64,000 nucleotides of DNA from Alphaproteobacteria bacterium. GTDB lineage: Bacteria > Pseudomonadota > Alphaproteobacteria > Rhizobiales > JAJFHR01. The stretch lies in NCBI GenBank assembly GCA_024278055.1, contig JAJRTY010000167.1, forward strand, positions 30,990-94,989, in the 5' to 3' direction. The notes below the pieces were generated by a model that worked only from the letters and a program-made list of their open reading frames with translations, searched no databases and was not told where the DNA came from. A program made the translations under genes and the position numbers. Positions 1 to 64,000 of the stretch are shown here, in pieces. Position 1 is the stretch's first letter. Each line of letters opens with the position of its first letter.

Positions 1-894
1 GAAGAATGGCGCACCCACGGCCAAGGGGCAGCTGTCGCTACGATGCTACCTTTCACCATCGAAAAAACCGGCGAGGCCGCTCCCCGCCCCCTCAAACCTT
101 CAGCGCGGCCACTTGGCAATATCCGCGTTCTTGATCTTACCCGCGTCATTGCCGGGCCGGTCTGTGGCCGCACCCTGGCTGCCCATGGCGCTGAGGTCAT
201 GCGCATTACCGCTCAACACCTCCCCTCCATGGCTCCTCTGGCTATCGACAACGGCCGGGGAAAATTGTCAGCCTTTCTGGATTTACGCAACACACAGGAC
301 CAGGCAAATCTGGCCGAGCTTGTGCGCCAGTCAGATGTCTTCGTTCAGGGCTATCGGCCCGGCACAATAGCATCGCGCGGCTTTTCGCCTGAAGACCTGG
401 TAAAACTGCGCCCGGGAATTATCACCGCCTCCCTGTCTGCCTACAGCACTCACGGCCCCTGGGCCAACCGTCGTGGTTTTGACAGTCTGGTGCAAATGGC
501 CAGCGGTATCAATGTTGAAGAAGCCATTGCCGCAGGCACTGACGCGCCCAAGACCCTGCCCTGTCAGGCTCTCGATCATGCCGCCGGGTTTATCTTGAGT
601 TTTGCCATTATGATTGCCCTGCACCGGCGCACAACCATTGGCGGCAGCTGGCATGTTGCAACGTCTCTAGCCCAGGCTGGTCGCTGGATTGAAAATCTGG
701 GACGGCTTGAGGATGGTTTCAACTGCCCCGATCCCGACAGATGCGACATCGCAGATCTGTTGCAGGAAACCCCATCAGGCTTTGGCCGACTCAGTGCGGT
801 AAAGCCATCGGGCATTTTAGAAAAATCCCCGGCGTTCTGGAACAAACCATCGATGCCACTGGGGTCACACCCGCCACGCTGGGCGCAAGAATAG
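1..894 (+). CDS. CaiB/BaiF (family III) CoA-transferase-like protein, 5' end outside the window
   Basis: The frame is open from base 1 (reading EEWRTHGQGAAVAT before the first ATG at 43), so the gene starts upstream and only its C-terminal ~297 residues are here. The segment 'LGNIRVLDLTRVIAGPVCGRTLAAHGAEV' is the typical first motif of family III CoA-transferases, followed by the Q/GYRPG and 'LSAYSTHGPW' motifs. The motif being preceded by more coding sequence suggests the two-segment architecture seen in some CaiB-like proteins, where this would be the second half. Family members move CoA between carboxylic acids in the cytoplasm; the substrate cannot be read from sequence. The end 'MPLGSHPPRWAQE' resembles the normal family C-terminus, so the 3' end looks intact. 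Confidence 0.8.
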   Translation, partial: EEWRTHGQGAAVATMLPFTIEKTGEAAPRPLKPSARPLGNIRVLDLTRVIAGPVCGRTLAAHGAEVMRITAQHLPSMAPLAIDNGRGKLSAFLDLRNTQDQANLAELVRQSDVFVQGYRPGTIASRGFSPEDLVKLRPGIITASLSAYSTHGPWANRRGFDSLVQMASGINVEEAIAAGTDAPKTLPCQALDHAAGFILSFAIMIALHRRTTIGGSWHVATSLAQAGRWIENLGRLEDGFNCPDPDRCDIADLLQETPSGFGRLSAVKPSGILEKSPAFWNKPSMPLGSHPPRWAQE

Positions 895-980
895 CGGGTA
901 GAATTTTTTTAAGTTTTTTGATACAAAAAAATGTAACAATCCGTGCATAATCAAAAACAAAAATAACAAAGAAAAATTCA

Positions 981-1904
981 ATGGCTGATATCATAATAAC
1001 TGAATTTATGGATGATGCTGCTGTCGCATCACTCAAATCAAAGTGGTCTGTAATTTACGATCCACAGCTCCATAAAACTCCTGACACCCTGCAACGAGAA
1101 CTGATTAGCGCCCGGGGTCTGATCATCCGCAATCAAACGCAGATTACCGCCGCCATGCTCGACATAGCACCCAACCTCACCACCATAGGACGTCTCGGGG
1201 TCGGGCTGGATAATATTGACCTCGATGCCTGCAAGCAACGCGGCATCACTGTCATTCCAGCTATTGGTGCCAATGCCAAGGCCGTTTCTGAATACGTTAT
1301 CTCGGTTGCCCTGATCCTGCTGCGCAAAGCCTATTTTTCAACCAATGATGTTCTGTCAGGCCTGTGGCCACGCACGCAACTGATTGGCGCCGAAGTCAGC
1401 GGCAAAACGCTGGGGCTTATCGGGTTTGGCTCTATTTCCCGCCAGGTTTCCCGTGATGCAACCGTTTTGGGCATGAAGACAATTGCGTTCGATCCGTTTG
1501 TTGATGACAGGGATGAAGCCTGGGAATACACCGAAAAAGATACGTTTAACAATATTCTGCGGCGCTCGGACATATTGTCTTTGCACGTCCCCCTCACCGA
1601 GGGTACCCGCCACCTCATTGCCGCAGAAGCGCTGACCTTGATGAAACCTTCAGCCATCATCATCAATACCTCTCGTGGTGGAATTATCGATGAAACAGCC
1701 CTGGTCGCCGCACTGAAGTCAGACCGGTTATTTGGTGCAGCTCTTGATGTTTTTGAAACCGAACCATTGACCGCCCAGTCCGGCAGAAAATTCGAGGGCC
1801 TGAAAAATCTCATCCTGACCCCGCATATTGCAGGCGTAACCGATGAAGCAAATGTACGAACTTCAAGATTGATTGCCGATAAAATTCTTGCGGCGCTAGC
1901 CTGA
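981..1904 (+). CDS. D-2-hydroxyacid dehydrogenase (NAD-dependent)
   Basis: A 307-aa protein with the D-isomer 2-hydroxyacid dehydrogenase fold. It has an N-terminal substrate half, the Rossmann motif GLIGFGSIS (~residues 146-154), and catalytic residues in the expected order: Arg in NTSRGG, Glu in FETEPL, His in LTPHIAG. Length matches the family. Members reduce 2-keto acids or oxidise D-2-hydroxy acids with NAD(H) in the cytosol. The sequence also resembles phosphoglycerate and sulfolactate dehydrogenases, but the substrate is not decidable here. The start is ATG after an A-rich leader without a strong Shine-Dalgarno. The 86-bp gap after the CoA-transferase is AT-rich and may hold a promoter. 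Confidence 0.85.
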
Positions 1905-1963
1905 ATTCCTCAATTTGTGTTAGCATGCGCGAACCACCTGAAGTTTTCATAATAAGAGGCATC

Positions 1964-3358
1964 ATGACCGACACTCGTACAGAGACCGACAGCTTTGGCC
2001 CGCTTGAAGTACCAGCCGACAAATACTGGGGCGCACAAACACAGCGTTCTCTGGGTAACTTCAAAATCGGTGTTGAGAAAATGCCCGGTTCGCTCATTCG
2101 TGCCCTGGGGATTGTTAAAAAATCAGCCGCCCTCACCAACAATCAGCTTGACAACCTCGAAGACCACATCACTAAAGCCATCGCAGAAGCCGCACAGGAA
2201 GTCATTGACGCAAAGCTCGACGATAATTTCCCGCTTGTTGTGTGGCAGACCGGGTCGGGCACCCAAAGCAACATGAATGCCAATGAAGTCATCGCCAATC
2301 GCGCCATTGAAATTCTCGGCGGCACCATGGGCACCAAAGACCCGGTACACCCCAATGACCATTGCAATCGCTCGCAATCCTCCAATGACACTTTTCCAAC
2401 CGCCATGCACATTGCCGCTGTTGAGCAGGTTTACAACACGTTGTTGCCGGCCCTTGATCATCTGGCAGCAGCGCTGGAGAAAAAATCACAGAGCTGGCAG
2501 GATATTATCAAAATCGGCCGCACCCATCTCCAGGACGCGACACCCTTGACGCTTGGCCAGGAATTTTCTGGCTACTCAGCCCAAATCAGATTGAGCATTG
2601 AGCGATGTTCCGAAGCCCTCAAGCGGCTTTACCCGCTGGCGCAAGGCGGCACCGCAGTGGGCACAGGCCTCAACGCCCACCCGGCATTTGCGCAAGCCTT
2701 TGCCGAACATGTGGCCGGGATTACCGGATTGCCTTTCGTTACTGCAAAAAACAAGTTTGAAGCGCTCGCAGCCCATGATGCCATCGTTGAAATGTCAGGT
2801 GCTCTTAACACCACCGCTGTAAGCCTGTTCAAAATTGCCAACGATATTCGCCTTCTCGGCTCGGGCCCGCGCTCAGGGTTGGGCGAAATTTCCCTGCCCG
2901 AAAATGAACCCGGCTCCTCTATAATGCCGGGCAAGGTAAACCCCACTCAGTGTGAGGCCCTGACCATGGTATGCACCCAAGTTATGGGCAATCACACCAC
3001 GATAACCATCGCCGGCAGCCAGGGTCATTTTGAACTCAATGTGTTCAAGCCGGTGATGATTTATAATCTGCTGCAATCGATCCGGCTTATCGCTGAAGGC
3101 GCCATCAGCTTTACCGATAATTGCGTTGTCGGCATTGAGCCAAATGAGGAAAATATATCCACCCTGATGCAACGCTCTTTAATGCTGGTCACCGCCCTGG
3201 CACCAAAAATCGGCTACGACAATGCCACAAAAGTTGCCAAAACCGCCCACAAAAACGGCACGACCTTGCGTGAGGAGGCGGTCAGACTGGGGTTTGTTAG
3301 CGAAGAAGAGTTTGATCAGGTGGTACGCCCGGAAAAAATGATTTCACCGCAAGCCTGA
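1964..3358 (+). CDS. fumC: Class II fumarate hydratase
   Basis: Hydrates fumarate to L-malate in the TCA cycle as a cytosolic homotetramer, without an Fe-S cluster. The superfamily signature [13 protein letters not shown] is present, as are [14 protein letters not shown] and [10 protein letters not shown], which form the composite active site. I choose ATG 1964 ([16 protein letters not shown]) over the ORF-track start at 1925 because AAGAGG lies just upstream and family members begin here; this gives 464 aa, the usual length. The stop overlaps the next start (ATGA), so the RHH gene is probably translationally coupled. Confidence 0.95.
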
Positions 3359-3576
3359 TGAGCGGTCCGCAAAAACGTTCCATTAAAGTGGCCGGGCACC
3401 GTACCAGCACCTCACTGGAGCCGGATTTCCGGCAGGCTTTGCACGAAATTGCCCAGGCTCAAAATACCTCAATGGCCGAATTGATTGCAGGGGTTGACAG
3501 TGCGCGCGGCAAAACCAACCTGTCCAGCGCTCTGCGGTGTTTCATTCTCAATCATTACAGAGCCGCCAAAACGTGA
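3358..3576 (+). CDS. Small ribbon-helix-helix domain protein
   Basis: A 72-aa basic protein. 'RSIKVAGHRTSTSLEPDFRQALHEIAQAQNTSMAELIAGVD' fits the alphaproteobacterial ribbon-helix-helix family (PF13467 type): a short beta strand followed by two helices. Such proteins usually dimerise and bind DNA; the target is unknown. Its start overlaps the fumC stop by 1 nt (ATGA), so it is co-expressed with fumC. Its stop codon abuts the stop of the convergent AsmA gene with no spacer (TGATCA). Confidence 0.75.
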   Translation: MSGPQKRSIKVAGHRTSTSLEPDFRQALHEIAQAQNTSMAELIAGVDSARGKTNLSSALRCFILNHYRAAKT

Positions 3577-6500
3577 TCAATTCACAGAAGCAGGTGCGTT
3601 TGAATCTGTTGAGCTGACCGTTGGCTCCGGGATGAGCGGTAATGGGCTGCGTTCTATTAGTTTCTTGTTCTTTAGACGTTGGCGTGCTTCTTCTTCAAGC
3701 TTTTCCAGTTGCTTAACACTATCCTGCAAGGTTTTAACCACAAGAAACTCACGCAATCCTTCAGCGTCAAAATTACGTTCCGGGGCATTGACCGGTCCGG
3801 TATATAATAACAGCAACGCAGGAGAACCGGGAAAATCGGTAAAGGAAAACCGCCACTCATTATCAAGCCTGTAGACACTGAGATCGATCACAAGCGAGGT
3901 TTGTCCGCTGACACTTTCGGATTCAAAACGCAAGTCCGTGGTCGCCACCAGCCCGTTGTTGATGGTAAATGAAGTATCAAGGTTACCATAAGACATCTGA
4001 CCTTCAACCAGAAGGCCATCAACCAGACTGTTGAGTTCGCCTTCAGTCTCAATGCTGGCCAGCGCGGTGGCAAAAGGAGTGGGATTGATACCATTGAGGA
4101 CACCATCCTCAATTTGCAGAACGCCCGCCCCGTTCATTGCAGAAAACAGCCCGCGCACACTCCTGCCCTCAGCCTTCACATTGCCCGAAATATAGGCTTT
4201 GCCGCCAATCGCCCAGCGTTTTTCCTTAGGCCTGGCGATCTGTTCAAGCTCACCACCGTCCAGGGAATATTCCGAATTCAGCTTCAGGGCACCGTTAACG
4301 TCATCCAGGGTTGCCTTGAGGCTTAAGTCGCCACCATAGAGTTTTCCTGTTAATTGTTTCAGGTCAAATTTGCCGCGCCGCGAATGAATTTTGGCCCTCA
4401 CATTTTTAATCACCGTTGTTTCGGTAGCAAGCCTGTCCACCAGCAGATCAACCTTCAAATCGGCAATTCTCAATCGCCCAAGATCAAAGGGCTGCGCCGA
4501 CCATACCTGATCATTGTCTGGCTCAGCCGTCCCCGGCTTTATACCGCCACCAAAAACAGCATCAAAAGCCCACGGAAATGACATTTCACTCGTCTTCACT
4601 TCAGCTGTTACAATCGGAACGTCGCCTCCCAACACCATGGTGGCATTCAAACTGACCGGGGTTTTGCCAACCTTTCCCTCAAAGCCGGTAAGAACCAGTT
4701 CCGATATTTTTCCCGCCAGTGTCCCTTTAAAAGAAAGAGGCAGGGTTTCATCGCTGCCGTCATTTAGCGGCACATGCAAAACCGATAGCAGAGACCTTGC
4801 ATCTTCGCTCATAACCGCCACATCGGCTTCAAGCCGTGGCTCACCGTCCACTCTTGCCAGCACGCCCGAAAGGTTGCCGCTGGCACCATAAGCCTCAAGG
4901 CCGAAATCGACCTCCAGACGCTTGTTGACATCGCCTTTGATGCGTGCGCGAAAAATGCCGACTTGCGATGATGGTTTAACATCTCCGGGCTTTGCCCACC
5001 CAAGCTGGGTCAATAATCTGGCGCCGTTCTGATTACTGGCCTCAGCCTCAAAGTCGAGCCTCGATCGGGCAAATTCATTCAATTTCCCCAACAACAAAAA
5101 CCGGCTGGAGATATCTGTTCCACCTGCGGACCCGTTTATCCTGAAAAGATGGTGAGGGTGGCCGCCTTCAAACGAGGATTTGAACGATATGTCCAGATTG
5201 AGAGGTCCAAAACCTTTGGCAACATCAGGGTTGTTATCACCGATTCCCAGCATTTCAAACAGGTCTGTCGGATCGGGAGCCGTCAGCGAAGCTTCCAGCA
5301 CGCCTGCGGGCTTGCCGTTTATGTCAGAGATGGTTCCCTTGGTGGTCAGGCTGCTGCCACCGATATCTGCAAAATCGAATTTTTTAATTGTTAATTTTCC
5401 CGCCTCCAGCCCCACATCAGCAGCAAGGCCACGCACGGCAATACCGCGGGAAATCAGACTGCCGACGCTAAGGCGGATATTGGCATCAAAACGAACGAAC
5501 AGGTTGGCGATGTCTTTGATAATCTGTGCGCCCGGGAAGCCACCCTGGGATGATCCCGCTTTAAGTTGATCGGGCGGAAAATACCGGTCGAGATTTATCT
5601 GGTCAATTGAAAGTGCCAGACCAAATGCCGGGCGCTGCCGCAAAGCATAAGACAGTCCCGCAGAAGCCTGGGTTTCGTCCAGCTTCACATCCATTTCCAG
5701 AAGGTCAATCGATTTAGGCGCTACTTTCAATTTGCCTGTAGCCGACAGCCTGCCGCTGTATCCACTCACCCTTGATCCCATGAGCGGGTCAAGGGAAGGA
5801 ACAAGCCAGCGGGTAAAGTCCTTGGCATTCAGAGAGTTAAAGTCAAAAACCCCGTCAAACCGAGCCGTCTTGGCCCGGGTCAGGAAAAGTCCTTTCACCG
5901 TCAACCGGCTGCGCCCGGGAAGGTTGCCGGAAGCCTCCAGAACCTCAACATGATTATCGGCAAACCGCAATTTCAATACCGATTTTTCGATCGCCAGCCC
6001 GCCAACAACCACAGTATCAAGACCAAGCAATATTCTACCGCCAAACCCGTTGCCATTGAGCCCCGGCAGAGCATCAGCCATCAGGCTCAAAAACCACGCC
6101 ATTGTGGCCGACGCCGGACGGGGTTCGATCAGTTTCACTTTTTGCGATGGTGTTTTTTTCGCCCCCTTCCCGGCCGCCCCCGCAAGCCCCAGCAAATTAT
6201 CAAGGTCGAGGCGTTTGGAGTATAGTTCAACAATGAATTCCGAACTGTTCTGCCACAAGGCCTGGGCGCGGCCCGAAAAACGCGATGCCGTGGCACCCTG
6301 ACTGATTACCGCCTTGATATTTTCGAGCTGGATACCGACAAAAGAAGTGGCAATTTTGGCTTCGAGCTTACCAAAAAACTTTTCTTTTGCTCCTGGTGCA
6401 ATGGTTTTAAAAAATTCAAGTTCACCGATATCCTGATTAATGATCAATTTGCCGTCAAACCGCGGCCCCTGATCCGAAGTATCAAGAAGACCATCGAAGA

Positions 6501-7182
6501 CAATTTCTTCCTCTTCTTTTTCTGGGATATTCAAACGCAGGGTTAAGCGCCGCACACCTGTCGCATCAGCCCTGCCTGCCCGCAATGAAAATTCCCGGGC
6601 CTGTCCAGCTAGCAGCAATTCACCGTTTGCCGCATAGGGCCCGACCAGCGCGCGCGCTGAAATCCGGGCATTGATGCCTGACACATCATAGGCAACCCGG
6701 CGTCTGGCATCTCTGAAAAACACCGAACCACTGGAAATGAGAACATCATCAAGAATAATGTTCTGAAGATCCATCAACTCGCCAAAGTTGGTGGCAGTCT
6801 TGATTTGCCAGTTGGGAACCCCACGCATAGAAACATCAAACCGAAAGGTCGGGCGCACAAGCTCCACATCGGTGAATTGAAATTTACCCCGCAACAGCGG
6901 CGCCAGAGCAAGCCGGGCTTTAACCTGCGCTATGCTGGCAAGGGCGGCACTGTCGCGATCATCGGGGGATTTGACCTCAACGCTGCCCAGACGAATAGTG
7001 CCGATGGGCAATATCCGAATATCTATGTCGCCGTTAATGCTGACCTGACGACCCAGTATTCTTGCAGCTTCATTCTCAATTTCCGCGCGATAGGCCGTCC
7101 AGTTGATTAAAAACGGCGCAATTAAAGCGGTGAACAAAATCACCACAATCAATCCACACGCCATGAGGAGTGGATGTTTCAC
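3577..7182 (-). CDS. AsmA-family envelope protein
   Basis: A 1201-aa protein with one N-terminal membrane anchor (LLMACGLIVVILFTALIAPFLI) followed by a long beta-rich periplasmic region. The N-terminal AsmA hallmark 'NWTAYRAEIENEAARILGRQVSINGDIDIRILP' is clear. The C-terminal part (AMNGAGVLQIEDGVLNGINP...) matches the AsmA_2-type domain. AsmA-like proteins belong to the repeating-beta-groove/VPS13-like group implicated in moving phospholipids between the membranes or in outer-membrane assembly. A basic, coiled-coil-like tail (KQLEKLEEEARQRLKNKK) ends the protein. It has no operon partner on the same strand: the nearest gene upstream is 152 bp away and the gene downstream is convergent. Confidence 0.85.
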   Translation of the reverse strand: MKHPLLMACGLIVVILFTALIAPFLINWTAYRAEIENEAARILGRQVSINGDIDIRILPIGTIRLGSVEVKSPDDRDSAALASIAQVKARLALAPLLRGKFQFTDVELVRPTFRFDVSMRGVPNWQIKTATNFGELMDLQNIILDDVLISSGSVFFRDARRRVAYDVSGINARISARALVGPYAANGELLLAGQAREFSLRAGRADATGVRRLTLRLNIPEKEEEEIVFDGLLDTSDQGPRFDGKLIINQDIGELEFFKTIAPGAKEKFFGKLEAKIATSFVGIQLENIKAVISQGATASRFSGRAQALWQNSSEFIVELYSKRLDLDNLLGLAGAAGKGAKKTPSQKVKLIEPRPASATMAWFLSLMADALPGLNGNGFGGRILLGLDTVVVGGLAIEKSVLKLRFADNHVEVLEASGNLPGRSRLTVKGLFLTRAKTARFDGVFDFNSLNAKDFTRWLVPSLDPLMGSRVSGYSGRLSATGKLKVAPKSIDLLEMDVKLDETQASAGLSYALRQRPAFGLALSIDQINLDRYFPPDQLKAGSSQGGFPGAQIIKDIANLFVRFDANIRLSVGSLISRGIAVRGLAADVGLEAGKLTIKKFDFADIGGSSLTTKGTISDINGKPAGVLEASLTAPDPTDLFEMLGIGDNNPDVAKGFGPLNLDISFKSSFEGGHPHHLFRINGSAGGTDISSRFLLLGKLNEFARSRLDFEAEASNQNGARLLTQLGWAKPGDVKPSSQVGIFRARIKGDVNKRLEVDFGLEAYGASGNLSGVLARVDGEPRLEADVAVMSEDARSLLSVLHVPLNDGSDETLPLSFKGTLAGKISELVLTGFEGKVGKTPVSLNATMVLGGDVPIVTAEVKTSEMSFPWAFDAVFGGGIKPGTAEPDNDQVWSAQPFDLGRLRIADLKVDLLVDRLATETTVIKNVRAKIHSRRGKFDLKQLTGKLYGGDLSLKATLDDVNGALKLNSEYSLDGGELEQIARPKEKRWAIGGKAYISGNVKAEGRSVRGLFSAMNGAGVLQIEDGVLNGINPTPFATALASIETEGELNSLVDGLLVEGQMSYGNLDTSFTINNGLVATTDLRFESESVSGQTSLVIDLSVYRLDNEWRFSFTDFPGSPALLLLYTGPVNAPERNFDAEGLREFLVVKTLQDSVKQLEKLEEEARQRLKNKKLIERSPLPLIPEPTVSSTDSNAPASVN

Positions 7183-7333
7183 TGCTCAATTTCCATTTCC
7201 AAAACCAAAATCTGTCAAAACCTGATTGAATTCGAAGCTTCTCTTTTTCGATCAATCTTTGAAATTGATCCCTGTGCCCTGAAGTTAAGAGTAATTGATT
7301 CTCCAACAGTGGTCCTCAACAAAACGCCCCGAA

Positions 7334-8731
7334 TCACATTGCAATAACTTTGCCGGGGTTAAGAATATTGTCAGGATCCAGTGCCTTTTTAATGGCACGC
7401 ATCACTACCAGCCCTCCTCCATGTTCCGCTTCGAGAAATTTCATTTTACCCATACCTACCCCATGTTCACCGGTACACGTACCCTCCATGGCAAGTGCGC
7501 GCATAACCAGGCGGTTGAGAAGTTCATCCATCCGCGCCTTTTCTTCTGAATCCTCCGGGTCAATAAGCAATATCAGGTGGAAATTCCCATCCCCCACGTG
7601 GCCAACGATTGGCGCATAGAGATTATATTTTTTGATATCGGCGCGCGTTTCTTCAACACAATCCGCCAGTCTGGATATTGGCACACAAACATCTGTTGCC
7701 AGTCCTTTGCACCCCGGCCTCATGGCCAGCGTTGCCCAGTAGACATCGTGGCGGGCCTGCCACAACCTGCTGCGGTCTTCGGTTCTTGTAGCGGTTTCAA
7801 ACGGCCCGCCACCAAGTTCTTCGGCAATGTCGCCAAACAGGGCCATCTGCTCGGCAACGCCTTGCTCGGTGCCGTGAAACTCCAGAAACAGGATCGCCGT
7901 TTCGGGAAAATCAAGATTGGAATAGGCATTGCAGGCGGCAATCTGAACATCATCAAAAAGCTCGATACGCGCCACCGGGATACCCATCTGGATTGCCATA
8001 ATCGTTGCATCGCAGGCTGATTTAACATCGGGAAACGAACATACACCTGCAGAAATCGCTTCCGGTATTGGATGCAATCTCAAGGTTACCTCGGTTATGA
8101 TCCCCAAAGTTCCCTCGGAGCCGACAATCAGCCGGGTAAGATCATACCCGGCAGAAGACTTTCTCGCCCGGCGTGCGGTCTTGACGATGCTTCCATCCGC
8201 CATTACCACGGTCAAATTGAGGACATTTTCACGCATGGTACCATAGCGCACCGCATTGGTGCCCGATGCCCGCGTTGCCGCCATGCCGCCAATACTTGCA
8301 TCAGCCCCCGGGTCGATGGGGAAAAACACACCCATATCACGTAAATACTCATTCAGCTGAATACGGCTAACTCCCGCCTCAACCGTACAATCGAGATCTT
8401 CGGCACTGACGCGGATAATATTCTTCATCTGGGTGAAATCAAAGGTTATGCCCCCATGAATGGCACTTGTGTGACCTTCCAGAGAGGTGCCCGCACCAAA
8501 AGGAATTATAGGGACCTTGTGACGGGCACAAATCCTGACCAGTTCCGATACTTCCTGTGTCGAATGCACGAAAGCAACAGCATCAGGCGGACTATTGGCA
8601 AACCAGGCAACACTTTCGCCATGGTGATCACGCACCGAGCGCGATGTTGACAACCTGTCGCCCAGCAACGCTTCAGCTTCTTCTATCGCCGCATCAATCA
8701 ATCGGGAATTGGCAAGAGCGGTCTCAACCAT
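7334..8731 (-). CDS. FAD-linked oxidase of the D-lactate dehydrogenase / glycolate oxidase (GlcD) family
   Basis: A 465-aa flavoprotein with an N-terminal PCMH FAD-binding domain (IPFGAGTSLEGH; GADASIGGMAATRASGTNAVRYGTM) and a C-terminal FAD-oxidase_C domain ending in HVGDGNFH and CTGEHGVGMGK, the His/Glu-bearing motifs of the family. It oxidises a D-2-hydroxy acid such as D-lactate or glycolate, probably passing electrons to cytochrome c or quinone. No GlcE/GlcF partners are adjacent, which favours the single-subunit D-lactate dehydrogenase type. The start MVETALANSRL at 8731 is the only good start. Confidence 0.88.
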   Translation of the reverse strand: MVETALANSRLIDAAIEEAEALLGDRLSTSRSVRDHHGESVAWFANSPPDAVAFVHSTQEVSELVRICARHKVPIIPFGAGTSLEGHTSAIHGGITFDFTQMKNIIRVSAEDLDCTVEAGVSRIQLNEYLRDMGVFFPIDPGADASIGGMAATRASGTNAVRYGTMRENVLNLTVVMADGSIVKTARRARKSSAGYDLTRLIVGSEGTLGIITEVTLRLHPIPEAISAGVCSFPDVKSACDATIMAIQMGIPVARIELFDDVQIAACNAYSNLDFPETAILFLEFHGTEQGVAEQMALFGDIAEELGGGPFETATRTEDRSRLWQARHDVYWATLAMRPGCKGLATDVCVPISRLADCVEETRADIKKYNLYAPIVGHVGDGNFHLILLIDPEDSEEKARMDELLNRLVMRALAMEGTCTGEHGVGMGKMKFLEAEHGGGLVVMRAIKKALDPDNILNPGKVIAM

Positions 8732-8832
8732 GTATCACCCTTCACAGGACTATATGTTTTATCTGGTTCAGGTTATAGCACATTCCTGGACTGGTATAAG
8801 TCGATAGCAAAAAATTTTTCGGAGGAATATTC

Positions 8833-9315
8833 ATGCCATCACAAGCACCCTTCATCTCCTCGCCCATGACCGTAGTGCCCGAGTGGATTGATTACAACGG
8901 CCACATGAATGTAGCATATTATATTGTTCTGTTTGACCGTTGTATTGATGAGTTTTTCACTCACCTTGGGGTTGGCCCTGAATACGTAATACGCGAGAAT
9001 GCCTCCACCTTCACCATGGAGGGCCACATAACCTATCAACGTGAGCTGTCGGTTGATGCCCCGGTAAAAATGACACTTCAAATTGTTGATTACGATCAAA
9101 AACGTCTCCACCTCTACCTTGAAATGTTTCATGCGCAAGATGGATTTCTCAGCGCAACCTGGGAACAATTGACCCTGCATGTGGACATGAAAGCAAAACG
9201 CTCCTCGGTTTTCCCTGACGAGGTGCTTGAGAAAGTTGAACAGATGTATCAAGCTCATGGCAGCCTGCCGCCCAGCTCTCATATCGGGCGCATCATAGGT
9301 ATCAGAAGAAAATAG
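8833..9315 (+). CDS. Hotdog-fold acyl-CoA thioesterase
   Basis: A 160-aa single hotdog domain. The N-terminal motif 'VPEWIDYNGHMNVAYY' with the DYNGHMN signature is that of 4HBT-type thioesterases, including those linked to carnitine/betaine metabolism. It hydrolyses an acyl-CoA in the cytosol; the acyl group is unknown. The start has an excellent Shine-Dalgarno (GGAGGAATATTC before ATG). The ClC gene follows by 15 bp, so the two are probably co-transcribed although functionally unrelated. Confidence 0.82.
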   Translation: MPSQAPFISSPMTVVPEWIDYNGHMNVAYYIVLFDRCIDEFFTHLGVGPEYVIRENASTFTMEGHITYQRELSVDAPVKMTLQIVDYDQKRLHLYLEMFHAQDGFLSATWEQLTLHVDMKAKRSSVFPDEVLEKVEQMYQAHGSLPPSSHIGRIIGIRRK

Positions 9316-9330
9316 CCGGAGCCGCACTAA

Positions 9331-10965
9331 ATGTCGGAATTAATAAACAGTTTCAGGCGCTTCCTGCTTGAATCCGTGCATCCGAATTTACACACTTTTG
9401 CTTACAATCGCGAACCTCTGGCCTGGGTTCTGGCAGCCGTTATAGGCCTTGCGATTGCCTATGCCATCATTGCCTTCAGGCTTCTTATCGGTGCCACCCA
9501 GTTTTTATGGCTCGGCACCATGTCGGAAAAGTTTTCCACTCAGATAGCCAGCCAACCAGCCATTGTGATTATTCTGGTCCCCGCCATCGGTGGCCTGGTT
9601 GTCGGCCTGCTTCTGCAATTTGTATTACCCGGCCGCCGCCCCGAAGGCGTTGCCGACGTTATTGAGGCACGCGCCATAGGGGGGGCCAGAATGCCGTTTT
9701 TAAACGGCCTCGGCGCTGCCCTGGTTTCTGCCGTGTCTTTGGGCAGCGGTGCCAGTGCCGGTCGTGAAGGCCCCGCCGTTCATCTTGGCGCCACTCTGTC
9801 TTCAAGCCTGGCGCAATTTTTTGTTTTCCCCCGCCATATGCAACGCACTTTATTGGCCTGTGGTGCCGCCGCAGCCGTTTCCGCATCCTTTAATGCACCG
9901 ATTGCCGGCGCACTTTTTGCCATGGAAGTTATTCTCGCGCACCTGTCACCACGCGCTTTTGTACCCATAATTATTTCAAGCGTGGCCGCAACAATCGTTA
10001 CCCGGTTTCACCTCGGCAGCTTTCCAGCCTTCATTGTCCCGGATCATCAGATTACCTCATATCTGGAGTTTCCGGCATTCGCACTCCTCGGACTCACCTG
10101 TGGAATTGTCGCCATCTGCTTTCACTCCTCCCTCAGCACCGCCGACTGGGTTGCCCGCCACATCACCTGCCCTTTATGGATAAGACCCGTCATTGGCGGT
10201 TTGATGGTTGGCACACTGGCAGTCTTCTTTCCGCAAATTCTTGGCGTCGGCTATGAAGCAACTGATGCCGCATTGAACCAGCAATTGCCCCTGGTCCTGT
10301 TGCTCCTGCTTATCCCCGCCAAGACGGCGGCAACCGCCATTACACTGGCCAGCCGTTTTGGCGGTGGTGTGTTCAGCCCTTCATTATACCTCGGTGCCAT
10401 GACCGGCGGTGCCTTTGGCATCATCGCAACGTCCGTTTTCCCGGAGGTTGCATCAAGCAACGGTCTTTATGCCATCGTTGGCATGGGGGCGGTGGTCGCC
10501 GCCATTTTAGGTGCCCCGATTTCAACCACCCTGATAGTCTTTGAACTCACCGGTGGTTATGAAATGACACTCGCTATCGTGCTGACAATATCTATTTCCA
10601 CCGGTCTCATGCAGGCGGTTCACGGGCGCAGCTTTTTTCACTGGCAACTGGGCACAAGGGGTCTGTTCCTGAATGAAGGCCCGCACAAGGAAATCGTCCG
10701 AAATCTTCATGTGTCAGATTTCATGGAACCGCTTGAAGGTGATGAAACCGCCCCCCCTCTCAGCGATGAGGAGCAACGGTTTTTGCTGACAAAAAACGAT
10801 ACTCTCGAAACAGCTCTGCGCGCATTTGACGACTGTGGCCTCCCACTCATTCCCGTGGTAGACGATAAAGACACAAGCCGCACAATCGGCTGGGCCAGAC
10901 GTCTGGCGGCAACCGATGCCTTCAACCGGGCATTAATCAGAGCAAACGTGGAAAAGCATGGCTGA
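9331..10965 (+). CDS. ClC-family chloride channel/transporter with C-terminal CBS region
   Basis: A 544-aa integral membrane protein. The ClC selectivity motifs are visible: GSGASAGREGP (gating Glu in GREGP) and GGGVFSPSLYLGA (GxFxP). The remaining C-terminal ~85 residues (LHVSDFMEPL...LPLIPVVDDKD) look like a degenerate CBS pair, a cytosolic nucleotide-sensing module. In FNAPIAGALFAMEVI the position of the internal 'proton glutamate' of H+/Cl- antiporters (second Glu of IIEEM in the E. coli protein) is Val, as in ClC channels. I therefore infer passive chloride conductance rather than antiport. The stop overlaps the next start by 8 bp. Confidence 0.88.
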   Translation: MSELINSFRRFLLESVHPNLHTFAYNREPLAWVLAAVIGLAIAYAIIAFRLLIGATQFLWLGTMSEKFSTQIASQPAIVIILVPAIGGLVVGLLLQFVLPGRRPEGVADVIEARAIGGARMPFLNGLGAALVSAVSLGSGASAGREGPAVHLGATLSSSLAQFFVFPRHMQRTLLACGAAAAVSASFNAPIAGALFAMEVILAHLSPRAFVPIIISSVAATIVTRFHLGSFPAFIVPDHQITSYLEFPAFALLGLTCGIVAICFHSSLSTADWVARHITCPLWIRPVIGGLMVGTLAVFFPQILGVGYEATDAALNQQLPLVLLLLLIPAKTAATAITLASRFGGGVFSPSLYLGAMTGGAFGIIATSVFPEVASSNGLYAIVGMGAVVAAILGAPISTTLIVFELTGGYEMTLAIVLTISISTGLMQAVHGRSFFHWQLGTRGLFLNEGPHKEIVRNLHVSDFMEPLEGDETAPPLSDEEQRFLLTKNDTLETALRAFDDCGLPLIPVVDDKDTSRTIGWARRLAATDAFNRALIRANVEKHG

Positions 10966-11485
10966 TAAACCAAAATACATACCCGAACTCACCGCCATTA
11001 AATTCGAACGCGGCTTTGATGTGGATGCCCAGTTGCAGCATGTTTGCAACAAGTTGGCCGTAACGGGACTGATCGTCGGAGGCCTGCTTCAGGAAAACAG
11101 CTGCGGCGATATCTCAGGGGTGCAGCTGGTCGATATCAGATCACAGGAAAAATTTAATATCTGGGAAAACCGTGGCAACCATGCCAGCGGGTGCCGGTTG
11201 GATGAAGCCGGACTGCTTGGCTCGGCAAAAGTTATTGAACAGGCTATTTTTGACCGTGTCGATCTGGTGATTATCAATCGGTTTGGGCGCGCCGAAAGCG
11301 AAGGCAAGGGATTGCGCGATTATTTTGCTCAAGCCGTTGACGCCGGGGTGCCGGTTTTAACCGGTGTGCGTGAACCTTATATCGAAGCCTGGCAAAATTT
11401 CCACGGCGGCATGGCGCACGAATTGATTGCAAGTGATATCAAAATGGAAAACTGGATTGCCAAGGCAATCGAAAACCCGGCTTGA
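10958..11485 (+). CDS. DUF2478 domain protein (predicted nucleotide-binding)
   Basis: A 175-aa protein matching the DUF2478 family. Its middle 'VDLVIINRFGRAESEGKGLRDYFAQAVDAGVPVLTGVREPY' is characteristic; similar proteins are annotated near molybdenum transport genes or as NTPase-like, but no function is proven. There is no canonical Walker A motif. It overlaps the end of the ClC gene by 8 bp, so it is probably translated from the same message. Its role is unknown. Confidence 0.65.
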   Translation: MADKPKYIPELTAIKFERGFDVDAQLQHVCNKLAVTGLIVGGLLQENSCGDISGVQLVDIRSQEKFNIWENRGNHASGCRLDEAGLLGSAKVIEQAIFDRVDLVIINRFGRAESEGKGLRDYFAQAVDAGVPVLTGVREPYIEAWQNFHGGMAHELIASDIKMENWIAKAIENPA

Positions 11486-11533
11486 AATCAATACTCCCTA
11501 ACAGCTGCGACTCAGTGTTATAAGAACAGGATT

Positions 11534-13876
11534 ATGCCCATCGACCCGTTTGATCTTGGTTCTGTCGACGAAAGTGAAGCTGCCCGGCCTACCGGTGGCA
11601 TTGCTGCGCGCGCCATGGCCGCTGTCGAAGCACCCTACCTCAAAAAGCTCAATCGCGAACAACGCCGGGCGGTGGAAAATGTTGATGGTCCCTCGCTCAT
11701 TCTGGCCGGTGCCGGCACCGGCAAGACCCGGGTTTTAACCACGCGTCTGGCTCACATACTGCACACGCGCCGCGCCTGGCCGGGGCAGATCCTGGCGGTG
11801 ACCTTCACCAACAAAGCGGCACGCGAAATGAAAGAGCGCATTGGTGCCATCATTGGTGGTGTGGTTGAAGGCATGACCTGGCTTGGCACCTTTCATTCAA
11901 TTGGCGCTAAAATCCTGCGTCGTGATGCCGAACTGGTTGGCCTCAGGCCCGATTTCGCCATTCTTGACACCGATGACCAGATACGCCTGCTTAAACAGCT
12001 GATAAAAGCCGACGGCATTGACGAAAAACGCTGGCCCGCACGCCAACTGGCCGGTGAAATTGATGGCTGGAAAAACCGTGGTATTACGCCAGACAAAGTA
12101 AGTGCCGCTGACGCGCAATCCTATGCCAACGGCAAGGGTGTTGAGATATATGCCGAATATCAGGCGCGTCTGAAAATACTCAATGCCGCTGATTTTGGCG
12201 ATCTTCTGCTTGAATGCCTGCGATTGTTTCAGGAAAACCCCGATGTTCTTAGCGGGTATCGCGAGCGCTTCAAATATATGCTGGTGGATGAGTATCAGGA
12301 CACCAATGTGGCGCAATACCTGTGGCTGCGCCTGCTGGCTGGTAATGCCGGTAACATTGCCTGCGTTGGTGATGACGACCAGTCAATTTACGGGTGGCGC
12401 GGTGCGGAAGTTGACAATATCCTGCGCTTTGAAAAAGATTTCCCCGGTGCTCTTGTGGTGCGGCTGGAAGAAAACTACCGCTCAACCCCGCATATTCTCA
12501 ATGCCGCTTCAGGCCTCATTGGCCACAATCAGGGCCGCCTGGGCAAAACCCTGCGCACGTCTGAAACCGCAGGCGAGAAGGTTCAGGTTAAATCTGTCTG
12601 GGATGGCGAAGAAGAAGCCCGGAGCATTGCAGACGATATCGAAAACCTGCAACGCAACGACCACAGTCTCAATGAAATAGCCATTCTGGTGCGCGTCAGT
12701 TCGCTGATGCGTGAATTTGAAGACCGGTTCGTTACCCTTGGCCTGCCCTATCGTGTCATTGGCGGCCCGCGTTTTTATGAACGCCGTGAAATAAGAGATG
12801 GTCTCGCCTACCTCAAAGTCACCGCCCAGCCCGACAATGATCTGGCTTTTGAGCGTATCATCAACACGCCCAAACGCGGCCTTGGCAATGTCACCGTGCA
12901 AAAGCTGCATGAATTCGCCCGTGCGCAAGGCATATCATTAACCCGTGCGGCGCGCACATTGGTTGAAACCGACGAACTTTCCAAGGCCGCACGTAAATCT
13001 CTGGGCGAGCTTTTGGATAATTTTGCCCGCTGGCGTTCTCTCATTGACGGCCTGCCCCACACCGAGCTGGCCGAAATGATCCTGGATGAATCCGGTTACA
13101 CCGCCATGTGGCAAAATGACAAGGCAGCGGACACGCAAGGTCGCCTGGAAAATCTCAAGGAACTGGTCAATTCCATGGGGGAATTTGAAAACCTCGCCGG
13201 TTTTCTTGAGCATATTTCGCTGGTGATGGATGTGCAGACGGCTGAGACCAGCGATATGATCAACCTCATGACCCTGCATTCCGCCAAGGGTCTCGAATTT
13301 GACACGGTCTTTCTGCCCGGCTGGGAAGAAGGCCTGTTTCCCCATCAACGCGCGCTCGATGAAAGCGGCAGCGCCGGTCTCGAGGAAGAACGCCGTCTGG
13401 CCTATGTCGGCATTACGCGCGCGCGCAAACTGGCAAAGATCAGCTTCACTTCAAATCGCCGCATTCATAATCTGTGGCAATCCGCCATGCCGTCGCGTTT
13501 TTTGGATGAGCTGCCCGAAGCTGATGTGGACGTTGAAAGCGCTTCCGACACTTACGGCGGTGGCAGCTTTGGCCAGAGCCGGTTTAACGAAGATGTGTTT
13601 GAGGCCAATTACAATACCCCGGGCTGGCGTCGCGCCCAGTCACATCAAGCCGCAAACCCGGCACCCAAAAGCCGCTTTGGCTCCTCACCAGTGCTGGAGG
13701 GAGAACTGGTCGCTTCTGAATTTTCCGACACCAGCACCTACAGGTTGGGCGAGAGAATTTTCCACGACAAATTCGGCTATGGTGCCATTGCCGCAATAGA
13801 TGGCAACAAGCTGACCATTGACTTCGAAAAATCCGGTCGCAAGCGCGTACTCGATTCATTTGTGGCCCGTCATTAG
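11534..13876 (+). CDS. uvrD: ATP-dependent 3'-5' DNA helicase, UvrD/PcrA type
   Basis: A 780-aa superfamily 1A helicase. Motif I is AGAGTGKTRVL, motif II is LVDEYQDTN, motif III is GDDDQSIYGWRGA, motif V is TLHSAKGLEFDTVFLPG and motif VI is EERRLAYVGITRARK. The C-terminal ~50 residues (FHDKFGYGAIAAIDGNKLTIDFEKSGRKRVLDSFV) form the Tudor-like tail found in PcrA/UvrD, which binds RNA polymerase. It acts in nucleotide-excision and mismatch repair and in clearing stalled polymerase. The downstream prmA begins 3 bp after the stop. Confidence 0.92.
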   Translation: MPIDPFDLGSVDESEAARPTGGIAARAMAAVEAPYLKKLNREQRRAVENVDGPSLILAGAGTGKTRVLTTRLAHILHTRRAWPGQILAVTFTNKAAREMKERIGAIIGGVVEGMTWLGTFHSIGAKILRRDAELVGLRPDFAILDTDDQIRLLKQLIKADGIDEKRWPARQLAGEIDGWKNRGITPDKVSAADAQSYANGKGVEIYAEYQARLKILNAADFGDLLLECLRLFQENPDVLSGYRERFKYMLVDEYQDTNVAQYLWLRLLAGNAGNIACVGDDDQSIYGWRGAEVDNILRFEKDFPGALVVRLEENYRSTPHILNAASGLIGHNQGRLGKTLRTSETAGEKVQVKSVWDGEEEARSIADDIENLQRNDHSLNEIAILVRVSSLMREFEDRFVTLGLPYRVIGGPRFYERREIRDGLAYLKVTAQPDNDLAFERIINTPKRGLGNVTVQKLHEFARAQGISLTRAARTLVETDELSKAARKSLGELLDNFARWRSLIDGLPHTELAEMILDESGYTAMWQNDKAADTQGRLENLKELVNSMGEFENLAGFLEHISLVMDVQTAETSDMINLMTLHSAKGLEFDTVFLPGWEEGLFPHQRALDESGSAGLEEERRLAYVGITRARKLAKISFTSNRRIHNLWQSAMPSRFLDELPEADVDVESASDTYGGGSFGQSRFNEDVFEANYNTPGWRRAQSHQAANPAPKSRFGSSPVLEGELVASEFSDTSTYRLGERIFHDKFGYGAIAAIDGNKLTIDFEKSGRKRVLDSFVARH

Positions 13877-13879
13877 CCC

Positions 13880-14760
13880 ATGAGTGTTCGTGTTGTATTT
13901 CCAAATCTTGATCAGCCCCAGGCCCATGCACTGGCGGAAATAGCCGAGGCCGCAGAACGCCTTGAAATTCTGGCTGTTGCAATTGATGAATATGATGAGG
14001 CAGCCAGCTGTGGTCGGTGTCGGTTTATTTTGATCACCCGCCACACCCCGCTGACGTTGATACGATTGCAACAATTGCCGCCGACGTACTCGATATTGCC
14101 CGACTGCCGTGGAAAATGAAAAATGTGCCGGATATCAACTGGGTGCAGAAATCTCTTGAAGGACTCACTCCAGTCCAGGCCGGTCGCTTTTTTGTCCATG
14201 GCTGTCATGATCGCCATTTACGCCCCGGCCATTCAATCGCCATTGAACTTGAGGCCGCCATGGCCTTTGGCTCGGGCCACCACGGCACCACCAAAGGGTG
14301 CCTCACCGCTTTTGATCACCTGTTAAAACAACGCCGTTTTAACCGTATCCTGGATGTCGGCACCGGCACCGGTATTCTGGCCATTGCTGCGGCCAGGGCT
14401 TTGAAAACCAAAATTGTCGCCAGCGACATAGACCCCGTCGCCGTTCGCCATGCCGCCGAAAATGCCCGTCACAATGGCGTCAAAGCCTATGTGAAAACGC
14501 TTGAAAGCAGCGGGTTAAACCATTCCGAAATCAGAAAGAATGCTCACTATGATCTGATTTTTGCCAATATACTTGCCCGCCCGCTGGCAGGCATGGCTTT
14601 AAATATCGCCGCCAGTGCCGCACCGGGTGCAGAGATAATTCTGTCGGGTATTTTACCCCGGCAATCGATGTTTGTTGAACGGGCTTACCGCGCCCACGGG
14701 TTTGTCGTCGCCAGAAGATATAGTCTTGAAAACTGGATTACTCTGAGCCTGCACAAATGA
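13880..14760 (+). pseudogene. prmA: Ribosomal protein L11 methyltransferase, interrupted by a frameshift
   Basis: PrmA trimethylates ribosomal protein L11 using SAM. The catalytic domain is intact in the second frame (14017 on): LDVGTGTGILAIAAARA (motif I), SDIDPVAVRHAAENARHNGV, IFANILARPL, and the family linker 'KSLEGLTPVQAGRFFVHG'. The N-terminal substrate domain lies in a different frame: 13880 ATG gives MSVRVVFPNLDQPQAHALAEI...AVAIDEYDEA, then about 13997-14010 the homology moves to SQLWSVSVYFDHPP in the frame one base back. One base is missing from a normal gene. The GTG at 14017 used by the ORF track would lack the N-terminal domain. This could be a real mutation or a sequencing/assembly indel. 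Confidence 0.8.
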
Positions 14761-14766
14761 ATAAAA

Positions 14767-14798
14767 AAGAGGTGCTGCGGAAACCCGCAACACCTCTT
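14767..14798 (-). terminator. Rho-independent terminator of the 58-aa ORF (minus strand)
   Basis: A 14-bp stem (AAGAGGTGTTGCGG / CCGCAGCACCTCTT read on the minus strand, one G-U wobble) closes a four-base loop and is followed on the minus strand by a run of T (CTCTTTTTTAT). On the plus strand the wobble becomes a C-A mismatch and no T tract follows, so the terminator works for leftward transcription. It lies about 95 bp beyond the stop of the small minus-strand ORF. Confidence 0.75.
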
Positions 14799-14892
14799 GA
14801 AACTCGACGCAATACAAATTTTACTGGTTTACAAACGCAATACTGATTCGCTTGTTTACAGCAGGTGAGTATTCGAATTATTAACGCCGCAA

Positions 14893-15069
14893 TTATTTGC
14901 TGTCATAATTTCTCGTGTCAGATGTAAGCGCGGCCAGCCGGTATTTGGCGGTTTCCAGCCGGGCTTCAATCATTTTCGATAAAAGTGTTTTACCGAAAGA
15001 CCTTAGCCTGATTTTCAACTCGTCCAGTTTAAGTTCAAAACCGGGTTGAGCCTGTGCAACATGTGCCAT
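14893..15069 (-). CDS. 58-aa small protein, unrecognised
   Basis: This ORF is too short for the supplied track. It reads MAHVAQAQPGFELKLDELKI...ARLETAKYRLAALTS...YDSK and is preceded by AAAAGGATAATAA, a good Shine-Dalgarno. It is strongly helical and charged, without a membrane segment, and contains a heptad-like stretch (LKLDELKIRLRSF). A terminator with a T tract follows downstream on the same strand, so it looks like an independent monocistronic unit between prmA and the aminopeptidase. I do not recognise the family. Confidence 0.65.
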   Translation of the reverse strand: MAHVAQAQPGFELKLDELKIRLRSFGKTLLSKMIEARLETAKYRLAALTSDTRNYDSK

Positions 15070-15218
15070 TTATTATCCTTTTAATTACTCTCAGATGCAG
15101 ATTTCGCCTCTGAATTATTCTGTTGGGCTATAAATAAGGCTGTTGGGAAAAACGAGTACCCCGTTTTTTCGCACCACTGGGTTGCACAAGACGCATGGGC
15201 CGCATAGAACGTGGGACT

Positions 15219-17039
15219 ATGTTTCAGACCTTTGAAGATATCTGCGATCCCTCAAAAGCAAAATCTCGCGTGGCCCGGTTAAGAGCGGTGCTTAAAAAGC
15301 AAAACCTTGACGGTTTCTGGGTGCCGCACACCGATGAGCATCAAAGTGAATATCTGCCCCCCCATGCTGAACGCCTCTATTGGCTCACCGGCTTTAGCGG
15401 CTCGGCCGGAGCCGCCATTGTGCTGGCAAAAAAGGCGGCAATCTTCACCGACGGGCGCTACACAATTCAGATTGCCGAACAAGTTGACCCTCAGGTTTTT
15501 GAAATTCAGCACCTGATTGAACAACCACCGCTTAAATGGCTGGAAAAAAACCTCAAAAAAGGCCAGCGCCTGGGCTTTGATCCTCAATTGCATTCGCAAG
15601 CCAGCGCCGAGCAACTGAACCAGGTTTGCAAAAAACTTGGTGCCCGACTGATTGCCGTAAAATCCAATCCGATTGATGCAATCTGGTCAGACCAACCAGC
15701 CCGGCCTCGCGGCCAGGTCGTTCCTCATCTGCTTAAATACGCTGGCGAACCTGCGGCAAAAAAACTCGCCCGGATGGCCGGAGCTTTGCGGACAAAAGGT
15801 GAGGATGCCGTGATCATTACCCTCGCCGACAGCCTGTGCTGGGCTTTTAACATTCGCGGAAACGACGTTGCCCATACGCCCGTGGTTTTGGGGCACGCCA
15901 TCATAAAGGCACGCGGCAAGCCTGAGATTTTTTTGAGCCCCGACAAGGTTTCAGGCCGCGCCAGATCATATCTTGAGAAAATCGCAACCCTGAAGTCGGA
16001 CGACAAGTTGGCGGCCGCTCTGGACAGGCTGGGTAAAAACCGAAAAACCGTGCGCCTTGATGCCCAGACCGCCTCGTTTGCAATTTACGATCGCCTCAGT
16101 AAAGCCGGTGCCTCAATTGTCAACGCGCAAGACCCTGTAATTGCGCTTAAAGCCATCAAAAACAAAACTGAAATAGACGGTGCCCGCACCGCCCATATCC
16201 GTGATGCCGCTGCTTATTGCCGTTTTTTAATGTGGCTCGATCATCAAAAACCCGCCAACAGGCTCAACGAGATTTCGGTGGCCAAAAAGCTCGAGGAATT
16301 TCGCCTGCAAACCGGCGCGTTACGCGATATCAGTTTTGACACAATTTCCGCCTTCGGCCCCAATGGCGCCATCTGCCACTATCGTGTCACTGAGGCCAGC
16401 AATCTGACCTTCAAAAACAACGCCCTGTATCTGATTGATTCAGGCGCGCAATATCTCGACGGCACCACCGACATCACCCGCACCATCGCCATTGGCCGGG
16501 CCAGCGCTGAAATGCGTAAAAATTTCACCCTGGTGCTCAAAGGCCATATTGCCCTGGCGCAAGCCATCTTTCCGCCAGGTACAACCGGCAGCAATCTCGA
16601 TGTTTTAGCCTGCGCACCCTTGTGGGCCAAAGGGCTCGATTTCGACCACGGCACCGGCCACGGTGTCGGCAGCTACTTAAGTGTACACGAAGGCCCCCAG
16701 CGCATTTCAAAGGCCCCCAGCCGGGTAAGCCTGAAACCCGGCATGATACTGTCCAATGAACCGGGGTATTACAAAGCCGGTCACTATGGCATCAGAATTG
16801 AAAACCTGGTTGTCGTCACCGAACTGGAAAAAATACCGGGCAGCGATCAAAATATGCTGGGGTTCGAGACCATAAGCTGGGCTCCCATTGATCGATCTTT
16901 GATCAACACAAAACTGCTGAGCCCGGCAGAACTCAAATGGCTGAACGATTACCATGGCGAGGTTTACCGCAAAACCTCTCCCCAGTTGGATCGTGCAGAA
17001 AAAAACTGGCTCAAACAGGCCTGCGCACGCCTGGACTAA
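15219..17039 (+). CDS. Xaa-Pro aminopeptidase P family metallopeptidase (M24B)
   Basis: A large-form aminopeptidase P with two creatinase-N-like domains (~1-300) and a C-terminal pita-bread M24 domain. The metal ligands are in order: Asp in LIDSGAQYLDGTTDITRT, His in HGTGHGVGSYL, and Glu in LSNEPGYYKAGHYGIRIENL. It removes N-terminal residues preceding proline. I prefer ATG 15219 (MFQTFEDICDP, 606 aa) to the track start at 15195, because homologues begin with this motif. The stop overlaps the stop of the convergent membrane-protein gene by 4 bp (CTAA). Confidence 0.9.
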   Translation: MFQTFEDICDPSKAKSRVARLRAVLKKQNLDGFWVPHTDEHQSEYLPPHAERLYWLTGFSGSAGAAIVLAKKAAIFTDGRYTIQIAEQVDPQVFEIQHLIEQPPLKWLEKNLKKGQRLGFDPQLHSQASAEQLNQVCKKLGARLIAVKSNPIDAIWSDQPARPRGQVVPHLLKYAGEPAAKKLARMAGALRTKGEDAVIITLADSLCWAFNIRGNDVAHTPVVLGHAIIKARGKPEIFLSPDKVSGRARSYLEKIATLKSDDKLAAALDRLGKNRKTVRLDAQTASFAIYDRLSKAGASIVNAQDPVIALKAIKNKTEIDGARTAHIRDAAAYCRFLMWLDHQKPANRLNEISVAKKLEEFRLQTGALRDISFDTISAFGPNGAICHYRVTEASNLTFKNNALYLIDSGAQYLDGTTDITRTIAIGRASAEMRKNFTLVLKGHIALAQAIFPPGTTGSNLDVLACAPLWAKGLDFDHGTGHGVGSYLSVHEGPQRISKAPSRVSLKPGMILSNEPGYYKAGHYGIRIENLVVVTELEKIPGSDQNMLGFETISWAPIDRSLINTKLLSPAELKWLNDYHGEVYRKTSPQLDRAEKNWLKQACARLD

Positions 17040-17503
17040 CCCCAGTAACGACCCGATGTGGCAATTCCTATGACAATCAGGCCCAGGACCAGATTGATGG
17101 CGACGATCTGGCGGATGGTATTGAGGTTTTTAGCCGCAAGCGGCCAGTCCTGATTGCCAACCGCTGTTTTGAAACGGCGATAGGGAATAAAATAAAGCAC
17201 GGCAAAAAGGGCAATCATAATCCAGCCGACGCCATTCATTATATGAACATTTAAACCCACATTGGCAGAGCCGCCATAGACACTGACAATGAGGAAATTA
17301 CCCGTCAGCGGCAGGGCTGCAGCAACAATCCACACCCAGACGAAAAAACGCCGGAACACCTGATCCCACAGTTGCAAACGCTGCGGTGGCTCAAGCTGCC
17401 CTAAAGAAGGCCTGAGGCAGATATAGGCAAAAAACATCCCGCCAACCCATATGGCGGCACTCAAGCCGTGAACGGCAATGGTCAAGGCAATTAAGTTAAA
17501 CAT
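17036..17503 (-). CDS. CopD-like four-helix integral membrane protein
   Basis: A 155-aa protein with four predicted membrane helices (LTIAVHGLSAAIWVGGMFFAY; FFVWVWIVAAALPLTG; VGWIMIALFAVLYF; IVAINLVLGLIVIGIA). The first helix 'HGLSAAIWVGGMFFA' resembles the CopD/YozB-type heme-or-copper membrane fold, with a conserved His in helix 1 and 'VHIMNGVGWIM' in helix 3. The molecular role (copper resistance or heme binding) is unproven. It is monocistronic and convergent with aminopeptidase P. Confidence 0.6.
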   Translation of the reverse strand: MFNLIALTIAVHGLSAAIWVGGMFFAYICLRPSLGQLEPPQRLQLWDQVFRRFFVWVWIVAAALPLTGNFLIVSVYGGSANVGLNVHIMNGVGWIMIALFAVLYFIPYRRFKTAVGNQDWPLAAKNLNTIRQIVAINLVLGLIVIGIATSGRYWG

Positions 17504-17691
17504 GGGCCTGTTCCTTCTTTTCCAATCTTACAGCACAATAAGCGTTGGATTCTGATGCGACATTTTCTCCTGCAAGACTTAAGGAGTGCGTTAAACGCAT
17601 GGCTGCCTTGCGTACTCATCATTGCTGTATTTACCATTTCCCCACATAATGCCACCTTATAAAGCACTATTCCTTTTGGGCAATCATTCAG

Positions 17692-18606
17692 GTGTCATCA
17701 ACAACAATAAAATCCGGGGACAAAACCCTGCAAGGCATCGGCTGGATGATCCTGACCGGTCTGTTGTTTGTCACTGTTACCGGCATAGTGCGTCACCTGG
17801 GCTCACAACTACCTGCTGTTGAGGCAGCCTTTTTGCGCTATGCTATTGGACTATTATTGATTTCGCCCGCATTTTTGCGCCTGCGTCATCACCGTCCCAG
17901 TGCCGCAAACATGAAATTTTATGCCGGACGCGGTCTGGTCCACGGCATCGCTGTTATGTTGTGGTTCTATGCCATGGCACGGATCCACATCGCAGAAGTC
18001 ACAGCCATTGGCTATATCTCGCCGATTTTCGTCACTTTGGGAGCGGCTTTTTTCCTCAAGGAAAAGGTTCAGTTTCGTCGAATAATGGGTGTAGGCTTTG
18101 GCTTTATCGGTGCTTTGATTATCCTGCGCCCCGGTTTTGAAACCATAAATCTTGGTCAACTGGCCCAGCTTGCCGCCGCCCCGCTGTTTGCCACATCCTT
18201 CCTCATGGCAAAAAAGATGACTGACAAAAACGACCCCGCAATCATCGTCGCCATGTTGACATTGTTCTGTACGCTCGTTCTGCTTCCCGGCGCCATTCTG
18301 CAATGGCGTACACCAAGTATAGACGAACTTATGTGGCTGACACTGACCGCCATTGTCGCCACCACAGGTCATTACACCTTGACCCAGGCCTTCAAGGCCG
18401 CGCCGATTACTGTCACTCAGCCGATTGCATTCTTGCAACTGGTGTGGGCCATGTTGCTGGGAATGTTTGTCTTTGGCGAACCGCTTGATTTTTATGTTAT
18501 GCTCGGTGGCGGTGTCATCGTCGCAGCAGCCACCTATATTTCGCATCGCGAAGCTGTCATCGCACGCAAACAAATTACACCACCGGCACCCGCCACCAAA
18601 TTGTAA
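17692..18606 (+). CDS. DMT-superfamily EamA transporter
   Basis: A 304-aa protein with ten predicted membrane helices forming two EamA repeats (first ~20-145, second ~155-290). '[26 protein letters not shown]' and '[27 protein letters not shown]' are the characteristic ends of the two repeats. The family exports metabolites or amino acids; the substrate is unknown. The only suitable start is GTG at 17692 ([14 protein letters not shown]), without an obvious Shine-Dalgarno. An SDR gene follows by 26 bp. Confidence 0.85.
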
Positions 18607-18632
18607 AATCGATCCCTTGCAAAAAAGAACAG

Positions 18633-19397
18633 ATGAATATGGTCCACAATAACAAAATTGCCCTTATAACCGGTGCCGGTTCAGGCATTGGAAAGCATAC
18701 CGCACTGGCTTTTCTGGCTCACGATTATACCGTAATCCTGAGTGGCAGGCGCATTGCCCCCCTGAAAGCGGTGATTGAACAGGCCAATGTGGCCGATGAC
18801 CGTGCCGTTGCCATATCGTGCGATGTTTCTGACCCGCTTTCTGTTTCCGCCCTGTTTGCACAAATCGAACAGCTTTATGGACGCCTGGACGTGTTATTCA
18901 ACAATGCCGGTGTCAATGTTCCCACCGTCGAAATTGGTGATCTGACGTTTGAGCAATGGAAAACCGTCATCGACATTAACCTCAACGGGGCATTTCTGTG
19001 TACTCATGCAGCCTTTAACCTGATGCGCAAACAAGACCCGCAAGGCGGCCGCATCATCAACAACGGTTCGATTTCAGCCCATGTACCGCGACCGGGCTCG
19101 GCTCCCTATACCGCCTCCAAACACGCCATAACCGGCCTCACCCGGTCCACATCGCTTGATGGCCGCGCCTACAACATTGCCTGTTCTCAAATCGATATCG
19201 GCAACGCCGCATCTGAAATGACCACAAGAATGGCTGAAGGCATTCTCCAACCCAATGGTACCATGGCACCGGAGCCAACCATGGATGTCAGACACGTGGC
19301 AAATGCCGTGGTCAATATGGCCGAACTGCCGCTGGATACCAACATTCAGTTCATGACGATCATGGCCACAAATATGCCATATATTGGGCGTGGGTAG
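18633..19397 (+). CDS. Short-chain dehydrogenase/reductase
   Basis: A 254-aa classical SDR. The cofactor motif [10 protein letters not shown], the NNAG motif and the catalytic Ser/Tyr/Lys (GSISAH...YTASKH) are all present. It is expected to oxidise or reduce an alcohol/carbonyl with NAD(P)(H); the substrate is unknown. The start is ATG 18633 or 18639 (MVHNNK). It lies between the EamA transporter and the phosphoethanolamine transferase on the same strand, with short gaps that suggest co-transcription. Confidence 0.85.
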
Positions 19398-19450
19398 GCC
19401 GAATACCAACGCCGCCGCTCCCGGTACTGAAAAACATCCTTCAGGACTCA

Positions 19451-21067
19451 ATGTTTAAACCATTTTTTCTCACCCACCGGGCTGTTTCCATCTCGCAACT
19501 GATTGTCCTGACCGCAATCTTTATCACCCTGTTTGCCAACATATCGTTTTTTTCAAACGCATTGGAAGTCTATCCTCTTTCGCTAAAAAACGGAATTTTT
19601 CTGGCCTCTTTGGCGATGGTTTCGATTCTGTCCCAGATATTCCTGTACTCAATTTTCAGCCACCGCCTGATCCTCAAACCCGTATTGATCTTCTTCCTGC
19701 TTGTCAGCTCCATCACCGGGTATTTCATGGATCAATATGGCATTGTGATCGATGAAGACATGATCAACAATATCCTCAAAACCGACGCCGCAGAAGTGCG
19801 CGACCTGATCAACCTGAAACTGGGGCTTTATGTCGTGTTTCTCGGTGTGCTGCCGTCATTTTTGGTTTTTCGTCTGAAGCTGGATTTTGACAGTGACATC
19901 AGGGAAATATTCAATCGCCTGAAGCTGGTTTTTGTATCTCTCGCCATATTGTTGACGGTCACCTTGCCACTGAGCGCACAATATGCGTCTTTCCTGCGCG
20001 AGCACAAGCCTCTGAGATATTATTTCAATCCGGGTTTTGCAGTTTATTCCACCGCCAGCTTTATTGCACCTTCTCTAAAAAACCCGACACTTCCTTTCCG
20101 CAACATTGGCAAAGATGCAAAAATACCCAAATCAGATATTAACCGTGAGCTGGTTGTCATGGTGGTTGGGGAAACAGCGCGCGCCGATCATTTTTCACTC
20201 AACGGCTACGAGCGCCAAACCAATCCGTTGCTGGCCCGCGAAAAAATCATAAACTTCCCCGACTTCTGGTCGTGCGACACCTCAACGGCTGCCTCTGTGC
20301 CCTGCATGTTTTCGCAACAGACGCGCAAACAATATAGCCGCAGATCGGCTAACTCCACCGACAATCTGCTTGATGTCCTCAACCGTGCCGGGGTTAACGT
20401 ATTGTGGCGTGACAATAATTCCAGCTCCATAGGGGTCGCGGATCGCGTAACATACGAAAATTTAAAGTCCCGTGACAACAACCCCGTTTGCGATACCGAA
20501 TGTCGCGATGTCGGTATGCTGGCCAATCTTCAGGACTATATAAATGGCCGTGCCACTGGTGATATTTTTATCGTCCTGCATCAGATGGGCAATCATGGGC
20601 CCGCTTATTACCAGCGTTACCCCGCAGCCTTCAGAAAATTCACCCCGACTTGTGATACCAACGAATTGAGTGCCTGCAGCTCGAAACTGTTGAACAACAG
20701 TTATGACAATGCAATTCTTTACACCGATTATTTCCTTTCCGAAGTTATTAAGCTTCTGAAACAAAATGACGATAGATTCGAAACCGTAATGTTTTACGCC
20801 AGTGATCATGGCGAATCTCTGGGCGAAAATGGTATCTATCTGCACGGACTTCCCTATTTCCTTGCACCCGATGCCCAAAAACATGTCCCGGCCCTGATGT
20901 GGTTCGGCAAAAACTCAGATGCCGAGCGCCTGAAAAATATAGAAACCAAAAAACTGACCCGCCTGTCGCACGACAATATTTTCTCAACAATTCTGGGGCT
21001 TTTCGAGATAGATTCCGGGGTCTACGACAGCAAACTCGATATACTTGATGTTGCTGCAGAGGAATGA
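19451..21067 (+). CDS. Phosphoethanolamine transferase (EptA/lipid A type)
   Basis: A 538-aa inner-membrane enzyme with about five N-terminal helices, then a periplasmic alkaline-phosphatase-fold domain. Zn/nucleophile motifs are visible: VGETARADHFSLNGYERQTNP, the Thr nucleophile region CDTSTAASVPCMFS, and DHGESLGENGIYLHG. It transfers phosphoethanolamine from phosphatidylethanolamine to lipid A or another envelope glycan, lowering negative charge. Cysteines in the periplasmic domain (CDTECRD, CDTNELSACSS) would form the typical disulfides. Its stop touches the convergent TauE stop (TGATCA). Confidence 0.87.
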   Translation: MFKPFFLTHRAVSISQLIVLTAIFITLFANISFFSNALEVYPLSLKNGIFLASLAMVSILSQIFLYSIFSHRLILKPVLIFFLLVSSITGYFMDQYGIVIDEDMINNILKTDAAEVRDLINLKLGLYVVFLGVLPSFLVFRLKLDFDSDIREIFNRLKLVFVSLAILLTVTLPLSAQYASFLREHKPLRYYFNPGFAVYSTASFIAPSLKNPTLPFRNIGKDAKIPKSDINRELVVMVVGETARADHFSLNGYERQTNPLLAREKIINFPDFWSCDTSTAASVPCMFSQQTRKQYSRRSANSTDNLLDVLNRAGVNVLWRDNNSSSIGVADRVTYENLKSRDNNPVCDTECRDVGMLANLQDYINGRATGDIFIVLHQMGNHGPAYYQRYPAAFRKFTPTCDTNELSACSSKLLNNSYDNAILYTDYFLSEVIKLLKQNDDRFETVMFYASDHGESLGENGIYLHGLPYFLAPDAQKHVPALMWFGKNSDAERLKNIETKKLTRLSHDNIFSTILGLFEIDSGVYDSKLDILDVAAEE

Positions 21068-21826
21068 TCAGGCCAATGCCTGATAGAGCATCCTGAGAGC
21101 CAGCAGCGTCAGGACAATGTTAAAGACGGTTTTGAATTTTTCTTCAGGAATACGCCACAGGATTGCACGCCCGGCCAGGGCACCAAAAAAGCCCGACACC
21201 AGCATGGCAATCAACAGACCAATCCACGGCGTGTAGATGAAGCCCAAAATGCCAAGGGCTAGAATCTTAAAACCATGCTGCAAAACCATAATGGCGGCAT
21301 GGGTCGAGACCAGTTGCTGGCGCGTCAATTCAGAGCGCGGTAGAAAAGCAGCTGTTATCGGTCCTGAAGCACCAATGAACATGGAGGCAGATGAGGCAAT
21401 CACACCGCCAAAAAACAGGGATCCTTTGCCGCTGCTAAAATTTTTCAGCTTTGGCGCCCACACACTATAGAGAATGAACACACCCATGATGGTTTGCAGC
21501 ACGCTGAGAGGCAACGACACCACCACCTGAGAGGCCACAAGCGTGCCCAAAAGCCCGCCAACGGAAAACCAGATAAAAATTGTGACAACCAGGTCTTTGC
21601 GTAACAAAAAAGCCCGACTGGCATTGTTGGCGGCCTGCGTTACCCCATGCACCGGAACAATAGCTGCCACCGGCATAATATTGGCCATAATCGCCAACAT
21701 CGCCAACCCGCCACCGATGCCCACAGCTGTGGTAATACCGGCCGTCAAAAAACTGGCCCCAATTAGTAAAACAGTTGTCGTCAGTGACAGGTCAGCGGGA
21801 ATCAGTGCCCCATAAAAAAATTCCAT
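21068..21826 (-). CDS. TauE/SafE-family sulfite/organosulfonate exporter-like permease
   Basis: A 252-aa membrane protein with about eight helices in two repeats. 'GASFLTAGITTAVGIGGGLAMLAIM' carries the family G-I-GGG signature in the first half, with 'GASGPITAAFLP' in the second. Relatives export sulfite or sulfoacetate, but many have unknown substrates. It is a single gene, convergent with the phosphoethanolamine transferase at zero spacing and divergent from the MFS gene. Confidence 0.8.
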   Translation of the reverse strand: MEFFYGALIPADLSLTTTVLLIGASFLTAGITTAVGIGGGLAMLAIMANIMPVAAIVPVHGVTQAANNASRAFLLRKDLVVTIFIWFSVGGLLGTLVASQVVVSLPLSVLQTIMGVFILYSVWAPKLKNFSSGKGSLFFGGVIASSASMFIGASGPITAAFLPRSELTRQQLVSTHAAIMVLQHGFKILALGILGFIYTPWIGLLIAMLVSGFFGALAGRAILWRIPEEKFKTVFNIVLTLLALRMLYQALA

Positions 21827-21960
21827 GCGCTATTCAGTTGGTTTAAGCGGAAATAAACAACCCCGTATGACTATTCTTCTGGTGGTAATTCAAAAACCAA
21901 CAGAATTCCCCGTATTTTTACTCATATCATTTCCTCCGGTTGATCGATACAGTGCCTGCC

Positions 21961-23268
21961 ATGAGTGCCTCGACTGATCTTGCCCCCACTCCCTCAAATT
22001 CGCGACTGACCGGCTATATCGGCTGGCTGCTGGCGGCTTTGTTTTTCAGCTACGGCTGGGTCTTGCGCGTATCTCCCAGTGTGATGGTTGAGCAACTGAT
22101 GCGCGATTTTGCTGTAACCGGTGCCATTATCGGCAATCTATCGGCGGTTTATTTCTATGCTTATGCCGTTCTTCAAATGCCGGTTGGTCTGGCGCACGAT
22201 CGCTGGGGACCGCGCCGGGTGCTGACGGTTATGAGCCTTGTTGCAGGTAGCGGAGCTCTGGTTTTTGCCATGGCACCCTCTGTCGAGATTGCCTACATCG
22301 GCCGCGCCTTGATCGGCACCGGATCCGCCTTTGCGCTTGTCGGCTCGATGGTGCTGGCATCACGATGGCTCCCGCAAAGGAATTTTGCATTTTTTACCGG
22401 CATCGCCTTGTCTATCGGCCTGCTTGGCGGTGCCGCCGGTCAAGGCCCGCTGGCCTTTCTGGTTCAGATGCTGGGCTGGCGCGAAGCAATGACGATAGTG
22501 GCTGGTGGCGCTGTTGTCCTGTCGCTGCTGATCTGGATCCTGACCCGCGATCACCCTCCCCAAAGCCCGCTTAAAAAGCCTCCTTCAACAGAAAAACCAG
22601 TTGGCGCCCTGGCAGCTTTGTGGCAGGTGGCCCGCAACCGCCAGACCGTTTACGTCTCCATGTTCGCCTGTCTGGTGGGCGCACCCTCACTGGCCTTTGG
22701 CGCACTTGGGGGCGTGCCTTATACTATGCAGGCTTTTGACATATCGCGCACGGAAGCTGCCTTTTCCATGTCGTTCACGCTTTTTGGCTGGATGATCGGT
22801 GGGCCGTTCTGGGGCTGGATTTCAGATCGCCTCCAGCGTCGCAAACTCCCCATTATTATCGGGGCGCTTATCACCACCTCAAGCATGGCAGCCGCCATCT
22901 ACATGCCTGGCATTAATCTGGAACTGTTTCGAATTTTCCTGTTTATCAACGGGTTTGCCGCCGGTACCATGGCCATCAGCTACGCCCTCATCAAAGAACA
23001 CAATGCCGGCAACGGGTCAGGTGCCGCCATGGGGCTTGTCAATATGATGGCGGTTGCAGGCGGTGCAATTTTTCAGCCCATTGTCGGGCTTCTGCTCGAT
23101 AACCAGTGGCAGGGCGTTTTGGTGGATGGCGCACGCATCTATTCGCAAGAGGCTTACGCCAATGCCTTCATTCTTCTTCCCACGCTCTATTTCGGCAGTC
23201 TGGTGTTTGGCCTGTGCATCAGGGAAACCCATGGGCGACCGGTTATAAAAGCGAGGCTGGAAAAATAG
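21961..23268 (+). CDS. Major facilitator superfamily transporter
   Basis: A twelve-helix MFS carrier of ~435 aa. The motif-A region is recognisable in the loop between helices 2 and 3 (LAHDRWGPRRVL), with its second-half equivalent WGWISDRLQRRKLP. The profile resembles alphaproteobacterial MFS proteins of unknown substrate. I choose ATG 21961 (MSASTDLAP); the track start at 21940 is a TTG without a convincing ribosome-binding site. The gene ends 16 bp before a MITE-like repeat. Confidence 0.8.
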   Translation: MSASTDLAPTPSNSRLTGYIGWLLAALFFSYGWVLRVSPSVMVEQLMRDFAVTGAIIGNLSAVYFYAYAVLQMPVGLAHDRWGPRRVLTVMSLVAGSGALVFAMAPSVEIAYIGRALIGTGSAFALVGSMVLASRWLPQRNFAFFTGIALSIGLLGGAAGQGPLAFLVQMLGWREAMTIVAGGAVVLSLLIWILTRDHPPQSPLKKPPSTEKPVGALAALWQVARNRQTVYVSMFACLVGAPSLAFGALGGVPYTMQAFDISRTEAAFSMSFTLFGWMIGGPFWGWISDRLQRRKLPIIIGALITTSSMAAAIYMPGINLELFRIFLFINGFAAGTMAISYALIKEHNAGNGSGAAMGLVNMMAVAGGAIFQPIVGLLLDNQWQGVLVDGARIYSQEAYANAFILLPTLYFGSLVFGLCIRETHGRPVIKARLEK

Positions 23269-23283
23269 GCAGTGAAATTCTTC

Positions 23284-23443
23284 AAAGCCCCTCCTCCTTG
23301 TGGGGAGGGGTTGGGGTGGGGGTCTTCTTAAACTTCAACTTCTCATAAGGTGCTGATTAACAAGATCAGTGTGAATGCGCCAAGGCGCATACTTGACCTC
23401 TTTACCCCCCACCCTCAATCCCTCCCCACAAGGAGGAGGGAGG
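23284..23443. repeat. MITE-like dispersed element, copy 1
   Basis: A ~160-bp intergenic element bounded by G/C-rich inverted repeats. The left end is CCCCTCCTCCTTGTGGGG with AGGGGTTGGGGTGGGGG; the right end is its near reverse complement. A second copy in opposite orientation lies at 56050-56201. The two share both ends almost base for base and an inner motif GTGAATGCGC..GGCGCATAC (GGTGCATAC in copy 2), while the remaining interior differs. No ORF is inside. It sits between the MFS gene and marR. Short C/G-rich palindromes around CTTGTGGGGAGG are widespread in Hyphomicrobiales intergenic DNA. Confidence 0.8.
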
Positions 23444-23520
23444 CAGATTGGCACTTAACCGAAACAGCAGTGGCCCAAAGCCGGGACGGTGCGGGGTATT
23501 CCAAATAACCCAATCCCACT

Positions 23521-24042
23521 TTAAAGCGAAGTAGCCGCTCTTGCCGCCTGATCATATTGCCCCGATAAAGCTCGCAACAGACCGGCCAACCGCGTCAGGT
23601 CTTCGCGGTTTATATTGAGGCTTTCGAGTGAGGAAATGAGGCATTTTTCGCGAATATCGCGGTAGCGCTCACAGGCCTTTTTTCCTTCATCCGTAGTTTG
23701 GGAATATTTTTCCTTACCCTGGCGAGTGGATGCAATAAACCCGGATTTTTCCAGTTTTTTAAGGGCGTAGGTCACCGTATGGGTATCTTCCAGATTTAAC
23801 ATCAGGCAGATATCGGCCAGACGCTTGGCGCGGGCGCGGTGATTGACAACATGCAGCACCAGCACATCCAGAGAACTCAAATCTGCAATTCCGCTTGCCG
23901 TCATGGCCCGCACACACCAGCGCTGATAGGAATTGACCGCAATGTTCATTGCAAATTCAACCTCGCTCAATTCAGGAACTTCCGAATTCGCCAGATGTGC
24001 CGATGACACAATCGGCTCATGTTTGTTTTCTTGTCCGCTCAT
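23521..24042 (-). CDS. MarR-family winged-helix regulator
   Basis: A 173-aa protein with a winged-helix core (SSLDVLVLHVVNHRARAKRLADICLMLNLEDTHTVTYALKKLEKSGFIASTRQGKEKYSQTTDEG), matching alphaproteobacterial MarR-like proteins. Helical N- and C-terminal arms would form the dimer interface. It is divergent from the HyuA-HyuB gene, and an inverted repeat lies in the shared intergenic region, so it probably regulates that gene and itself. The ligand is unknown. Confidence 0.8.
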   Translation of the reverse strand: MSGQENKHEPIVSSAHLANSEVPELSEVEFAMNIAVNSYQRWCVRAMTASGIADLSSLDVLVLHVVNHRARAKRLADICLMLNLEDTHTVTYALKKLEKSGFIASTRQGKEKYSQTTDEGKKACERYRDIREKCLISSLESLNINREDLTRLAGLLRALSGQYDQAARAATSL

Positions 24043-24067
24043 TGATGCAACTCCAGGTTCTATTTTG

Positions 24068-24092
24068 ATTATGTTAAAACCATAAACATGAT
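24068..24092. promoter_or_regulatory. Candidate MarR operator (inverted repeat)
   Basis: ATTATGTT and AACATGAT form 8-bp half-sites with 7 of 8 positions matching, separated by 9 bp. It lies between the marR start (24042) and the oxoprolinase start (24170), where an autoregulatory operator would sit. The assignment is by position and symmetry only. Confidence 0.4.
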
Positions 24093-24169
24093 TTGTCGAT
24101 AAATTATTGACGTTTTATATTTTATATGTTTTCTGGAGTGAACTTCTCCCTCAACGAATTACTGACAAT

Positions 24170-27100
24170 ATGACCGATAAAATTCAAGCAGATGCAAAGT
24201 GGGAATTCTGGATTGACCGTGGCGGCACCTTCACCGACATCGTCGCACTGACACCCGGTGGCGAGATAAAAGCGCACAAACTACTCTCGGAAAACCCCGA
24301 TGTTTATCGCGATGCAGCTGTAGCGGGCATCCGGCATTTCCTCAAACTTGACGATGCCGAGGTCATTCCCCCGGCATTAATCCGCGCCGTTAAAATGGGC
24401 ACCACGGTTGCCACCAACGCGCTGCTGGAACGTCAGGGCGATGCCACTGTTCTGGTCACCACAACAGGGTTTCGCGATGGCTTGAAAATCGGCTATCAGG
24501 CCCGGCCGAGAATTTTCGACCGCCACATCATCAAGCCGGAAATGCTGTTTGATGACGTAATTGAAGTAGACGAACGCGTCACCGCCAATGGTGAAATCGA
24601 CACCCCGCTGAATATTGAAAAAGCCCGCACAGACCTGCAACGCGCCTATGACAGCGGCATTCGCTGTGCAGCAATCGTCTTTGTCCACGGCTATCGTTAT
24701 CACGCCCATGAATTGCGCGTGGCTGAACTGGCAGAAGAAATCGGTTTTACCCAAATATCAGTGAGCCACAAGGTCTCCGCCTTGATGAAATATGTCAGCC
24801 GTGGCGATACCACCGTGGTTGATGCCTATCTCTCGCCCATTCTGCGGCGTTATGTGCAACAGGTGGCGTCCGAATTATCCGGCGGCAGCGAAACAGAAGC
24901 TGCCCCCAAACTCATGTTCATGCAGTCCAATGGCGGGCTGACCTCAGCCGGTCTTTTTCAGGGCAAGGATGCCATATTGTCCGGTCCTGCCGGTGGCGTC
25001 GTCGGCGCTGTTAAAACCAGTGCAATGGCCGGTTTTGATAGTATCATCGGCTTCGATATGGGCGGCACCTCAACTGACGTGTCGCATTATAATGGCCACT
25101 ACGAGCGCACCTTTGAGACCGAGGTTGCCGGTGTGCGCATGCGCGCACCGATGATGCTGATCCACACGGTAGCTGCCGGTGGTGGCTCGATTTTACAATT
25201 TGACGGTGCGCGTTTTCGCGTCGGCCCGCAATCAGCCGGTGCCAGTCCCGGCCCCAAATGCTACCGTAAATCAGGCCCATTGACGATTACCGATGCCAAC
25301 CTGATGCTGGGCAAGCTGAACGCTGATTATTTCCCGGAAATCTTCGGGCCCAATGCTGACCAGCCCCTCGATGCAGCCGTTGTGAAACAGGCATTTGAGG
25401 AGATGGCAAAGGAAGTTGGCGATGGCCGCACACCTGAAGATGTGGCTGAAGGGTTTTTAAAAATCGCCATTGAAAACATGGCCCAGGCAATCAAGAAAAT
25501 TTCAGTCCAGCGCGGCTATGATGTCACCTCATACACGCTGTCGTGTTTCGGCGGGGCCGGTGGCCAGCATGCCTGCCTGGTGGCTGATGCACTTGGCATG
25601 AAACGCATTCTCATTCATCCTCTCGCCGGCATTCTGTCGGCTTACGGCATGGGGTTGGCTGATATTTCCGCCAGCCGCAGCGAGGCAATCGAACTGCCGC
25701 TGGGTGATGAAGGCCTTGTCGAAGTAAAACGCGCCATAGATGAACTGGCCACCCTCAACCGCGATGAACTGGAAGCCCAGGGCATTGATGAAGCCCATAC
25801 CAACACCACCATGCACGCGCATTTGCGCTATGAAGGCACCGACACAGCCCTGCTGATTGCCACCGCCACCAAAGCCATCATGCGCGAGAACTTTGAAATC
25901 GCTCACAAAAACCAATTCGGATTTATCACCCCGGAAAAACAAATCATCATTGAGGCCCTGACAGTGGAAACCACCGGCGGCGGCTCAAAAATTGAGGAGC
26001 CTGACTTCGAAACTGTCACCGCAACACCTGAAGCAGCATCAACTACAAAAATCTTTGCCAATGGCAGCTGGCATGACGCCCCGATTTACAATCTCGAAAA
26101 CCTCGAACCCGGCCACACAATGCACGGCCCTGCCCTGATAATCGAACCCCATGGCTCGATCGTGATTGAGCACGGCTGGACCACGCGTATCACGCCAAAG
26201 CGCCATCTGGTAATGGAACGTCACCAGGAACTCGAACGCATCTCTGCCATCGGCACCAAAGCCGACCCGGTGATGCTCGAAATCTTCAACAATCTGTTCA
26301 TGTCAATTGCCGAACAAATGGGTATTACCCTGCAAAACACGGCGTATTCGGTCAACATCAAGGAACGGCTTGATTTTTCCTGCGCGGTTTTCAACAAAGA
26401 CGGCACCCTGATTGCCAACGCCCCGCACATGCCGGTTCATCTCGGCTCCATGGACCGCAGTGTTGAAACCATCATCGAGCAAAACGACAATATGCAGCCC
26501 GGCGACGTCTATGTGCTCAATGCACCGTATAATGGCGGCACCCATCTGCCCGACATCACCGTCATAACCCCGGTGTTTGACGATGCGGCAAAAGACATCC
26601 TCTATTATGTCGCCAGTCGCGGCCACCACGCTGATGTCGGCGGCATGGCGCCGGGCTCCATGACCCCGCGCGCCACCCACATATTGCAGGAAGGCGTGTT
26701 GATTGACAATTTCAAGATGGTTGATCAAGGCGTGTTTCAGGAAAAAGCCCTGTTTGATATTCTAACGTCGGGACAATACCCCTGCCGCAATCCCGCCCAG
26801 AATGTTGCCGATTTAAAAGCCCAGGTTGCCGCCAATGAAAAAGGCGTGGTTGAATTGCGCAAGATGGTTAAACACTTCGGCCTCGACGTTGTTCATGCCT
26901 ATATGGATCATGTACAGGACAATGCCGAAGAAAGCGTGCGCCGCGTAATTGATGCACTCACACCGTCCGAATTTACTTATGAAATGGATCAGGGCAGCCA
27001 GATACAGGTCAAAATCACCGTCGACCGGAAAACCCGCTCTGCCACCGTCGATTTTACCGGAACCAGCCCCCAGCAGGCCAGTAACTTCAATGCCCCGCGC

Positions 27101-27790
27101 CCGGTAACACGCGCTGCCGTCCTTTATGTGTTCAGGTGCATGGTCAATGACAACATCCCCATGAATGCCGGTTGCCTCAAACCCATAAAGATCATCATCC
27201 CCGATGATTGCATGCTGGCACCAAAATATCCCGCCGCCGTGGTTGCCGGAAATGTGGAGGTATCGCAAGCCGTCACCGATACATTGTTCGGTGCTCTGGG
27301 AGCCATGGCCGCCGCCCAGGGGACCATGAACAACCTCAATTTCGGCAATGATACTTACCAGTATTACGAGACCATTTGCGGTGGCTCAGGTGCCGGGCCG
27401 GACCACGATGGCACCAGCGCCGTCCACACCCACATGACCAACACCCGCCTCACCGACCCTGAAATTCTTGAGTGGCGCTATCCGGTGTTGCTGGAAAGTT
27501 TTGAAATCCGCGAAGGCTCCGGTGGCAGAGGCGCGTTCAACGGAGGTGACGGCACTTTACGCAAAATTAGCTTCAACCAGAAAATGGACTTATCCTTACT
27601 CACCGGTCACCGCCGCATCCCACCTTTTGGTCTCAATGGTGGCAACAACGGTCAATGCGGTAAAAACTCGGTGCGCCGTAAAGATGGTACAATTGAAGAA
27701 TTACAAGGCTGTGATCAAACCGTGGTCGAAGCTGGCGACACCATCATCATCCAAACCCCCACCGGCGGCGGCTATGGGGCCGAAAAATGA
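24170..27790 (+). CDS. Fused HyuA-HyuB hydantoinase / ATP-dependent 5-oxoprolinase-family protein
   Basis: A 1206-aa cytosolic protein with a HyuA half (~1-690) and a HyuB half (~700-1206). HyuA motifs are [29 protein letters not shown], and the ATPase signature [15 protein letters not shown]. HyuB motifs include [21 protein letters not shown] and [15 protein letters not shown]. Fused proteins of this size include 5-oxoprolinase (5-oxo-L-proline + ATP to glutamate) but also some hydantoinases and acetophenone-carboxylase-like enzymes. ATG 24170 ([19 protein letters not shown]) is preferred to the track start 24107. It is divergent from marR and 25 bp upstream of an SDR gene. Confidence 0.88.
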
Positions 27791-27815
27791 ATGAAACCAA
27801 AACAGGGGATTTCTC

Positions 27816-28508
27816 ATGACCAACATACTGATCACCGGTGCCAACCGTGGTATCGGACTTGAATTGACCCGCTGTTATATTGCCCGCGGCGACACGGTTA
27901 TCGCCTGTTGTCGCTCGCCACAAAAGGCTGAGGATCTTCACCAGATTAAAGAAAATGCCGACGACAGTATAATCATTCATGAACTTGATGTGACGGACGC
28001 AAATTCCATCACTGCCCTGAAGGCCTCTCTTGGCTCTATGACAATTGATATTCTTATCAATAATGCCGGTATCATCAGCCCCAGGATCCAGTCCACCCGG
28101 GAAATGGATTTTGACGGGTTTTTAGAAACACTTAACGTCAACACCTTGTCACCGCTGCGTATGCTACAGGCCTTTATCGGCCCGTTGAAAGCATCATCTG
28201 CGCCTAAAGCCATCACAATTTCCAGTGATATGGGCTCGTTCACCAGCCCTTCCACTGACAGAATTGCCTATCGCACCTCAAAAGCCGCCGTCAACCGCAT
28301 CATGTGTGCCGCTGCACAGGATTTGAAATCCGAGAACATTATCATAGCCCTCATACACCCAGGCTGGGTCAAGACAGATATGGGCGGTTCCAGTGCCCCA
28401 ATCACACCGCCTCAAAGTGCTGCGGGTGTGGTCAAGGTCATTGATAATCTGAATATTGATGCTTCAGGTGGGTTTTTTGCCTGGGACGGATCAACAATCG
28501 CGTGGTAG
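27816..28508 (+). CDS. SDR family oxidoreductase (C-factor/sniffer-like)
   Basis: A 230-aa Rossmann protein with TGANRGIGLEL, NNAG and the catalytic YRTSKAAV motif with an upstream Ser (ISSDMGSF). The sequence resembles the short C-factor/carbonyl-reductase-like SDRs, which reduce carbonyls with NADPH. It follows the HyuA-HyuB gene by 25 bp and is probably in its operon. The substrate is unknown. Confidence 0.8.
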   Translation: MTNILITGANRGIGLELTRCYIARGDTVIACCRSPQKAEDLHQIKENADDSIIIHELDVTDANSITALKASLGSMTIDILINNAGIISPRIQSTREMDFDGFLETLNVNTLSPLRMLQAFIGPLKASSAPKAITISSDMGSFTSPSTDRIAYRTSKAAVNRIMCAAAQDLKSENIIIALIHPGWVKTDMGGSSAPITPPQSAAGVVKVIDNLNIDASGGFFAWDGSTIAW

Positions 28509-28771
28509 GTAATTTTTTGCACACTTTTGACAACAAAAAACAAAAAAATCTGAAACCGTTTACATTTTTATAGATTAAGAAAGACCCATTGAATACTACA
28601 TAAAACAAACAATGGCTTAAGTGTCGGTTCTGTATTTCCACTTCATTTATCAAAATCACCCTTCATAGGGCAATACTCATAGAAACCACCCTGCGATGAA
28701 GATTTTCTTATTCCCTTATGGGCAAATCAGTATAGAATGAAAGCTACAAACCCGAAAAAGAGGAGTATGTC

Positions 28772-28855
28772 ATGGATTTTTCTCGCAAGTTAACCGCAAT
28801 TACGATCCTTGTCGTTTTCGTTTTCGTGTCTGCCATTGTCGCGGGCCTGATTTAA
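28772..28855 (+). CDS. 27-aa single-pass membrane miniprotein
   Basis: Below the track's length cutoff. It reads MDFSRKLTAITILVV... and ends ...IVAGLI, with one hydrophobic helix covering most of the peptide and two basic residues before it, so N-in topology is likely. A strong Shine-Dalgarno (AAAGAGGAG, 7 nt before ATG) and a TATAGAATG promoter-like box ~30 bp upstream support expression. It is alone in a 450-bp region between the SDR and the amidinotransferase gene. Similar one-helix peptides often modulate larger membrane complexes; no partner is visible here. The 28509-28771 stretch is AT-rich and otherwise holds nothing I recognise. Confidence 0.6.
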   Translation: MDFSRKLTAITILVVFVFVSAIVAGLI

Positions 28856-28933
28856 GCCCCCACGCGAAGCACAGGATGTTTTGTGGCAGTTAAATAATCA
28901 CAATAAAAACAATAGCCTACAGCAAGTAACCAG

Positions 28934-28955
28934 CGCTGCAACTTCGGTTGCAGCG
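28934..28955. terminator. Perfect 9-bp hairpin with UUCG loop between convergent genes
   Basis: CGCTGCAAC-TTCG-GTTGCAGCG forms a perfect stem with the very stable UUCG tetraloop on the plus strand. It lies 78 bp after the 27-aa ORF and immediately after the amidinotransferase stop on the minus strand. No T tract follows on either strand, so it is a weak terminator or an mRNA 3'-end stabiliser. Confidence 0.5.
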
Positions 28956-28956
28956 T

Positions 28957-29898
28957 CTATACCTGATCACGCCTGAGCGGTTGCGCCATGCAATGAACGC
29001 CACCACCGCACATGGTGATCATTGACATATCAGGCGCATGGACTTCAAAGCCCAGGGCTTTCAGCCTCTGGTTCAGATCAACACTTGCCGCTGTTGACAG
29101 GATGCGGTCGCCTCCCAATGACATCACATTACATCCCAACGCCATAGTATCCTTGAAACTGACCGGGACAATTTCGATGTTCTTTGATTTGAGCCAGCTT
29201 AAAACATCATCGGGAACGCTATCCAGACACACAGCGGCACAGTTTTCAGCCAGCATGCACACCATGATATCGATATGCACATAAAATTCGTCGATTGCAG
29301 CGTATTTGACCTCCCAGCCCTCTTTTTCCATCCAGCCACCAATCTGGCGGGCGGAAACTTCTTCACAGCGCAGACCGGTATAGCCAATCAACACACACCC
29401 CGGTGCAATCAGGTTGAAATCCCCTCCTTCAAAATTACCGGCAGATACCAGGTCGTAGATCGGAATTTCCTGTGACAGATAAAACCTCAGCGCTGCGGAA
29501 TATTCACCGCGCCTGCGCGGATTGGCCAATTGGCAGATCACCGCACCAAAAGGTGTCATAAAGCTCGAATCCCGGGCATAGATTGCATAAGACAGTGCTT
29601 CATCAGCCGGTAAAGTATGGACGTTGACGCCCGCACTTTCATAGATTTCAACCATTTCGCGGTATTGCCGCACCGCATCCTGCTTGTTCCACGTGAGCCC
29701 CAAACGTTCACTGTCACGCACAACAGAGCTAAAACGGGCATTATCCATCAGACCGAAGGTTTCAATCGGCCCCAGAAGCACATCACGCAACACGCCATAT
29801 TCTGAATTGATCCCCCAATTCTCGAGTACCGGCGTGCCGCCCTCAAGCTGACGCGCCCTTAGCGGCAACACTTTTGGAGAAGTATTCTTATTGTTCAT
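28957..29898 (-). CDS. Arginine deiminase/amidinotransferase superfamily enzyme
   Basis: A 313-aa protein of the GME fold. The motif order is FEGGDFNLI (Glu/Asp), YVHIDIMVCM (His) and MCGGGVHCM (nucleophilic Cys near the C-terminus), as in dimethylarginine dimethylaminohydrolases, arginine deiminases and amidinotransferases. It acts on a guanidino compound; which one cannot be read. I use ATG 29898 (MNNKNTSPKV) because GGGGGTAAAA precedes it, not the track start 29913. No arc-operon partners are adjacent. Confidence 0.8.
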   Translation of the reverse strand: MNNKNTSPKVLPLRARQLEGGTPVLENWGINSEYGVLRDVLLGPIETFGLMDNARFSSVVRDSERLGLTWNKQDAVRQYREMVEIYESAGVNVHTLPADEALSYAIYARDSSFMTPFGAVICQLANPRRRGEYSAALRFYLSQEIPIYDLVSAGNFEGGDFNLIAPGCVLIGYTGLRCEEVSARQIGGWMEKEGWEVKYAAIDEFYVHIDIMVCMLAENCAAVCLDSVPDDVLSWLKSKNIEIVPVSFKDTMALGCNVMSLGGDRILSTAASVDLNQRLKALGFEVHAPDMSMITMCGGGVHCMAQPLRRDQV

Positions 29899-29973
29899 TT
29901 TTACCCCCTGCAATTAGTGAATCCCAGAATTAGGATACAGGGTGGCCCGAACAGAGGGTAAAATGCAATGGTT

Positions 29974-31005
29974 CTATTTTGTAAGGCGCTGTTTCAACAA
30001 TTTGAGATATTCCTCATCTCTTCCTTGTGGTGCCACCACTGCCAGTGCCGCTGAGCAGGCCGGTTTGTAATTCGCAGCCATTCCGGTTTTGACGCAATTG
30101 CCCACTTGCCAGCCCGGTGGAAGCTCGGCCAGATCAACGTCGCGCCATTTTGGATGGCCTTACTGCTTCAGGCGCTCGAGGTTTGTCAAAATAATACTGG
30201 AAAAATCCGAAACTGCCTTGCAGCTGTTTCTATGATATGAATTTTTGGATGCCTTGTAATCATAGGTCATCAACACCGCCTTCACCGCTACGGTGTTTAC
30301 GGGTTCAGATTGAAAAGCATAGGTACCACCGGCAATTTCACTCGGTGTATACGTCGCCAGAAGTGCCGGTTCTTTAATATTCAGCAGATGGAACCTGGTG
30401 CCATCTATATCAGCCTCGGAAAACAGTTTTGTCGGGGCACCCGCCACATAAAAAACCGCATCAATTTCGCCGTTCAATAACATCGGTAAAGCTTTCGCTG
30501 CCCCGATTGCCAGCCTGTCCACATCCTGGACGCGCAATATATCAAGAACGAGGGTGGCAGTCAGAAAAGTTCCGCTGTCGACCTTGCCGATCGCAACTTT
30601 CAGACCAGACAAGTCAGAAAGACTGTTGATGCTGCGGTCGCTCAAAACCTGCACTTCTTCATTGTACAGCGGATACATGATACGCACACCGAACAAGGAT
30701 CGCTTCAGCTCCGGGTCATTGCGTGCATAGGTTTGCACATATTCCAGCACATCGCTTTGAACAATGCCGAATTGCGTGTTCTTGCGCTTCTTTACCGCTA
30801 CCAGGTTTTCAAGCGAACCGGCACTTTCATTGACATTGAGTGTCAGGCCACACTGGCCCGCCAGCGCGGCAATATCGCGGCCTATCTGGATATAGGTACC
30901 CTTGGCACCGCCGGTCATAATATTCTTTTCAAATTCCTGCGCCTGTGCGCCTCCAGCCGACACCACAATAAACAACATGATGGCCAACACTGTCTTGATT
31001 GTCAT
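29974..31005 (-). pseudogene. TAXI-family TRAP-type periplasmic solute-binding protein with an in-frame TAA
   Basis: The first 281 codons encode a signal peptide (MTIKTVLAIMLFIVVSAGGAQA) and a TAXI domain (IMTGGAKGTYIQIGRDIA; VAIGKVDSGTFLTA; IDAVFYVAGAPTKLF). A TAA at 30160-30162 ends the track ORF, but the same frame continues for 61 codons, starting GHPKWRDVDLAELPPGWQ, typical of TAXI C-termini, and ends ...LKLLKQRLTK at a TAG (29974). Homology therefore crosses the stop; GAA or CAA to TAA would explain it. The truncated product might still fold, since most of the ligand-binding body precedes the stop. No DctM-type permease is adjacent. A membrane protein gene lies 36 bp upstream on the same strand. 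Confidence 0.75.
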
Positions 31006-31041
31006 TGGTATTTCCTCCCAGGTTACATTTGGTCGACAGCC

Positions 31042-32442
31042 TCAGCATTGACCTTCAAATTGACGTATCATGTCGCGCATCACTAACGTCGGCACCTGCG
31101 GAAAAACCGATGAAAGTGCGGGTACCAGACATTCCCCGCTGATCAGTTTTGCTTTCAGGCGATTTCGGCTGACGGGCTGCAACCGATACAGACCGGGCAT
31201 GGCAGCCAGCGCCAGTTCCACTTTCTTGGGGTTGCGGGGTTTGCGCGGCTTCGAAGAAGTGACCGGTAACGCCACTGTGGCACCGGCACTACCGCTGTCA
31301 CCTTCTGATATTGCCCCAAGCTCGACCTTTTTAATTTCTCCCGGCGCAGGGGTTATTCGGGCAATCTGTGTAGGCGGGTTAATAACAGCAGGAGCCTGAA
31401 GTGCATTAATTTTTCCCACCAGAGATGTCAGTTCACTTTTAATTTTTGTTACTTCCTGCAGCAGCTGCGGCTTTTCTTCCAACGTCGCTTCATTATAGGC
31501 AAGCTGCTGCGAACTCAGGTAAGCCCGCACTATTTTCAGGTTTTTGTTGAGGTTTTCAATTTTAATCGTCCGCGCCTGCTCAGCCTGACTGTCTGGCGCA
31601 TTTTTCGGCTGGGGCTTGGCTTCAGAAACGTCGGCCGGCACGGGTGGGGGAACAAATCGTGTCACACTTGCAGCCTCGGAACTCTTAACTTCTGCGGGCA
31701 GCGAAGAGGCAGCAGTTATTTTTTCCATGACCACAGGATCGGGTTTCACACCAATAAAGTTGGTAGCCAGGGCAACCTCGGTGTTTTTGTCACTTTCCCT
31801 GGGCAGTTCCTGGGAATTCACCAGCAGCACGACGAACACTCCGGCCGCGAGCATCGCTGCCGAGCCAAATTTTACCCTTCTTGCCCAAACATCTGAAGCA
31901 GATGAGGCTTGCAGGCGGTCGATGTCAACGCGCTGGTTTCGCATCTGGTCTGCCACCGGTTTTTTTTCGAGGTCTGCAGATGGAGGCTGATCCCGGCCGC
32001 TCAGGCTTTTCGCCAACTCCTTGATCAGATCATGATCAACATCAACATCTTCCGGTTCCAGTGTAATTTGATCGCGCCTGCCCGCTTTGATAAGATCGAA
32101 ATACGCTGATTCAATCTTGGGCAGTTTAATTTCCTGAGGATCATCCGCTGCCGTTGTGGCGTCTGAAACCTTGTCTTCCGAAGCATCACCCCCAATGCCC
32201 TCGACCGGCTCAGAGCTCACCTTGAAAAGTTCATGCTCAGGAGTGCCTCCAAAGGACGGGTTATCGACCTCAAGACTCGATTGGCGATTTTCAAATTGCT
32301 GACTAACCCGCCTGGAAAATTCCGGTTTGAGTGTGTCTGGCGTCGATTTATCGGGCCGCTTTGGTTTCGTCTTTTTTAGGGGAGTGCTGCATTTTCGATT
32401 TTTTCGGGAGTATCCATGGTAATCATTTACTGTCTCCGACAT
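31042..32442 (-). CDS. 466-aa single-pass membrane protein with coiled-coil region, unrecognised
   Basis: A Lys/Arg-rich, disordered cytoplasmic N-terminus (~1-190) is followed by one membrane helix (FGSAAMLAAGVFVVLLV), then a low-complexity periplasmic part with a coiled-coil stretch (TIKIENLNKNLKIVRAYLSSQQLAYNEATLEEKPQLLQ is broken by heptads). The C-terminal ~60 residues (MPGLYRLQPVSRNRLKAKLISGECLVPALSSVFPQ) are compact, with two cysteines. ATG 32442 is preceded by AAGGAACG and is preferred to the track start 32481. It precedes the TAXI gene by 36 bp, so both are probably one operon. I do not recognise the family. Confidence 0.65.
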   Translation of the reverse strand: MSETVNDYHGYSRKNRKCSTPLKKTKPKRPDKSTPDTLKPEFSRRVSQQFENRQSSLEVDNPSFGGTPEHELFKVSSEPVEGIGGDASEDKVSDATTAADDPQEIKLPKIESAYFDLIKAGRRDQITLEPEDVDVDHDLIKELAKSLSGRDQPPSADLEKKPVADQMRNQRVDIDRLQASSASDVWARRVKFGSAAMLAAGVFVVLLVNSQELPRESDKNTEVALATNFIGVKPDPVVMEKITAASSLPAEVKSSEAASVTRFVPPPVPADVSEAKPQPKNAPDSQAEQARTIKIENLNKNLKIVRAYLSSQQLAYNEATLEEKPQLLQEVTKIKSELTSLVGKINALQAPAVINPPTQIARITPAPGEIKKVELGAISEGDSGSAGATVALPVTSSKPRKPRNPKKVELALAAMPGLYRLQPVSRNRLKAKLISGECLVPALSSVFPQVPTLVMRDMIRQFEGQC

Positions 32443-32612
32443 GGGGCGTTCCTTCAGGTTTAATCTAGCCCCCACCAGCACGCTGAAGGGAAAAGCATAA
32501 ATGTGACCACAATGTGAAAACTACCAAAGTATTCATTCCGCTGTCCGGCATAATTTATTGATATCGTTACTTTATAAATAACGAATCACTTAGAATTTGA
32601 GTGATTTTAACC

Positions 32613-33518
32613 CTACGCGGCAGCTTCAACACTGCTGCGGCCAAGTCCAAGCAACCGGCAGATTGCATAGACCATATCTGCCTTGTTCATCGTATAGAAA
32701 TGAAAGGTGTCGACACCTCTGTCCAAAAGATCAATGACCTGTTCTGCGGCCACGGCCACCGCAATCAGTTGCCGGGTTTCCGGGTCATCATCGAGACCGT
32801 CAAAACGTTCAGCCAGCCATGTCGGCACACTTGTACCGCATTTTTCAGCAAAGCTGCTCATGCGGCCAAAATGCACGATTGGCAGAATGCCCGGTATAAT
32901 CGGAATATCCAGCCCGCGTGCCTGCACCCGGTCAAGATAGCGAAAGTAGACATCATTATCAAAAAAGAACTGGGTTATCGCACGGTGCGCGCCAGCATCC
33001 ACCTTGGCTTGCAGCATATCAATATCAGCATCAATGGTAGCGGATTCAGGATGTTTTTCCGGGTATGCGGACACAGAAATATCAAAATCCGCAATGCGTG
33101 AAATACCGCCCACAAGATCAGCCGCATTAACATAAGTTCCTGGTTCCGGCGCATAGGCTGTTCCCATACCCCCTTGAGGATCGCCACGCAAAGCGACGAT
33201 ATTGCGCACGCCCATCTGCCAGTAATTGGACACAATTTCATCAACTTCACTGCGCGGTGCTCCCACACAGGTTAAATGCGCCGCCGGCTCCAAAGTGGTT
33301 TCCTCCAGCAACCTTTTAACAGTGGCGTGCGTGCGTTAACGCGTGGTGCCGCCGGCACCATAAGTGACCGACACAAAAGTGGGGGAAACTGGTGCAAGCC
33401 TTTAAATCGACGACCACAGACCTTTCTCCATTGCATCGGATTTTGGCGGGAAGAATTCAAATGAAACTTTTGGCAATCGCGAATTTTGACTTCGGCTTGG
33501 TCTGTTTTCTGAAAGCAT
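32613..33518 (-). pseudogene. metF: Methylenetetrahydrofolate reductase with two in-frame TAA codons
   Basis: MetF reduces 5,10-methylene-THF to 5-methyl-THF for methionine synthesis. One frame runs from ATG 33518 (MLSENRPSRS...) to TAG 32613 with normal length (302 codons) and normal motifs: VSFEFFPPK (catalytic Glu), VSVTYGAGGTTR, HLTCVGA, RAITQFFFDN. It is interrupted by TAA at codon 39 (33402-33404, WSSI*RLAP) and codon 61 (33336-33338, GTTR*RTHATV); the second is normally Glu in the TRERTHATV motif. The track splits it into a 232-aa C-terminal piece. The start overlaps the upstream regulator's stop (TAATG), which supports the operon. A truncated product restarting inside would lack the catalytic Glu. 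Confidence 0.85.
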
Positions 33519-34513
33519 TACGCCTGTTCCGCCTTACCGGTTACTTCATCAAATTGAGCAGATATCCCCTTGCCCCCCGCCAGCCATAAAGAAACGGTCA
33601 GTTGCGTGTCATTTCCGGGCCGGTCTTCCAGGCTTAGATTTTGGGTTTTCTGAATGTCCAGCCCGGCAGCCTTGATCCAGTCAATCATCTGATCATCGTC
33701 AAAGCCCAGACGTCGGTGCGCATAGGTTTCGCGTAAAAATTCCAGTTCATGGCGACCAAAATCAGCTATCAGCAATACACCGTCCGGTTTAAGGATGCGC
33801 CCGGCCTCAAGAATGGCATTTTGCGGATCATCGAGAAAGTGCAGCACCTGATGAATAATCACTGCATCGGCGATGTTATTGTCATAGGGCAGGTTAAACA
33901 AATCCCCCTGCCTTACATGACAGTGCGCCAGGTCCGGTTTATCAAGATTGCTGCGGGCAAACGCCAACATCTCCCGGTTCATATCAATGCCGATACCATT
34001 GGTGAAGCTGTCAGAGAATAACTCTAAAATTCGCCCCGTTCCGGTGCCAAGATCAATAAATGTATCAAAATGGCGACCATCAAGAATGGCCATCATGGCA
34101 TCTTCAACCTTGCCTTCGGAAATATGCAGTGACCGAATAAGGTCCCAGTCTGCCGCATTGTTACAGAAATATTCCTGCGCCACTTCGGCTCTGCGCTCAC
34201 GCACCTGCTCCAGACGCTTGAGGTCGCGTTGCAGTGCGGGATCATCGCCCGGCAAAAGTTCAACAATCATCCGCACCAATGCTGCCTCACGCCCGGTTTG
34301 CGACAGGCGAAACAACACCCAGCTGCCCTCGCGAAATCGATTAAGCAATCCCGCCTCACACAACAGTTTCAAATGTCGCGACACCCGCGGCTGGCTTTGC
34401 CCGAGTATTTGCGTCAGTTCTTTTACATTGAACTCACCATGAGACAGCACAAACAAAAGGCGCAGCCTTGTTCTCTCGCCCGCACCGCGCAATCCATTCA
34501 GGAGACGATCCAT
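33518..34513 (-). CDS. ArsR-family HTH fused to a SAM-dependent methyltransferase (SahR-like regulator)
   Basis: A 331-aa protein with an N-terminal ArsR winged helix (~1-90; FNVKELTQILGQSQPRVSRHLKLLCEAGLL) and a C-terminal class I methyltransferase domain (FIDLGTGTGRILELF, DAVIIHQVLHFLDDP). This architecture coupled to metF is known in alphaproteobacteria and is related to the SAH-sensing regulator SahR. I infer it senses a methionine-cycle metabolite and controls metF. Start ATG 34513 (MDRLLNGLRGAGERTRLRLL) fits the ArsR domain boundary; the track start 34597 adds 28 residues without homology. Its stop overlaps the metF start. Confidence 0.8.
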   Translation of the reverse strand: MDRLLNGLRGAGERTRLRLLFVLSHGEFNVKELTQILGQSQPRVSRHLKLLCEAGLLNRFREGSWVLFRLSQTGREAALVRMIVELLPGDDPALQRDLKRLEQVRERRAEVAQEYFCNNAADWDLIRSLHISEGKVEDAMMAILDGRHFDTFIDLGTGTGRILELFSDSFTNGIGIDMNREMLAFARSNLDKPDLAHCHVRQGDLFNLPYDNNIADAVIIHQVLHFLDDPQNAILEAGRILKPDGVLLIADFGRHELEFLRETYAHRRLGFDDDQMIDWIKAAGLDIQKTQNLSLEDRPGNDTQLTVSLWLAGGKGISAQFDEVTGKAEQA

Positions 34514-34616
34514 ATGACAACATCCAATTTGGGTAAAAACATTCGAAATTGATCCTGTGGGCGCCCATTTGCGCCCTGCCAAAAACAGTCCCCGCATGAT
34601 AACGAAATAGAATCTA

Positions 34617-34636
34617 ATATCAAGATATCTTTATAT
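34617..34636. promoter_or_regulatory. Candidate operator for the ArsR-methyltransferase regulator
   Basis: ATATCAAGATATCTTTATAT is a 20-bp palindrome with a single mismatched pair, about 100 bp upstream of the regulator start. AT-rich palindromes of this type are what SahR-class ArsR proteins bind upstream of methionine-cycle genes. Autoregulation of the regulator-metF unit is the inferred role. Confidence 0.5.
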
Positions 34637-34997
34637 CTAAATTTTTTATGGTTAAGAAAGAATCAAACCTGCCACTGAAAATCCCTTAATCCGCGATATT
34701 TAGGCAACAATCGATACATATTTTTCTAAATGATGGCATGTTAGGAAAATCGCCGCACAAACCATGATACTAAAAATCCAGGAAGAAACACGAAGTTGGT
34801 TTGGCAACAGTTTGGCGGAAATCCTGCAAAAACGATCACACTGGATTTATTTTTTTGCCCCCGGGCTTGAATTGTTTAAATAAGTGTTAATGTATATATC
34901 GGGACAAGATGTGATAGTTATGTTGAATTCGGCCAAAATCGTGCTGGCAGACTCTGATCTTTTGAGTTAAACATTTAAGCGTAAATGACAGGTAAGA
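34637..34997. other. AT-rich intergenic region between the divergent ArsR-metF and mlaA units
   Basis: This 361-bp stretch holds no convincing gene. A 39-codon frame starting near 34764 (MILKIQEETRSWFG) has no ribosome-binding site, so I do not call it. The region near 34890 (TTGTTTAAATAAGTGTTAATGTATATAT) is promoter-like and could drive mlaA. Confidence 0.4.
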
Positions 34998-35849
34998 ATG
35001 AACCGAAAAATGAAAAGAACAATTGATTTTAAATTCTGGAACTTGAGAAATCCTGGCACTCCCCGGATCGCCGGTTCAGTATGCTCAATTTTCAGCGTTT
35101 TCTTTTTGGCGGCAAGCCTTGTCGTATCACCGGCTTCCGCGGCAAGCGATTCTGCCCAGTCCGGATATTCCGAAGACGCCAGCACCGGTGATGTCAGTGA
35201 TCCGTTTGAAGGCCTGAACAGGGTAATGTTCTTTATCGGTGATGGCCTTGATACCATGTTTTTACGGCCTATTTCAGTGGCCTATACCACATTCATCCCC
35301 AAACCCATCCGCACCGGCGTCGACAATTTCATGTCAAACGTGGCTACACCGGTAACCTTGAGCAATGATCTGTTTCAGGGCGAATGGGAAAGAGCGGGAA
35401 CGACCGCCAAGCGTTTTGTCATCAATTCCACCGTCGGCATAGGCGGTCTGTTGGATGTAGCAGCCAAACAGGGCCTGCCCGGACACACGGAAGATTTCGG
35501 TCAAACCCTTGCTGTTCATGGCGTAGGTTCCGGCCCATATCTTTTCATACCTATCCTGGGCCCGGCCACACCTCGCCATCTGGCCGGACGTTTTGTCGAT
35601 CTGTTTACCGATCCCTGGACATATATCCTATACAGAAAACCGACATTGGTTCGATTGGCTCCAACCGCTGTAGTTTCAATTTCCGCGCGTGGCGATGCTG
35701 ATGCCGCGTTGACCAGCATCAAGGAAACATCTCCAGACTATTATTCATCGATTAAAAATCTTTATTCCCAAAGCCGGCGCAACGCTATTAATAACGGCCA
35801 GATTGACAATAATGACCTTGTCGACATACCCGAGTTTGATTCGCGATAA
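34998..35849 (+). CDS. mlaA: MlaA (VacJ) family outer-membrane lipid-asymmetry protein
   Basis: A 283-aa exported protein. The MlaA signature is clear: DPFEGLNRVMFFIGDGLD, ...FQGEWERAGTTAKRFVINSTVGIGGLLDVA, GLPGHTEDFGQTLAVHGVGSGPYLFIPILGP. MlaA forms a ring in the outer membrane's inner leaflet that removes misplaced phospholipids and hands them to MlaC. The signal peptide ends VVSPASAAS with no lipobox Cys, so it is probably not lipidated, unlike the E. coli protein. It is followed by two mlaC genes on the same strand. No mlaDEF genes are in the window. Confidence 0.9.
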   Translation: MNRKMKRTIDFKFWNLRNPGTPRIAGSVCSIFSVFFLAASLVVSPASAASDSAQSGYSEDASTGDVSDPFEGLNRVMFFIGDGLDTMFLRPISVAYTTFIPKPIRTGVDNFMSNVATPVTLSNDLFQGEWERAGTTAKRFVINSTVGIGGLLDVAAKQGLPGHTEDFGQTLAVHGVGSGPYLFIPILGPATPRHLAGRFVDLFTDPWTYILYRKPTLVRLAPTAVVSISARGDADAALTSIKETSPDYYSSIKNLYSQSRRNAINNGQIDNNDLVDIPEFDSR

Positions 35850-35921
35850 ATCAACCCAAATCGCCGTATTTACGTTTAGAGCGTAACTTCCAACATGTAA
35901 GCTAATGGGACTTAAATTTGC

Positions 35922-36572
35922 ATGATGAATTTCAACAAAAATCTGACTGAAGCAGTACGCTCCAGACGCAGTGTTATTGCCACACTCCTGTTCGCAGCCA
36001 TCGTTTTGGCGACGGGATTATTAACGCCAAACTCTGCTTTTGCCTCTCCCCAGGCGGAAGCCATGGTGAAAAAATTCGGCAATCAGGTTATCAAAATCCT
36101 CGCCAGCAATGGTCCGGTAAGCCAGCAGGAGAAACAGTTTAAATCTGCATTTCTTCGCAATGCTGATATCAGCACAATTGGCAGGTTTACACTGGGTAAA
36201 TACGCCAGAACAATCAAACCTTCAGAGCGTCGCGAATTCAACCGGTTACTTGGCCGTTTCATCGTCAAAGTTTTCATTGGTCGCATGAGGGGAACCAAGA
36301 GCACCGGTCTTAAGGTTCTTGGAACAACTGAACGCAAAAAAGGTCGTGATTTCCTTGTCAAAAGCCTGGTTAATCTGCCCGACGGAGCACCTATTCGCGT
36401 CAATTGGCGCATTTTCAAAAACAAAAGCGGCCGCCTGAGACTTTTCGATATCAGTATTGAAGGCTTGTGGCTTGCGCAGGAACAACGTTCGATTTTTGTC
36501 AATGTCATCAGCCGCAATGGTGGGAAAATCAGCGCCTTACTCACCCATTTAAAACAACAGATTGCCAAATAA
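35922..36572 (+). CDS. mlaC: MlaC-family phospholipid-binding protein, paralogue 1
   Basis: A 216-aa periplasmic protein with a signal peptide (ATLLFAAIVLATGLLTPNSAFA) and an MlaC/Ttg2D fold: FGNQVIKILASN, ADISTIGRFTLGKYARTIKPSERREFNRLLGRFI, and the C-terminal DISIEGLWLAQEQRSIFVNVISRNGG. MlaC ferries phospholipids between MlaA and the inner-membrane MlaFEDB complex. It starts with two in-frame Met codons (ATGATG at 35922). The gap to mlaA is 72 bp. Confidence 0.88.
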   Translation: MMNFNKNLTEAVRSRRSVIATLLFAAIVLATGLLTPNSAFASPQAEAMVKKFGNQVIKILASNGPVSQQEKQFKSAFLRNADISTIGRFTLGKYARTIKPSERREFNRLLGRFIVKVFIGRMRGTKSTGLKVLGTTERKKGRDFLVKSLVNLPDGAPIRVNWRIFKNKSGRLRLFDISIEGLWLAQEQRSIFVNVISRNGGKISALLTHLKQQIAK

Positions 36573-36674
36573 AGCTATCTATTCTAGGCTTGGAATACCA
36601 AATATTCCTATGTAGAATCAACTCAGGCAGAGGAAGTATATCTAAACATGTTAGCGTAGGGGGATTATGTCTAC

Positions 36675-37337
36675 ATGATGAAATTCAATATTAATACGGC
36701 CAAAGCATCGCGTCAGAGACGCAATTTGCTCGCGGCATTTATGATTTTTGCCGCTACACTTACAACAGGTTTCCTCAACCCGGCCAGTGCTCAAACGGTG
36801 CCAGAGGTTAAGTCCATGGTGACGAATTTCGCCAACCAGGTTCTTTATATTCTGGCCAGCGACAAATCGGTAAGCCAGCAGAAGCAACAGTTTGGCAAAA
36901 TTTTCCTGCACAATGCCGATATGGCGGCAATTTCCAAATTTACACTGGGGAAATTTGCCCGGAGGATTGAGACTTCACAAGCAAAGCGGCTTCAGAAACT
37001 CCTTGGTAATTATATTGTCCAGCTCTTCGTTGTTAAATTGAGAGGAACCCAAAGCGAGGGCCTTGAAGTTACCAGCATGACAGAGAACAAAAAGAATATT
37101 GATTATCTGGTTAAAAGCGTCATCAAAATCCGCAAGGTACCGGGTTTTTCAAATTCACCTATACCGGTAAAATGGCGTATCAAGAGAAACGACGAGGGTA
37201 ACCTCAAACTACATGATATCAATATCGGTGGCTTTTGGCTGGCTCAGGAGCAGCGTTCGTCCTTTGTCAATCTGATTAGCCGCAACAACGGAAAAGTCAG
37301 CTCACTACTGGATTATTTGCAGAAAGAAACTCAGTAA
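36675..37337 (+). CDS. mlaC: MlaC-family phospholipid-binding protein, paralogue 2
   Basis: A 220-aa tandem paralogue of the preceding gene. It shares ATGATG start, signal peptide, 'FTLGKFARRIETSQAKRLQKLLGNYI' and 'NIGGFWLAQEQRSSFVNLISRNNGKVSSLL', but differs elsewhere and carries a small insertion (KVPGFSNSPIP) before the last strands. The duplication is old enough for extensive divergence. It ends 19 bp before the convergent ettA stop. Confidence 0.86.
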   Translation: MMKFNINTAKASRQRRNLLAAFMIFAATLTTGFLNPASAQTVPEVKSMVTNFANQVLYILASDKSVSQQKQQFGKIFLHNADMAAISKFTLGKFARRIETSQAKRLQKLLGNYIVQLFVVKLRGTQSEGLEVTSMTENKKNIDYLVKSVIKIRKVPGFSNSPIPVKWRIKRNDEGNLKLHDINIGGFWLAQEQRSSFVNLISRNNGKVSSLLDYLQKETQ

Positions 37338-37356
37338 ACTTCAGACTCTTCCCGCG

Positions 37357-39039
37357 TCAATCGCGTGAAAAACGTTTATATTTAAGACGGCTCGGGCGCT
37401 CGGCCGCAGGCCCCAGACGGCGTTTGCGATCGGCTTCATAGTCCTGATAATTGCCTTCAAACCACTCCACATGACTGTCGCCCTCAAACGCCAGCATGTG
37501 GGTGGCAATGCGATCGAGAAACCAGCGGTCATGGCTGATGACAATGGCACAGCCGGCAAAATTTTCGAGACCATCTTCTAAGGCCCGCAGGGTTTCAACA
37601 TCAAGATCATTGGTCGGTTCATCAAGCAATAACAGGTTGGCACCTGATTTTAACACTTTGGCCAGATGCACGCGATTGCGCTCCCCTCCAGACAGAATAC
37701 CAACAGGTTTTTGCTGATCGCCACCTTTGAAATTAAACGCCCCTACATAGGCCCGACTGGCCATGGTGCGCTTGCCAAGCTGAATGACATCGAGCCCGTC
37801 AGATATTTCCTCCCATACGGTTTTCTTGGGGTCCAGCACATCACGTGATTGATCAACATAGCCAATTTCAACTGTCTCCCCCACTTTTAACGAACCGCTG
37901 TCGGGCGTCTCCAGCACTGTCAGCATACGAAACAGTGTGGTTTTGCCTGCCCCGTTGGCGCCGATGACACCGATGATCCCCCCCGGCGGCAGGCGAAATG
38001 ACAGATCTTCGATCAAAAGCTCGTCACCATAGCCCTTGTTGAGATTTTCAGCCTCAATCACAATGCCGCCAAGGCGCGCACCGGGTGGAATTGTGATTTG
38101 CGCCTTACCGTTTTGTTCTTTGGCTGATTGATTTAACAGATCATCATAGGCGTTAATGCGGGCTTTCGACTTGGCCTGACGTGCCCGCGGGCTGGCTTGT
38201 ATCCATTCCAGTTCCCGCGACAACGCGCGCTGACGCGCTTCTTCCTGAGAACCTTCCAGAGCCAGACGTTTATGTTTTTGTTCCAGCCATGAGGAATAAT
38301 TTCCTTCGTAGGGAATGCCGCGGCCGCGATCAAGCTCCAAAATCCAGCCGGTGACATTATCGAGGAAATAGCGATCATGAGTGATCAGCACCACGGTGCC
38401 ATTATACTCACGCAAATATTGCTCCAGCCATGCAACCGATTCAGCATCGAGATGGTTGGTCGGCTCATCCAGCAACAACAGATTGGGTTGCGCCAGCAAC
38501 AACCGGCACAATGCCACCCGGCGGCGCTCACCACCTGACAGTTTGGTAACATCACTTGTCCCATCTGGACAGCGCAGGGCTTCCATTGCCATTTCAACTT
38601 TGGATTCAAGATCCCAGGCATCCGCTGCTTCAATTTTTTCCTGAATATCGGCCTGTTCTTCAATTACCGCATTCATTTCATCATCGCTTAAAGGTTCTGC
38701 AAACCGGGCGGAAACCTCTTCAAACCGATCCAGCAGCGCTTGTGTCTCGGCAACGCCTTCCATAACATTGCCCATGACATCTTTAGCCGGATCCAGTTCC
38801 GGCTCCTGGGGTAAATGGCCAACTTTTACGCCGTCAGCTGCCCAGGCTTCTCCCTGAAATTCGGTTTCAACGCCCGCCATGATGCGCAAAAGCGTGGATT
38901 TACCGGACCCGTTAAGGCCGATAACGCCGATTTTAACGCCAGGAAAAAACGACAGGCGGATATCGCTCAACACCTGCTTGCCACCAGCAAAAGTCTTGGA
39001 CAGGTCATTCATAACGTAAATATACTGGTAGGCAGCCAT
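37357..39039 (-). CDS. ettA: Energy-dependent translational throttle protein, ABC-F type
   Basis: A 560-aa soluble twin-ATPase. It has two Walker A motifs ([11 protein letters not shown] and [11 protein letters not shown]), two ABC signatures ([16 protein letters not shown] and [15 protein letters not shown]), and two Walker B motifs ([11 protein letters not shown] and [11 protein letters not shown]). The arm domain and P-site linker lie between (~245-310). EttA binds the ribosomal E site and gates translation according to ADP/ATP ratio. The length and the N-terminus [17 protein letters not shown] match EttA rather than Uup or YbiT. Confidence 0.93.
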
Positions 39040-39124
39040 TCAAACAGATCCTCGGATTCGGGGGGAAATTTAATGTGATTCGAAATCTTTTAACCGACCA
39101 GGGCACATATCGCAATGACTGACC

Positions 39125-40258
39125 TTAAGGATTTATCGGCTCGACACGTAATATGCGACCGTTGGCGGAATCGGTCAGCAGATATAAAAACCCGTCAGGC
39201 CCCTGGCGTACGTCACGAATACGCTCATCAAGTTTTGCCAAAATCCGCTCTTCGGCAACGATGGTCTCGCCCTTCAAAACCAGGCGCACAACCAGCCGGG
39301 ATTTAAGCGCCCCGATAAACAGGTTCCCCCGCCATTTGGCAAACCTGTCCCCAGTATAAAACGCCATGCCTGAAGGGGCAATAGAGGGATCCCAGTAATA
39401 GATCGGTTGCTCAAGGCCGGGCTTTCTGGTTCCCACACCAATTTTCTTGCCGGAATAGTATTCTCCATAGGAAATTATCGGCCAACCATAGTTTTTTCCA
39501 GCCTCGGGCACATTGATCTCATCTCCCCCCTGGGCACCGTGTTCATGTATCCATAATTTACCGGTCTCAGGATGAAGGGCAGCTCCCTGGGGATTGCGAT
39601 GCCCCAGCGACCAGACTTCCGGGCGGTAGCCTGCCCGCCCGACAAATGGATTGTCTTGCGGGATCGATCCATCCCGATTAATGCGTATCACCTGGCCACG
39701 GTTAATGCTGAAATCCTGAACCCGCTCTCGTTGTGCCCTGTCCCCGATGGTAAAAAACAGCGTATTGTCGCGGGCTAAAACCAGTCGCGAGCCAAAGTGC
39801 CGCCCGCCCTCACTTTTGGGCCACGCCCTGAAAATCACCTTCACATCTGTCAGTTGCAGGTTCTTTAAATCCAGCCGCGCACGGGCAACAGCTGTGGCAC
39901 CACCGCCTTTTCCGGGCTCGGCATATGAAAAGTAAATCGTATAATTGTTTTTAAAATCACGATCAGGCAACACATCAAGCATACCGCCCTGTCCCTGCGC
40001 ATAAACATCGGGCACGCCTTTAAGGGGGGCTGAGACCACACCTTTCGGCGATACCAGTCGCAACGTGCCGCCAAGTTCGGAAACAATCATTGAGCCAGAT
40101 GGCAGAAAAGCCAGACCCCAGGGATACTCCAGCCCCTTGGCTAGTGTGACCACTCGCAATCTGTAATCCTGGCTCTGGTAAATCTCCACCGGCTGGGCAA
40201 GGAGCGTTTGAGTAAAACTGATGGCCAGAAACAGGCTCAAAAATATTCGATATTGCAT
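39125..40258 (-). CDS. PQQ-dependent soluble aldose/sugar dehydrogenase (GDH/sorbosone type)
   Basis: A 377-aa exported protein with a signal peptide (MQYRIFLSLFLAISFTQTLLAQ) and a six-bladed beta-propeller. Recognisable elements are LEYPWGLAFLPSGSMIVSE, SLGHRNPQGAALHPETGKLWIHEHGAQGGDEIN, and VRQGPDGFLYLLTDSANGRILRV, typical of YliI-like aldose sugar dehydrogenases. It oxidises aldoses in the periplasm using PQQ and calcium. No PQQ biosynthesis genes are in the window. It is divergent from pxpA across 142 bp. Confidence 0.87.
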   Translation of the reverse strand: MQYRIFLSLFLAISFTQTLLAQPVEIYQSQDYRLRVVTLAKGLEYPWGLAFLPSGSMIVSELGGTLRLVSPKGVVSAPLKGVPDVYAQGQGGMLDVLPDRDFKNNYTIYFSYAEPGKGGGATAVARARLDLKNLQLTDVKVIFRAWPKSEGGRHFGSRLVLARDNTLFFTIGDRAQRERVQDFSINRGQVIRINRDGSIPQDNPFVGRAGYRPEVWSLGHRNPQGAALHPETGKLWIHEHGAQGGDEINVPEAGKNYGWPIISYGEYYSGKKIGVGTRKPGLEQPIYYWDPSIAPSGMAFYTGDRFAKWRGNLFIGALKSRLVVRLVLKGETIVAEERILAKLDERIRDVRQGPDGFLYLLTDSANGRILRVEPINP

Positions 40259-40400
40259 AATCGGCAGAGTATCATTGCCGGGCCAACATGCAAATCATTC
40301 AACTGGATAGGGAAAACTGAATTTCAGATTTTTGCCTGAATGCTAAAAGGAGTATCATTGATGAAACTCCCGAGTTACGCCAGCACGGAAAGCCAACACA

Positions 40401-41186
40401 ATGACACGAAAAATAAATTTGAATGCCGACATGGGCGAAGGCTTTGGTGCCTATGACATCGGCAATGACGATGGTCTGATACAAATCATCAAATCTGCCA
40501 ATATCGCTTGTGGATTTCATGCCGGCGATCCCGATGTCATGCATCGAAATGTCATGGCAGCAAAGGCCCGCGGCGTCAGTATTGGTGCCCACCCCGGTTT
40601 CAATGACCTGTGGGGTTTTGGCCGCAGAAAAATTGATATGTCCCTGTCAGCACTTGAACATGCTATCACTTATCAGATCGGTGCCCTGCAGGCTATCGCT
40701 GCTTATTCTGGCCTCAAGGTAACGCACCTGAAAGCCCATGGCGCGCTCGCCAATATGGCCGCAGTCGACAAGGAAATGGCACTGGCCATCGGCCGCGCCA
40801 TAAAGGTCGTTGACCCCGATATTATTTATGTGGCACTGGCCGGCTCACAAATGGAGACCGCCGCCAATGAGCTTGGTCTTAGGCTGGCCCGCGAGGGTTT
40901 TGCCGACCGTCAATATGATGATGACGGCAATCTTGCCTCACGAAAACTCGACGGAGCCGTGTTTAAAGATCCAGAAGTGGCCCTGAAACAGGTGTTGCGC
41001 ATGGTCGAGCACGGAGAAATCGTCACCCGCAGCGGGAAAATTATCCAATGCCGGATCGACACCATTTGCGTCCATGGCGATGAACCCACCTCTTTGGCGG
41101 TCGCCCGTCATGTGAGAGAGGGTCTTGAACAAGCCGGTATTGATGTGGTTACTCTCACCAAAATGGACCTGGATTGTGAAAATTAA
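40401..41186 (+). CDS. pxpA: 5-oxoprolinase subunit A (LamB/YcsF)
   Basis: A 261-aa protein with the family N-terminus NLNADMGEGFGAYDIGNDD and NIACGFHAGDPDVM, which carry the metal/catalytic acidic and His residues. PxpABC hydrolyses 5-oxoproline (pyroglutamate) to glutamate with ATP. It is first of three overlapping genes: the pxpB start lies 11 bp inside its 3' end. Confidence 0.93.
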   Translation: MTRKINLNADMGEGFGAYDIGNDDGLIQIIKSANIACGFHAGDPDVMHRNVMAAKARGVSIGAHPGFNDLWGFGRRKIDMSLSALEHAITYQIGALQAIAAYSGLKVTHLKAHGALANMAAVDKEMALAIGRAIKVVDPDIIYVALAGSQMETAANELGLRLAREGFADRQYDDDGNLASRKLDGAVFKDPEVALKQVLRMVEHGEIVTRSGKIIQCRIDTICVHGDEPTSLAVARHVREGLEQAGIDVVTLTKMDLDCEN

Positions 41187-41892
41187 CGCCTCTGGCGACA
41201 CCGCCGTCATTGTAGAGTTCGGCGACAAGGTTGATCGCAATCTTTCAGATCTGGTGTTGAGTGCGGCGACAATTTTGTCAAATTCAAAGCTCACCGGCGT
41301 CATTGAAGTCATTCCCACTTTTCGCTCTCTCATGGTGCAGTATGACCCTCTGGTTACCACTGCCACCCAGGTGATCGCCCGGATTACTCCGCTGATTGGC
41401 ACCACCGGCAACGACAGAACTTATGCACGAAAATGGTCGATACCCGTATGTTATGAGGAAGAATTCGCCGCCGATATCGCCGAAGTAGCCGCCGCCACCG
41501 GCCAGACAATTGAACAGGTTGTCAGATTACATAGCGACGTTTCATATCACGTCTATATGTTAGGGTTTCTCCCCGGCTTTCCCTACCTCGGAGATCTGGC
41601 ACAAGCCCTGCACCTGCCGCGGCGCACCAACCCCAGAACCCGTGTGCCCAAAGGCTCAATCTCGATAGCAACCTCGCTCACCTCAATCTATCCCTTCGAA
41701 AGCCCTGGCGGCTGGCATTTGATCGGCACCACACCGGTAGAGTTGTTTGATTACAACAAAACACCGCCTGCCCTGTTTACTCCCGGTGACCAGTTAAAGT
41801 TTGAGGCGGTTTCCAGATCAGAGTTTCTCGACATATCAAAAAAGATATCAGCAGGAAAATACAACCTTGAACCTGTAGAGCTTGCGACATGA
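41176..41892 (+). CDS. pxpB: 5-oxoprolinase subunit B
   Basis: A KipI-family protein of 238 aa. I choose GTG 41176 (KINASGDTAVIVEFGDKVDR follows), because homologues start there; the track start 41125 is a TTG within pxpA. 'YHVYMLGFLPGFPYLGDLAQALHLPRR' and 'GSISIATSLTSIYPFESPGGWHLIG' are diagnostic. It forms a complex with PxpC. Its stop overlaps the pxpC start (ATGA). Confidence 0.92.
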   Translation: MKINASGDTAVIVEFGDKVDRNLSDLVLSAATILSNSKLTGVIEVIPTFRSLMVQYDPLVTTATQVIARITPLIGTTGNDRTYARKWSIPVCYEEEFAADIAEVAAATGQTIEQVVRLHSDVSYHVYMLGFLPGFPYLGDLAQALHLPRRTNPRTRVPKGSISIATSLTSIYPFESPGGWHLIGTTPVELFDYNKTPPALFTPGDQLKFEAVSRSEFLDISKKISAGKYNLEPVELAT

Positions 41893-42935
41893 CCTCGGCG
41901 CTGAAAACCTGTGCCCCCGGCGTTCATACAAGTGTTCAGGATTTTGGCCGCACCGGATATCGCCACCTCGGTGTACCAACATCGGGCGCGCTGTGTCGAA
42001 GCGATCTCAGGCTGGTCAACCGGCTGGTCGGCAATTGCGCCAACACTGCGGGACTGGAAATCATATTTCAGGGACCGGCCTTCGAAGTCCTTGCCGACAG
42101 CATGCGAATTGCGCTCAGTGGTACCGGTGGCACAATTCAGGTATCAGGCATGCCTGCAACCACTTTTCCCGCGTGGCAAAGTGTGCGCCTTGTGCGGGGA
42201 CAAAAATTTAAAATCACCATCGCCCCCGATCTCGCCTGTTGTTATCTCGCCATCGAAGGTGGTTTTGATTTAGCCCCTGTCATGGGCTCCCTGTCCACCT
42301 ACACCCGCGCAGCCTTCGGCGGCTACCGGGGCAGAATTCTGGCGGCAGGCGATGAAATTCCACTTGGGTTAAATTCCGTCGACGATAGCGGGGAACAGAC
42401 TTTTGCCACCCTACCTGATCCGGCCAAAGACGCCCCTGTTCGCATTACCTGGGGCCAACAGGTGGAATATTTCACAACTGCCGGTCGTGCAGCATTTATC
42501 TCCCGGGAATATACTATTCTGCCAGCATCAGACCGGATGGGGTATCGTCTGTCCGGTGCCACGCTCGAACATAAATACAGCTTCAATATTGTCTCGGACG
42601 CAACCTGCGTTGGCACCATTCAGGTTCCCGGAGATGGTGCGCCTATTATTCTGCTGGCGGATTGCCAGACCACCGGCGGATATCCCAAAATAGCAACGGT
42701 AATTTCCAGTGATATTGAAGTGCTGGCGCGTCGGCCACCGGGCAGCAAGGTGCGCTTTTCAGCGGTGAGCGTGAGTGACGCCGAAACCATTGCCCGTGAT
42801 CATGAAGCAGCCATTGGCACAATCGAGAACAGCCTGATATCCCTGTCACATAGTTCCGGCCTTGATGTTGATGCGCTGTACGAAGCCAACCTGATCAGTG
42901 GCATGTTCGATGCCGAAAACCCGCAATCGGACTAA
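41889..42935 (+). CDS. pxpC: 5-oxoprolinase subunit C
   Basis: A 348-aa KipA/biotin-dependent carboxyltransferase-like protein. Its N-terminus CAPGVHTSVQDFGRTGYRHLGVPTSGA is the family signature, and GTIQVPGDGAPIILLADCQTTGGYPKIA is conserved near the C-terminus. It completes the PxpABC operon by the ATGA overlap with pxpB. Confidence 0.93.
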   Translation: MTSALKTCAPGVHTSVQDFGRTGYRHLGVPTSGALCRSDLRLVNRLVGNCANTAGLEIIFQGPAFEVLADSMRIALSGTGGTIQVSGMPATTFPAWQSVRLVRGQKFKITIAPDLACCYLAIEGGFDLAPVMGSLSTYTRAAFGGYRGRILAAGDEIPLGLNSVDDSGEQTFATLPDPAKDAPVRITWGQQVEYFTTAGRAAFISREYTILPASDRMGYRLSGATLEHKYSFNIVSDATCVGTIQVPGDGAPIILLADCQTTGGYPKIATVISSDIEVLARRPPGSKVRFSAVSVSDAETIARDHEAAIGTIENSLISLSHSSGLDVDALYEANLISGMFDAENPQSD

Positions 42936-43065
42936 AAATTCTCAACCCGCTGATCATGGTCATTTGCGCCCGTTAAACATCTCGCCAAGAAATACCCCCA
43001 TAGCGGGCATCGCTGTGTATATTCCCGTTTAACAGTTTAACGCTCCAATTTCTCAAAGAACTAAT

Positions 43066-43686
43066 ATGACCACATGCACAATCGGCTTGCTCGTCTTTGA
43101 CGATGTAGATGAACTTGACTTCATCGGCCCCCTGGAAGTCTTCAACACGATGGACGACATTGCCGCAAAAACCGGCATCGGCTCAGCCAATAAAACCCTG
43201 TTCATTTCTCTGAGTGGCAAAGATATTATTGGCACTAAAGGCCTGCGCATTGCAGTGGATTACGCGCTTTTTGATGCCCCTCAACTTGATGTTCTGTGCG
43301 TTCCTGGCGGCCGCGGCTTAAGTCGCAAAATTCACAACAGGGAACTGCTGGACTGGATTGCCTCCAAAGCACCGGAATGCACCTGGATTGCCGGATTAAA
43401 TGCCGGTGTCAATCTCCTATCGGCAGCTGGACTGACCGGCAACAAAAAGCTTGCAACCCATTGGTTCGCCCAACACGATTTCGCTCAAGCAGGCTTCAGG
43501 AACGACAAAAATGCCCACCCGGCTTATGTTCGCGACGGCAATCTTCTCACCTCTACCGGCGTTTCCTCCGGCATAGACATGAGCCTGTGGCTGATTGGAC
43601 GATTGCATTCAATACCGCTTGCCCTCGCCACCCAAAAAGCCATAAATCATCAACGCCAACCGGCCAATATCGCCCTTGTTCAATGA
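43066..43686 (+). CDS. DJ-1/PfpI-family protein lacking the nucleophile Cys
   Basis: A 206-aa DJ-1/PfpI domain of the isocyanide hydratase-like group (GLLVFDDVDELDFIGPLEVF; DVLCVPGGRG). The nucleophile elbow, normally SVCTGSFILAAAGL, reads AGLNAGVNLLSAAGL here, so the catalytic Cys is Asn. The acidic residue of the triad region (DELDFIGP) is kept. It may be a non-catalytic or binding paralogue. It is one of three DJ-1-domain genes in a row and is clearly homologous to the gene at 44761. Confidence 0.82.
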   Translation: MTTCTIGLLVFDDVDELDFIGPLEVFNTMDDIAAKTGIGSANKTLFISLSGKDIIGTKGLRIAVDYALFDAPQLDVLCVPGGRGLSRKIHNRELLDWIASKAPECTWIAGLNAGVNLLSAAGLTGNKKLATHWFAQHDFAQAGFRNDKNAHPAYVRDGNLLTSTGVSSGIDMSLWLIGRLHSIPLALATQKAINHQRQPANIALVQ

Positions 43687-43759
43687 TTCAAATTTATATG
43701 GCCGAAATAATGGGGTATTTGTCATTTAAGCCACAGGTCATTTGGGTTATGAATAAATT

Positions 43760-44764
43760 ATGGCTGAAATCGCACCCAATCATCGCAAGGTTTTCTTTGT
43801 AATCTTTCCCGATTATCAGGTGATTGACGTCGCCGGACCGATGGAGGCATTCGGCAAGGCTAACGATTATGCTGGCGATTATGCCATAAGCCTGCTGGCA
43901 AAACAGGCCGGTCCGATACAATCAAGCGGTCCGGTAACCCTGGTTGCCGACAGGTCATATCTGGAGGTAACTGAGCCGGACCTGCTGGATCTCGACACAC
44001 TTATTGTCTGTGGTGGCGAAGGGGCAAATCGCGCCCTCACCGACAAGCATCTCATCGATTTCATCACCTGCGCTTCTCAACAGGCCAGAAGAGTGGTTTC
44101 AATCTGCACCGGCGCGCTTATTCTGGCGCAAGCAGGATTACTCGATGGGCGGCGCGCTACAACCCATTGGGACAGCGTCGATCTATTGGCCCGGAACTAT
44201 CCTGAAATCAAAGTTGAAAGCGATCCTATTTATGTTTGTGACGGCAAGTACTGGACGTCCGCCGGAGTTACAGCGGGAATTGATTTAAGCCTCGCCCTGA
44301 TTGAAAAAGACTTGGGCGCGCAAACAGCACTGGCGATCGCGCGGCGACTGGTCGTCTATATGATGCGCCCGGGAGGTCAGTCACAATTTTCCGCTCAGCT
44401 GAAATTCCAGCGCCCCAAACAAAATCGCCTGTCATCACTGATCGAATGGATTGAGCTCAACCCGGCGCAAGATCTGGGCATCACCGCACTGGCGGCGCGC
44501 TGTGCCATGTCCGAGCGCCACTTTGCTCGCTGCTTCGCTGAAGAAGTCGGCATTACCCCGGCCAGATTTGTTGAACAATCCCGGCTTGAACAGGCCCGTC
44601 GCCTGCTTGAGCAGACAGATGAAACCATCGAACGCATAGCTCATGATTGCGGCTTTGGCTCGACAGAGATTTTACGACGCACATTCCAGCGTCATCTTCA
44701 TCTTGCCCCTTCTGATTATCGCCACCGTTTTGGCACGTCTTTAAGAAAAGGAATTTCAACATGA
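43760..44764 (+). CDS. GlxA-like AraC-family regulator with N-terminal DJ-1/PfpI domain
   Basis: A 334-aa protein. A DJ-1 domain (~10-190; VIDVAGPMEAFGKAN, SICTGALILAQAGLLDGRRATTHW with the Cys retained) precedes an AraC-type double helix-turn-helix (~225-330; LGITALAARCAMSERHFARCFAEEVGITPARFVEQSRL, ERIAHDCGFGSTEILRRTFQRHL). Such regulators sense small molecules through the DJ-1 domain and activate neighbouring catabolic genes. It overlaps the next DJ-1 gene by 4 bp (ATGA). Confidence 0.88.
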   Translation: MAEIAPNHRKVFFVIFPDYQVIDVAGPMEAFGKANDYAGDYAISLLAKQAGPIQSSGPVTLVADRSYLEVTEPDLLDLDTLIVCGGEGANRALTDKHLIDFITCASQQARRVVSICTGALILAQAGLLDGRRATTHWDSVDLLARNYPEIKVESDPIYVCDGKYWTSAGVTAGIDLSLALIEKDLGAQTALAIARRLVVYMMRPGGQSQFSAQLKFQRPKQNRLSSLIEWIELNPAQDLGITALAARCAMSERHFARCFAEEVGITPARFVEQSRLEQARRLLEQTDETIERIAHDCGFGSTEILRRTFQRHLHLAPSDYRHRFGTSLRKGIST

Positions 44765-45372
44765 CAACTCAAACCATCGGCCTGCTCCTCTTTGACCGGG
44801 CGGAAGAACTCGACTTTGTCGGCCCTTTCGAGGTTTTCACCATGTTCAGCGAAGTTGCCAGAAAACAAGGGCTTGATGTCAAAAATAATGTGGTGCTGAT
44901 TTCCCAAACCGGAAAAGACATCACCGGCGCCAAAGGCATGCGTATTGGCATTGATTGTGCCATTGATAATGCGCCGAAACTCGATGTTCTGTGCATTCCC
45001 GGCGGTAATGGCACGCGCACTGAAATCCGCAATCAGAGGCTTCTCGACTGGGTGGCGCAGACAGCTGCGCAATGCTCCTGGGTCACAAGCGTCTGCACCG
45101 GCTCATTTATTCTGGCTGCAGCAGGTCTGACTGAAGGTAAAAACATCACCACCCATTGGGCGGCGACAGAAGAGTTCTTTGAACTCGGCCTTAAAGGCAA
45201 CATGCACAAAAATGTACGCTATATTGACGATGGCAATCTGGTTACCTCGGCAGGCGTTTCCGCCGGTATCGATATGGCCCTGTGGCTCACCGGTCAGATG
45301 TATTCGATTGAACTGGCCCGGGCAACTCAGCGCGCCATGGAATATGATCCCGCCCCGCCTTACGCCGAATAA
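44761..45372 (+). CDS. DJ-1/PfpI-family isocyanide hydratase-like enzyme
   Basis: A 203-aa DJ-1 domain with an intact nucleophile elbow (WVTSVCTGSFILAAAGLTEGKNITTHW) and acidic partner (EELDFVGPFEVF). Isocyanide hydratases convert isonitriles to N-formamides, but this family has many activities and the substrate is not known. It is translationally coupled to the preceding GlxA-like regulator. Its stop TAA abuts the stop of the convergent beta-barrel gene without a spacer. Confidence 0.82.
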   Translation: MTTQTIGLLLFDRAEELDFVGPFEVFTMFSEVARKQGLDVKNNVVLISQTGKDITGAKGMRIGIDCAIDNAPKLDVLCIPGGNGTRTEIRNQRLLDWVAQTAAQCSWVTSVCTGSFILAAAGLTEGKNITTHWAATEEFFELGLKGNMHKNVRYIDDGNLVTSAGVSAGIDMALWLTGQMYSIELARATQRAMEYDPAPPYAE

Positions 45373-46860
45373 TCAAAAATAGCGGTTGAGGCGCAGGGTT
45401 ATGAGATCATCTTTGCGAAAACCCGCGGCCACATCATTGTCGGGTATAAACAGTGAAAACCGCGCCTCCAACTCTATTTTCCAACTGTCACCGATGCGCC
45501 GCTCAGCCTCCATCGAGACAAAACTCGCACCGGTTTCAACATCCACAATCATACCGATCAGCGAGGTTGTGTCCTGCTCATCGTTAAGCGCAAGGCGGGC
45601 GCCGGCGAAAATATCATTGTCGGCGAATGTGCCTGGAGCATCGCTACTGTCACGCCCGTCATATTGATATTCCAGCAGCAGGCCAAGATCGGCCTGACTT
45701 TCAAAAATCTGGTACTCGGTATATTCAAATCCGCCAACGGCCGCATAGAACCTTTTGCCGTGACCCTGGCGTGAAATCGCCTCGAACTTCCACAACCATG
45801 CGTCTTTGGTATATTGAACATCAAGACCGGCCTGATTGATAATATCATAACGCGGGATCAACACCGGCTGGCCACCGGCACCCGTCCCCAACAACAGGCG
45901 CGGCTCGCGGCTGGTGCCATAAAAATGCGACACCCCCACATCCCAGGCCCCTAAAGTCCTGGACCAGCGCGCGGCAAAATCGACCCGCGACTTACCCGCA
46001 CCTGACTGAAAGCTGGGATTGTCATCGGCTATAGGTAAAGGCCCGCGAAAACGGTTGTCATCACCGGGAAATGTGCGTTCGCGAAAACCCGGCAGCACAA
46101 ACAAACTGAGTGCGCCCCATTTACTATCAACATTGAAGTTGACCATCGGCTGGCCCAGTTTGTCCTCATTGTCACCATCAAGAACACTGTCGGACTGATT
46201 GACGATATCCACCAGCTTGCGCGATTCAGTAACCCCCCAGAAAACCTTACTGACCCCCACCAGCACATCCCAACCATTGCCTTGATGAAGAAAACTCAAT
46301 TCACGAATATCGAAATGGCTGCGGTTGTTATCGTCTTTATCCAGCACCAGGTACGGTTTGAAAGTGAAACGGTCTTTGCCACCGTTCCAATTATAGATCA
46401 GTTCCGGCTCAATGATTAAGGCTGGCGAAAAAGTTGATTTTTTCTGATTGGCAAATCCCGGTTTAAAAGGAAAAGTCCTGAGCTCAGCCCCAACTACACC
46501 GGTCAGAGAAAAAGGGTCTTCAGGCTTGCCTGGCTCAAGGCTATCTGCATCTGACGCTTCATCATCATCATCCCATTCAACACTCAGATCATCTTCGGAA
46601 TTGCTGGCCGTATCGGTGGCAGCAGGCTTTTCAATATCTTCAATCTCGCCCCATTCCTCATCCACAAACACATCGTCGTCATCCAGTTCAATGGCCGTTG
46701 TCACCTCAGGTTCTGCTGGGGGGTTTGCAGAACCTGAGGTGTCCGCGCGGGGTGGGCGCGGGGTGGTCGAAGATGTATCCTGACCATAGGCAGCCGAGAC
46801 AAAGCCACCTGCCATCAGCCAAAACCCGGCCAAGCCAAACCAGAAAGATCGTGGCACCAC
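45373..46860 (-). CDS. Outer-membrane beta-barrel protein with acidic N-terminal segment
   Basis: A 495-aa exported protein. After a signal peptide (FGLAGFWLMAGGFVSAAYGQ) comes a ~90-residue low-complexity, Asp/Glu-rich segment (ELDDDDVFVDEEWGEIEDIE; EWDDDDEASD). The rest consists of alternating amphipathic strands ending in ...LITLRLNRYF, whose terminal aromatic is the BAM recognition signal. No specific porin family is recognised; the position after an RND permease and a lipoprotein-sorting protein suggests an outer-membrane export partner. Confidence 0.7.
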   Translation of the reverse strand: MVPRSFWFGLAGFWLMAGGFVSAAYGQDTSSTTPRPPRADTSGSANPPAEPEVTTAIELDDDDVFVDEEWGEIEDIEKPAATDTASNSEDDLSVEWDDDDEASDADSLEPGKPEDPFSLTGVVGAELRTFPFKPGFANQKKSTFSPALIIEPELIYNWNGGKDRFTFKPYLVLDKDDNNRSHFDIRELSFLHQGNGWDVLVGVSKVFWGVTESRKLVDIVNQSDSVLDGDNEDKLGQPMVNFNVDSKWGALSLFVLPGFRERTFPGDDNRFRGPLPIADDNPSFQSGAGKSRVDFAARWSRTLGAWDVGVSHFYGTSREPRLLLGTGAGGQPVLIPRYDIINQAGLDVQYTKDAWLWKFEAISRQGHGKRFYAAVGGFEYTEYQIFESQADLGLLLEYQYDGRDSSDAPGTFADNDIFAGARLALNDEQDTTSLIGMIVDVETGASFVSMEAERRIGDSWKIELEARFSLFIPDNDVAAGFRKDDLITLRLNRYF

Positions 46861-46869
46861 TGATATCCT

Positions 46870-47670
46870 CTAACGCGCTCTTTTAAGCTTGGCAGGCGTA
46901 AAATCGCTCTCTACCAGACCGGACTTAAACTTGTAATTACTAAAGGTCAAAGTGGTGCTTTTGCCAGTTTGATGGTTTTTCATTTGCATTTTCAACGCCC
47001 GCCAATGCTTGTCCAGATACCGACGGTATTTATTGAGTTTCAGGGTTTTGAGCAGGGATTTTTTGCGGTCATAATAATCCACCCGCAAGATCCGGTATTC
47101 CTTCTGGTCAATCCAGACAACCTGCTTGGTATAGCCGGAGTTTTTGTAAGTTGGATAACGCTCGGTCTTAAAGCATGTCAGCTTGCCGCATTTTACATCC
47201 TTGATCCATTTGTAGGTATAGCGCTCAACCTCATTACTCAAAAGATCCTCATAAGCAAATTCGCTGCCGACAAACGGGCCCGATTTATTACTGGATGAAA
47301 TTCTTTTCACCCGTTTGATAGCCGGTAAAAAAAGCCACTGATCATCGGGTTCCAGTATTTTTGTGTGCGACAGTAATGCCGTTCCCCTGATGTCACCGGG
47401 GCGGTCGAATACCGTCATGCTGCGATCACCAAGGCCGGGGGCATTGACTTCAAACGACAGGGTTCTGAGCTCACGGGTACTGGATTGACCCTGGCGGTTT
47501 TTCAAAACCATTTTCAAGGTCGCCGTACTATCGCCCCACCCCAGATCGCGGCGATCGACTTCCCTGGCAATTTCCAGTCCCTTTTGCTGGGCTGATTGAG
47601 CAAGAACCTGTGTGTTTGTCACCACCACCAATGTGCCGGCAAGAATAAGGAGACCAGATAATTTTTTCAT
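46870..47670 (-). CDS. Outer-membrane lipoprotein-sorting protein (LolA-like)
   Basis: A 266-aa periplasmic protein with a signal peptide (MKKLSGLLILAGTLVVVTNTQVLAQ) and the LolA-like fold (DRRDLGWGDSTATLKMVLKNRQGQSSTRELRTLSFEV; WLFLPAIKRVKRISSSNKSGPFVGSEFAYEDL). These proteins are typically encoded with RND/MMPL permeases. The track start 47754 overlaps the RND gene; ATG 47670 begins the signal peptide and is preferred. It lies between the RND gene (25 bp upstream) and the barrel gene (9 bp downstream), so it forms one operon. Confidence 0.85.
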   Translation of the reverse strand: MKKLSGLLILAGTLVVVTNTQVLAQSAQQKGLEIAREVDRRDLGWGDSTATLKMVLKNRQGQSSTRELRTLSFEVNAPGLGDRSMTVFDRPGDIRGTALLSHTKILEPDDQWLFLPAIKRVKRISSSNKSGPFVGSEFAYEDLLSNEVERYTYKWIKDVKCGKLTCFKTERYPTYKNSGYTKQVVWIDQKEYRILRVDYYDRKKSLLKTLKLNKYRRYLDKHWRALKMQMKNHQTGKSTTLTFSNYKFKSGLVESDFTPAKLKRAR

Positions 47671-47695
47671 AAGATGTATGTTCCGTTTTTCTAAT

Positions 47696-50041
47696 TCAGG
47701 CCGACTGCGGTTGCGCGTCAGGGCTTTGTTTTGTGGTTTTCTTCTTCTTGCCATCGACCATCAACAGAATTGTCGGCAGCAATAAAAAGTCTGCAATCAG
47801 GGCCATGGTAATAGCAATTGCTGTCAGCATTCCCATATCGCCGTTGATTTTGAAGGTGGAGAAGGACAAGACAGAAAAGCCGACAATCAAAATAGCCGAA
47901 GTCACCCACAATGCCTGTCCAACCGTGGAAAAAGCGTAGCGAATGGCCCCTTCGGCATCAAGGCCTCTGGTGCGGCGTGCGCGCATGTATTTACTGAGGA
48001 AATGCACGGTTGCATCAACCACAATGCCAAGACTTGTGGCCGTGGTAACGGCAGATGCCAGCCCCACCTGGCCGACAAAAATCGACCAGATACCATAGGC
48101 CATGGCGGCGGGAACAAGGTTTGGTATCAGGCTGACCAGCCCGTGCTTGAAGCTTTTCAAAGCCAGCATCAAGGTCGCGCTGATCAAAAGAAAGGCAATC
48201 AGGGTGCCGCCCAGCATACCTTCAATATTTCGCTTGGAAATATTGGCAAACATCACGAAGGTGCTTGCGGGCTCTGTTTTGGCCACACTGGGAAAGTTTT
48301 TGTTAAGCCAGGCTTGCGCGTCCTCTGCGAAATTGCGCAATTCAACCGTCGTAATATCTTTCAAGGTAACAATAAGACGCATCGATGATTTATCCACGTT
48401 AATCTGATTGTTGAGATCAAGCCCATAGGGCAGAGACATTTCAAACAAAAGCAGGTACTGCGCCGCAAGGTTGCGGCTGTCCGGCAGCTTGTAAAAACTC
48501 GGATCATCACCATTCATGTTTTTATTCAGACGTTTGAAAACATCCGTCAGGCTCGCCACGTGGGTTACCGCATTTTGCGCCCGCAACCATTGTGTGAATC
48601 TGTCAACCCGGCTGAGAAACTCAGGATCGGAAATACCGCCATTTTCCTCTGCCTGCAGGGACCAGTTGATCTGGTACATGCCGGGCAGGTTTTTATTGGC
48701 AAATTCCGTATCACTTCTAAACGTCAGGCTTTCGTCAAAATAGCGCACGAACTGGTCATTCAGTTCTATTCTCGGGATCATGACAATCAGGCCAAGAACG
48801 ATCGCCGTCATAGTGAAAAAGACGGGCCTGCGACGGGCAATGACAAAATCGGCAAGCCGGTCCATAGCACTTGTTTTGCTCTGCGCTTTCTGCTTAACCC
48901 GCACCGGCAACACTGCCATTATTGCCGGCAATAACGTAATGGAATAAAGCCAGGCAGCGCCAACACCCATGGCCGTAATATTACCAAAATCCCTGAACGG
49001 CGGTGCATCGGAAAAATTAAGGCTCATGAAGCCGATAATGGTGGTGAGACTGGTGAGAAAAATCGGCCCGAAATTAACCCGCAGGCTTTCAACAAGAGCA
49101 TTTTGTTTACTCTCACCCTGCTGCATCTGCTTGAACATTGTAATGAGGATGTGAATCGAATCCGCTATCGCCAGGGTAAGGATAATAGTCGGTGCCGTTA
49201 ATGATACCGGCGTCAGCTTCATCCCCAGCCATCCGGCAATTCCCATGGCGGTAACCGCTGAAAATGCAATAACAATCAAGGTGGAAAACGTGCCGCTGAA
49301 AGACCGCAGCAACGCAATCATAACCAACAGCAAAATCCCGTACATCAGGGGCACCAGAGTTGCGGCATCGCGTTCGCCCGAGGTAGCAAAGGCATTGTCC
49401 AGCGGTGTCGTTCCCGTCAAAGCCACCCGGGCATCGGGATTTTCTGCCAGGAAGGCATCGGCAAGTTTTCTCGCAGCACTCATGATTTGAGCATTCTGGG
49501 TATTATCTTCGCCCAACAGCGTCAAAGTAACATTGACACTGAGCGTTGATGAATCCGGTGTGATAATTCGATTGAGCAGCAATGGTTCATCCAGAACCAC
49601 AGCTTTTACAGCGGCTATTTCCTGCTCACTGAGGTTGGGGTCTTCAATCAGGTCCCTGACGGTGAGATCGTCACCATTGGCAAAACTGTATTGAAAGTTG
49701 GTCAGACTGTCCACGCGCGTCGCAAAGGGTATTTTCCAGGCCTCCTGCGTCAACTTGTGTACACTGGCAAGAAATTTAGCTTCAAAAACGGTGCCCTTTG
49801 CCGGCTTGATAATGAAGATGATATTGTCGTCCTGGGTGTAGACTTTCTGCAATTTTTCAAACGCCTGCAATTGCGGATTTTCTTCAGAGAACCAGACGCG
49901 GTAATCCGTCGACATGGTCAAAAACCGCGCACCACTTGCTGCTGCTCCAACCAGGACAATTGACAGCACAATCACCAGCCAGCGCCACCGGATAATTTTT
50001 TGTGCAAAATCAACAACAAATGATTCGTAACGATCGGCCAT
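47696..50041 (-). CDS. RND-superfamily (MMPL-type) exporter
   Basis: A 781-aa polytopic inner-membrane protein. It has an N-terminal helix (WRWLVIVLSIVLVGAAASG), a first periplasmic loop, five central helices containing ILTLAIADSIHILITMFKQM, a second loop, and a C-terminal helix bundle (GLASAVTTATSLGIVVDATVHFLSKYMRARR). The two Asp residues within those helices are the proton-relay positions of MMPL/HpnN-like RND proteins. Relatives export lipids or hydrophobic compounds. ATG 50041 (MADRYESFVVDFAQ) follows AAAAGGACAAAG and is preferred to the track start 50191. It is divergent from tetR. Confidence 0.88.
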   Translation of the reverse strand: MADRYESFVVDFAQKIIRWRWLVIVLSIVLVGAAASGARFLTMSTDYRVWFSEENPQLQAFEKLQKVYTQDDNIIFIIKPAKGTVFEAKFLASVHKLTQEAWKIPFATRVDSLTNFQYSFANGDDLTVRDLIEDPNLSEQEIAAVKAVVLDEPLLLNRIITPDSSTLSVNVTLTLLGEDNTQNAQIMSAARKLADAFLAENPDARVALTGTTPLDNAFATSGERDAATLVPLMYGILLLVMIALLRSFSGTFSTLIVIAFSAVTAMGIAGWLGMKLTPVSLTAPTIILTLAIADSIHILITMFKQMQQGESKQNALVESLRVNFGPIFLTSLTTIIGFMSLNFSDAPPFRDFGNITAMGVGAAWLYSITLLPAIMAVLPVRVKQKAQSKTSAMDRLADFVIARRRPVFFTMTAIVLGLIVMIPRIELNDQFVRYFDESLTFRSDTEFANKNLPGMYQINWSLQAEENGGISDPEFLSRVDRFTQWLRAQNAVTHVASLTDVFKRLNKNMNGDDPSFYKLPDSRNLAAQYLLLFEMSLPYGLDLNNQINVDKSSMRLIVTLKDITTVELRNFAEDAQAWLNKNFPSVAKTEPASTFVMFANISKRNIEGMLGGTLIAFLLISATLMLALKSFKHGLVSLIPNLVPAAMAYGIWSIFVGQVGLASAVTTATSLGIVVDATVHFLSKYMRARRTRGLDAEGAIRYAFSTVGQALWVTSAILIVGFSVLSFSTFKINGDMGMLTAIAITMALIADFLLLPTILLMVDGKKKKTTKQSPDAQPQSA

Positions 50042-50101
50042 ACTTTGTCCTTTTAATCGAAGGCAACACCAGATAATAATAAGGAAAGATTGCAAAACTA
50101 A

Positions 50102-50140
50102 ACTACACGGTGTAGTAATATTTGAACTATACGGTTTAGT
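50102..50140. promoter_or_regulatory. Tandem TetR operators between the RND operon and tetR
   Basis: ACTACACGGTGTAGT (50102-50116) is a perfect 15-bp palindrome. ACTATACGGTTTAGT (50126-50140) is a degenerate copy, with centres 24 bp apart. Both sit in the 126-bp divergent gap. The spacing and symmetry fit two TetR dimers repressing both directions. Confidence 0.7.
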
Positions 50141-50167
50141 CAAGTCCGATACAGTGAAATTTTTCAG

Positions 50168-50806
50168 GTGACTAATTTGGAACCCAAACAAGAAGCATCA
50201 ACGCTTCCAAAAAGTGCCAAAGCCTTGCAAATTATCGAGGCGGCCAGCAAACTGTTCCTGAGCAACGGCTTTGGGTCGGTCTCCATGGATGCGATCGCCA
50301 AACACGCCAACGTGTCAAAACCCACCCTTTACAGCCATTTTCAGGACAAGGAGACACTGTTTTCAGAAATCATGAATGCCATGTGTCAGGATGCAGGCGC
50401 AAGCCAGATGGTGGAGACATTCGAACAGGAAAACAGCTCACCTGAAAACATTCTCAAGGCGATTGGCAGAACAAAACTTGATCTCGTCCTTAACTGGCAG
50501 GGCCTGTCACTGGCCCGCATTGTTTTTGCTGAAACAACACGCTTTCCCAGCCTGGGTGAAACATTTTGGGAAACAGGGCCTAAACAATATTATGATGCTT
50601 TAGAGGCTTATCTGACAAAGCTGGATGCCGAGGGAATTTTAAAGGTGTCCAATCCCGCCAAGGCCGCAATGAATTTTGACGGCATGTTAATGTGGACCTT
50701 CATTTTCCCACTGCTCGCCGGCGTCATTGCCATGCCAACGGAGCGCGAAATCCATGATCATGTAGATGGCATCGTCGCCGACTTCCTGCGCATTCATGCT
50801 CCGTGA
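50168..50806 (+). CDS. TetR/AcrR-family regulator of the RND operon
   Basis: A 212-aa protein with an N-terminal TetR helix-turn-helix (IIEAASKLFLSNGFGSVSMDAIAKHANVSKPTLYSHFQDKETLF) and an all-helical ligand/dimerisation domain. GTG 50168 is the likely start. Two palindromes lie just upstream, shared with the divergent RND operon, so it probably represses that operon and itself. It converges on soxG with a 16-bp gap. Confidence 0.87.
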   Translation: MTNLEPKQEASTLPKSAKALQIIEAASKLFLSNGFGSVSMDAIAKHANVSKPTLYSHFQDKETLFSEIMNAMCQDAGASQMVETFEQENSSPENILKAIGRTKLDLVLNWQGLSLARIVFAETTRFPSLGETFWETGPKQYYDALEAYLTKLDAEGILKVSNPAKAAMNFDGMLMWTFIFPLLAGVIAMPTEREIHDHVDGIVADFLRIHAP

Positions 50807-50822
50807 ATAGTATCGAAACGCT

Positions 50823-51407
50823 TTAATCCCTGGACACGTCAACGCCATATTCGGCTGAGGCCTGCACAATCCAGTGCCAGAAGCTGTCGGCAAAACCGGC
50901 AAATACGACGAGGTCAAAAGTGGGACTATCATCGATTTTGTGCATCAATACCCCTACTCCGGCCATGGTCGTTTGCGCACAAAATCCTGCACTGGCAACA
51001 CTTGCGTGAAGATCAAGGCGGCATTCTTTGGCCAGCACATCCAAAACCCTTGCACCGCTTATACGAATAACGGCGCGAGAATGGCTTTGTTCAGAGACAT
51101 AGCCGTTTTTGCCAATCTGTTTTTCCAGCAGGCGTTGAAAAGCCCCATCAGCACCTGAACCGGCAAACAACATCCACTGGCCCGGTGACAGGGGCAGCGC
51201 CGTATAGTCCTTATGCCCGGTGGCAACACACGGCTCAGCGGAAATCCCCAGTTTTTTGGCAACAGCCGCTGTCTTGCCTTTTTTTGCAAAGACCTGGGCA
51301 ATGGCCAGTCCGCAACGGTCCTGCAACAAAACACCGGCATTAGAAGTCCCTTTGCCCGCAACAAGACCAAGGTGCAACAAGGGTGTCACGATATCAAAAT
51401 CAGCCAT
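50823..51407 (-). CDS. soxG: Sarcosine oxidase subunit gamma
   Basis: A 194-aa protein of the SoxG family, recognised by its position and the segment RDRCGLAIAQVFAKKG...LSPGQWMLFAG (family consensus with WL). Heterotetrameric sarcosine oxidase demethylates sarcosine to glycine with H2O2 and 5,10-methylene-THF. ATG 51407 (MADFDIVTPL) overlaps the 3' end of soxA by 8 bp; the track start 51470 lies inside soxA. Last gene of the operon. Confidence 0.85.
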   Translation of the reverse strand: MADFDIVTPLLHLGLVAGKGTSNAGVLLQDRCGLAIAQVFAKKGKTAAVAKKLGISAEPCVATGHKDYTALPLSPGQWMLFAGSGADGAFQRLLEKQIGKNGYVSEQSHSRAVIRISGARVLDVLAKECRLDLHASVASAGFCAQTTMAGVGVLMHKIDDSPTFDLVVFAGFADSFWHWIVQASAEYGVDVSRD

Positions 51408-54381
51408 GCAACCGTTCTCCTTTTGGATCAAAGAAAACCGGATCGCAGATTTCCACTTCCACCGCTTCATCCTTTAACGGATAGACTGCAAATATCCGAT
51501 CCCCATGCCGGTTGGGGCCATCCTTGAGATAGGCCAACCCGATCCACGATCCGATTGCCGGACTGTCACCAACAGATGTCACCCACCCCAGACTGGTTTC
51601 ATGGGTGGCGTTATTTTTATCATCGACCAGATGAGCGCCACCGCGCAGGCGGTTTTTAGTATCAACCGGTTTTAGCCCCACCAACCGTGGACGCATCTCA
51701 TCCGCCATGCCTTCGCGCTGGCTCAGCGGCAATCCGATATAAGGTTTCTTGCTCGACATCATACGCCCCAGCCCCATATCCTGAGCTGTTGTGCGACCAT
51801 CAAGTTCATTACCAGCCACATGGCCTTTTTCTATGCGTAAAACACCCAGTGCTTCAGTGCCATAGGGGATCAGGTCAAATTCTTTTCCTGCCGCATATAT
51901 GCTCTCCCACATGGCTTCACCATAGCCCCAGGGAACATTGACCTCAAAGGCCAGTTCGCCGGAAAAACTGATGCGGTAAATACGTGCGGTTGCGCCGTTC
52001 CAGGTAAACTCCTTCACCCCCATAAACGGCAGCGCCTCGTTGGAGATATCAATGGCGCCATCAAAAGCCACAGTCAGGACATCACGCGCGCGCGGTCCGG
52101 CAACAGCTACCCCGCACCATTGTTCGGTGGCGGAGCAAAAGGCCACATCCAGTTCCGGCCACACCACCTGCGCACAATAATCCATATGTGACAAAACCCC
52201 GGCGGCATTCGCCGTTGTAGTGGTCATAAAATAATGATCTTCAGCCAGCCGCGATGTGGTGCCATCGTCAAACACATGGCCATCTTCGCGCAACATCAAA
52301 CCGTAGCGTGCCTTGCCCACCGGCAGCTTGGCAAAGCCGTTGATATATAGCCGGTTGAGGAATTCAGCCGCATCCGGCCCGAATACTTCAATCTTGCCAA
52401 GTGTCGACACATCACACATGCCAGCAGTCTTGCGCACCATGTCCGCTTCACGCCATATGGCCTCAGTCATGGTCTCTTTGTCATTGACCGGATAATAGCG
52501 CGGGCGCAACCATTGCCCGACTTCGACAAACACCGCACCCAGCCTCTCGTGCGCCCGGTGCATCGCCGTTAATCGCGTCGGTTGAAAATGCACGCCGCGT
52601 TCATGACCGGCAAAGGCACCAATGGCTACCGGCGAATAAGGCGGACGATAGCGCGTGGTGCCAACGGTTGGAATATCCTCACCGCGCGCCTGTGCCAGCA
52701 ATGCCAGGCCGTTGACATTGGAGGTTTTGCCCTGGTCTGTCGCCATGCCTAACGTGGTATAGCGCTTGGAATGTTCTATCGACACCATGCCTTCGCGGTG
52801 CGCCAGTTCTATGTCAGCTGCCGTCACATCATTTTGAAAATCGACAAAAGCCTTGCCCTTGCCGGGACTGCGCCACACCGCGACAATTGAATTTTGCGAT
52901 TGCGGCTGAGCCTGTGGTGCGGGCAAGGTTTTTGCAACCTTAACCCCCGCCTCCTTTGCCGCAGCCAATCCGGCCTCATGTCCTTCACGCAAACAACCGG
53001 CGAGATCATAAGTCCCCTTGCACGCTCCAGCCGAGCGTTCTGGCCGCAGTGGTGCATCAGGGATAAATCCAAGTATCTGTTCATCCCATACCGGCCTGAC
53101 GCCGGATTGAGAGACCAGATGCACATTGGGCGAGTATCCACCTGATACGGCAATGCAGTCACAGGCGATTTTTTCAATCAGACTACCGTCTGAGCGCTGC
53201 AACAACAAGTTCGAGACGCCAAGATAGCCCTGCGCTTCATAGGGCAGGCAGTCCGTTTCAACGCGAATACCCAGTGCCCGTGCTTTTATAACCAGTTCAC
53301 CGGGTTTTACACGAGCATCAGCTATCACCGGCACCTCAATACCTGCGGCGTGTAATTGAAACGCGGTTAAATAGGCATCATCATTATTCGTAACAATGGC
53401 CACTTTTTTGCCCGGCGCCACCCCGAACCGGTCAACGTAAGCGCGCACGGCAGAAGACAGCATAACGCCGGGCTTGTCATTATTATCAAAAACAATGGGG
53501 CGCTCATGCGCACCCGCCGCAATCACAATTTCTCTGGCGCGTATAGTCCACAAGCGCTGGCGCGGCCTATCAACATAAGGCGGGGCCACATGGTCATTGA
53601 CCCGCTCCAGCGCCCCCATCACATTGCCATCATAATAACCGAACAAAACTGTCCGGCTCATCACCTTAACATTTTCAAGAACGCCGAGCTCCGCTTTGGT
53701 TGCTTCAATCCACTGGGCGGCGGGCATATCGTCAATGCGATCATTTTCCAGATTCAACGCCCCGCCCAGCCACGGGTTTTCTTCAACCAGTATCACCCGG
53801 GCACCTACACGCCCGGCACTCAAGGCAGCTGCAAGTCCCGCTGGCCCAGCCCCCACAACCAACACATCGCAAAAGCCATGAGAATGGTCGTAATGATCGG
53901 GATCGCTCTCCACCGCAGCGCGGCGAAGACCGGCAGAGCGGCGGATAATTTTTTCGTAAAAACTTTCCCAGAATGACGATGGCCACATGAAGGTCTTGTA
54001 GTAAAACCCGGCAACCAGAAAGCGGTCAAAAAGCTGATTGACCGACATGAAATCAAAGCTGAGCGAGGGAAAGCGGTTCTGGCTGGTGGCCGTCAAACCG
54101 TCAAACAGCTCAATCATTGTCGCGCGTGTATTAGGCTCACGTCGCGCGCCCTGGCGCAATTCAACAAGCGCGTTAGGTTCTTCCGAACCTGCAGTCAACA
54201 CCCCGCGCGGACGGTGGTATTTGAAACTTCGGCCCATCAATCTCACCCCGTTGGCGAGTAAAGCCGAGGCAAGAGTATCACCTTCAAAACCCTGATAGGT
54301 TTTATTATCAAAGGTGAATGTCAAAGGATTGGCCCGATTGATGTGGCCGCCTTTGGTTAATCTGTTAGATTGTGTACTCAT
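51400..54381 (-). CDS. soxA: Sarcosine oxidase subunit alpha
   Basis: A 993-aa subunit. An N-terminal Fer2-like/2Fe-2S-fold segment (~1-100), then a nucleotide-binding region (VLVVGAGPAGLAAALSAGRVGARVILVEENP), then a central linker (PTVGTTRYRPPYSP) precede the C-terminal aminomethyltransferase (GcvT-like) THF-binding domain (MCDVSTLGKIEVFGPDAAEFLNRLYIN; VLRIEKGHVAGNELDG). Length matches the family. The start overlaps the soxD stop (ATGA). Confidence 0.94.
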   Translation of the reverse strand: MSTQSNRLTKGGHINRANPLTFTFDNKTYQGFEGDTLASALLANGVRLMGRSFKYHRPRGVLTAGSEEPNALVELRQGARREPNTRATMIELFDGLTATSQNRFPSLSFDFMSVNQLFDRFLVAGFYYKTFMWPSSFWESFYEKIIRRSAGLRRAAVESDPDHYDHSHGFCDVLVVGAGPAGLAAALSAGRVGARVILVEENPWLGGALNLENDRIDDMPAAQWIEATKAELGVLENVKVMSRTVLFGYYDGNVMGALERVNDHVAPPYVDRPRQRLWTIRAREIVIAAGAHERPIVFDNNDKPGVMLSSAVRAYVDRFGVAPGKKVAIVTNNDDAYLTAFQLHAAGIEVPVIADARVKPGELVIKARALGIRVETDCLPYEAQGYLGVSNLLLQRSDGSLIEKIACDCIAVSGGYSPNVHLVSQSGVRPVWDEQILGFIPDAPLRPERSAGACKGTYDLAGCLREGHEAGLAAAKEAGVKVAKTLPAPQAQPQSQNSIVAVWRSPGKGKAFVDFQNDVTAADIELAHREGMVSIEHSKRYTTLGMATDQGKTSNVNGLALLAQARGEDIPTVGTTRYRPPYSPVAIGAFAGHERGVHFQPTRLTAMHRAHERLGAVFVEVGQWLRPRYYPVNDKETMTEAIWREADMVRKTAGMCDVSTLGKIEVFGPDAAEFLNRLYINGFAKLPVGKARYGLMLREDGHVFDDGTTSRLAEDHYFMTTTTANAAGVLSHMDYCAQVVWPELDVAFCSATEQWCGVAVAGPRARDVLTVAFDGAIDISNEALPFMGVKEFTWNGATARIYRISFSGELAFEVNVPWGYGEAMWESIYAAGKEFDLIPYGTEALGVLRIEKGHVAGNELDGRTTAQDMGLGRMMSSKKPYIGLPLSQREGMADEMRPRLVGLKPVDTKNRLRGGAHLVDDKNNATHETSLGWVTSVGDSPAIGSWIGLAYLKDGPNRHGDRIFAVYPLKDEAVEVEICDPVFFDPKGERLHG

Positions 54382-54665
54382 GCGGATTTACCCTTACGCG
54401 GGTGGGCGAGCTTGTCGGCCAGTGTGCCGGTCACATGAATTTCGTGGGTCAGGGTATTGCGAACCACCTTCACCCACTGGCGACAACCACCCACATGGTG
54501 CCACCATTCCGTATGCCAGCCCCGGGGGTTTTCGCGCACATAGGCATAACGGAAAAAAGCTTCTTCTGAAGCCTTGAATTCTGGCCGTGATACCGTTGCA
54601 TCGCCCTGATATTGAAATTCACTTTCATCACGGACACCACACCATGGGCAATCTATTCTATGCAT
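54378..54665 (-). CDS. soxD: Sarcosine oxidase subunit delta
   Basis: A 95-aa small subunit with the Zn-binding CPWCG motif near its N-terminus and the family sequence RENPRGWHTEWWHHVGGCRQWVKVVRNTLTHEI. It is 13 bp downstream of soxB and overlaps soxA (ATGA). The Cys/His residues in GGCRQW complete the zinc site in relatives. Confidence 0.93.
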   Translation of the reverse strand: MHRIDCPWCGVRDESEFQYQGDATVSRPEFKASEEAFFRYAYVRENPRGWHTEWWHHVGGCRQWVKVVRNTLTHEIHVTGTLADKLAHPRKGKSA

Positions 54666-54678
54666 TACTCATGCCCTC

Positions 54679-55929
54679 CTATTGTATCCACGGGTTTGGG
54701 CCAACGCCCTTTTCATCAATCATGCGACCCTTTTTGAAACGATCAATAGTGAACCCGGCATTAAGCGCATGAGGTTCATCCCTGGCAATCGTATGGGCAA
54801 AGCACCAGCCCGAGGCAGGCGTTGCCTTAAAGCCGCCGTAACACCAGCCGCCATTGAGATAAAGCCCGTCAATTTCAGTCTTGCAGATGAATGGGGAGCC
54901 ATCAAAACTCATGTCCATAATCCCGCCCCACTGGCGCAACATTCGAATGCGGCCAATACACGGCATAATCGCCATGCCCCCGGCCATTACATGTCCCATC
55001 ATTGGCAGGTTGCCGCGCTGGGCATAGGAATTATACCCATCAAGGTCGCCACCAAACACCAGCCCGCCCTTGTCTGATTGCGACACATAAAAATGCCCGG
55101 CACCAAAGGTTACCACCGTATCCAGCAAGGGTTTGATGCCTTCGCTGACAAAGGCCTGCAACACATGGCTTTCAACCGGCAACTCAATGCCTGCCATAGC
55201 GGCAATGTGCGAAGTATGACCGGCCACCGCCATGCCTATTTTCCTGGCGCCGATAAAGCCGCGATTGGTATCAATACCCACAGCGCGTCCGCCTTCAATG
55301 CGAATGTTGGTGACTTCGCAATTCTGGATTATGTCAACGCCGCGACTGTCAGCACCACGGGCATAGCCCCACGGCACCGCATCATGGCGAACGGTGCCGC
55401 CGCGCGGCTGGCACAGGCCACCTTCAATGGGAAAACGCGCATTATCAAAATCGAGTATGGGTACGCGTTCTTTCAGTTCTTCGGGACTTAGTAATTCAGC
55501 ATCAATACCGGCAAGGCGCATGGCATTGCCGCGCCGGGCAAAGGCATCGCGCTGGGCATCGGAATGATAAAGATTGATGATACCGCGCTGGCTGACCATG
55601 GCATTGAAGTTAAACTCGCGCTCAAGGCCTTCCCACAGCTGCATCGATTTTTCATAAAAATGCGTGTTGGGACTAAGCATGTAGTTGGAGCGAATGATGG
55701 TGGTATTACGGCCCACATTGCCGCCGCCGATATACCCCTTCTCAACCACGGCAATGTTTTTTAAGCCATGTTCTTTGGCCAGATAATAAGCTGTGGCCAG
55801 CCCGTGCCCACCACCGCCAATAATAATAATATCATATTCAGAACGCGGCTCAGGGTCACGCCACATGCGGCCCCAGCCCTTATGCCCTTTGAGGCCCTGC
55901 CAAAATAATGAAAGTGCTGAGTAATGCAC
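54679..55929 (-). CDS. soxB: Sarcosine oxidase subunit beta
   Basis: A 416-aa FAD/FMN subunit with the dinucleotide motif IIIIGGGGHGLATAYYLAKEHG and later motifs GRNTTIIRSNYML and NGGWCYGGFKATPASGWCFAHTIA, as expected for SoxB. It oxidises sarcosine to an imine intermediate passed to the alpha subunit. First gene of the soxBDAG operon; the upstream gap holds a MITE-like repeat and then the divergent GbdR-like regulator. Confidence 0.95.
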   Translation of the reverse strand: MHYSALSLFWQGLKGHKGWGRMWRDPEPRSEYDIIIIGGGGHGLATAYYLAKEHGLKNIAVVEKGYIGGGNVGRNTTIIRSNYMLSPNTHFYEKSMQLWEGLEREFNFNAMVSQRGIINLYHSDAQRDAFARRGNAMRLAGIDAELLSPEELKERVPILDFDNARFPIEGGLCQPRGGTVRHDAVPWGYARGADSRGVDIIQNCEVTNIRIEGGRAVGIDTNRGFIGARKIGMAVAGHTSHIAAMAGIELPVESHVLQAFVSEGIKPLLDTVVTFGAGHFYVSQSDKGGLVFGGDLDGYNSYAQRGNLPMMGHVMAGGMAIMPCIGRIRMLRQWGGIMDMSFDGSPFICKTEIDGLYLNGGWCYGGFKATPASGWCFAHTIARDEPHALNAGFTIDRFKKGRMIDEKGVGPNPWIQ

Positions 55930-56049
55930 GCAAGTTTCCCCTTAAATTCCTGAAATCAAGATATGCACGGCTAAATCTGTTTAGAAAATAATACTCTGGA
56001 CAAAAGACATCACAAATCGGACAATAATATATCGTTTTAAACAAAACCA

Positions 56050-56201
56050 CCTCCCTCCCCCTTGTGGGGAGGGATTGAGGGTGGGGGTTAAAGAATTCAT
56101 GTATGCACCAAGCGCATTCACAATCCTGCTGTCGATAAAAAACTCGCGCATTGATAGCGCAACCCCCACCCCAACCCCTCCCCACAAGGGGGAGGGGCTT
56201 T
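56050..56201. repeat. MITE-like dispersed element, copy 2 (inverted relative to copy 1)
   Basis: A ~152-bp element. Read in reverse complement it matches copy 1 at both ends (GCCCCTCCCCCTTGTGGGG; CCACCCTCAATCCCTCCCC) and in the inner GTGAATGCGC..GGTGCATAC motif, with different filler between. It lies in the 283-bp gap between soxB and the GbdR-like gene and ends about 11 bp before that gene's likely TTG start, so it could affect expression of both divergent genes. Confidence 0.8.
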
Positions 56202-56212
56202 AAGGGCTATAT

Positions 56213-57196
56213 TTGAGAGATTTGGCATTGCCTGAAAACACCCCGCGTCATTTCGCCTTTGTGCTCATCCCGCGCTTTACCATGCTGTCGCTGTCATGCG
56301 CACTCGACGGGTTGCGCTCGGCCAATGTGGATTGTCAGCCCGGCAGCTATAGCTGGCAACTTGTCAGCGCCGAGCCGGGCCCGGTGATTTCCTCCAGCGA
56401 GGTGCCTCTGGCCGTCACCTCACTGGGTAGCGCCAAAAATCCCGATGTGGTGGTCATCTGTGGTGGTGAGCGTTCGCATGATTATTCCAACGTCACCTTA
56501 ACCCGCTGGCTACATGGTCAAACCAAGCGCAACATTCCCCTGGGCTCTCTTTCCGATGGCGCATTTGTCGCAGCGCAAGCCGGTCTTTTTAGGGACCACC
56601 GCTCAACCATTCACTGGAAATGCCTTGATGCCTACCGTGAGCGTTTTCCCGATCTGGACATTCACTCCTCACTTATGGAAATTGACCGCCAGCGGTTTTC
56701 CTGTGCCGGTGGCACACCGTGCCTGGATTTGATGTTGCATTTCATCCTGCAGGATCTGGGCAGCGAGGCGGTAGCCAAAATTGCCAACAATTATTTTCAC
56801 GACACTATTCGCGAAGGCGGGCAAACCCAGCACCTGGCCTCAGCCTTTCGCTTTGCCGGGCACAGCCAGCCGCTCACCCAGGCTTTATTATTAATGGAGG
56901 AAAATCTGGAACACCCGATGCAGATCATCGAAATTGCGCACCGGCTGAAAATTTCCCATCGCCAGCTCGACCGCCTGTTTCGGAAATTCCTGCAAACCTC
57001 ACCAGCTCAATATTTCAGGTCTCTGCGTCTGGCCCGCGCTGCCGGCCTGCTCAGCCAGACCGGGCTGAACATTTCAGAAATCGCCTTTGGCTGCGGCTTT
57101 CAGTCCTCATCCCACCTTGGCAGATACTTTAAAGATCAATATGGTGTAACACCCAGCACCTATCGTAAGTCATTGACGCTTGTGCGCGGAATTTAA
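56213..57196 (+). CDS. GbdR-like AraC-family regulator with N-terminal DJ-1-type domain
   Basis: A 327-aa protein with an N-terminal PfpI/DJ-1-like domain (FAFVLIPRFTMLSLSCALDGLRSAN; DVVVICGGE) and a C-terminal AraC helix-turn-helix pair (IIEIAHRLKISHRQLDRLFRKFLQTSPAQYFRSLRLARAAGLL; ISEIAFGCGFQSSSHLGRYFKDQYGV). In the elbow (GSLSDGAFVAAQAGL) the Cys is Ser, as is usual for betaine-responsive regulators of this subgroup. GbdR activates betaine/dimethylglycine/sarcosine catabolism, which fits the adjacent soxBDAG. There is no ATG in frame before TTG 56213, which has AAGGG 8 bp upstream; a TTG start is inferred. Confidence 0.82.
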   Translation: MRDLALPENTPRHFAFVLIPRFTMLSLSCALDGLRSANVDCQPGSYSWQLVSAEPGPVISSSEVPLAVTSLGSAKNPDVVVICGGERSHDYSNVTLTRWLHGQTKRNIPLGSLSDGAFVAAQAGLFRDHRSTIHWKCLDAYRERFPDLDIHSSLMEIDRQRFSCAGGTPCLDLMLHFILQDLGSEAVAKIANNYFHDTIREGGQTQHLASAFRFAGHSQPLTQALLLMEENLEHPMQIIEIAHRLKISHRQLDRLFRKFLQTSPAQYFRSLRLARAAGLLSQTGLNISEIAFGCGFQSSSHLGRYFKDQYGVTPSTYRKSLTLVRGI

Positions 57197-57223
57197 AACG
57201 CCCCTCATTCAAGGAACACCAAA

Positions 57224-57541
57224 ATGTATATTGCCATGAACCGTTTCAAAGTTAAGCCCGGCTCGGAACAGGCCTTTGAGGAGATCTGGCAAAACCGGGA
57301 TTCAAATCTCAAGAGTGTTCCAGGATTTGTTGAGTTTCATATGCTCAAAGGGCCAAAACAGGAAGCCTACACGCTTTATTCTTCCCATACGGTGTGGGCA
57401 TCATACAGTGACTTTGAAGCCTGGACAAAATCGCAGGCCTTCCGCGATTCTCACAAGCACGCAGGAAAAAACAAAGTGCATTACGATGGCCACCCGCAAT
57501 TCGAAGGTTTTGAAGTTATTCACTCATTGACCCTGAATTAG
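57224..57541 (+). CDS. Antibiotic biosynthesis monooxygenase (ABM/IsdG-like) domain protein
   Basis: A 105-aa single ABM ferredoxin-like domain with the family pattern MYIAMNRFKVKPGSEQAFEEIWQNR and GFVEFHMLKGPKQEAYTLYSSHTVWASYSDFEAWTKSQAFRDSH. Relatives include heme-degrading HmoA/IsdG proteins and small cofactor-free monooxygenases. The Trp and His positions resemble HmoA, but no substrate is proven. It follows the GbdR-like gene by 27 bp. Confidence 0.8.
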   Translation: MYIAMNRFKVKPGSEQAFEEIWQNRDSNLKSVPGFVEFHMLKGPKQEAYTLYSSHTVWASYSDFEAWTKSQAFRDSHKHAGKNKVHYDGHPQFEGFEVIHSLTLN

Positions 57542-57571
57542 CGCAATCTGCTTAGAGCACTTCTCGATCCT

Positions 57572-57585
57572 ATTGGTTAACCAAT
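57572..57585. repeat. 14-bp perfect palindrome
   Basis: ATTGGTTAACCAAT lies 31 bp downstream of the monooxygenase gene. It could be a regulator site or a remnant of a small intergenic repeat; there is no second copy in the window. Confidence 0.35.
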
Positions 57586-57664
57586 TCTTAAAGCATCTCT
57601 TCCAGCTGGTTGAATTTAACCTATGGTGGGTCTTATCAAATTAGCTCAGGTAGGGAGCAGGACA

Positions 57665-57708
57665 GGCGCGGTGAGCAGTGGGGGAACCCACGCGCTTGCC
57701 CGCCTTTT
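57665..57708 (+). terminator. Strong GNRA-loop stem ending in TTTT; terminator or structured leader
   Basis: GGCG-C-GGTGAGC-A-GTGGG closes a GGAA loop with CCCAC-GC-GCTTGCC-CGCC, i.e. about 16 base pairs with small bulges and two G-U pairs, followed at once by TTTTCT. It lies 124 bp after the ABM gene and 29 bp before the 51-aa ORF. It may end the ABM transcript or act as an attenuator for the downstream genes. It does not match a riboswitch class that I recognise. Confidence 0.5.
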
Positions 57709-57736
57709 CTGATGCAACTTTTTTCGGTAGGACATT

Positions 57737-57892
57737 ATGAGGTCTATTTCTTCGCTGATAATCTATGCCGCAAGTCTGGCACCCATCGCTGCCATCTCAC
57801 TTTTCATCAACGACACAGCCGCTGCCCAGATTATCAACAGCCTTGAATCTGTCACTCATCTTCTGGAAACACTAAACAGAGCATTATTTTAA
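57737..57892 (+). CDS. 51-aa small protein with one hydrophobic helix
   Basis: Below the track's cutoff. It reads MRSISSLIIYAASLAPIAAISLF..., a predicted membrane or signal-anchor helix, then an amphipathic tail ending ...LNRALF. A weak Shine-Dalgarno (GGTAGGAC) precedes ATG 57737. It sits in the 419-bp gap upstream of hutF. The rest of that gap has the palindrome and the stem-loop noted above. No family recognised. Confidence 0.45.
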   Translation: MRSISSLIIYAASLAPIAAISLFINDTAAAQIINSLESVTHLLETLNRALF

Positions 57893-57960
57893 AATACTCT
57901 GGAATTTACCCGCAAATCGAATAGTCTCTTGAAAATCATTAAAGAGGACATTCATCCCCC

Positions 57961-59355
57961 ATGGTCAACACTACAAAAGCGCGCGGGTTTCATTTTTCAG
58001 AAGCCTTGACAGCGCAAGGCTGGCGGCAAAACGTCAGTGCAACACTTGATGACAACGGTTTTTTCACCACGCTTGACAGCGACGACAACCCCCATAACCT
58101 GCCTCGCATCGACGGTTACGCTGTCCCCGGCGGCACCAATCTTCACTCCCATGTCTTCCAGCGCGCCATGGCCGGTCTGGGCGAGGTGCGGGGAAACCCC
58201 ACCGACAGTTTCTGGAGCTGGCGCGAGGTCATGTACAAGTTCGTTGCCATCATCGACCCCGATGACCTGAAGGCCATTGCCGCGAGGCTCTATATGGATT
58301 TTCTCAAAGGCGGCTTTACCAGTGTCGGTGAATTTCACTATCTCCACCACAGCCCCGACGGCACACCTTATGATGACCCGGCGCAAATGTCCGTGGCTAT
58401 TATTGAGGCCGCGCAAAATTCAGGCATAGCCCTCACCCACCTGCCGGTATTTTATGCCCATTCAGGTTTTGGCGGCACCGCCCCCAACCAGGGTCAAAGA
58501 CGTTTCGTACATTCTTTGGACGACTATGCAAAATTACTGCACAGCCTCAATGATCACTGTCGCTCTCCACTCAACAAAATCGGCATAGCCCCGCATTCCC
58601 TGCGTGCAGTAACTTCGGATGAATTATCAAAGCTTGAAGGACTTCGCCGGGAATTGGTTGCCGGTGGCCCCATGCACATTCACATCGCCGAACAGACAAA
58701 AGAGGTTGATGATTGTGTCGCCCATTGCGGTTCGCGCCCGGTGGAATGGCTGTTGAACAATGCCGATGTTGACGCAAGCTGGTGTCTCATTCACGCCACC
58801 CACATGACTGCCGACGAAATCCGCAACATGGCCAAAACAGGTGCCATAGCCGGTCTGTGCCCGATGACCGAAGCCAACCTTGGCGATGGCATTTTTCCCG
58901 CCGAAGAGTTTCAGGCCGCCGGTGGCCGCTTTGGTGTCGGCACAGATTCCAACATTCGCACCAATGTTGCAGAAGAACTGCAAATGCTGGAATACTCCCA
59001 ACGCCTGTCAAAACGACGCCGCAACATACTGGCAGATCAAAACAACCCCAACGTTGGCGACAGCCTTTATCAGCAGGCATCCAGCGGCGGCGCTTTGGCT
59101 TTGGCCCAGCACTCCGGTGTCCTGGACATTAACAAACGCGCTGATTTTATGGTGCTTGATTCTCAATTGGACGGCATTCAACGACAAGCCGATGCCCGTT
59201 ACATGGACTACTGGCTATTCGGTGCGATAGACCGCACCCCGAAAGACGTTTATGTGGCCGGGCAACAGGTAGTTATTGACGGACGTCACAAGCAAGAAGA
59301 AGCCATAGATCGCGATTATCGCCGGGTGATGCAAAAACTGCTGGCGCAAATTTAG
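57961..59355 (+). CDS. hutF: Formimidoylglutamate deiminase
   Basis: A 464-aa amidohydrolase. The first metal motif PGGTNLHSHVFQRAMAGLGE is diagnostic of HutF, followed by GEFHYLHHSPDG, HIAEQTKEVDDC, LIHATHMT and VGTDSNIRTN. It converts N-formimino-L-glutamate to N-formyl-L-glutamate in the histidine pathway. Other hut genes are not in the window. ATG 57961 follows AGAGGACA. It ends with a 4-bp overlap with the stop of the convergent anti-sigma gene. Confidence 0.93.
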   Translation: MVNTTKARGFHFSEALTAQGWRQNVSATLDDNGFFTTLDSDDNPHNLPRIDGYAVPGGTNLHSHVFQRAMAGLGEVRGNPTDSFWSWREVMYKFVAIIDPDDLKAIAARLYMDFLKGGFTSVGEFHYLHHSPDGTPYDDPAQMSVAIIEAAQNSGIALTHLPVFYAHSGFGGTAPNQGQRRFVHSLDDYAKLLHSLNDHCRSPLNKIGIAPHSLRAVTSDELSKLEGLRRELVAGGPMHIHIAEQTKEVDDCVAHCGSRPVEWLLNNADVDASWCLIHATHMTADEIRNMAKTGAIAGLCPMTEANLGDGIFPAEEFQAAGGRFGVGTDSNIRTNVAEELQMLEYSQRLSKRRRNILADQNNPNVGDSLYQQASSGGALALAQHSGVLDINKRADFMVLDSQLDGIQRQADARYMDYWLFGAIDRTPKDVYVAGQQVVIDGRHKQEEAIDRDYRRVMQKLLAQI

Positions 59356-60107
59356 AGGTTTTTTGCAAACTCACTGGCTGCGTTTTTGATAAGTGCCCTG
59401 TCGCGCCCGCCAATCAACAGGTATTCATACCCATCCTTGGCCCAGGACGCAGCCTGCATTCCGCGCATCTCGCTCACAACAACTTTACTGTTTTCCAGCT
59501 TCTCGGATCGAATGATGCACAATGCAATCGGCTCGCCCAGTTTTGTCAAAAATGTCAGCTGCATCAACGGCCTGCCTTCAAATCCGAGAATTTGAGCCCG
59601 CTTGTAGTCAAGTTGCTTTTGCTGAACCAGGCTCGGCAGGTCAATCTTCTTGCCGATTGCCTGGGAAACACGATCAAGTTCAATGCCGGCAACATCAGGT
59701 TTTTGATCAATACCTTCCAGGGTAGCATGAATATAAAGTGCCTGATATGTAGCGACAAACTCCCGCCAGTTCTCATCTTTTGTCTGCCCGGCAAAATACC
59801 CGGCACCGAGGCCCGCCAAAAGGAAAACAAACGAGAATACGGCAATCAGTTTCAGGCATCTGGCAACCGGTATTGAAGTCTCGTAGCGATCCGCATCGGG
59901 TAAATCCGGCATGCTCGGTGCGACATTGAGCAACTGGTCAAAGGCTGCATCAATCTTCGGTTTATTCAGGGACAAAATGTCGATTCGGGCCTGAACATCT
60001 GAATCGTTTTTTAATGCCTGTCGAATTTCCTCAGCACGAGTGTGTTCAAATTCACCATCCAGGAAGGCCGTAAGCTCCTCATCACTGAATTCCTGACTGT
60101 TGTTCAT
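59352..60107 (-). CDS. Membrane-bound anti-sigma factor
   Basis: A 251-aa protein with an N-terminal zinc-finger-like/anti-sigma region lacking the full HxxxCxxC motif (SDEELTAFLDGEFEHTRAEEIRQALKNDSDVQARIDILS), one membrane helix (LIAVFSFVFLLAGLGAGYFAG) and a ~110-residue periplasmic domain. It starts within the sigma-factor stop (ATGA), as usual for anti-sigma genes, and should hold the ECF sigma inactive at the inner membrane until a periplasmic signal appears. Confidence 0.82.
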   Translation of the reverse strand: MNNSQEFSDEELTAFLDGEFEHTRAEEIRQALKNDSDVQARIDILSLNKPKIDAAFDQLLNVAPSMPDLPDADRYETSIPVARCLKLIAVFSFVFLLAGLGAGYFAGQTKDENWREFVATYQALYIHATLEGIDQKPDVAGIELDRVSQAIGKKIDLPSLVQQKQLDYKRAQILGFEGRPLMQLTFLTKLGEPIALCIIRSEKLENSKVVVSEMRGMQAASWAKDGYEYLLIGGRDRALIKNAASEFAKNL

Positions 60108-60643
60108 CCCAGTTTACTTTCGCTACCATTGATTTTCCCGGCAAGTCTGGCTCGCGCCGCCGCCAGGCGGCTCATCACCGTACCCACTGGAATTTCAAGA
60201 ATTTCAGCGGCCTGTCTGTAGCTATACCCTTCAGCATAAACCAACAATACCGTCGCACGCTGGGCTTCGGGTAAAGCGCCTACCTGCAATAACACTTCTT
60301 TGATCAATAAATTCGATTCCGGTCCCGGTTTTATTTCAGGAATCTGATTTTCTTCAAGAGTTGTCATACCTCCCCCCCGACGCACAGCCGCGGCACGAAG
60401 CTCATTCAGCCAGATACGCTGGGCCATACGGAACACCCAGCTTTTGAGATTTGTTCCCGGTATATAAAGATGGGCTTTTTCCAGCGCCCGCAAACAGGTG
60501 GATTGTGCCAAATCATCGGCAGACTGGGCACTGCCTGTTAATACCAGACAAAATCGCCATAATCGGGGAAATATGGGCTGGAGCCCGTTTCTGACTTCTT
60601 CAAATGAACTTTTTTTTCCAAACATTCGAATAAATCTGCCCAT
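60104..60643 (-). CDS. ECF-type RNA polymerase sigma factor
   Basis: A 179-aa ECF sigma with region 2 (FPRLWRFCLVLTGSAQSADDLAQSTCLRALEK; NLKSWVFRMAQRIWLNELRA) and region 4 helix-turn-helix (GALPEAQRATVLLVYAEGYSYRQAAEILEIPVGTVMSRLAAARARL). It couples to the anti-sigma gene by a 4-bp overlap and is divergent from the DUF4399 gene across 59 bp. An autoregulated promoter is likely in this gap, but I do not see a clear conserved motif. Confidence 0.9.
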   Translation of the reverse strand: MGRFIRMFGKKSSFEEVRNGLQPIFPRLWRFCLVLTGSAQSADDLAQSTCLRALEKAHLYIPGTNLKSWVFRMAQRIWLNELRAAAVRRGGGMTTLEENQIPEIKPGPESNLLIKEVLLQVGALPEAQRATVLLVYAEGYSYRQAAEILEIPVGTVMSRLAAARARLAGKINGSESKLG

Positions 60644-60702
60644 GGCGTGTTTTACAGGTGCCGTGATTATACGCGGTTAACTTTCATTTGGGAGAAAAAT
60701 AA

Positions 60703-61152
60703 ATGAAGACGATTGCAACGGCAGTATTTGCCGCAATTTTCAGCCTGTCCGGCGCAACATTCGCTCTGGCTCAAGGCGCACCGTCAAAAGCCGGGGCCAA
60801 ACAGTATTTCGTCAACCTCAAAGACGGCGACACCGTTTCCAGCCCTCTCACCGTTGTTTTCGGCCTGTCAGGCATGGGCGTGGCTCCTGCCGGAATTGAC
60901 AAAGCCAATACCGGCCACCACCATATCCTCATCAATCGCCCCCCTTTGGGCCAGGGTGAAGGAGGCGCTGATGAATTCAAGGATTCCATCCCCGCTGACG
61001 AAAAACACGTACATTTTGGCGGGGGTCAAACAGAAAAAACTCTTGAACTGGCACCGGGTAAATACACCTTACAGCTGGTTCTGGGAGACAAAGACCACAT
61101 CCCCCACAATCCGCCGGTAGCTTCAGAAGTGATTACCATTACGGTAAAATAA
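60703..61152 (+). CDS. DUF4399 periplasmic protein
   Basis: A 149-aa exported protein: a signal peptide (ATAVFAAIFSLSGATFALA) and a DUF4399 domain (FVNLKDGDTVSSPLTVVFGLSGMGVAPAG; GHHHILINRP; HVHFGGGQTEKTLELAPGKYTLQLVLGDKDHIPHNPP). The His-rich GHHHIL, HVHFGGG and HIPH motifs suggest metal binding, but the family is uncharacterised. It is divergent from the ECF sigma gene, so it is a candidate target of that sigma factor. Confidence 0.85.
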   Translation: MKTIATAVFAAIFSLSGATFALAQGAPSKAGAKQYFVNLKDGDTVSSPLTVVFGLSGMGVAPAGIDKANTGHHHILINRPPLGQGEGGADEFKDSIPADEKHVHFGGGQTEKTLELAPGKYTLQLVLGDKDHIPHNPPVASEVITITVK

Positions 61153-61170
61153 CACCAGATCACAACTAGA

Positions 61171-61316
61171 GCGTTTCAGGTTTAGATTGAAACACCAGGG
61201 CAGCAAGCGCTGCCCGGCGCTACTGTGCCGCGCCCGTGCAGGCTCGGTGCGCAGCACCGAAATAGCCGCGAACGAAAAAACCTGGAGTGATTCCGTCAAA
61301 GACGGACACGCTCCAG
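61171..61316. repeat. Cluster of hairpin-forming repeats
   Basis: Within 146 bp there are four perfect or near-perfect hairpins: GTTTCA..TGAAAC, GGGCAGC-AAGC-GCTGCCC, CGGTGC-GCA-GCACCG, and nested CTGGAG..CCGTC-AAA-GACGG..CTCCAG. The left part, GAGCGTTTCAGGTTTAGATTGAAACACC, resembles palindromic intergenic repeats frequent in Hyphomicrobiales. No gene is apparent. Confidence 0.6.
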
Positions 61317-61322
61317 ACAGAT

Positions 61323-61351
61323 AAAAAGCAGTCCTTCGGGGCTGCTTTTTT
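61323..61351 (+). terminator. Rho-independent terminator of the DUF4399 gene
   Basis: AAAAAGCAGTCC-TTCG-GGGCTGCTTTTTT: a 12-bp stem with a UUCG tetraloop and one G-U pair, ending in T6. It is the nearest strong terminator downstream of the DUF4399 gene. The A-rich left arm also makes it work leftward. Confidence 0.8.
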
Positions 61352-61515
61352 GTTTGGAACCCCACTGCACGCGCCCTGCACATCTTCATCGGCATTGTAA
61401 GTATTCTGTATAATTCAACTTTCCTGGCGGCCCTTGTTGCAAATCATTATTAAATGCAATAAAGTTGAGAATAATTCTTAAAAGCATTTTAAACTATTCG
61501 CCTCAGGAGTCTCTT

Positions 61516-62631
61516 TTGAAAAATAAGATTGGAACGCCTCTCGATCGGCGGAATCTCCTGTCCAGAGGCCTTGTTCTGGCTGGCGGCAGTGCCCTGGGCG
61601 GGCTTGGCGTTGCAGAAGCCAGTGCGGCCAGCGATGGTCAAAAAACAGATATAGATCCAAAATCCCACCGTATGAGCGATAATATGGCGATGGGAACCAT
61701 TGGTGATGTTGGCACCGATATCAATGGATTTGATGCCACCGAAATGCTCACCGACTGGGACACCGGAATTGTCTCACAGGACAATGACGGCCGCACGGTT
61801 CGAACCTACACCATCGAAGCCATCGACAAAGATATCGAAATCGCCCCCGGCGTTATCTTCCCGGCCTGGACCTTCAATGGCCGCGTTCCCGGCCCCGCCC
61901 TGCGTGCAACAGAGGGCGATCGCCTGCGTATTATCTTTCGCAACCTTGGCTCCCATCCCCACTCCCTGCATTTTCACGGCATTCATTCAGCCCGAATGGA
62001 TGGCATCCCCGGAACGCCGGGCATGATTGATCCCGGCGAGGAATTTATTTACGAGTTCGATGCCCAGCCCTTTGGCTGCCATCTCTATCATTGCCACGCA
62101 TTACCACTGACGCGTCACATGCACAAAGGCATGTATGGCGCTTTCATCGTCGATCCCGATCCTGAAAAGCATGCCGAATTTGCCGATGTGGCAAGATCAC
62201 GTCTGCTGGGTTCACCGGAAAATGAAAACTGGCAGGAACTGGTTATGGTGATGAACGCCTTTGACACCAATTTTGATGGTGAAAACGAGTTTTATGCCGT
62301 CAACACCATCTCCAACCACTATCTCAACCATCCAATCCGGGTTGAAAAATCCCGCCCCATCCGCATCTACCTAATCAATGTGACAGAGTTTGACCCCATC
62401 AACTCATTTCACCTGCATGCAAATTTTTACGACTATTATGACCACGGCACCACGCTCACCCCCACCTTGCGCAATGTCGATACCATCATGCAATGTCAGG
62501 CCCAGCGCGGCATACTGGAAATGTCATTTGCCGATCATGAGCCCGGAAAATACATGTTTCATGCCCATCAGGCCGAATTTACCGAACTGGGCTGGATGTC
62601 TTTGCTCGACGTGGTGGAGGATGAAACATGA
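61516..62631 (+). CDS. Tat-exported two-domain multicopper oxidase
   Basis: A 371-aa exported protein. TTG 61516 follows AGGAG at good spacing; the track start 61465 has none. The N-terminus has a Tat motif (DRRNLLSRGLVLAGGSALGG). Domain 1 holds LHFHGIH and the Cys/His/Met cluster GCHLYHCHALPLTRHMHKGMYG, a type 1 copper site; domain 2 holds SFHLHANFY and YMFHAHQAEF for the trinuclear centre. T1 copper lies in domain 1 only, as in nitrite-reductase-like two-domain MCOs. The substrate (a metal or phenolic) is not decidable. It is translationally coupled to the ZIP gene (ATGA). Confidence 0.85.
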   Translation: MKNKIGTPLDRRNLLSRGLVLAGGSALGGLGVAEASAASDGQKTDIDPKSHRMSDNMAMGTIGDVGTDINGFDATEMLTDWDTGIVSQDNDGRTVRTYTIEAIDKDIEIAPGVIFPAWTFNGRVPGPALRATEGDRLRIIFRNLGSHPHSLHFHGIHSARMDGIPGTPGMIDPGEEFIYEFDAQPFGCHLYHCHALPLTRHMHKGMYGAFIVDPDPEKHAEFADVARSRLLGSPENENWQELVMVMNAFDTNFDGENEFYAVNTISNHYLNHPIRVEKSRPIRIYLINVTEFDPINSFHLHANFYDYYDHGTTLTPTLRNVDTIMQCQAQRGILEMSFADHEPGKYMFHAHQAEFTELGWMSLLDVVEDET

Positions 62632-63815
62632 GCACATCAGATCAACAGCCCGAGACCCATCGCAGCGTCAGTTGGCTTATCGTTTACATAACAACGCCGT
62701 TGCTCCTCCTTTTGATGGCTGGGGCGTGGTTGATTAGCAGCGATCCTCTGGCGCTGTTTGACAGCGATGTGCCACCGGTTGAAAACCTGACTATTGAGCG
62801 CGTTTTCCTTGATGATAGCGGAATTAACATCAAAGTCCGCGCTGGTGGCGATGAACCCATGACCATCGCCCAGGTTCAGGTCGACAGCGCTTATTGGACG
62901 TTTACGCAAACGCCTGCCGGGCCTTTAACGCGGGTATCTTCCGCCTGGCTCAAAATTCCCTACCCCTGGGTTCAGGGTGAAGCACATCTGATACGGCTGG
63001 TTACCAACACCGGCGCAACCTTTGAACATCAAATCGAAATTGCCGTCGCCACTCCAAAAAATCAGACCGGCAGCCTGGGCATTCAGGCTCTGGTCGGCGG
63101 CTTCGTTGGAATTTTACCCGTTGCCATCGGCCTGATGTTTTACCCGCTGATGCGCTCGATGCAACGCGATGGCATGCGGTTTTTCCTCGCCCTCACCATC
63201 GGTATGCTGGCGTTTTTACTGATTGATACGCTGGAGGCAGCGCTTGAGTTCGGTCGCACAGCCGCACCAGCCTTTCAGGGAACAGCCCTGGTGCTTCTGG
63301 TCGCCGCCATGACCTGTCTGGGCCTGATTGCCATCGGGCGACGACAGGGCGCACCCACAGGCCTGGCACTGGCCACCTATGTAGCGCTTGGCATCGGCTT
63401 GCACAATTTTGGCGAAGGCCTCGCAATCGGCACCGCACTGGCCGCAGGCTCTGCCGGTCTTGGTGCCTTTCTGGTGATCGGTTTCACCGTCCATAACCTC
63501 ACCGAAGGCATCGCCATTGCCGCCCCTCTGGTCAAGAAGAAACCATCTATGACGATGTTTGCCGGTCTTGCCCTTTTAGCGGGCGCACCGGCGATTCCCG
63601 GCATCTGGCTTGGCAGCTACGCCATTGAGCCTCAATGGGCCGCCCTGGCGCTGGCAATTGCCACCGGAGCAATCCTTCAGGTCCTGTTCGAAGTCGGCAC
63701 CTATACGGTTCGCAATGATAAAAGTGGTCAGATAACCCTGGACCGTTACGCCATCGGCGGCCTGTTTTTTGGCATAGTGTTTATGTATCTCACTGCCATG
63801 GTGATCAAGATTTAA
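62628..63815 (+). CDS. ZIP-family metal transporter with N-terminal periplasmic domain
   Basis: A 395-aa membrane protein. The C-terminal part is ZIP-like: GIGLHNFGEGLAIGTAL and GFTVHNLTEGIAIAAP are the two HNxxEG metal-binding helices. Before it come an N-terminal helix (SWLIVYITTPLLLLLMAGAWL) and a ~100-residue beta-rich segment (IERVFLDDSGINIKVRAGG...AYWTFTQT), probably periplasmic. ZIPs move Zn, Fe, Mn or similar into the cytosol. Coupling to a multicopper oxidase suggests oxidation-linked metal handling. The gene's last ~57 bp are mirrored at the right end of the window. Confidence 0.86.
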   Translation: MSTSDQQPETHRSVSWLIVYITTPLLLLLMAGAWLISSDPLALFDSDVPPVENLTIERVFLDDSGINIKVRAGGDEPMTIAQVQVDSAYWTFTQTPAGPLTRVSSAWLKIPYPWVQGEAHLIRLVTNTGATFEHQIEIAVATPKNQTGSLGIQALVGGFVGILPVAIGLMFYPLMRSMQRDGMRFFLALTIGMLAFLLIDTLEAALEFGRTAAPAFQGTALVLLVAAMTCLGLIAIGRRQGAPTGLALATYVALGIGLHNFGEGLAIGTALAAGSAGLGAFLVIGFTVHNLTEGIAIAAPLVKKKPSMTMFAGLALLAGAPAIPGIWLGSYAIEPQWAALALAIATGAILQVLFEVGTYTVRNDKSGQITLDRYAIGGLFFGIVFMYLTAMVIKI

Positions 63816-64000
63816 CAGGCTCTTTAGGTCCTGAAGTCCTGAAGCCGGCCCGCTCCCCCTCCCAACCACCCCCAGGGTATCCTCATCGGGTGGTTGGGCG
63901 GGGGAGCGGGCCGGCTTCAGGACGTCAGGACCTAAAGAGCCTGTTAAATCTTGATCACCATGGCAGTGAGATACATAAACACTATGCCAAAAAACAGGCC
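63759..64000. repeat. Near-perfect 113-bp inverted repeat around a 16-nt loop
   Basis: The right arm (63888-64000) is the reverse complement of the left arm (63759-63871), with two mismatched pairs (63835/63924 and 63860/63899) and a loop at 63872-63887. The left arm contains the last codons of the ZIP gene plus its downstream hairpin (CCGGCCCGCTCCCCC). The outer part, including all coding sequence, is perfectly mirrored. The arm may continue beyond the window. Confidence 0.95.
63944..64000 (-). CDS. Mirrored C-terminal fragment of the ZIP transporter (partial)
   Basis: On the minus strand, the window end encodes ...GLFFGIVFMYLTAMVIKI followed by TAA (63944-63946), identical in nucleotide sequence to the end of the ZIP gene at 63759-63815. 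It is either the end of an inverted second copy that continues beyond the window or an artefact of fold-back assembly. Confidence 0.6.
   Translation of the reverse strand, partial: GLFFGIVFMYLTAMVIKI

Follow-up and report, generated by a model that had tools for sequence, protein, structure and literature searches.

The mirrored end of a ZIP transporter gene is almost certainly an artefact of a contig that folds back at a natural repeated hairpin

The window analyzed here (the whole stretch of 64,000 nucleotides, G000:C117:30990-94989, where G000 is the window's own genome) ends in a mirror image of the last part of a gene for a ZIP-family metal transporter. This mirrored end is almost certainly no feature of the genome but a fold-back artefact of the contig end, formed at a natural hairpin that occurs in many copies. 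The mirror ends exactly where contig C117 (94,989 bases) ends, and a different true continuation was located on another contig of the same genome. Recognizing the artefact keeps an inverted metal-transporter locus from being recorded in error and restores the real neighbour of the ZIP gene, which faces a cation-efflux gene across a single hairpin.

Structure of the mirrored end and the neighbour of the ZIP gene

A repeat search of the window identified two arms, at 63759-63871 and 63888-64000, that are 113 nt each in length, 98% complementary and separated by 16 nt. When the whole window was compared with itself, the E-value of this inverted repeat against chance was ~1e-102. These two analyses agree with the geometry given in an earlier sequence-only reading (113 bp arms, a 16-nt loop and two mismatched pairs). 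The DNA fold of the hairpin core has an energy of -61.1 kcal/mol, compared to a mean of -21.9 for shuffled sequences (z = -15.4). The mismatched pairs of the arms are 63835/63924 and 63860/63899. The earlier reading had placed both of these within the natural hairpin, which holds for 63860/63899 but not for 63835/63924, since the base at 63924 is a G that fits neither true arm, as judged from contig C103, which enters this hairpin from the side of the cation-efflux gene. On this comparison, the G at 63924 is an error or variant inside the false tail. Beyond it, bases 63925-64000 are the exact reverse complement of 63759-63834 (76 bases), a segment that covers the final 57 bases of the ZIP gene, stop codon included. 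When the genome was searched with the last 701 bases of the window, the ZIP flank that makes up the outer part of the mirror matched no other place. Only the middle of the mirror (approximately query 535-624, window 63834-63923) recurred, at ~40 places in the genome and in both orientations.

The features of the locus are listed in Table 1. The start codon of the multicopper-oxidase-like gene was picked by comparison with the ORF of the congener (G001), and the length of the hairpin arms was taken from the left arm on C117 and the arm on the C103 side.

Table 1. Features of the mirrored window end and hairpin copies examined (window positions)
Feature	Position	Strand	Evidence or remark
Multicopper-oxidase-like gene, upstream of ZIP	61516..62631	+	Pfam Cu-oxidase_3 (5e-24), Cu-oxidase_2 (1e-17)
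ZIP-family metal transporter gene	62628..63815	+	Pfam Zip (E 8e-7, under the curated cut-off)
Hairpin, one member of the dispersed palindrome family	63831-63923	.	arms ~41 bp; core recurrence, G001 orthologous site, DNA fold
Hairpin loop CCAGGGTATCCTCATC	63872-63887	.	16 nt
Mirror tail, almost certainly false	63924-64000	.	true continuation: cation-efflux side on C103
Family copies examined	L102, L026, L106, L103, L096, L098, L107-L114		shared core, locus-specific paired stems

The ZIP gene is 92% identical in G001, and a genome search of G000 gave this single match, with no second ZIP gene or locus. At the corresponding congener locus (L057, JAJFHS010000053.1 from a Hyphomicrobiales MAG, apparently G001:C49), a hairpin of the same family, with the loop CCAGGGTATCGTCATC, lies between the ZIP gene and a convergent cation-efflux gene downstream. 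In G000, contig C103 has this cation-efflux gene (of the zinc-transporter family; Pfam Cation_efflux, 5e-42) as its last gene. Downstream of ZIP, C103 and L057 are collinear, with 83.8-87.5% identity across the three long blocks of C103. The last 252 bases of C103 also fold back, running from the end of the cation-efflux gene into the hairpin, with the same loop as that of C117, and out again into the complement of the cation-efflux end. Because C103 folds back from the other side, the ZIP-hairpin-cation efflux arrangement is almost certainly one real junction that was split into two self-folded contigs. Based on this comparison, the real chromosome almost certainly carries, in order, the ZIP gene, ~15 bp, a hairpin of the dispersed family and the convergent cation-efflux gene. 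The congener layout, the fold-back of C103 and the presence of a single ZIP gene all support the earlier proposal that a natural imperfect hairpin had either primed snap-back synthesis or led an assembler to join the two strands.

Further fold-backs at hairpins of this family are found on C103, C150 and C157. Those that open contigs C150 (272 bp; L090, C150:1-272) and C157 (283 bp) are each centred on a different copy from that of the ZIP locus, and the tails of the four fold-backs differ, extending 121, 126, 136 and 141 bases past the centre. A partner for the C157 fold-back, sought via the SDR gene that neighbours the site in the congener, was not found. At the C150 site, G001 has no hairpin, and the other flank of this site in G000 sits on C54, beside a hairpin copy. 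The opposite side of C54 maps to G001 contig C25 and not to C10. Because its two sides map to different G001 contigs, C54 was most likely joined wrongly via the hairpin repeat, a real rearrangement being the other possible reading. Of the 434 contig ends in the genome, ~25 fall in or beside the hairpin family, so that this one family of palindromes accounts for these ends as well as for at least one likely misjoin.

Origin of the turn

We propose that a read or graph path that runs out of the ZIP gene would enter the hairpin, in which the arms are nearly self-complementary and the core is common to ~40 other places. The path would then fail to cross to the cation-efflux gene and would return along the complement of the ZIP flank, stopping ~121 bases past the hairpin centre, while C103 would turn likewise from the cation-efflux side. 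The turn probably enters through snap-back (chimeric) reads made during library preparation or amplification, rather than through pure collapse of the arms in the graph. Library preparation yields chimeric reads at inverted repeats, with mismatched bases added (PMC10908179). In the tails of C117 (at 63924) and C103 (at two positions), there are bases that agree with neither the true arms nor the mirror, and single-base departures of this type are expected from erroneous chimeric reads. The tail lengths of 121-141 bases past the centre would be compatible with single short reads. A search of the literature found nothing directly on fold-back artefacts at the contig ends of assemblies.

The loop is crossed by C117 and C103 in the same orientation, each read from its own gene. 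As simple snap-back of one molecule predicts opposite orientations, this observation counts against it, and fits better with collapse of the arms in the graph or with a population that carries the loop both ways. In a purely graph-based route, chimeric molecules play no part: the arms collapse at a small word size and each gene is joined to its own complement. Such a route would explain why C117 and C103 use the same hairpin strand and the same loop orientation, and also C54, which appears to connect two loci via a hairpin copy. However, a re-walked path predicts an exact mirror, whereas the tails deviate at 63924 and at the two places on C103, and the deviating bases are absent from the true arms. 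The graph route alone is a credible but doubtful explanation of the turn, and chimeric reads, acting alone or with graph collapse, are somewhat ahead of it.

Two explanations would instead place the mirrored DNA in living cells. It is very unlikely that a minority of cells carry fold-back or hairpin-capped molecules, produced by cruciform resolution or arm recombination, that were then taken up by the assembler. The family does show homogenization of arms and inversion of loops between orthologues in vivo, and these hairpins probably join in template switching, but minority molecules of this kind would leave the loop in opposite orientations on either side of the hairpin, and the two contigs share one orientation; their tails are also short and terminate at contig ends. 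Even more improbable, to the point of being barely tenable, is a genuine inverted duplication in which the multicopper oxidase-ZIP locus is mirrored about the hairpin, which would give a long chromosomal palindrome. This was the alternative raised in the sequence-only reading, and the 76 bases beyond the hairpin that mirror the ZIP end exactly are what it would predict. It is contradicted by the presence of only one ZIP gene in the genome, with a unique flank, by the ordinary arrangement in the congener and by the termination of the mirror 121 bases past the centre, at the contig end. Furthermore, C103 both carries the cation-efflux side and folds back there, such that a duplication would need two incompatible palindromes at one hairpin.

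Two other candidates were rejected. A constant word-size overlap, with the 76-base exact mirror as an assembler signature, conflicts with the differing lengths of the four fold-back tails and with the varying length of the ends shared among contigs. An inversion polymorphism that explains both contigs without error does not predict the bases found at 63924 or in the C103 tail.

Distribution and evolution of the hairpin family

The core common to the copies of the family consists of the arm CCAGCCCGCTCCCCC[G]GCCCAACCACCC and the loop GATAAGGATACCCTGG or its reverse. The outer stem varies from locus to locus, with almost perfect pairing at every one. In G000 and G001, the internal copies measure ~77-134 bp. 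All 33 of the internal copies sampled are intergenic (three have a competing ORF call across them) and, by a simple ORF rule, their flanking genes are convergent at 11, tandem at 17 and divergent at 5. A search for the arm motif (GCTCCCCC, 0-3 bases, CCAACCACCC) gave 67 matches in the window's genome and none in a reversed control. Elsewhere among the 61 genomes searched, there were 14 matches in the congener G001, 17 in G039 (a more distant member of the same order) and one in G026, with none in the rest.

G039, with its 17 core matches, belongs to a different family of the order, and the other members of the order that were sampled have none, with the exception of the one in G026. Matches to the core motif sit at loci L115-L122 and L124 of G039 and at L123 of G026. 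This patchy occurrence suggests either horizontal spread or patchy survival of the hairpin. A subset of the family consists of a MITE-like version with the related ends CTAAGAGTCTGACTCAAAAGTC and GACTTTCGGGTCAGACACTTAG, and includes L018 (G000:C54, ~6826-6968) and L090 (C150:1-272). G001 is without a hairpin at two sites that are occupied in G000, and it has an empty site for a MITE-like copy upstream of pntA. Because a copy with related ends is absent at the corresponding place in G001, the MITE-like subset looks mobile. The window also contains a second dispersed family of inverted repeats, with ends such as CCCTCCCCCTTGTGGGGAGGG. Its two window copies (23280-23443 and 56050-56204) are ~78% alike and lie in opposite orientation, with inverted ends on each.

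The comparison of orthologous hairpins between G000 and G001 covered five internal loci and the ZIP-cation efflux locus, for which the G000 arm was assembled from C117 and C103. Across the six loci, 21 stem pairs have changed on both sides and are still paired, versus four changes after which one of the species has a mismatched pair; if the ZIP-cation efflux locus is excluded, these counts are 17 versus 2. Of these five internal loci, two (C85/G1_C42 and C146b/G1_C7) have the loop inverted between the species. Homogenization of arms and inversion of the spacer are outcomes of template switching between the arms of inverted repeats (PMC8604942). The paired stems and loop flips fit the signature published for template switching in vivo, although selection on the stems could also keep the pairs. 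A broader proposal is that this is an undescribed palindrome family of the Hyphomicrobiales lineage in which stems are rebuilt at each locus and loops flip by template switching in vivo, with the fold-backs partly reflecting hairpins that really do turn DNA synthesis. We consider this proposal speculative and rather unlikely. As a natural data set, the hairpin family can be used to study template switching in bacteria.

Relationship to known palindromes and artefacts

The hairpin beneath the fold-back is real and belongs to a known kind of element, the dispersed intergenic palindromes. At the congener locus, no rho-independent terminator was found at the hairpin by a scan that covers loops of 3-8 nt only (the loop here is 16 nt), and no T-run was seen by eye after the stem. 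No Rfam family matched at the gathering threshold, and the sub-threshold matches at the hairpin were mostly to microRNA models. Long hairpins in general tend to draw sub-threshold matches to such models.

Repetitive extragenic palindromes (REPs) and MITE-like stem-loop families (PMC12306157, PMC2267715) are, like the family characterized here, intergenic, dispersed, multi-copy palindromes with a common core. E. coli REPs are 14-40 nt in length (PMC12306157), whereas the palindromes here, which share the REP properties of multiple copies, intergenic position and common core, are much longer than those of E. coli, having arms of ~40-50 bp and a loop of 15-17 nt. They also differ from the REP and MITE-like families in that the outer stem varies from copy to copy.

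The fold-back itself resembles the PDSM chimeric reads (PMC10908179), in which a partial single strand anneals to its complement by way of a natural inverted repeat, and end repair then produces its own reverse complement, often with mismatches. Those are reads from human targeted sequencing, whereas the fold-backs described here are seen at the ends of assembled bacterial contigs. In the account given of Pacasus (PMC6218980), artificial palindromes that follow whole-genome amplification likewise arise when a strand folds on itself to give a palindromic molecule. The palindromes of that account are in long reads of amplified DNA, while the turning points here all belong to one natural hairpin family. 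Finally, the homogenization of arms and the inversion of the spacer between orthologous copies are shared with template switching between arms as described previously (PMC8604942, PMC8794818), although the earlier work dealt with yeast genes and RNA hairpins and the hairpins compared here form a dispersed family of bacterial palindromes.
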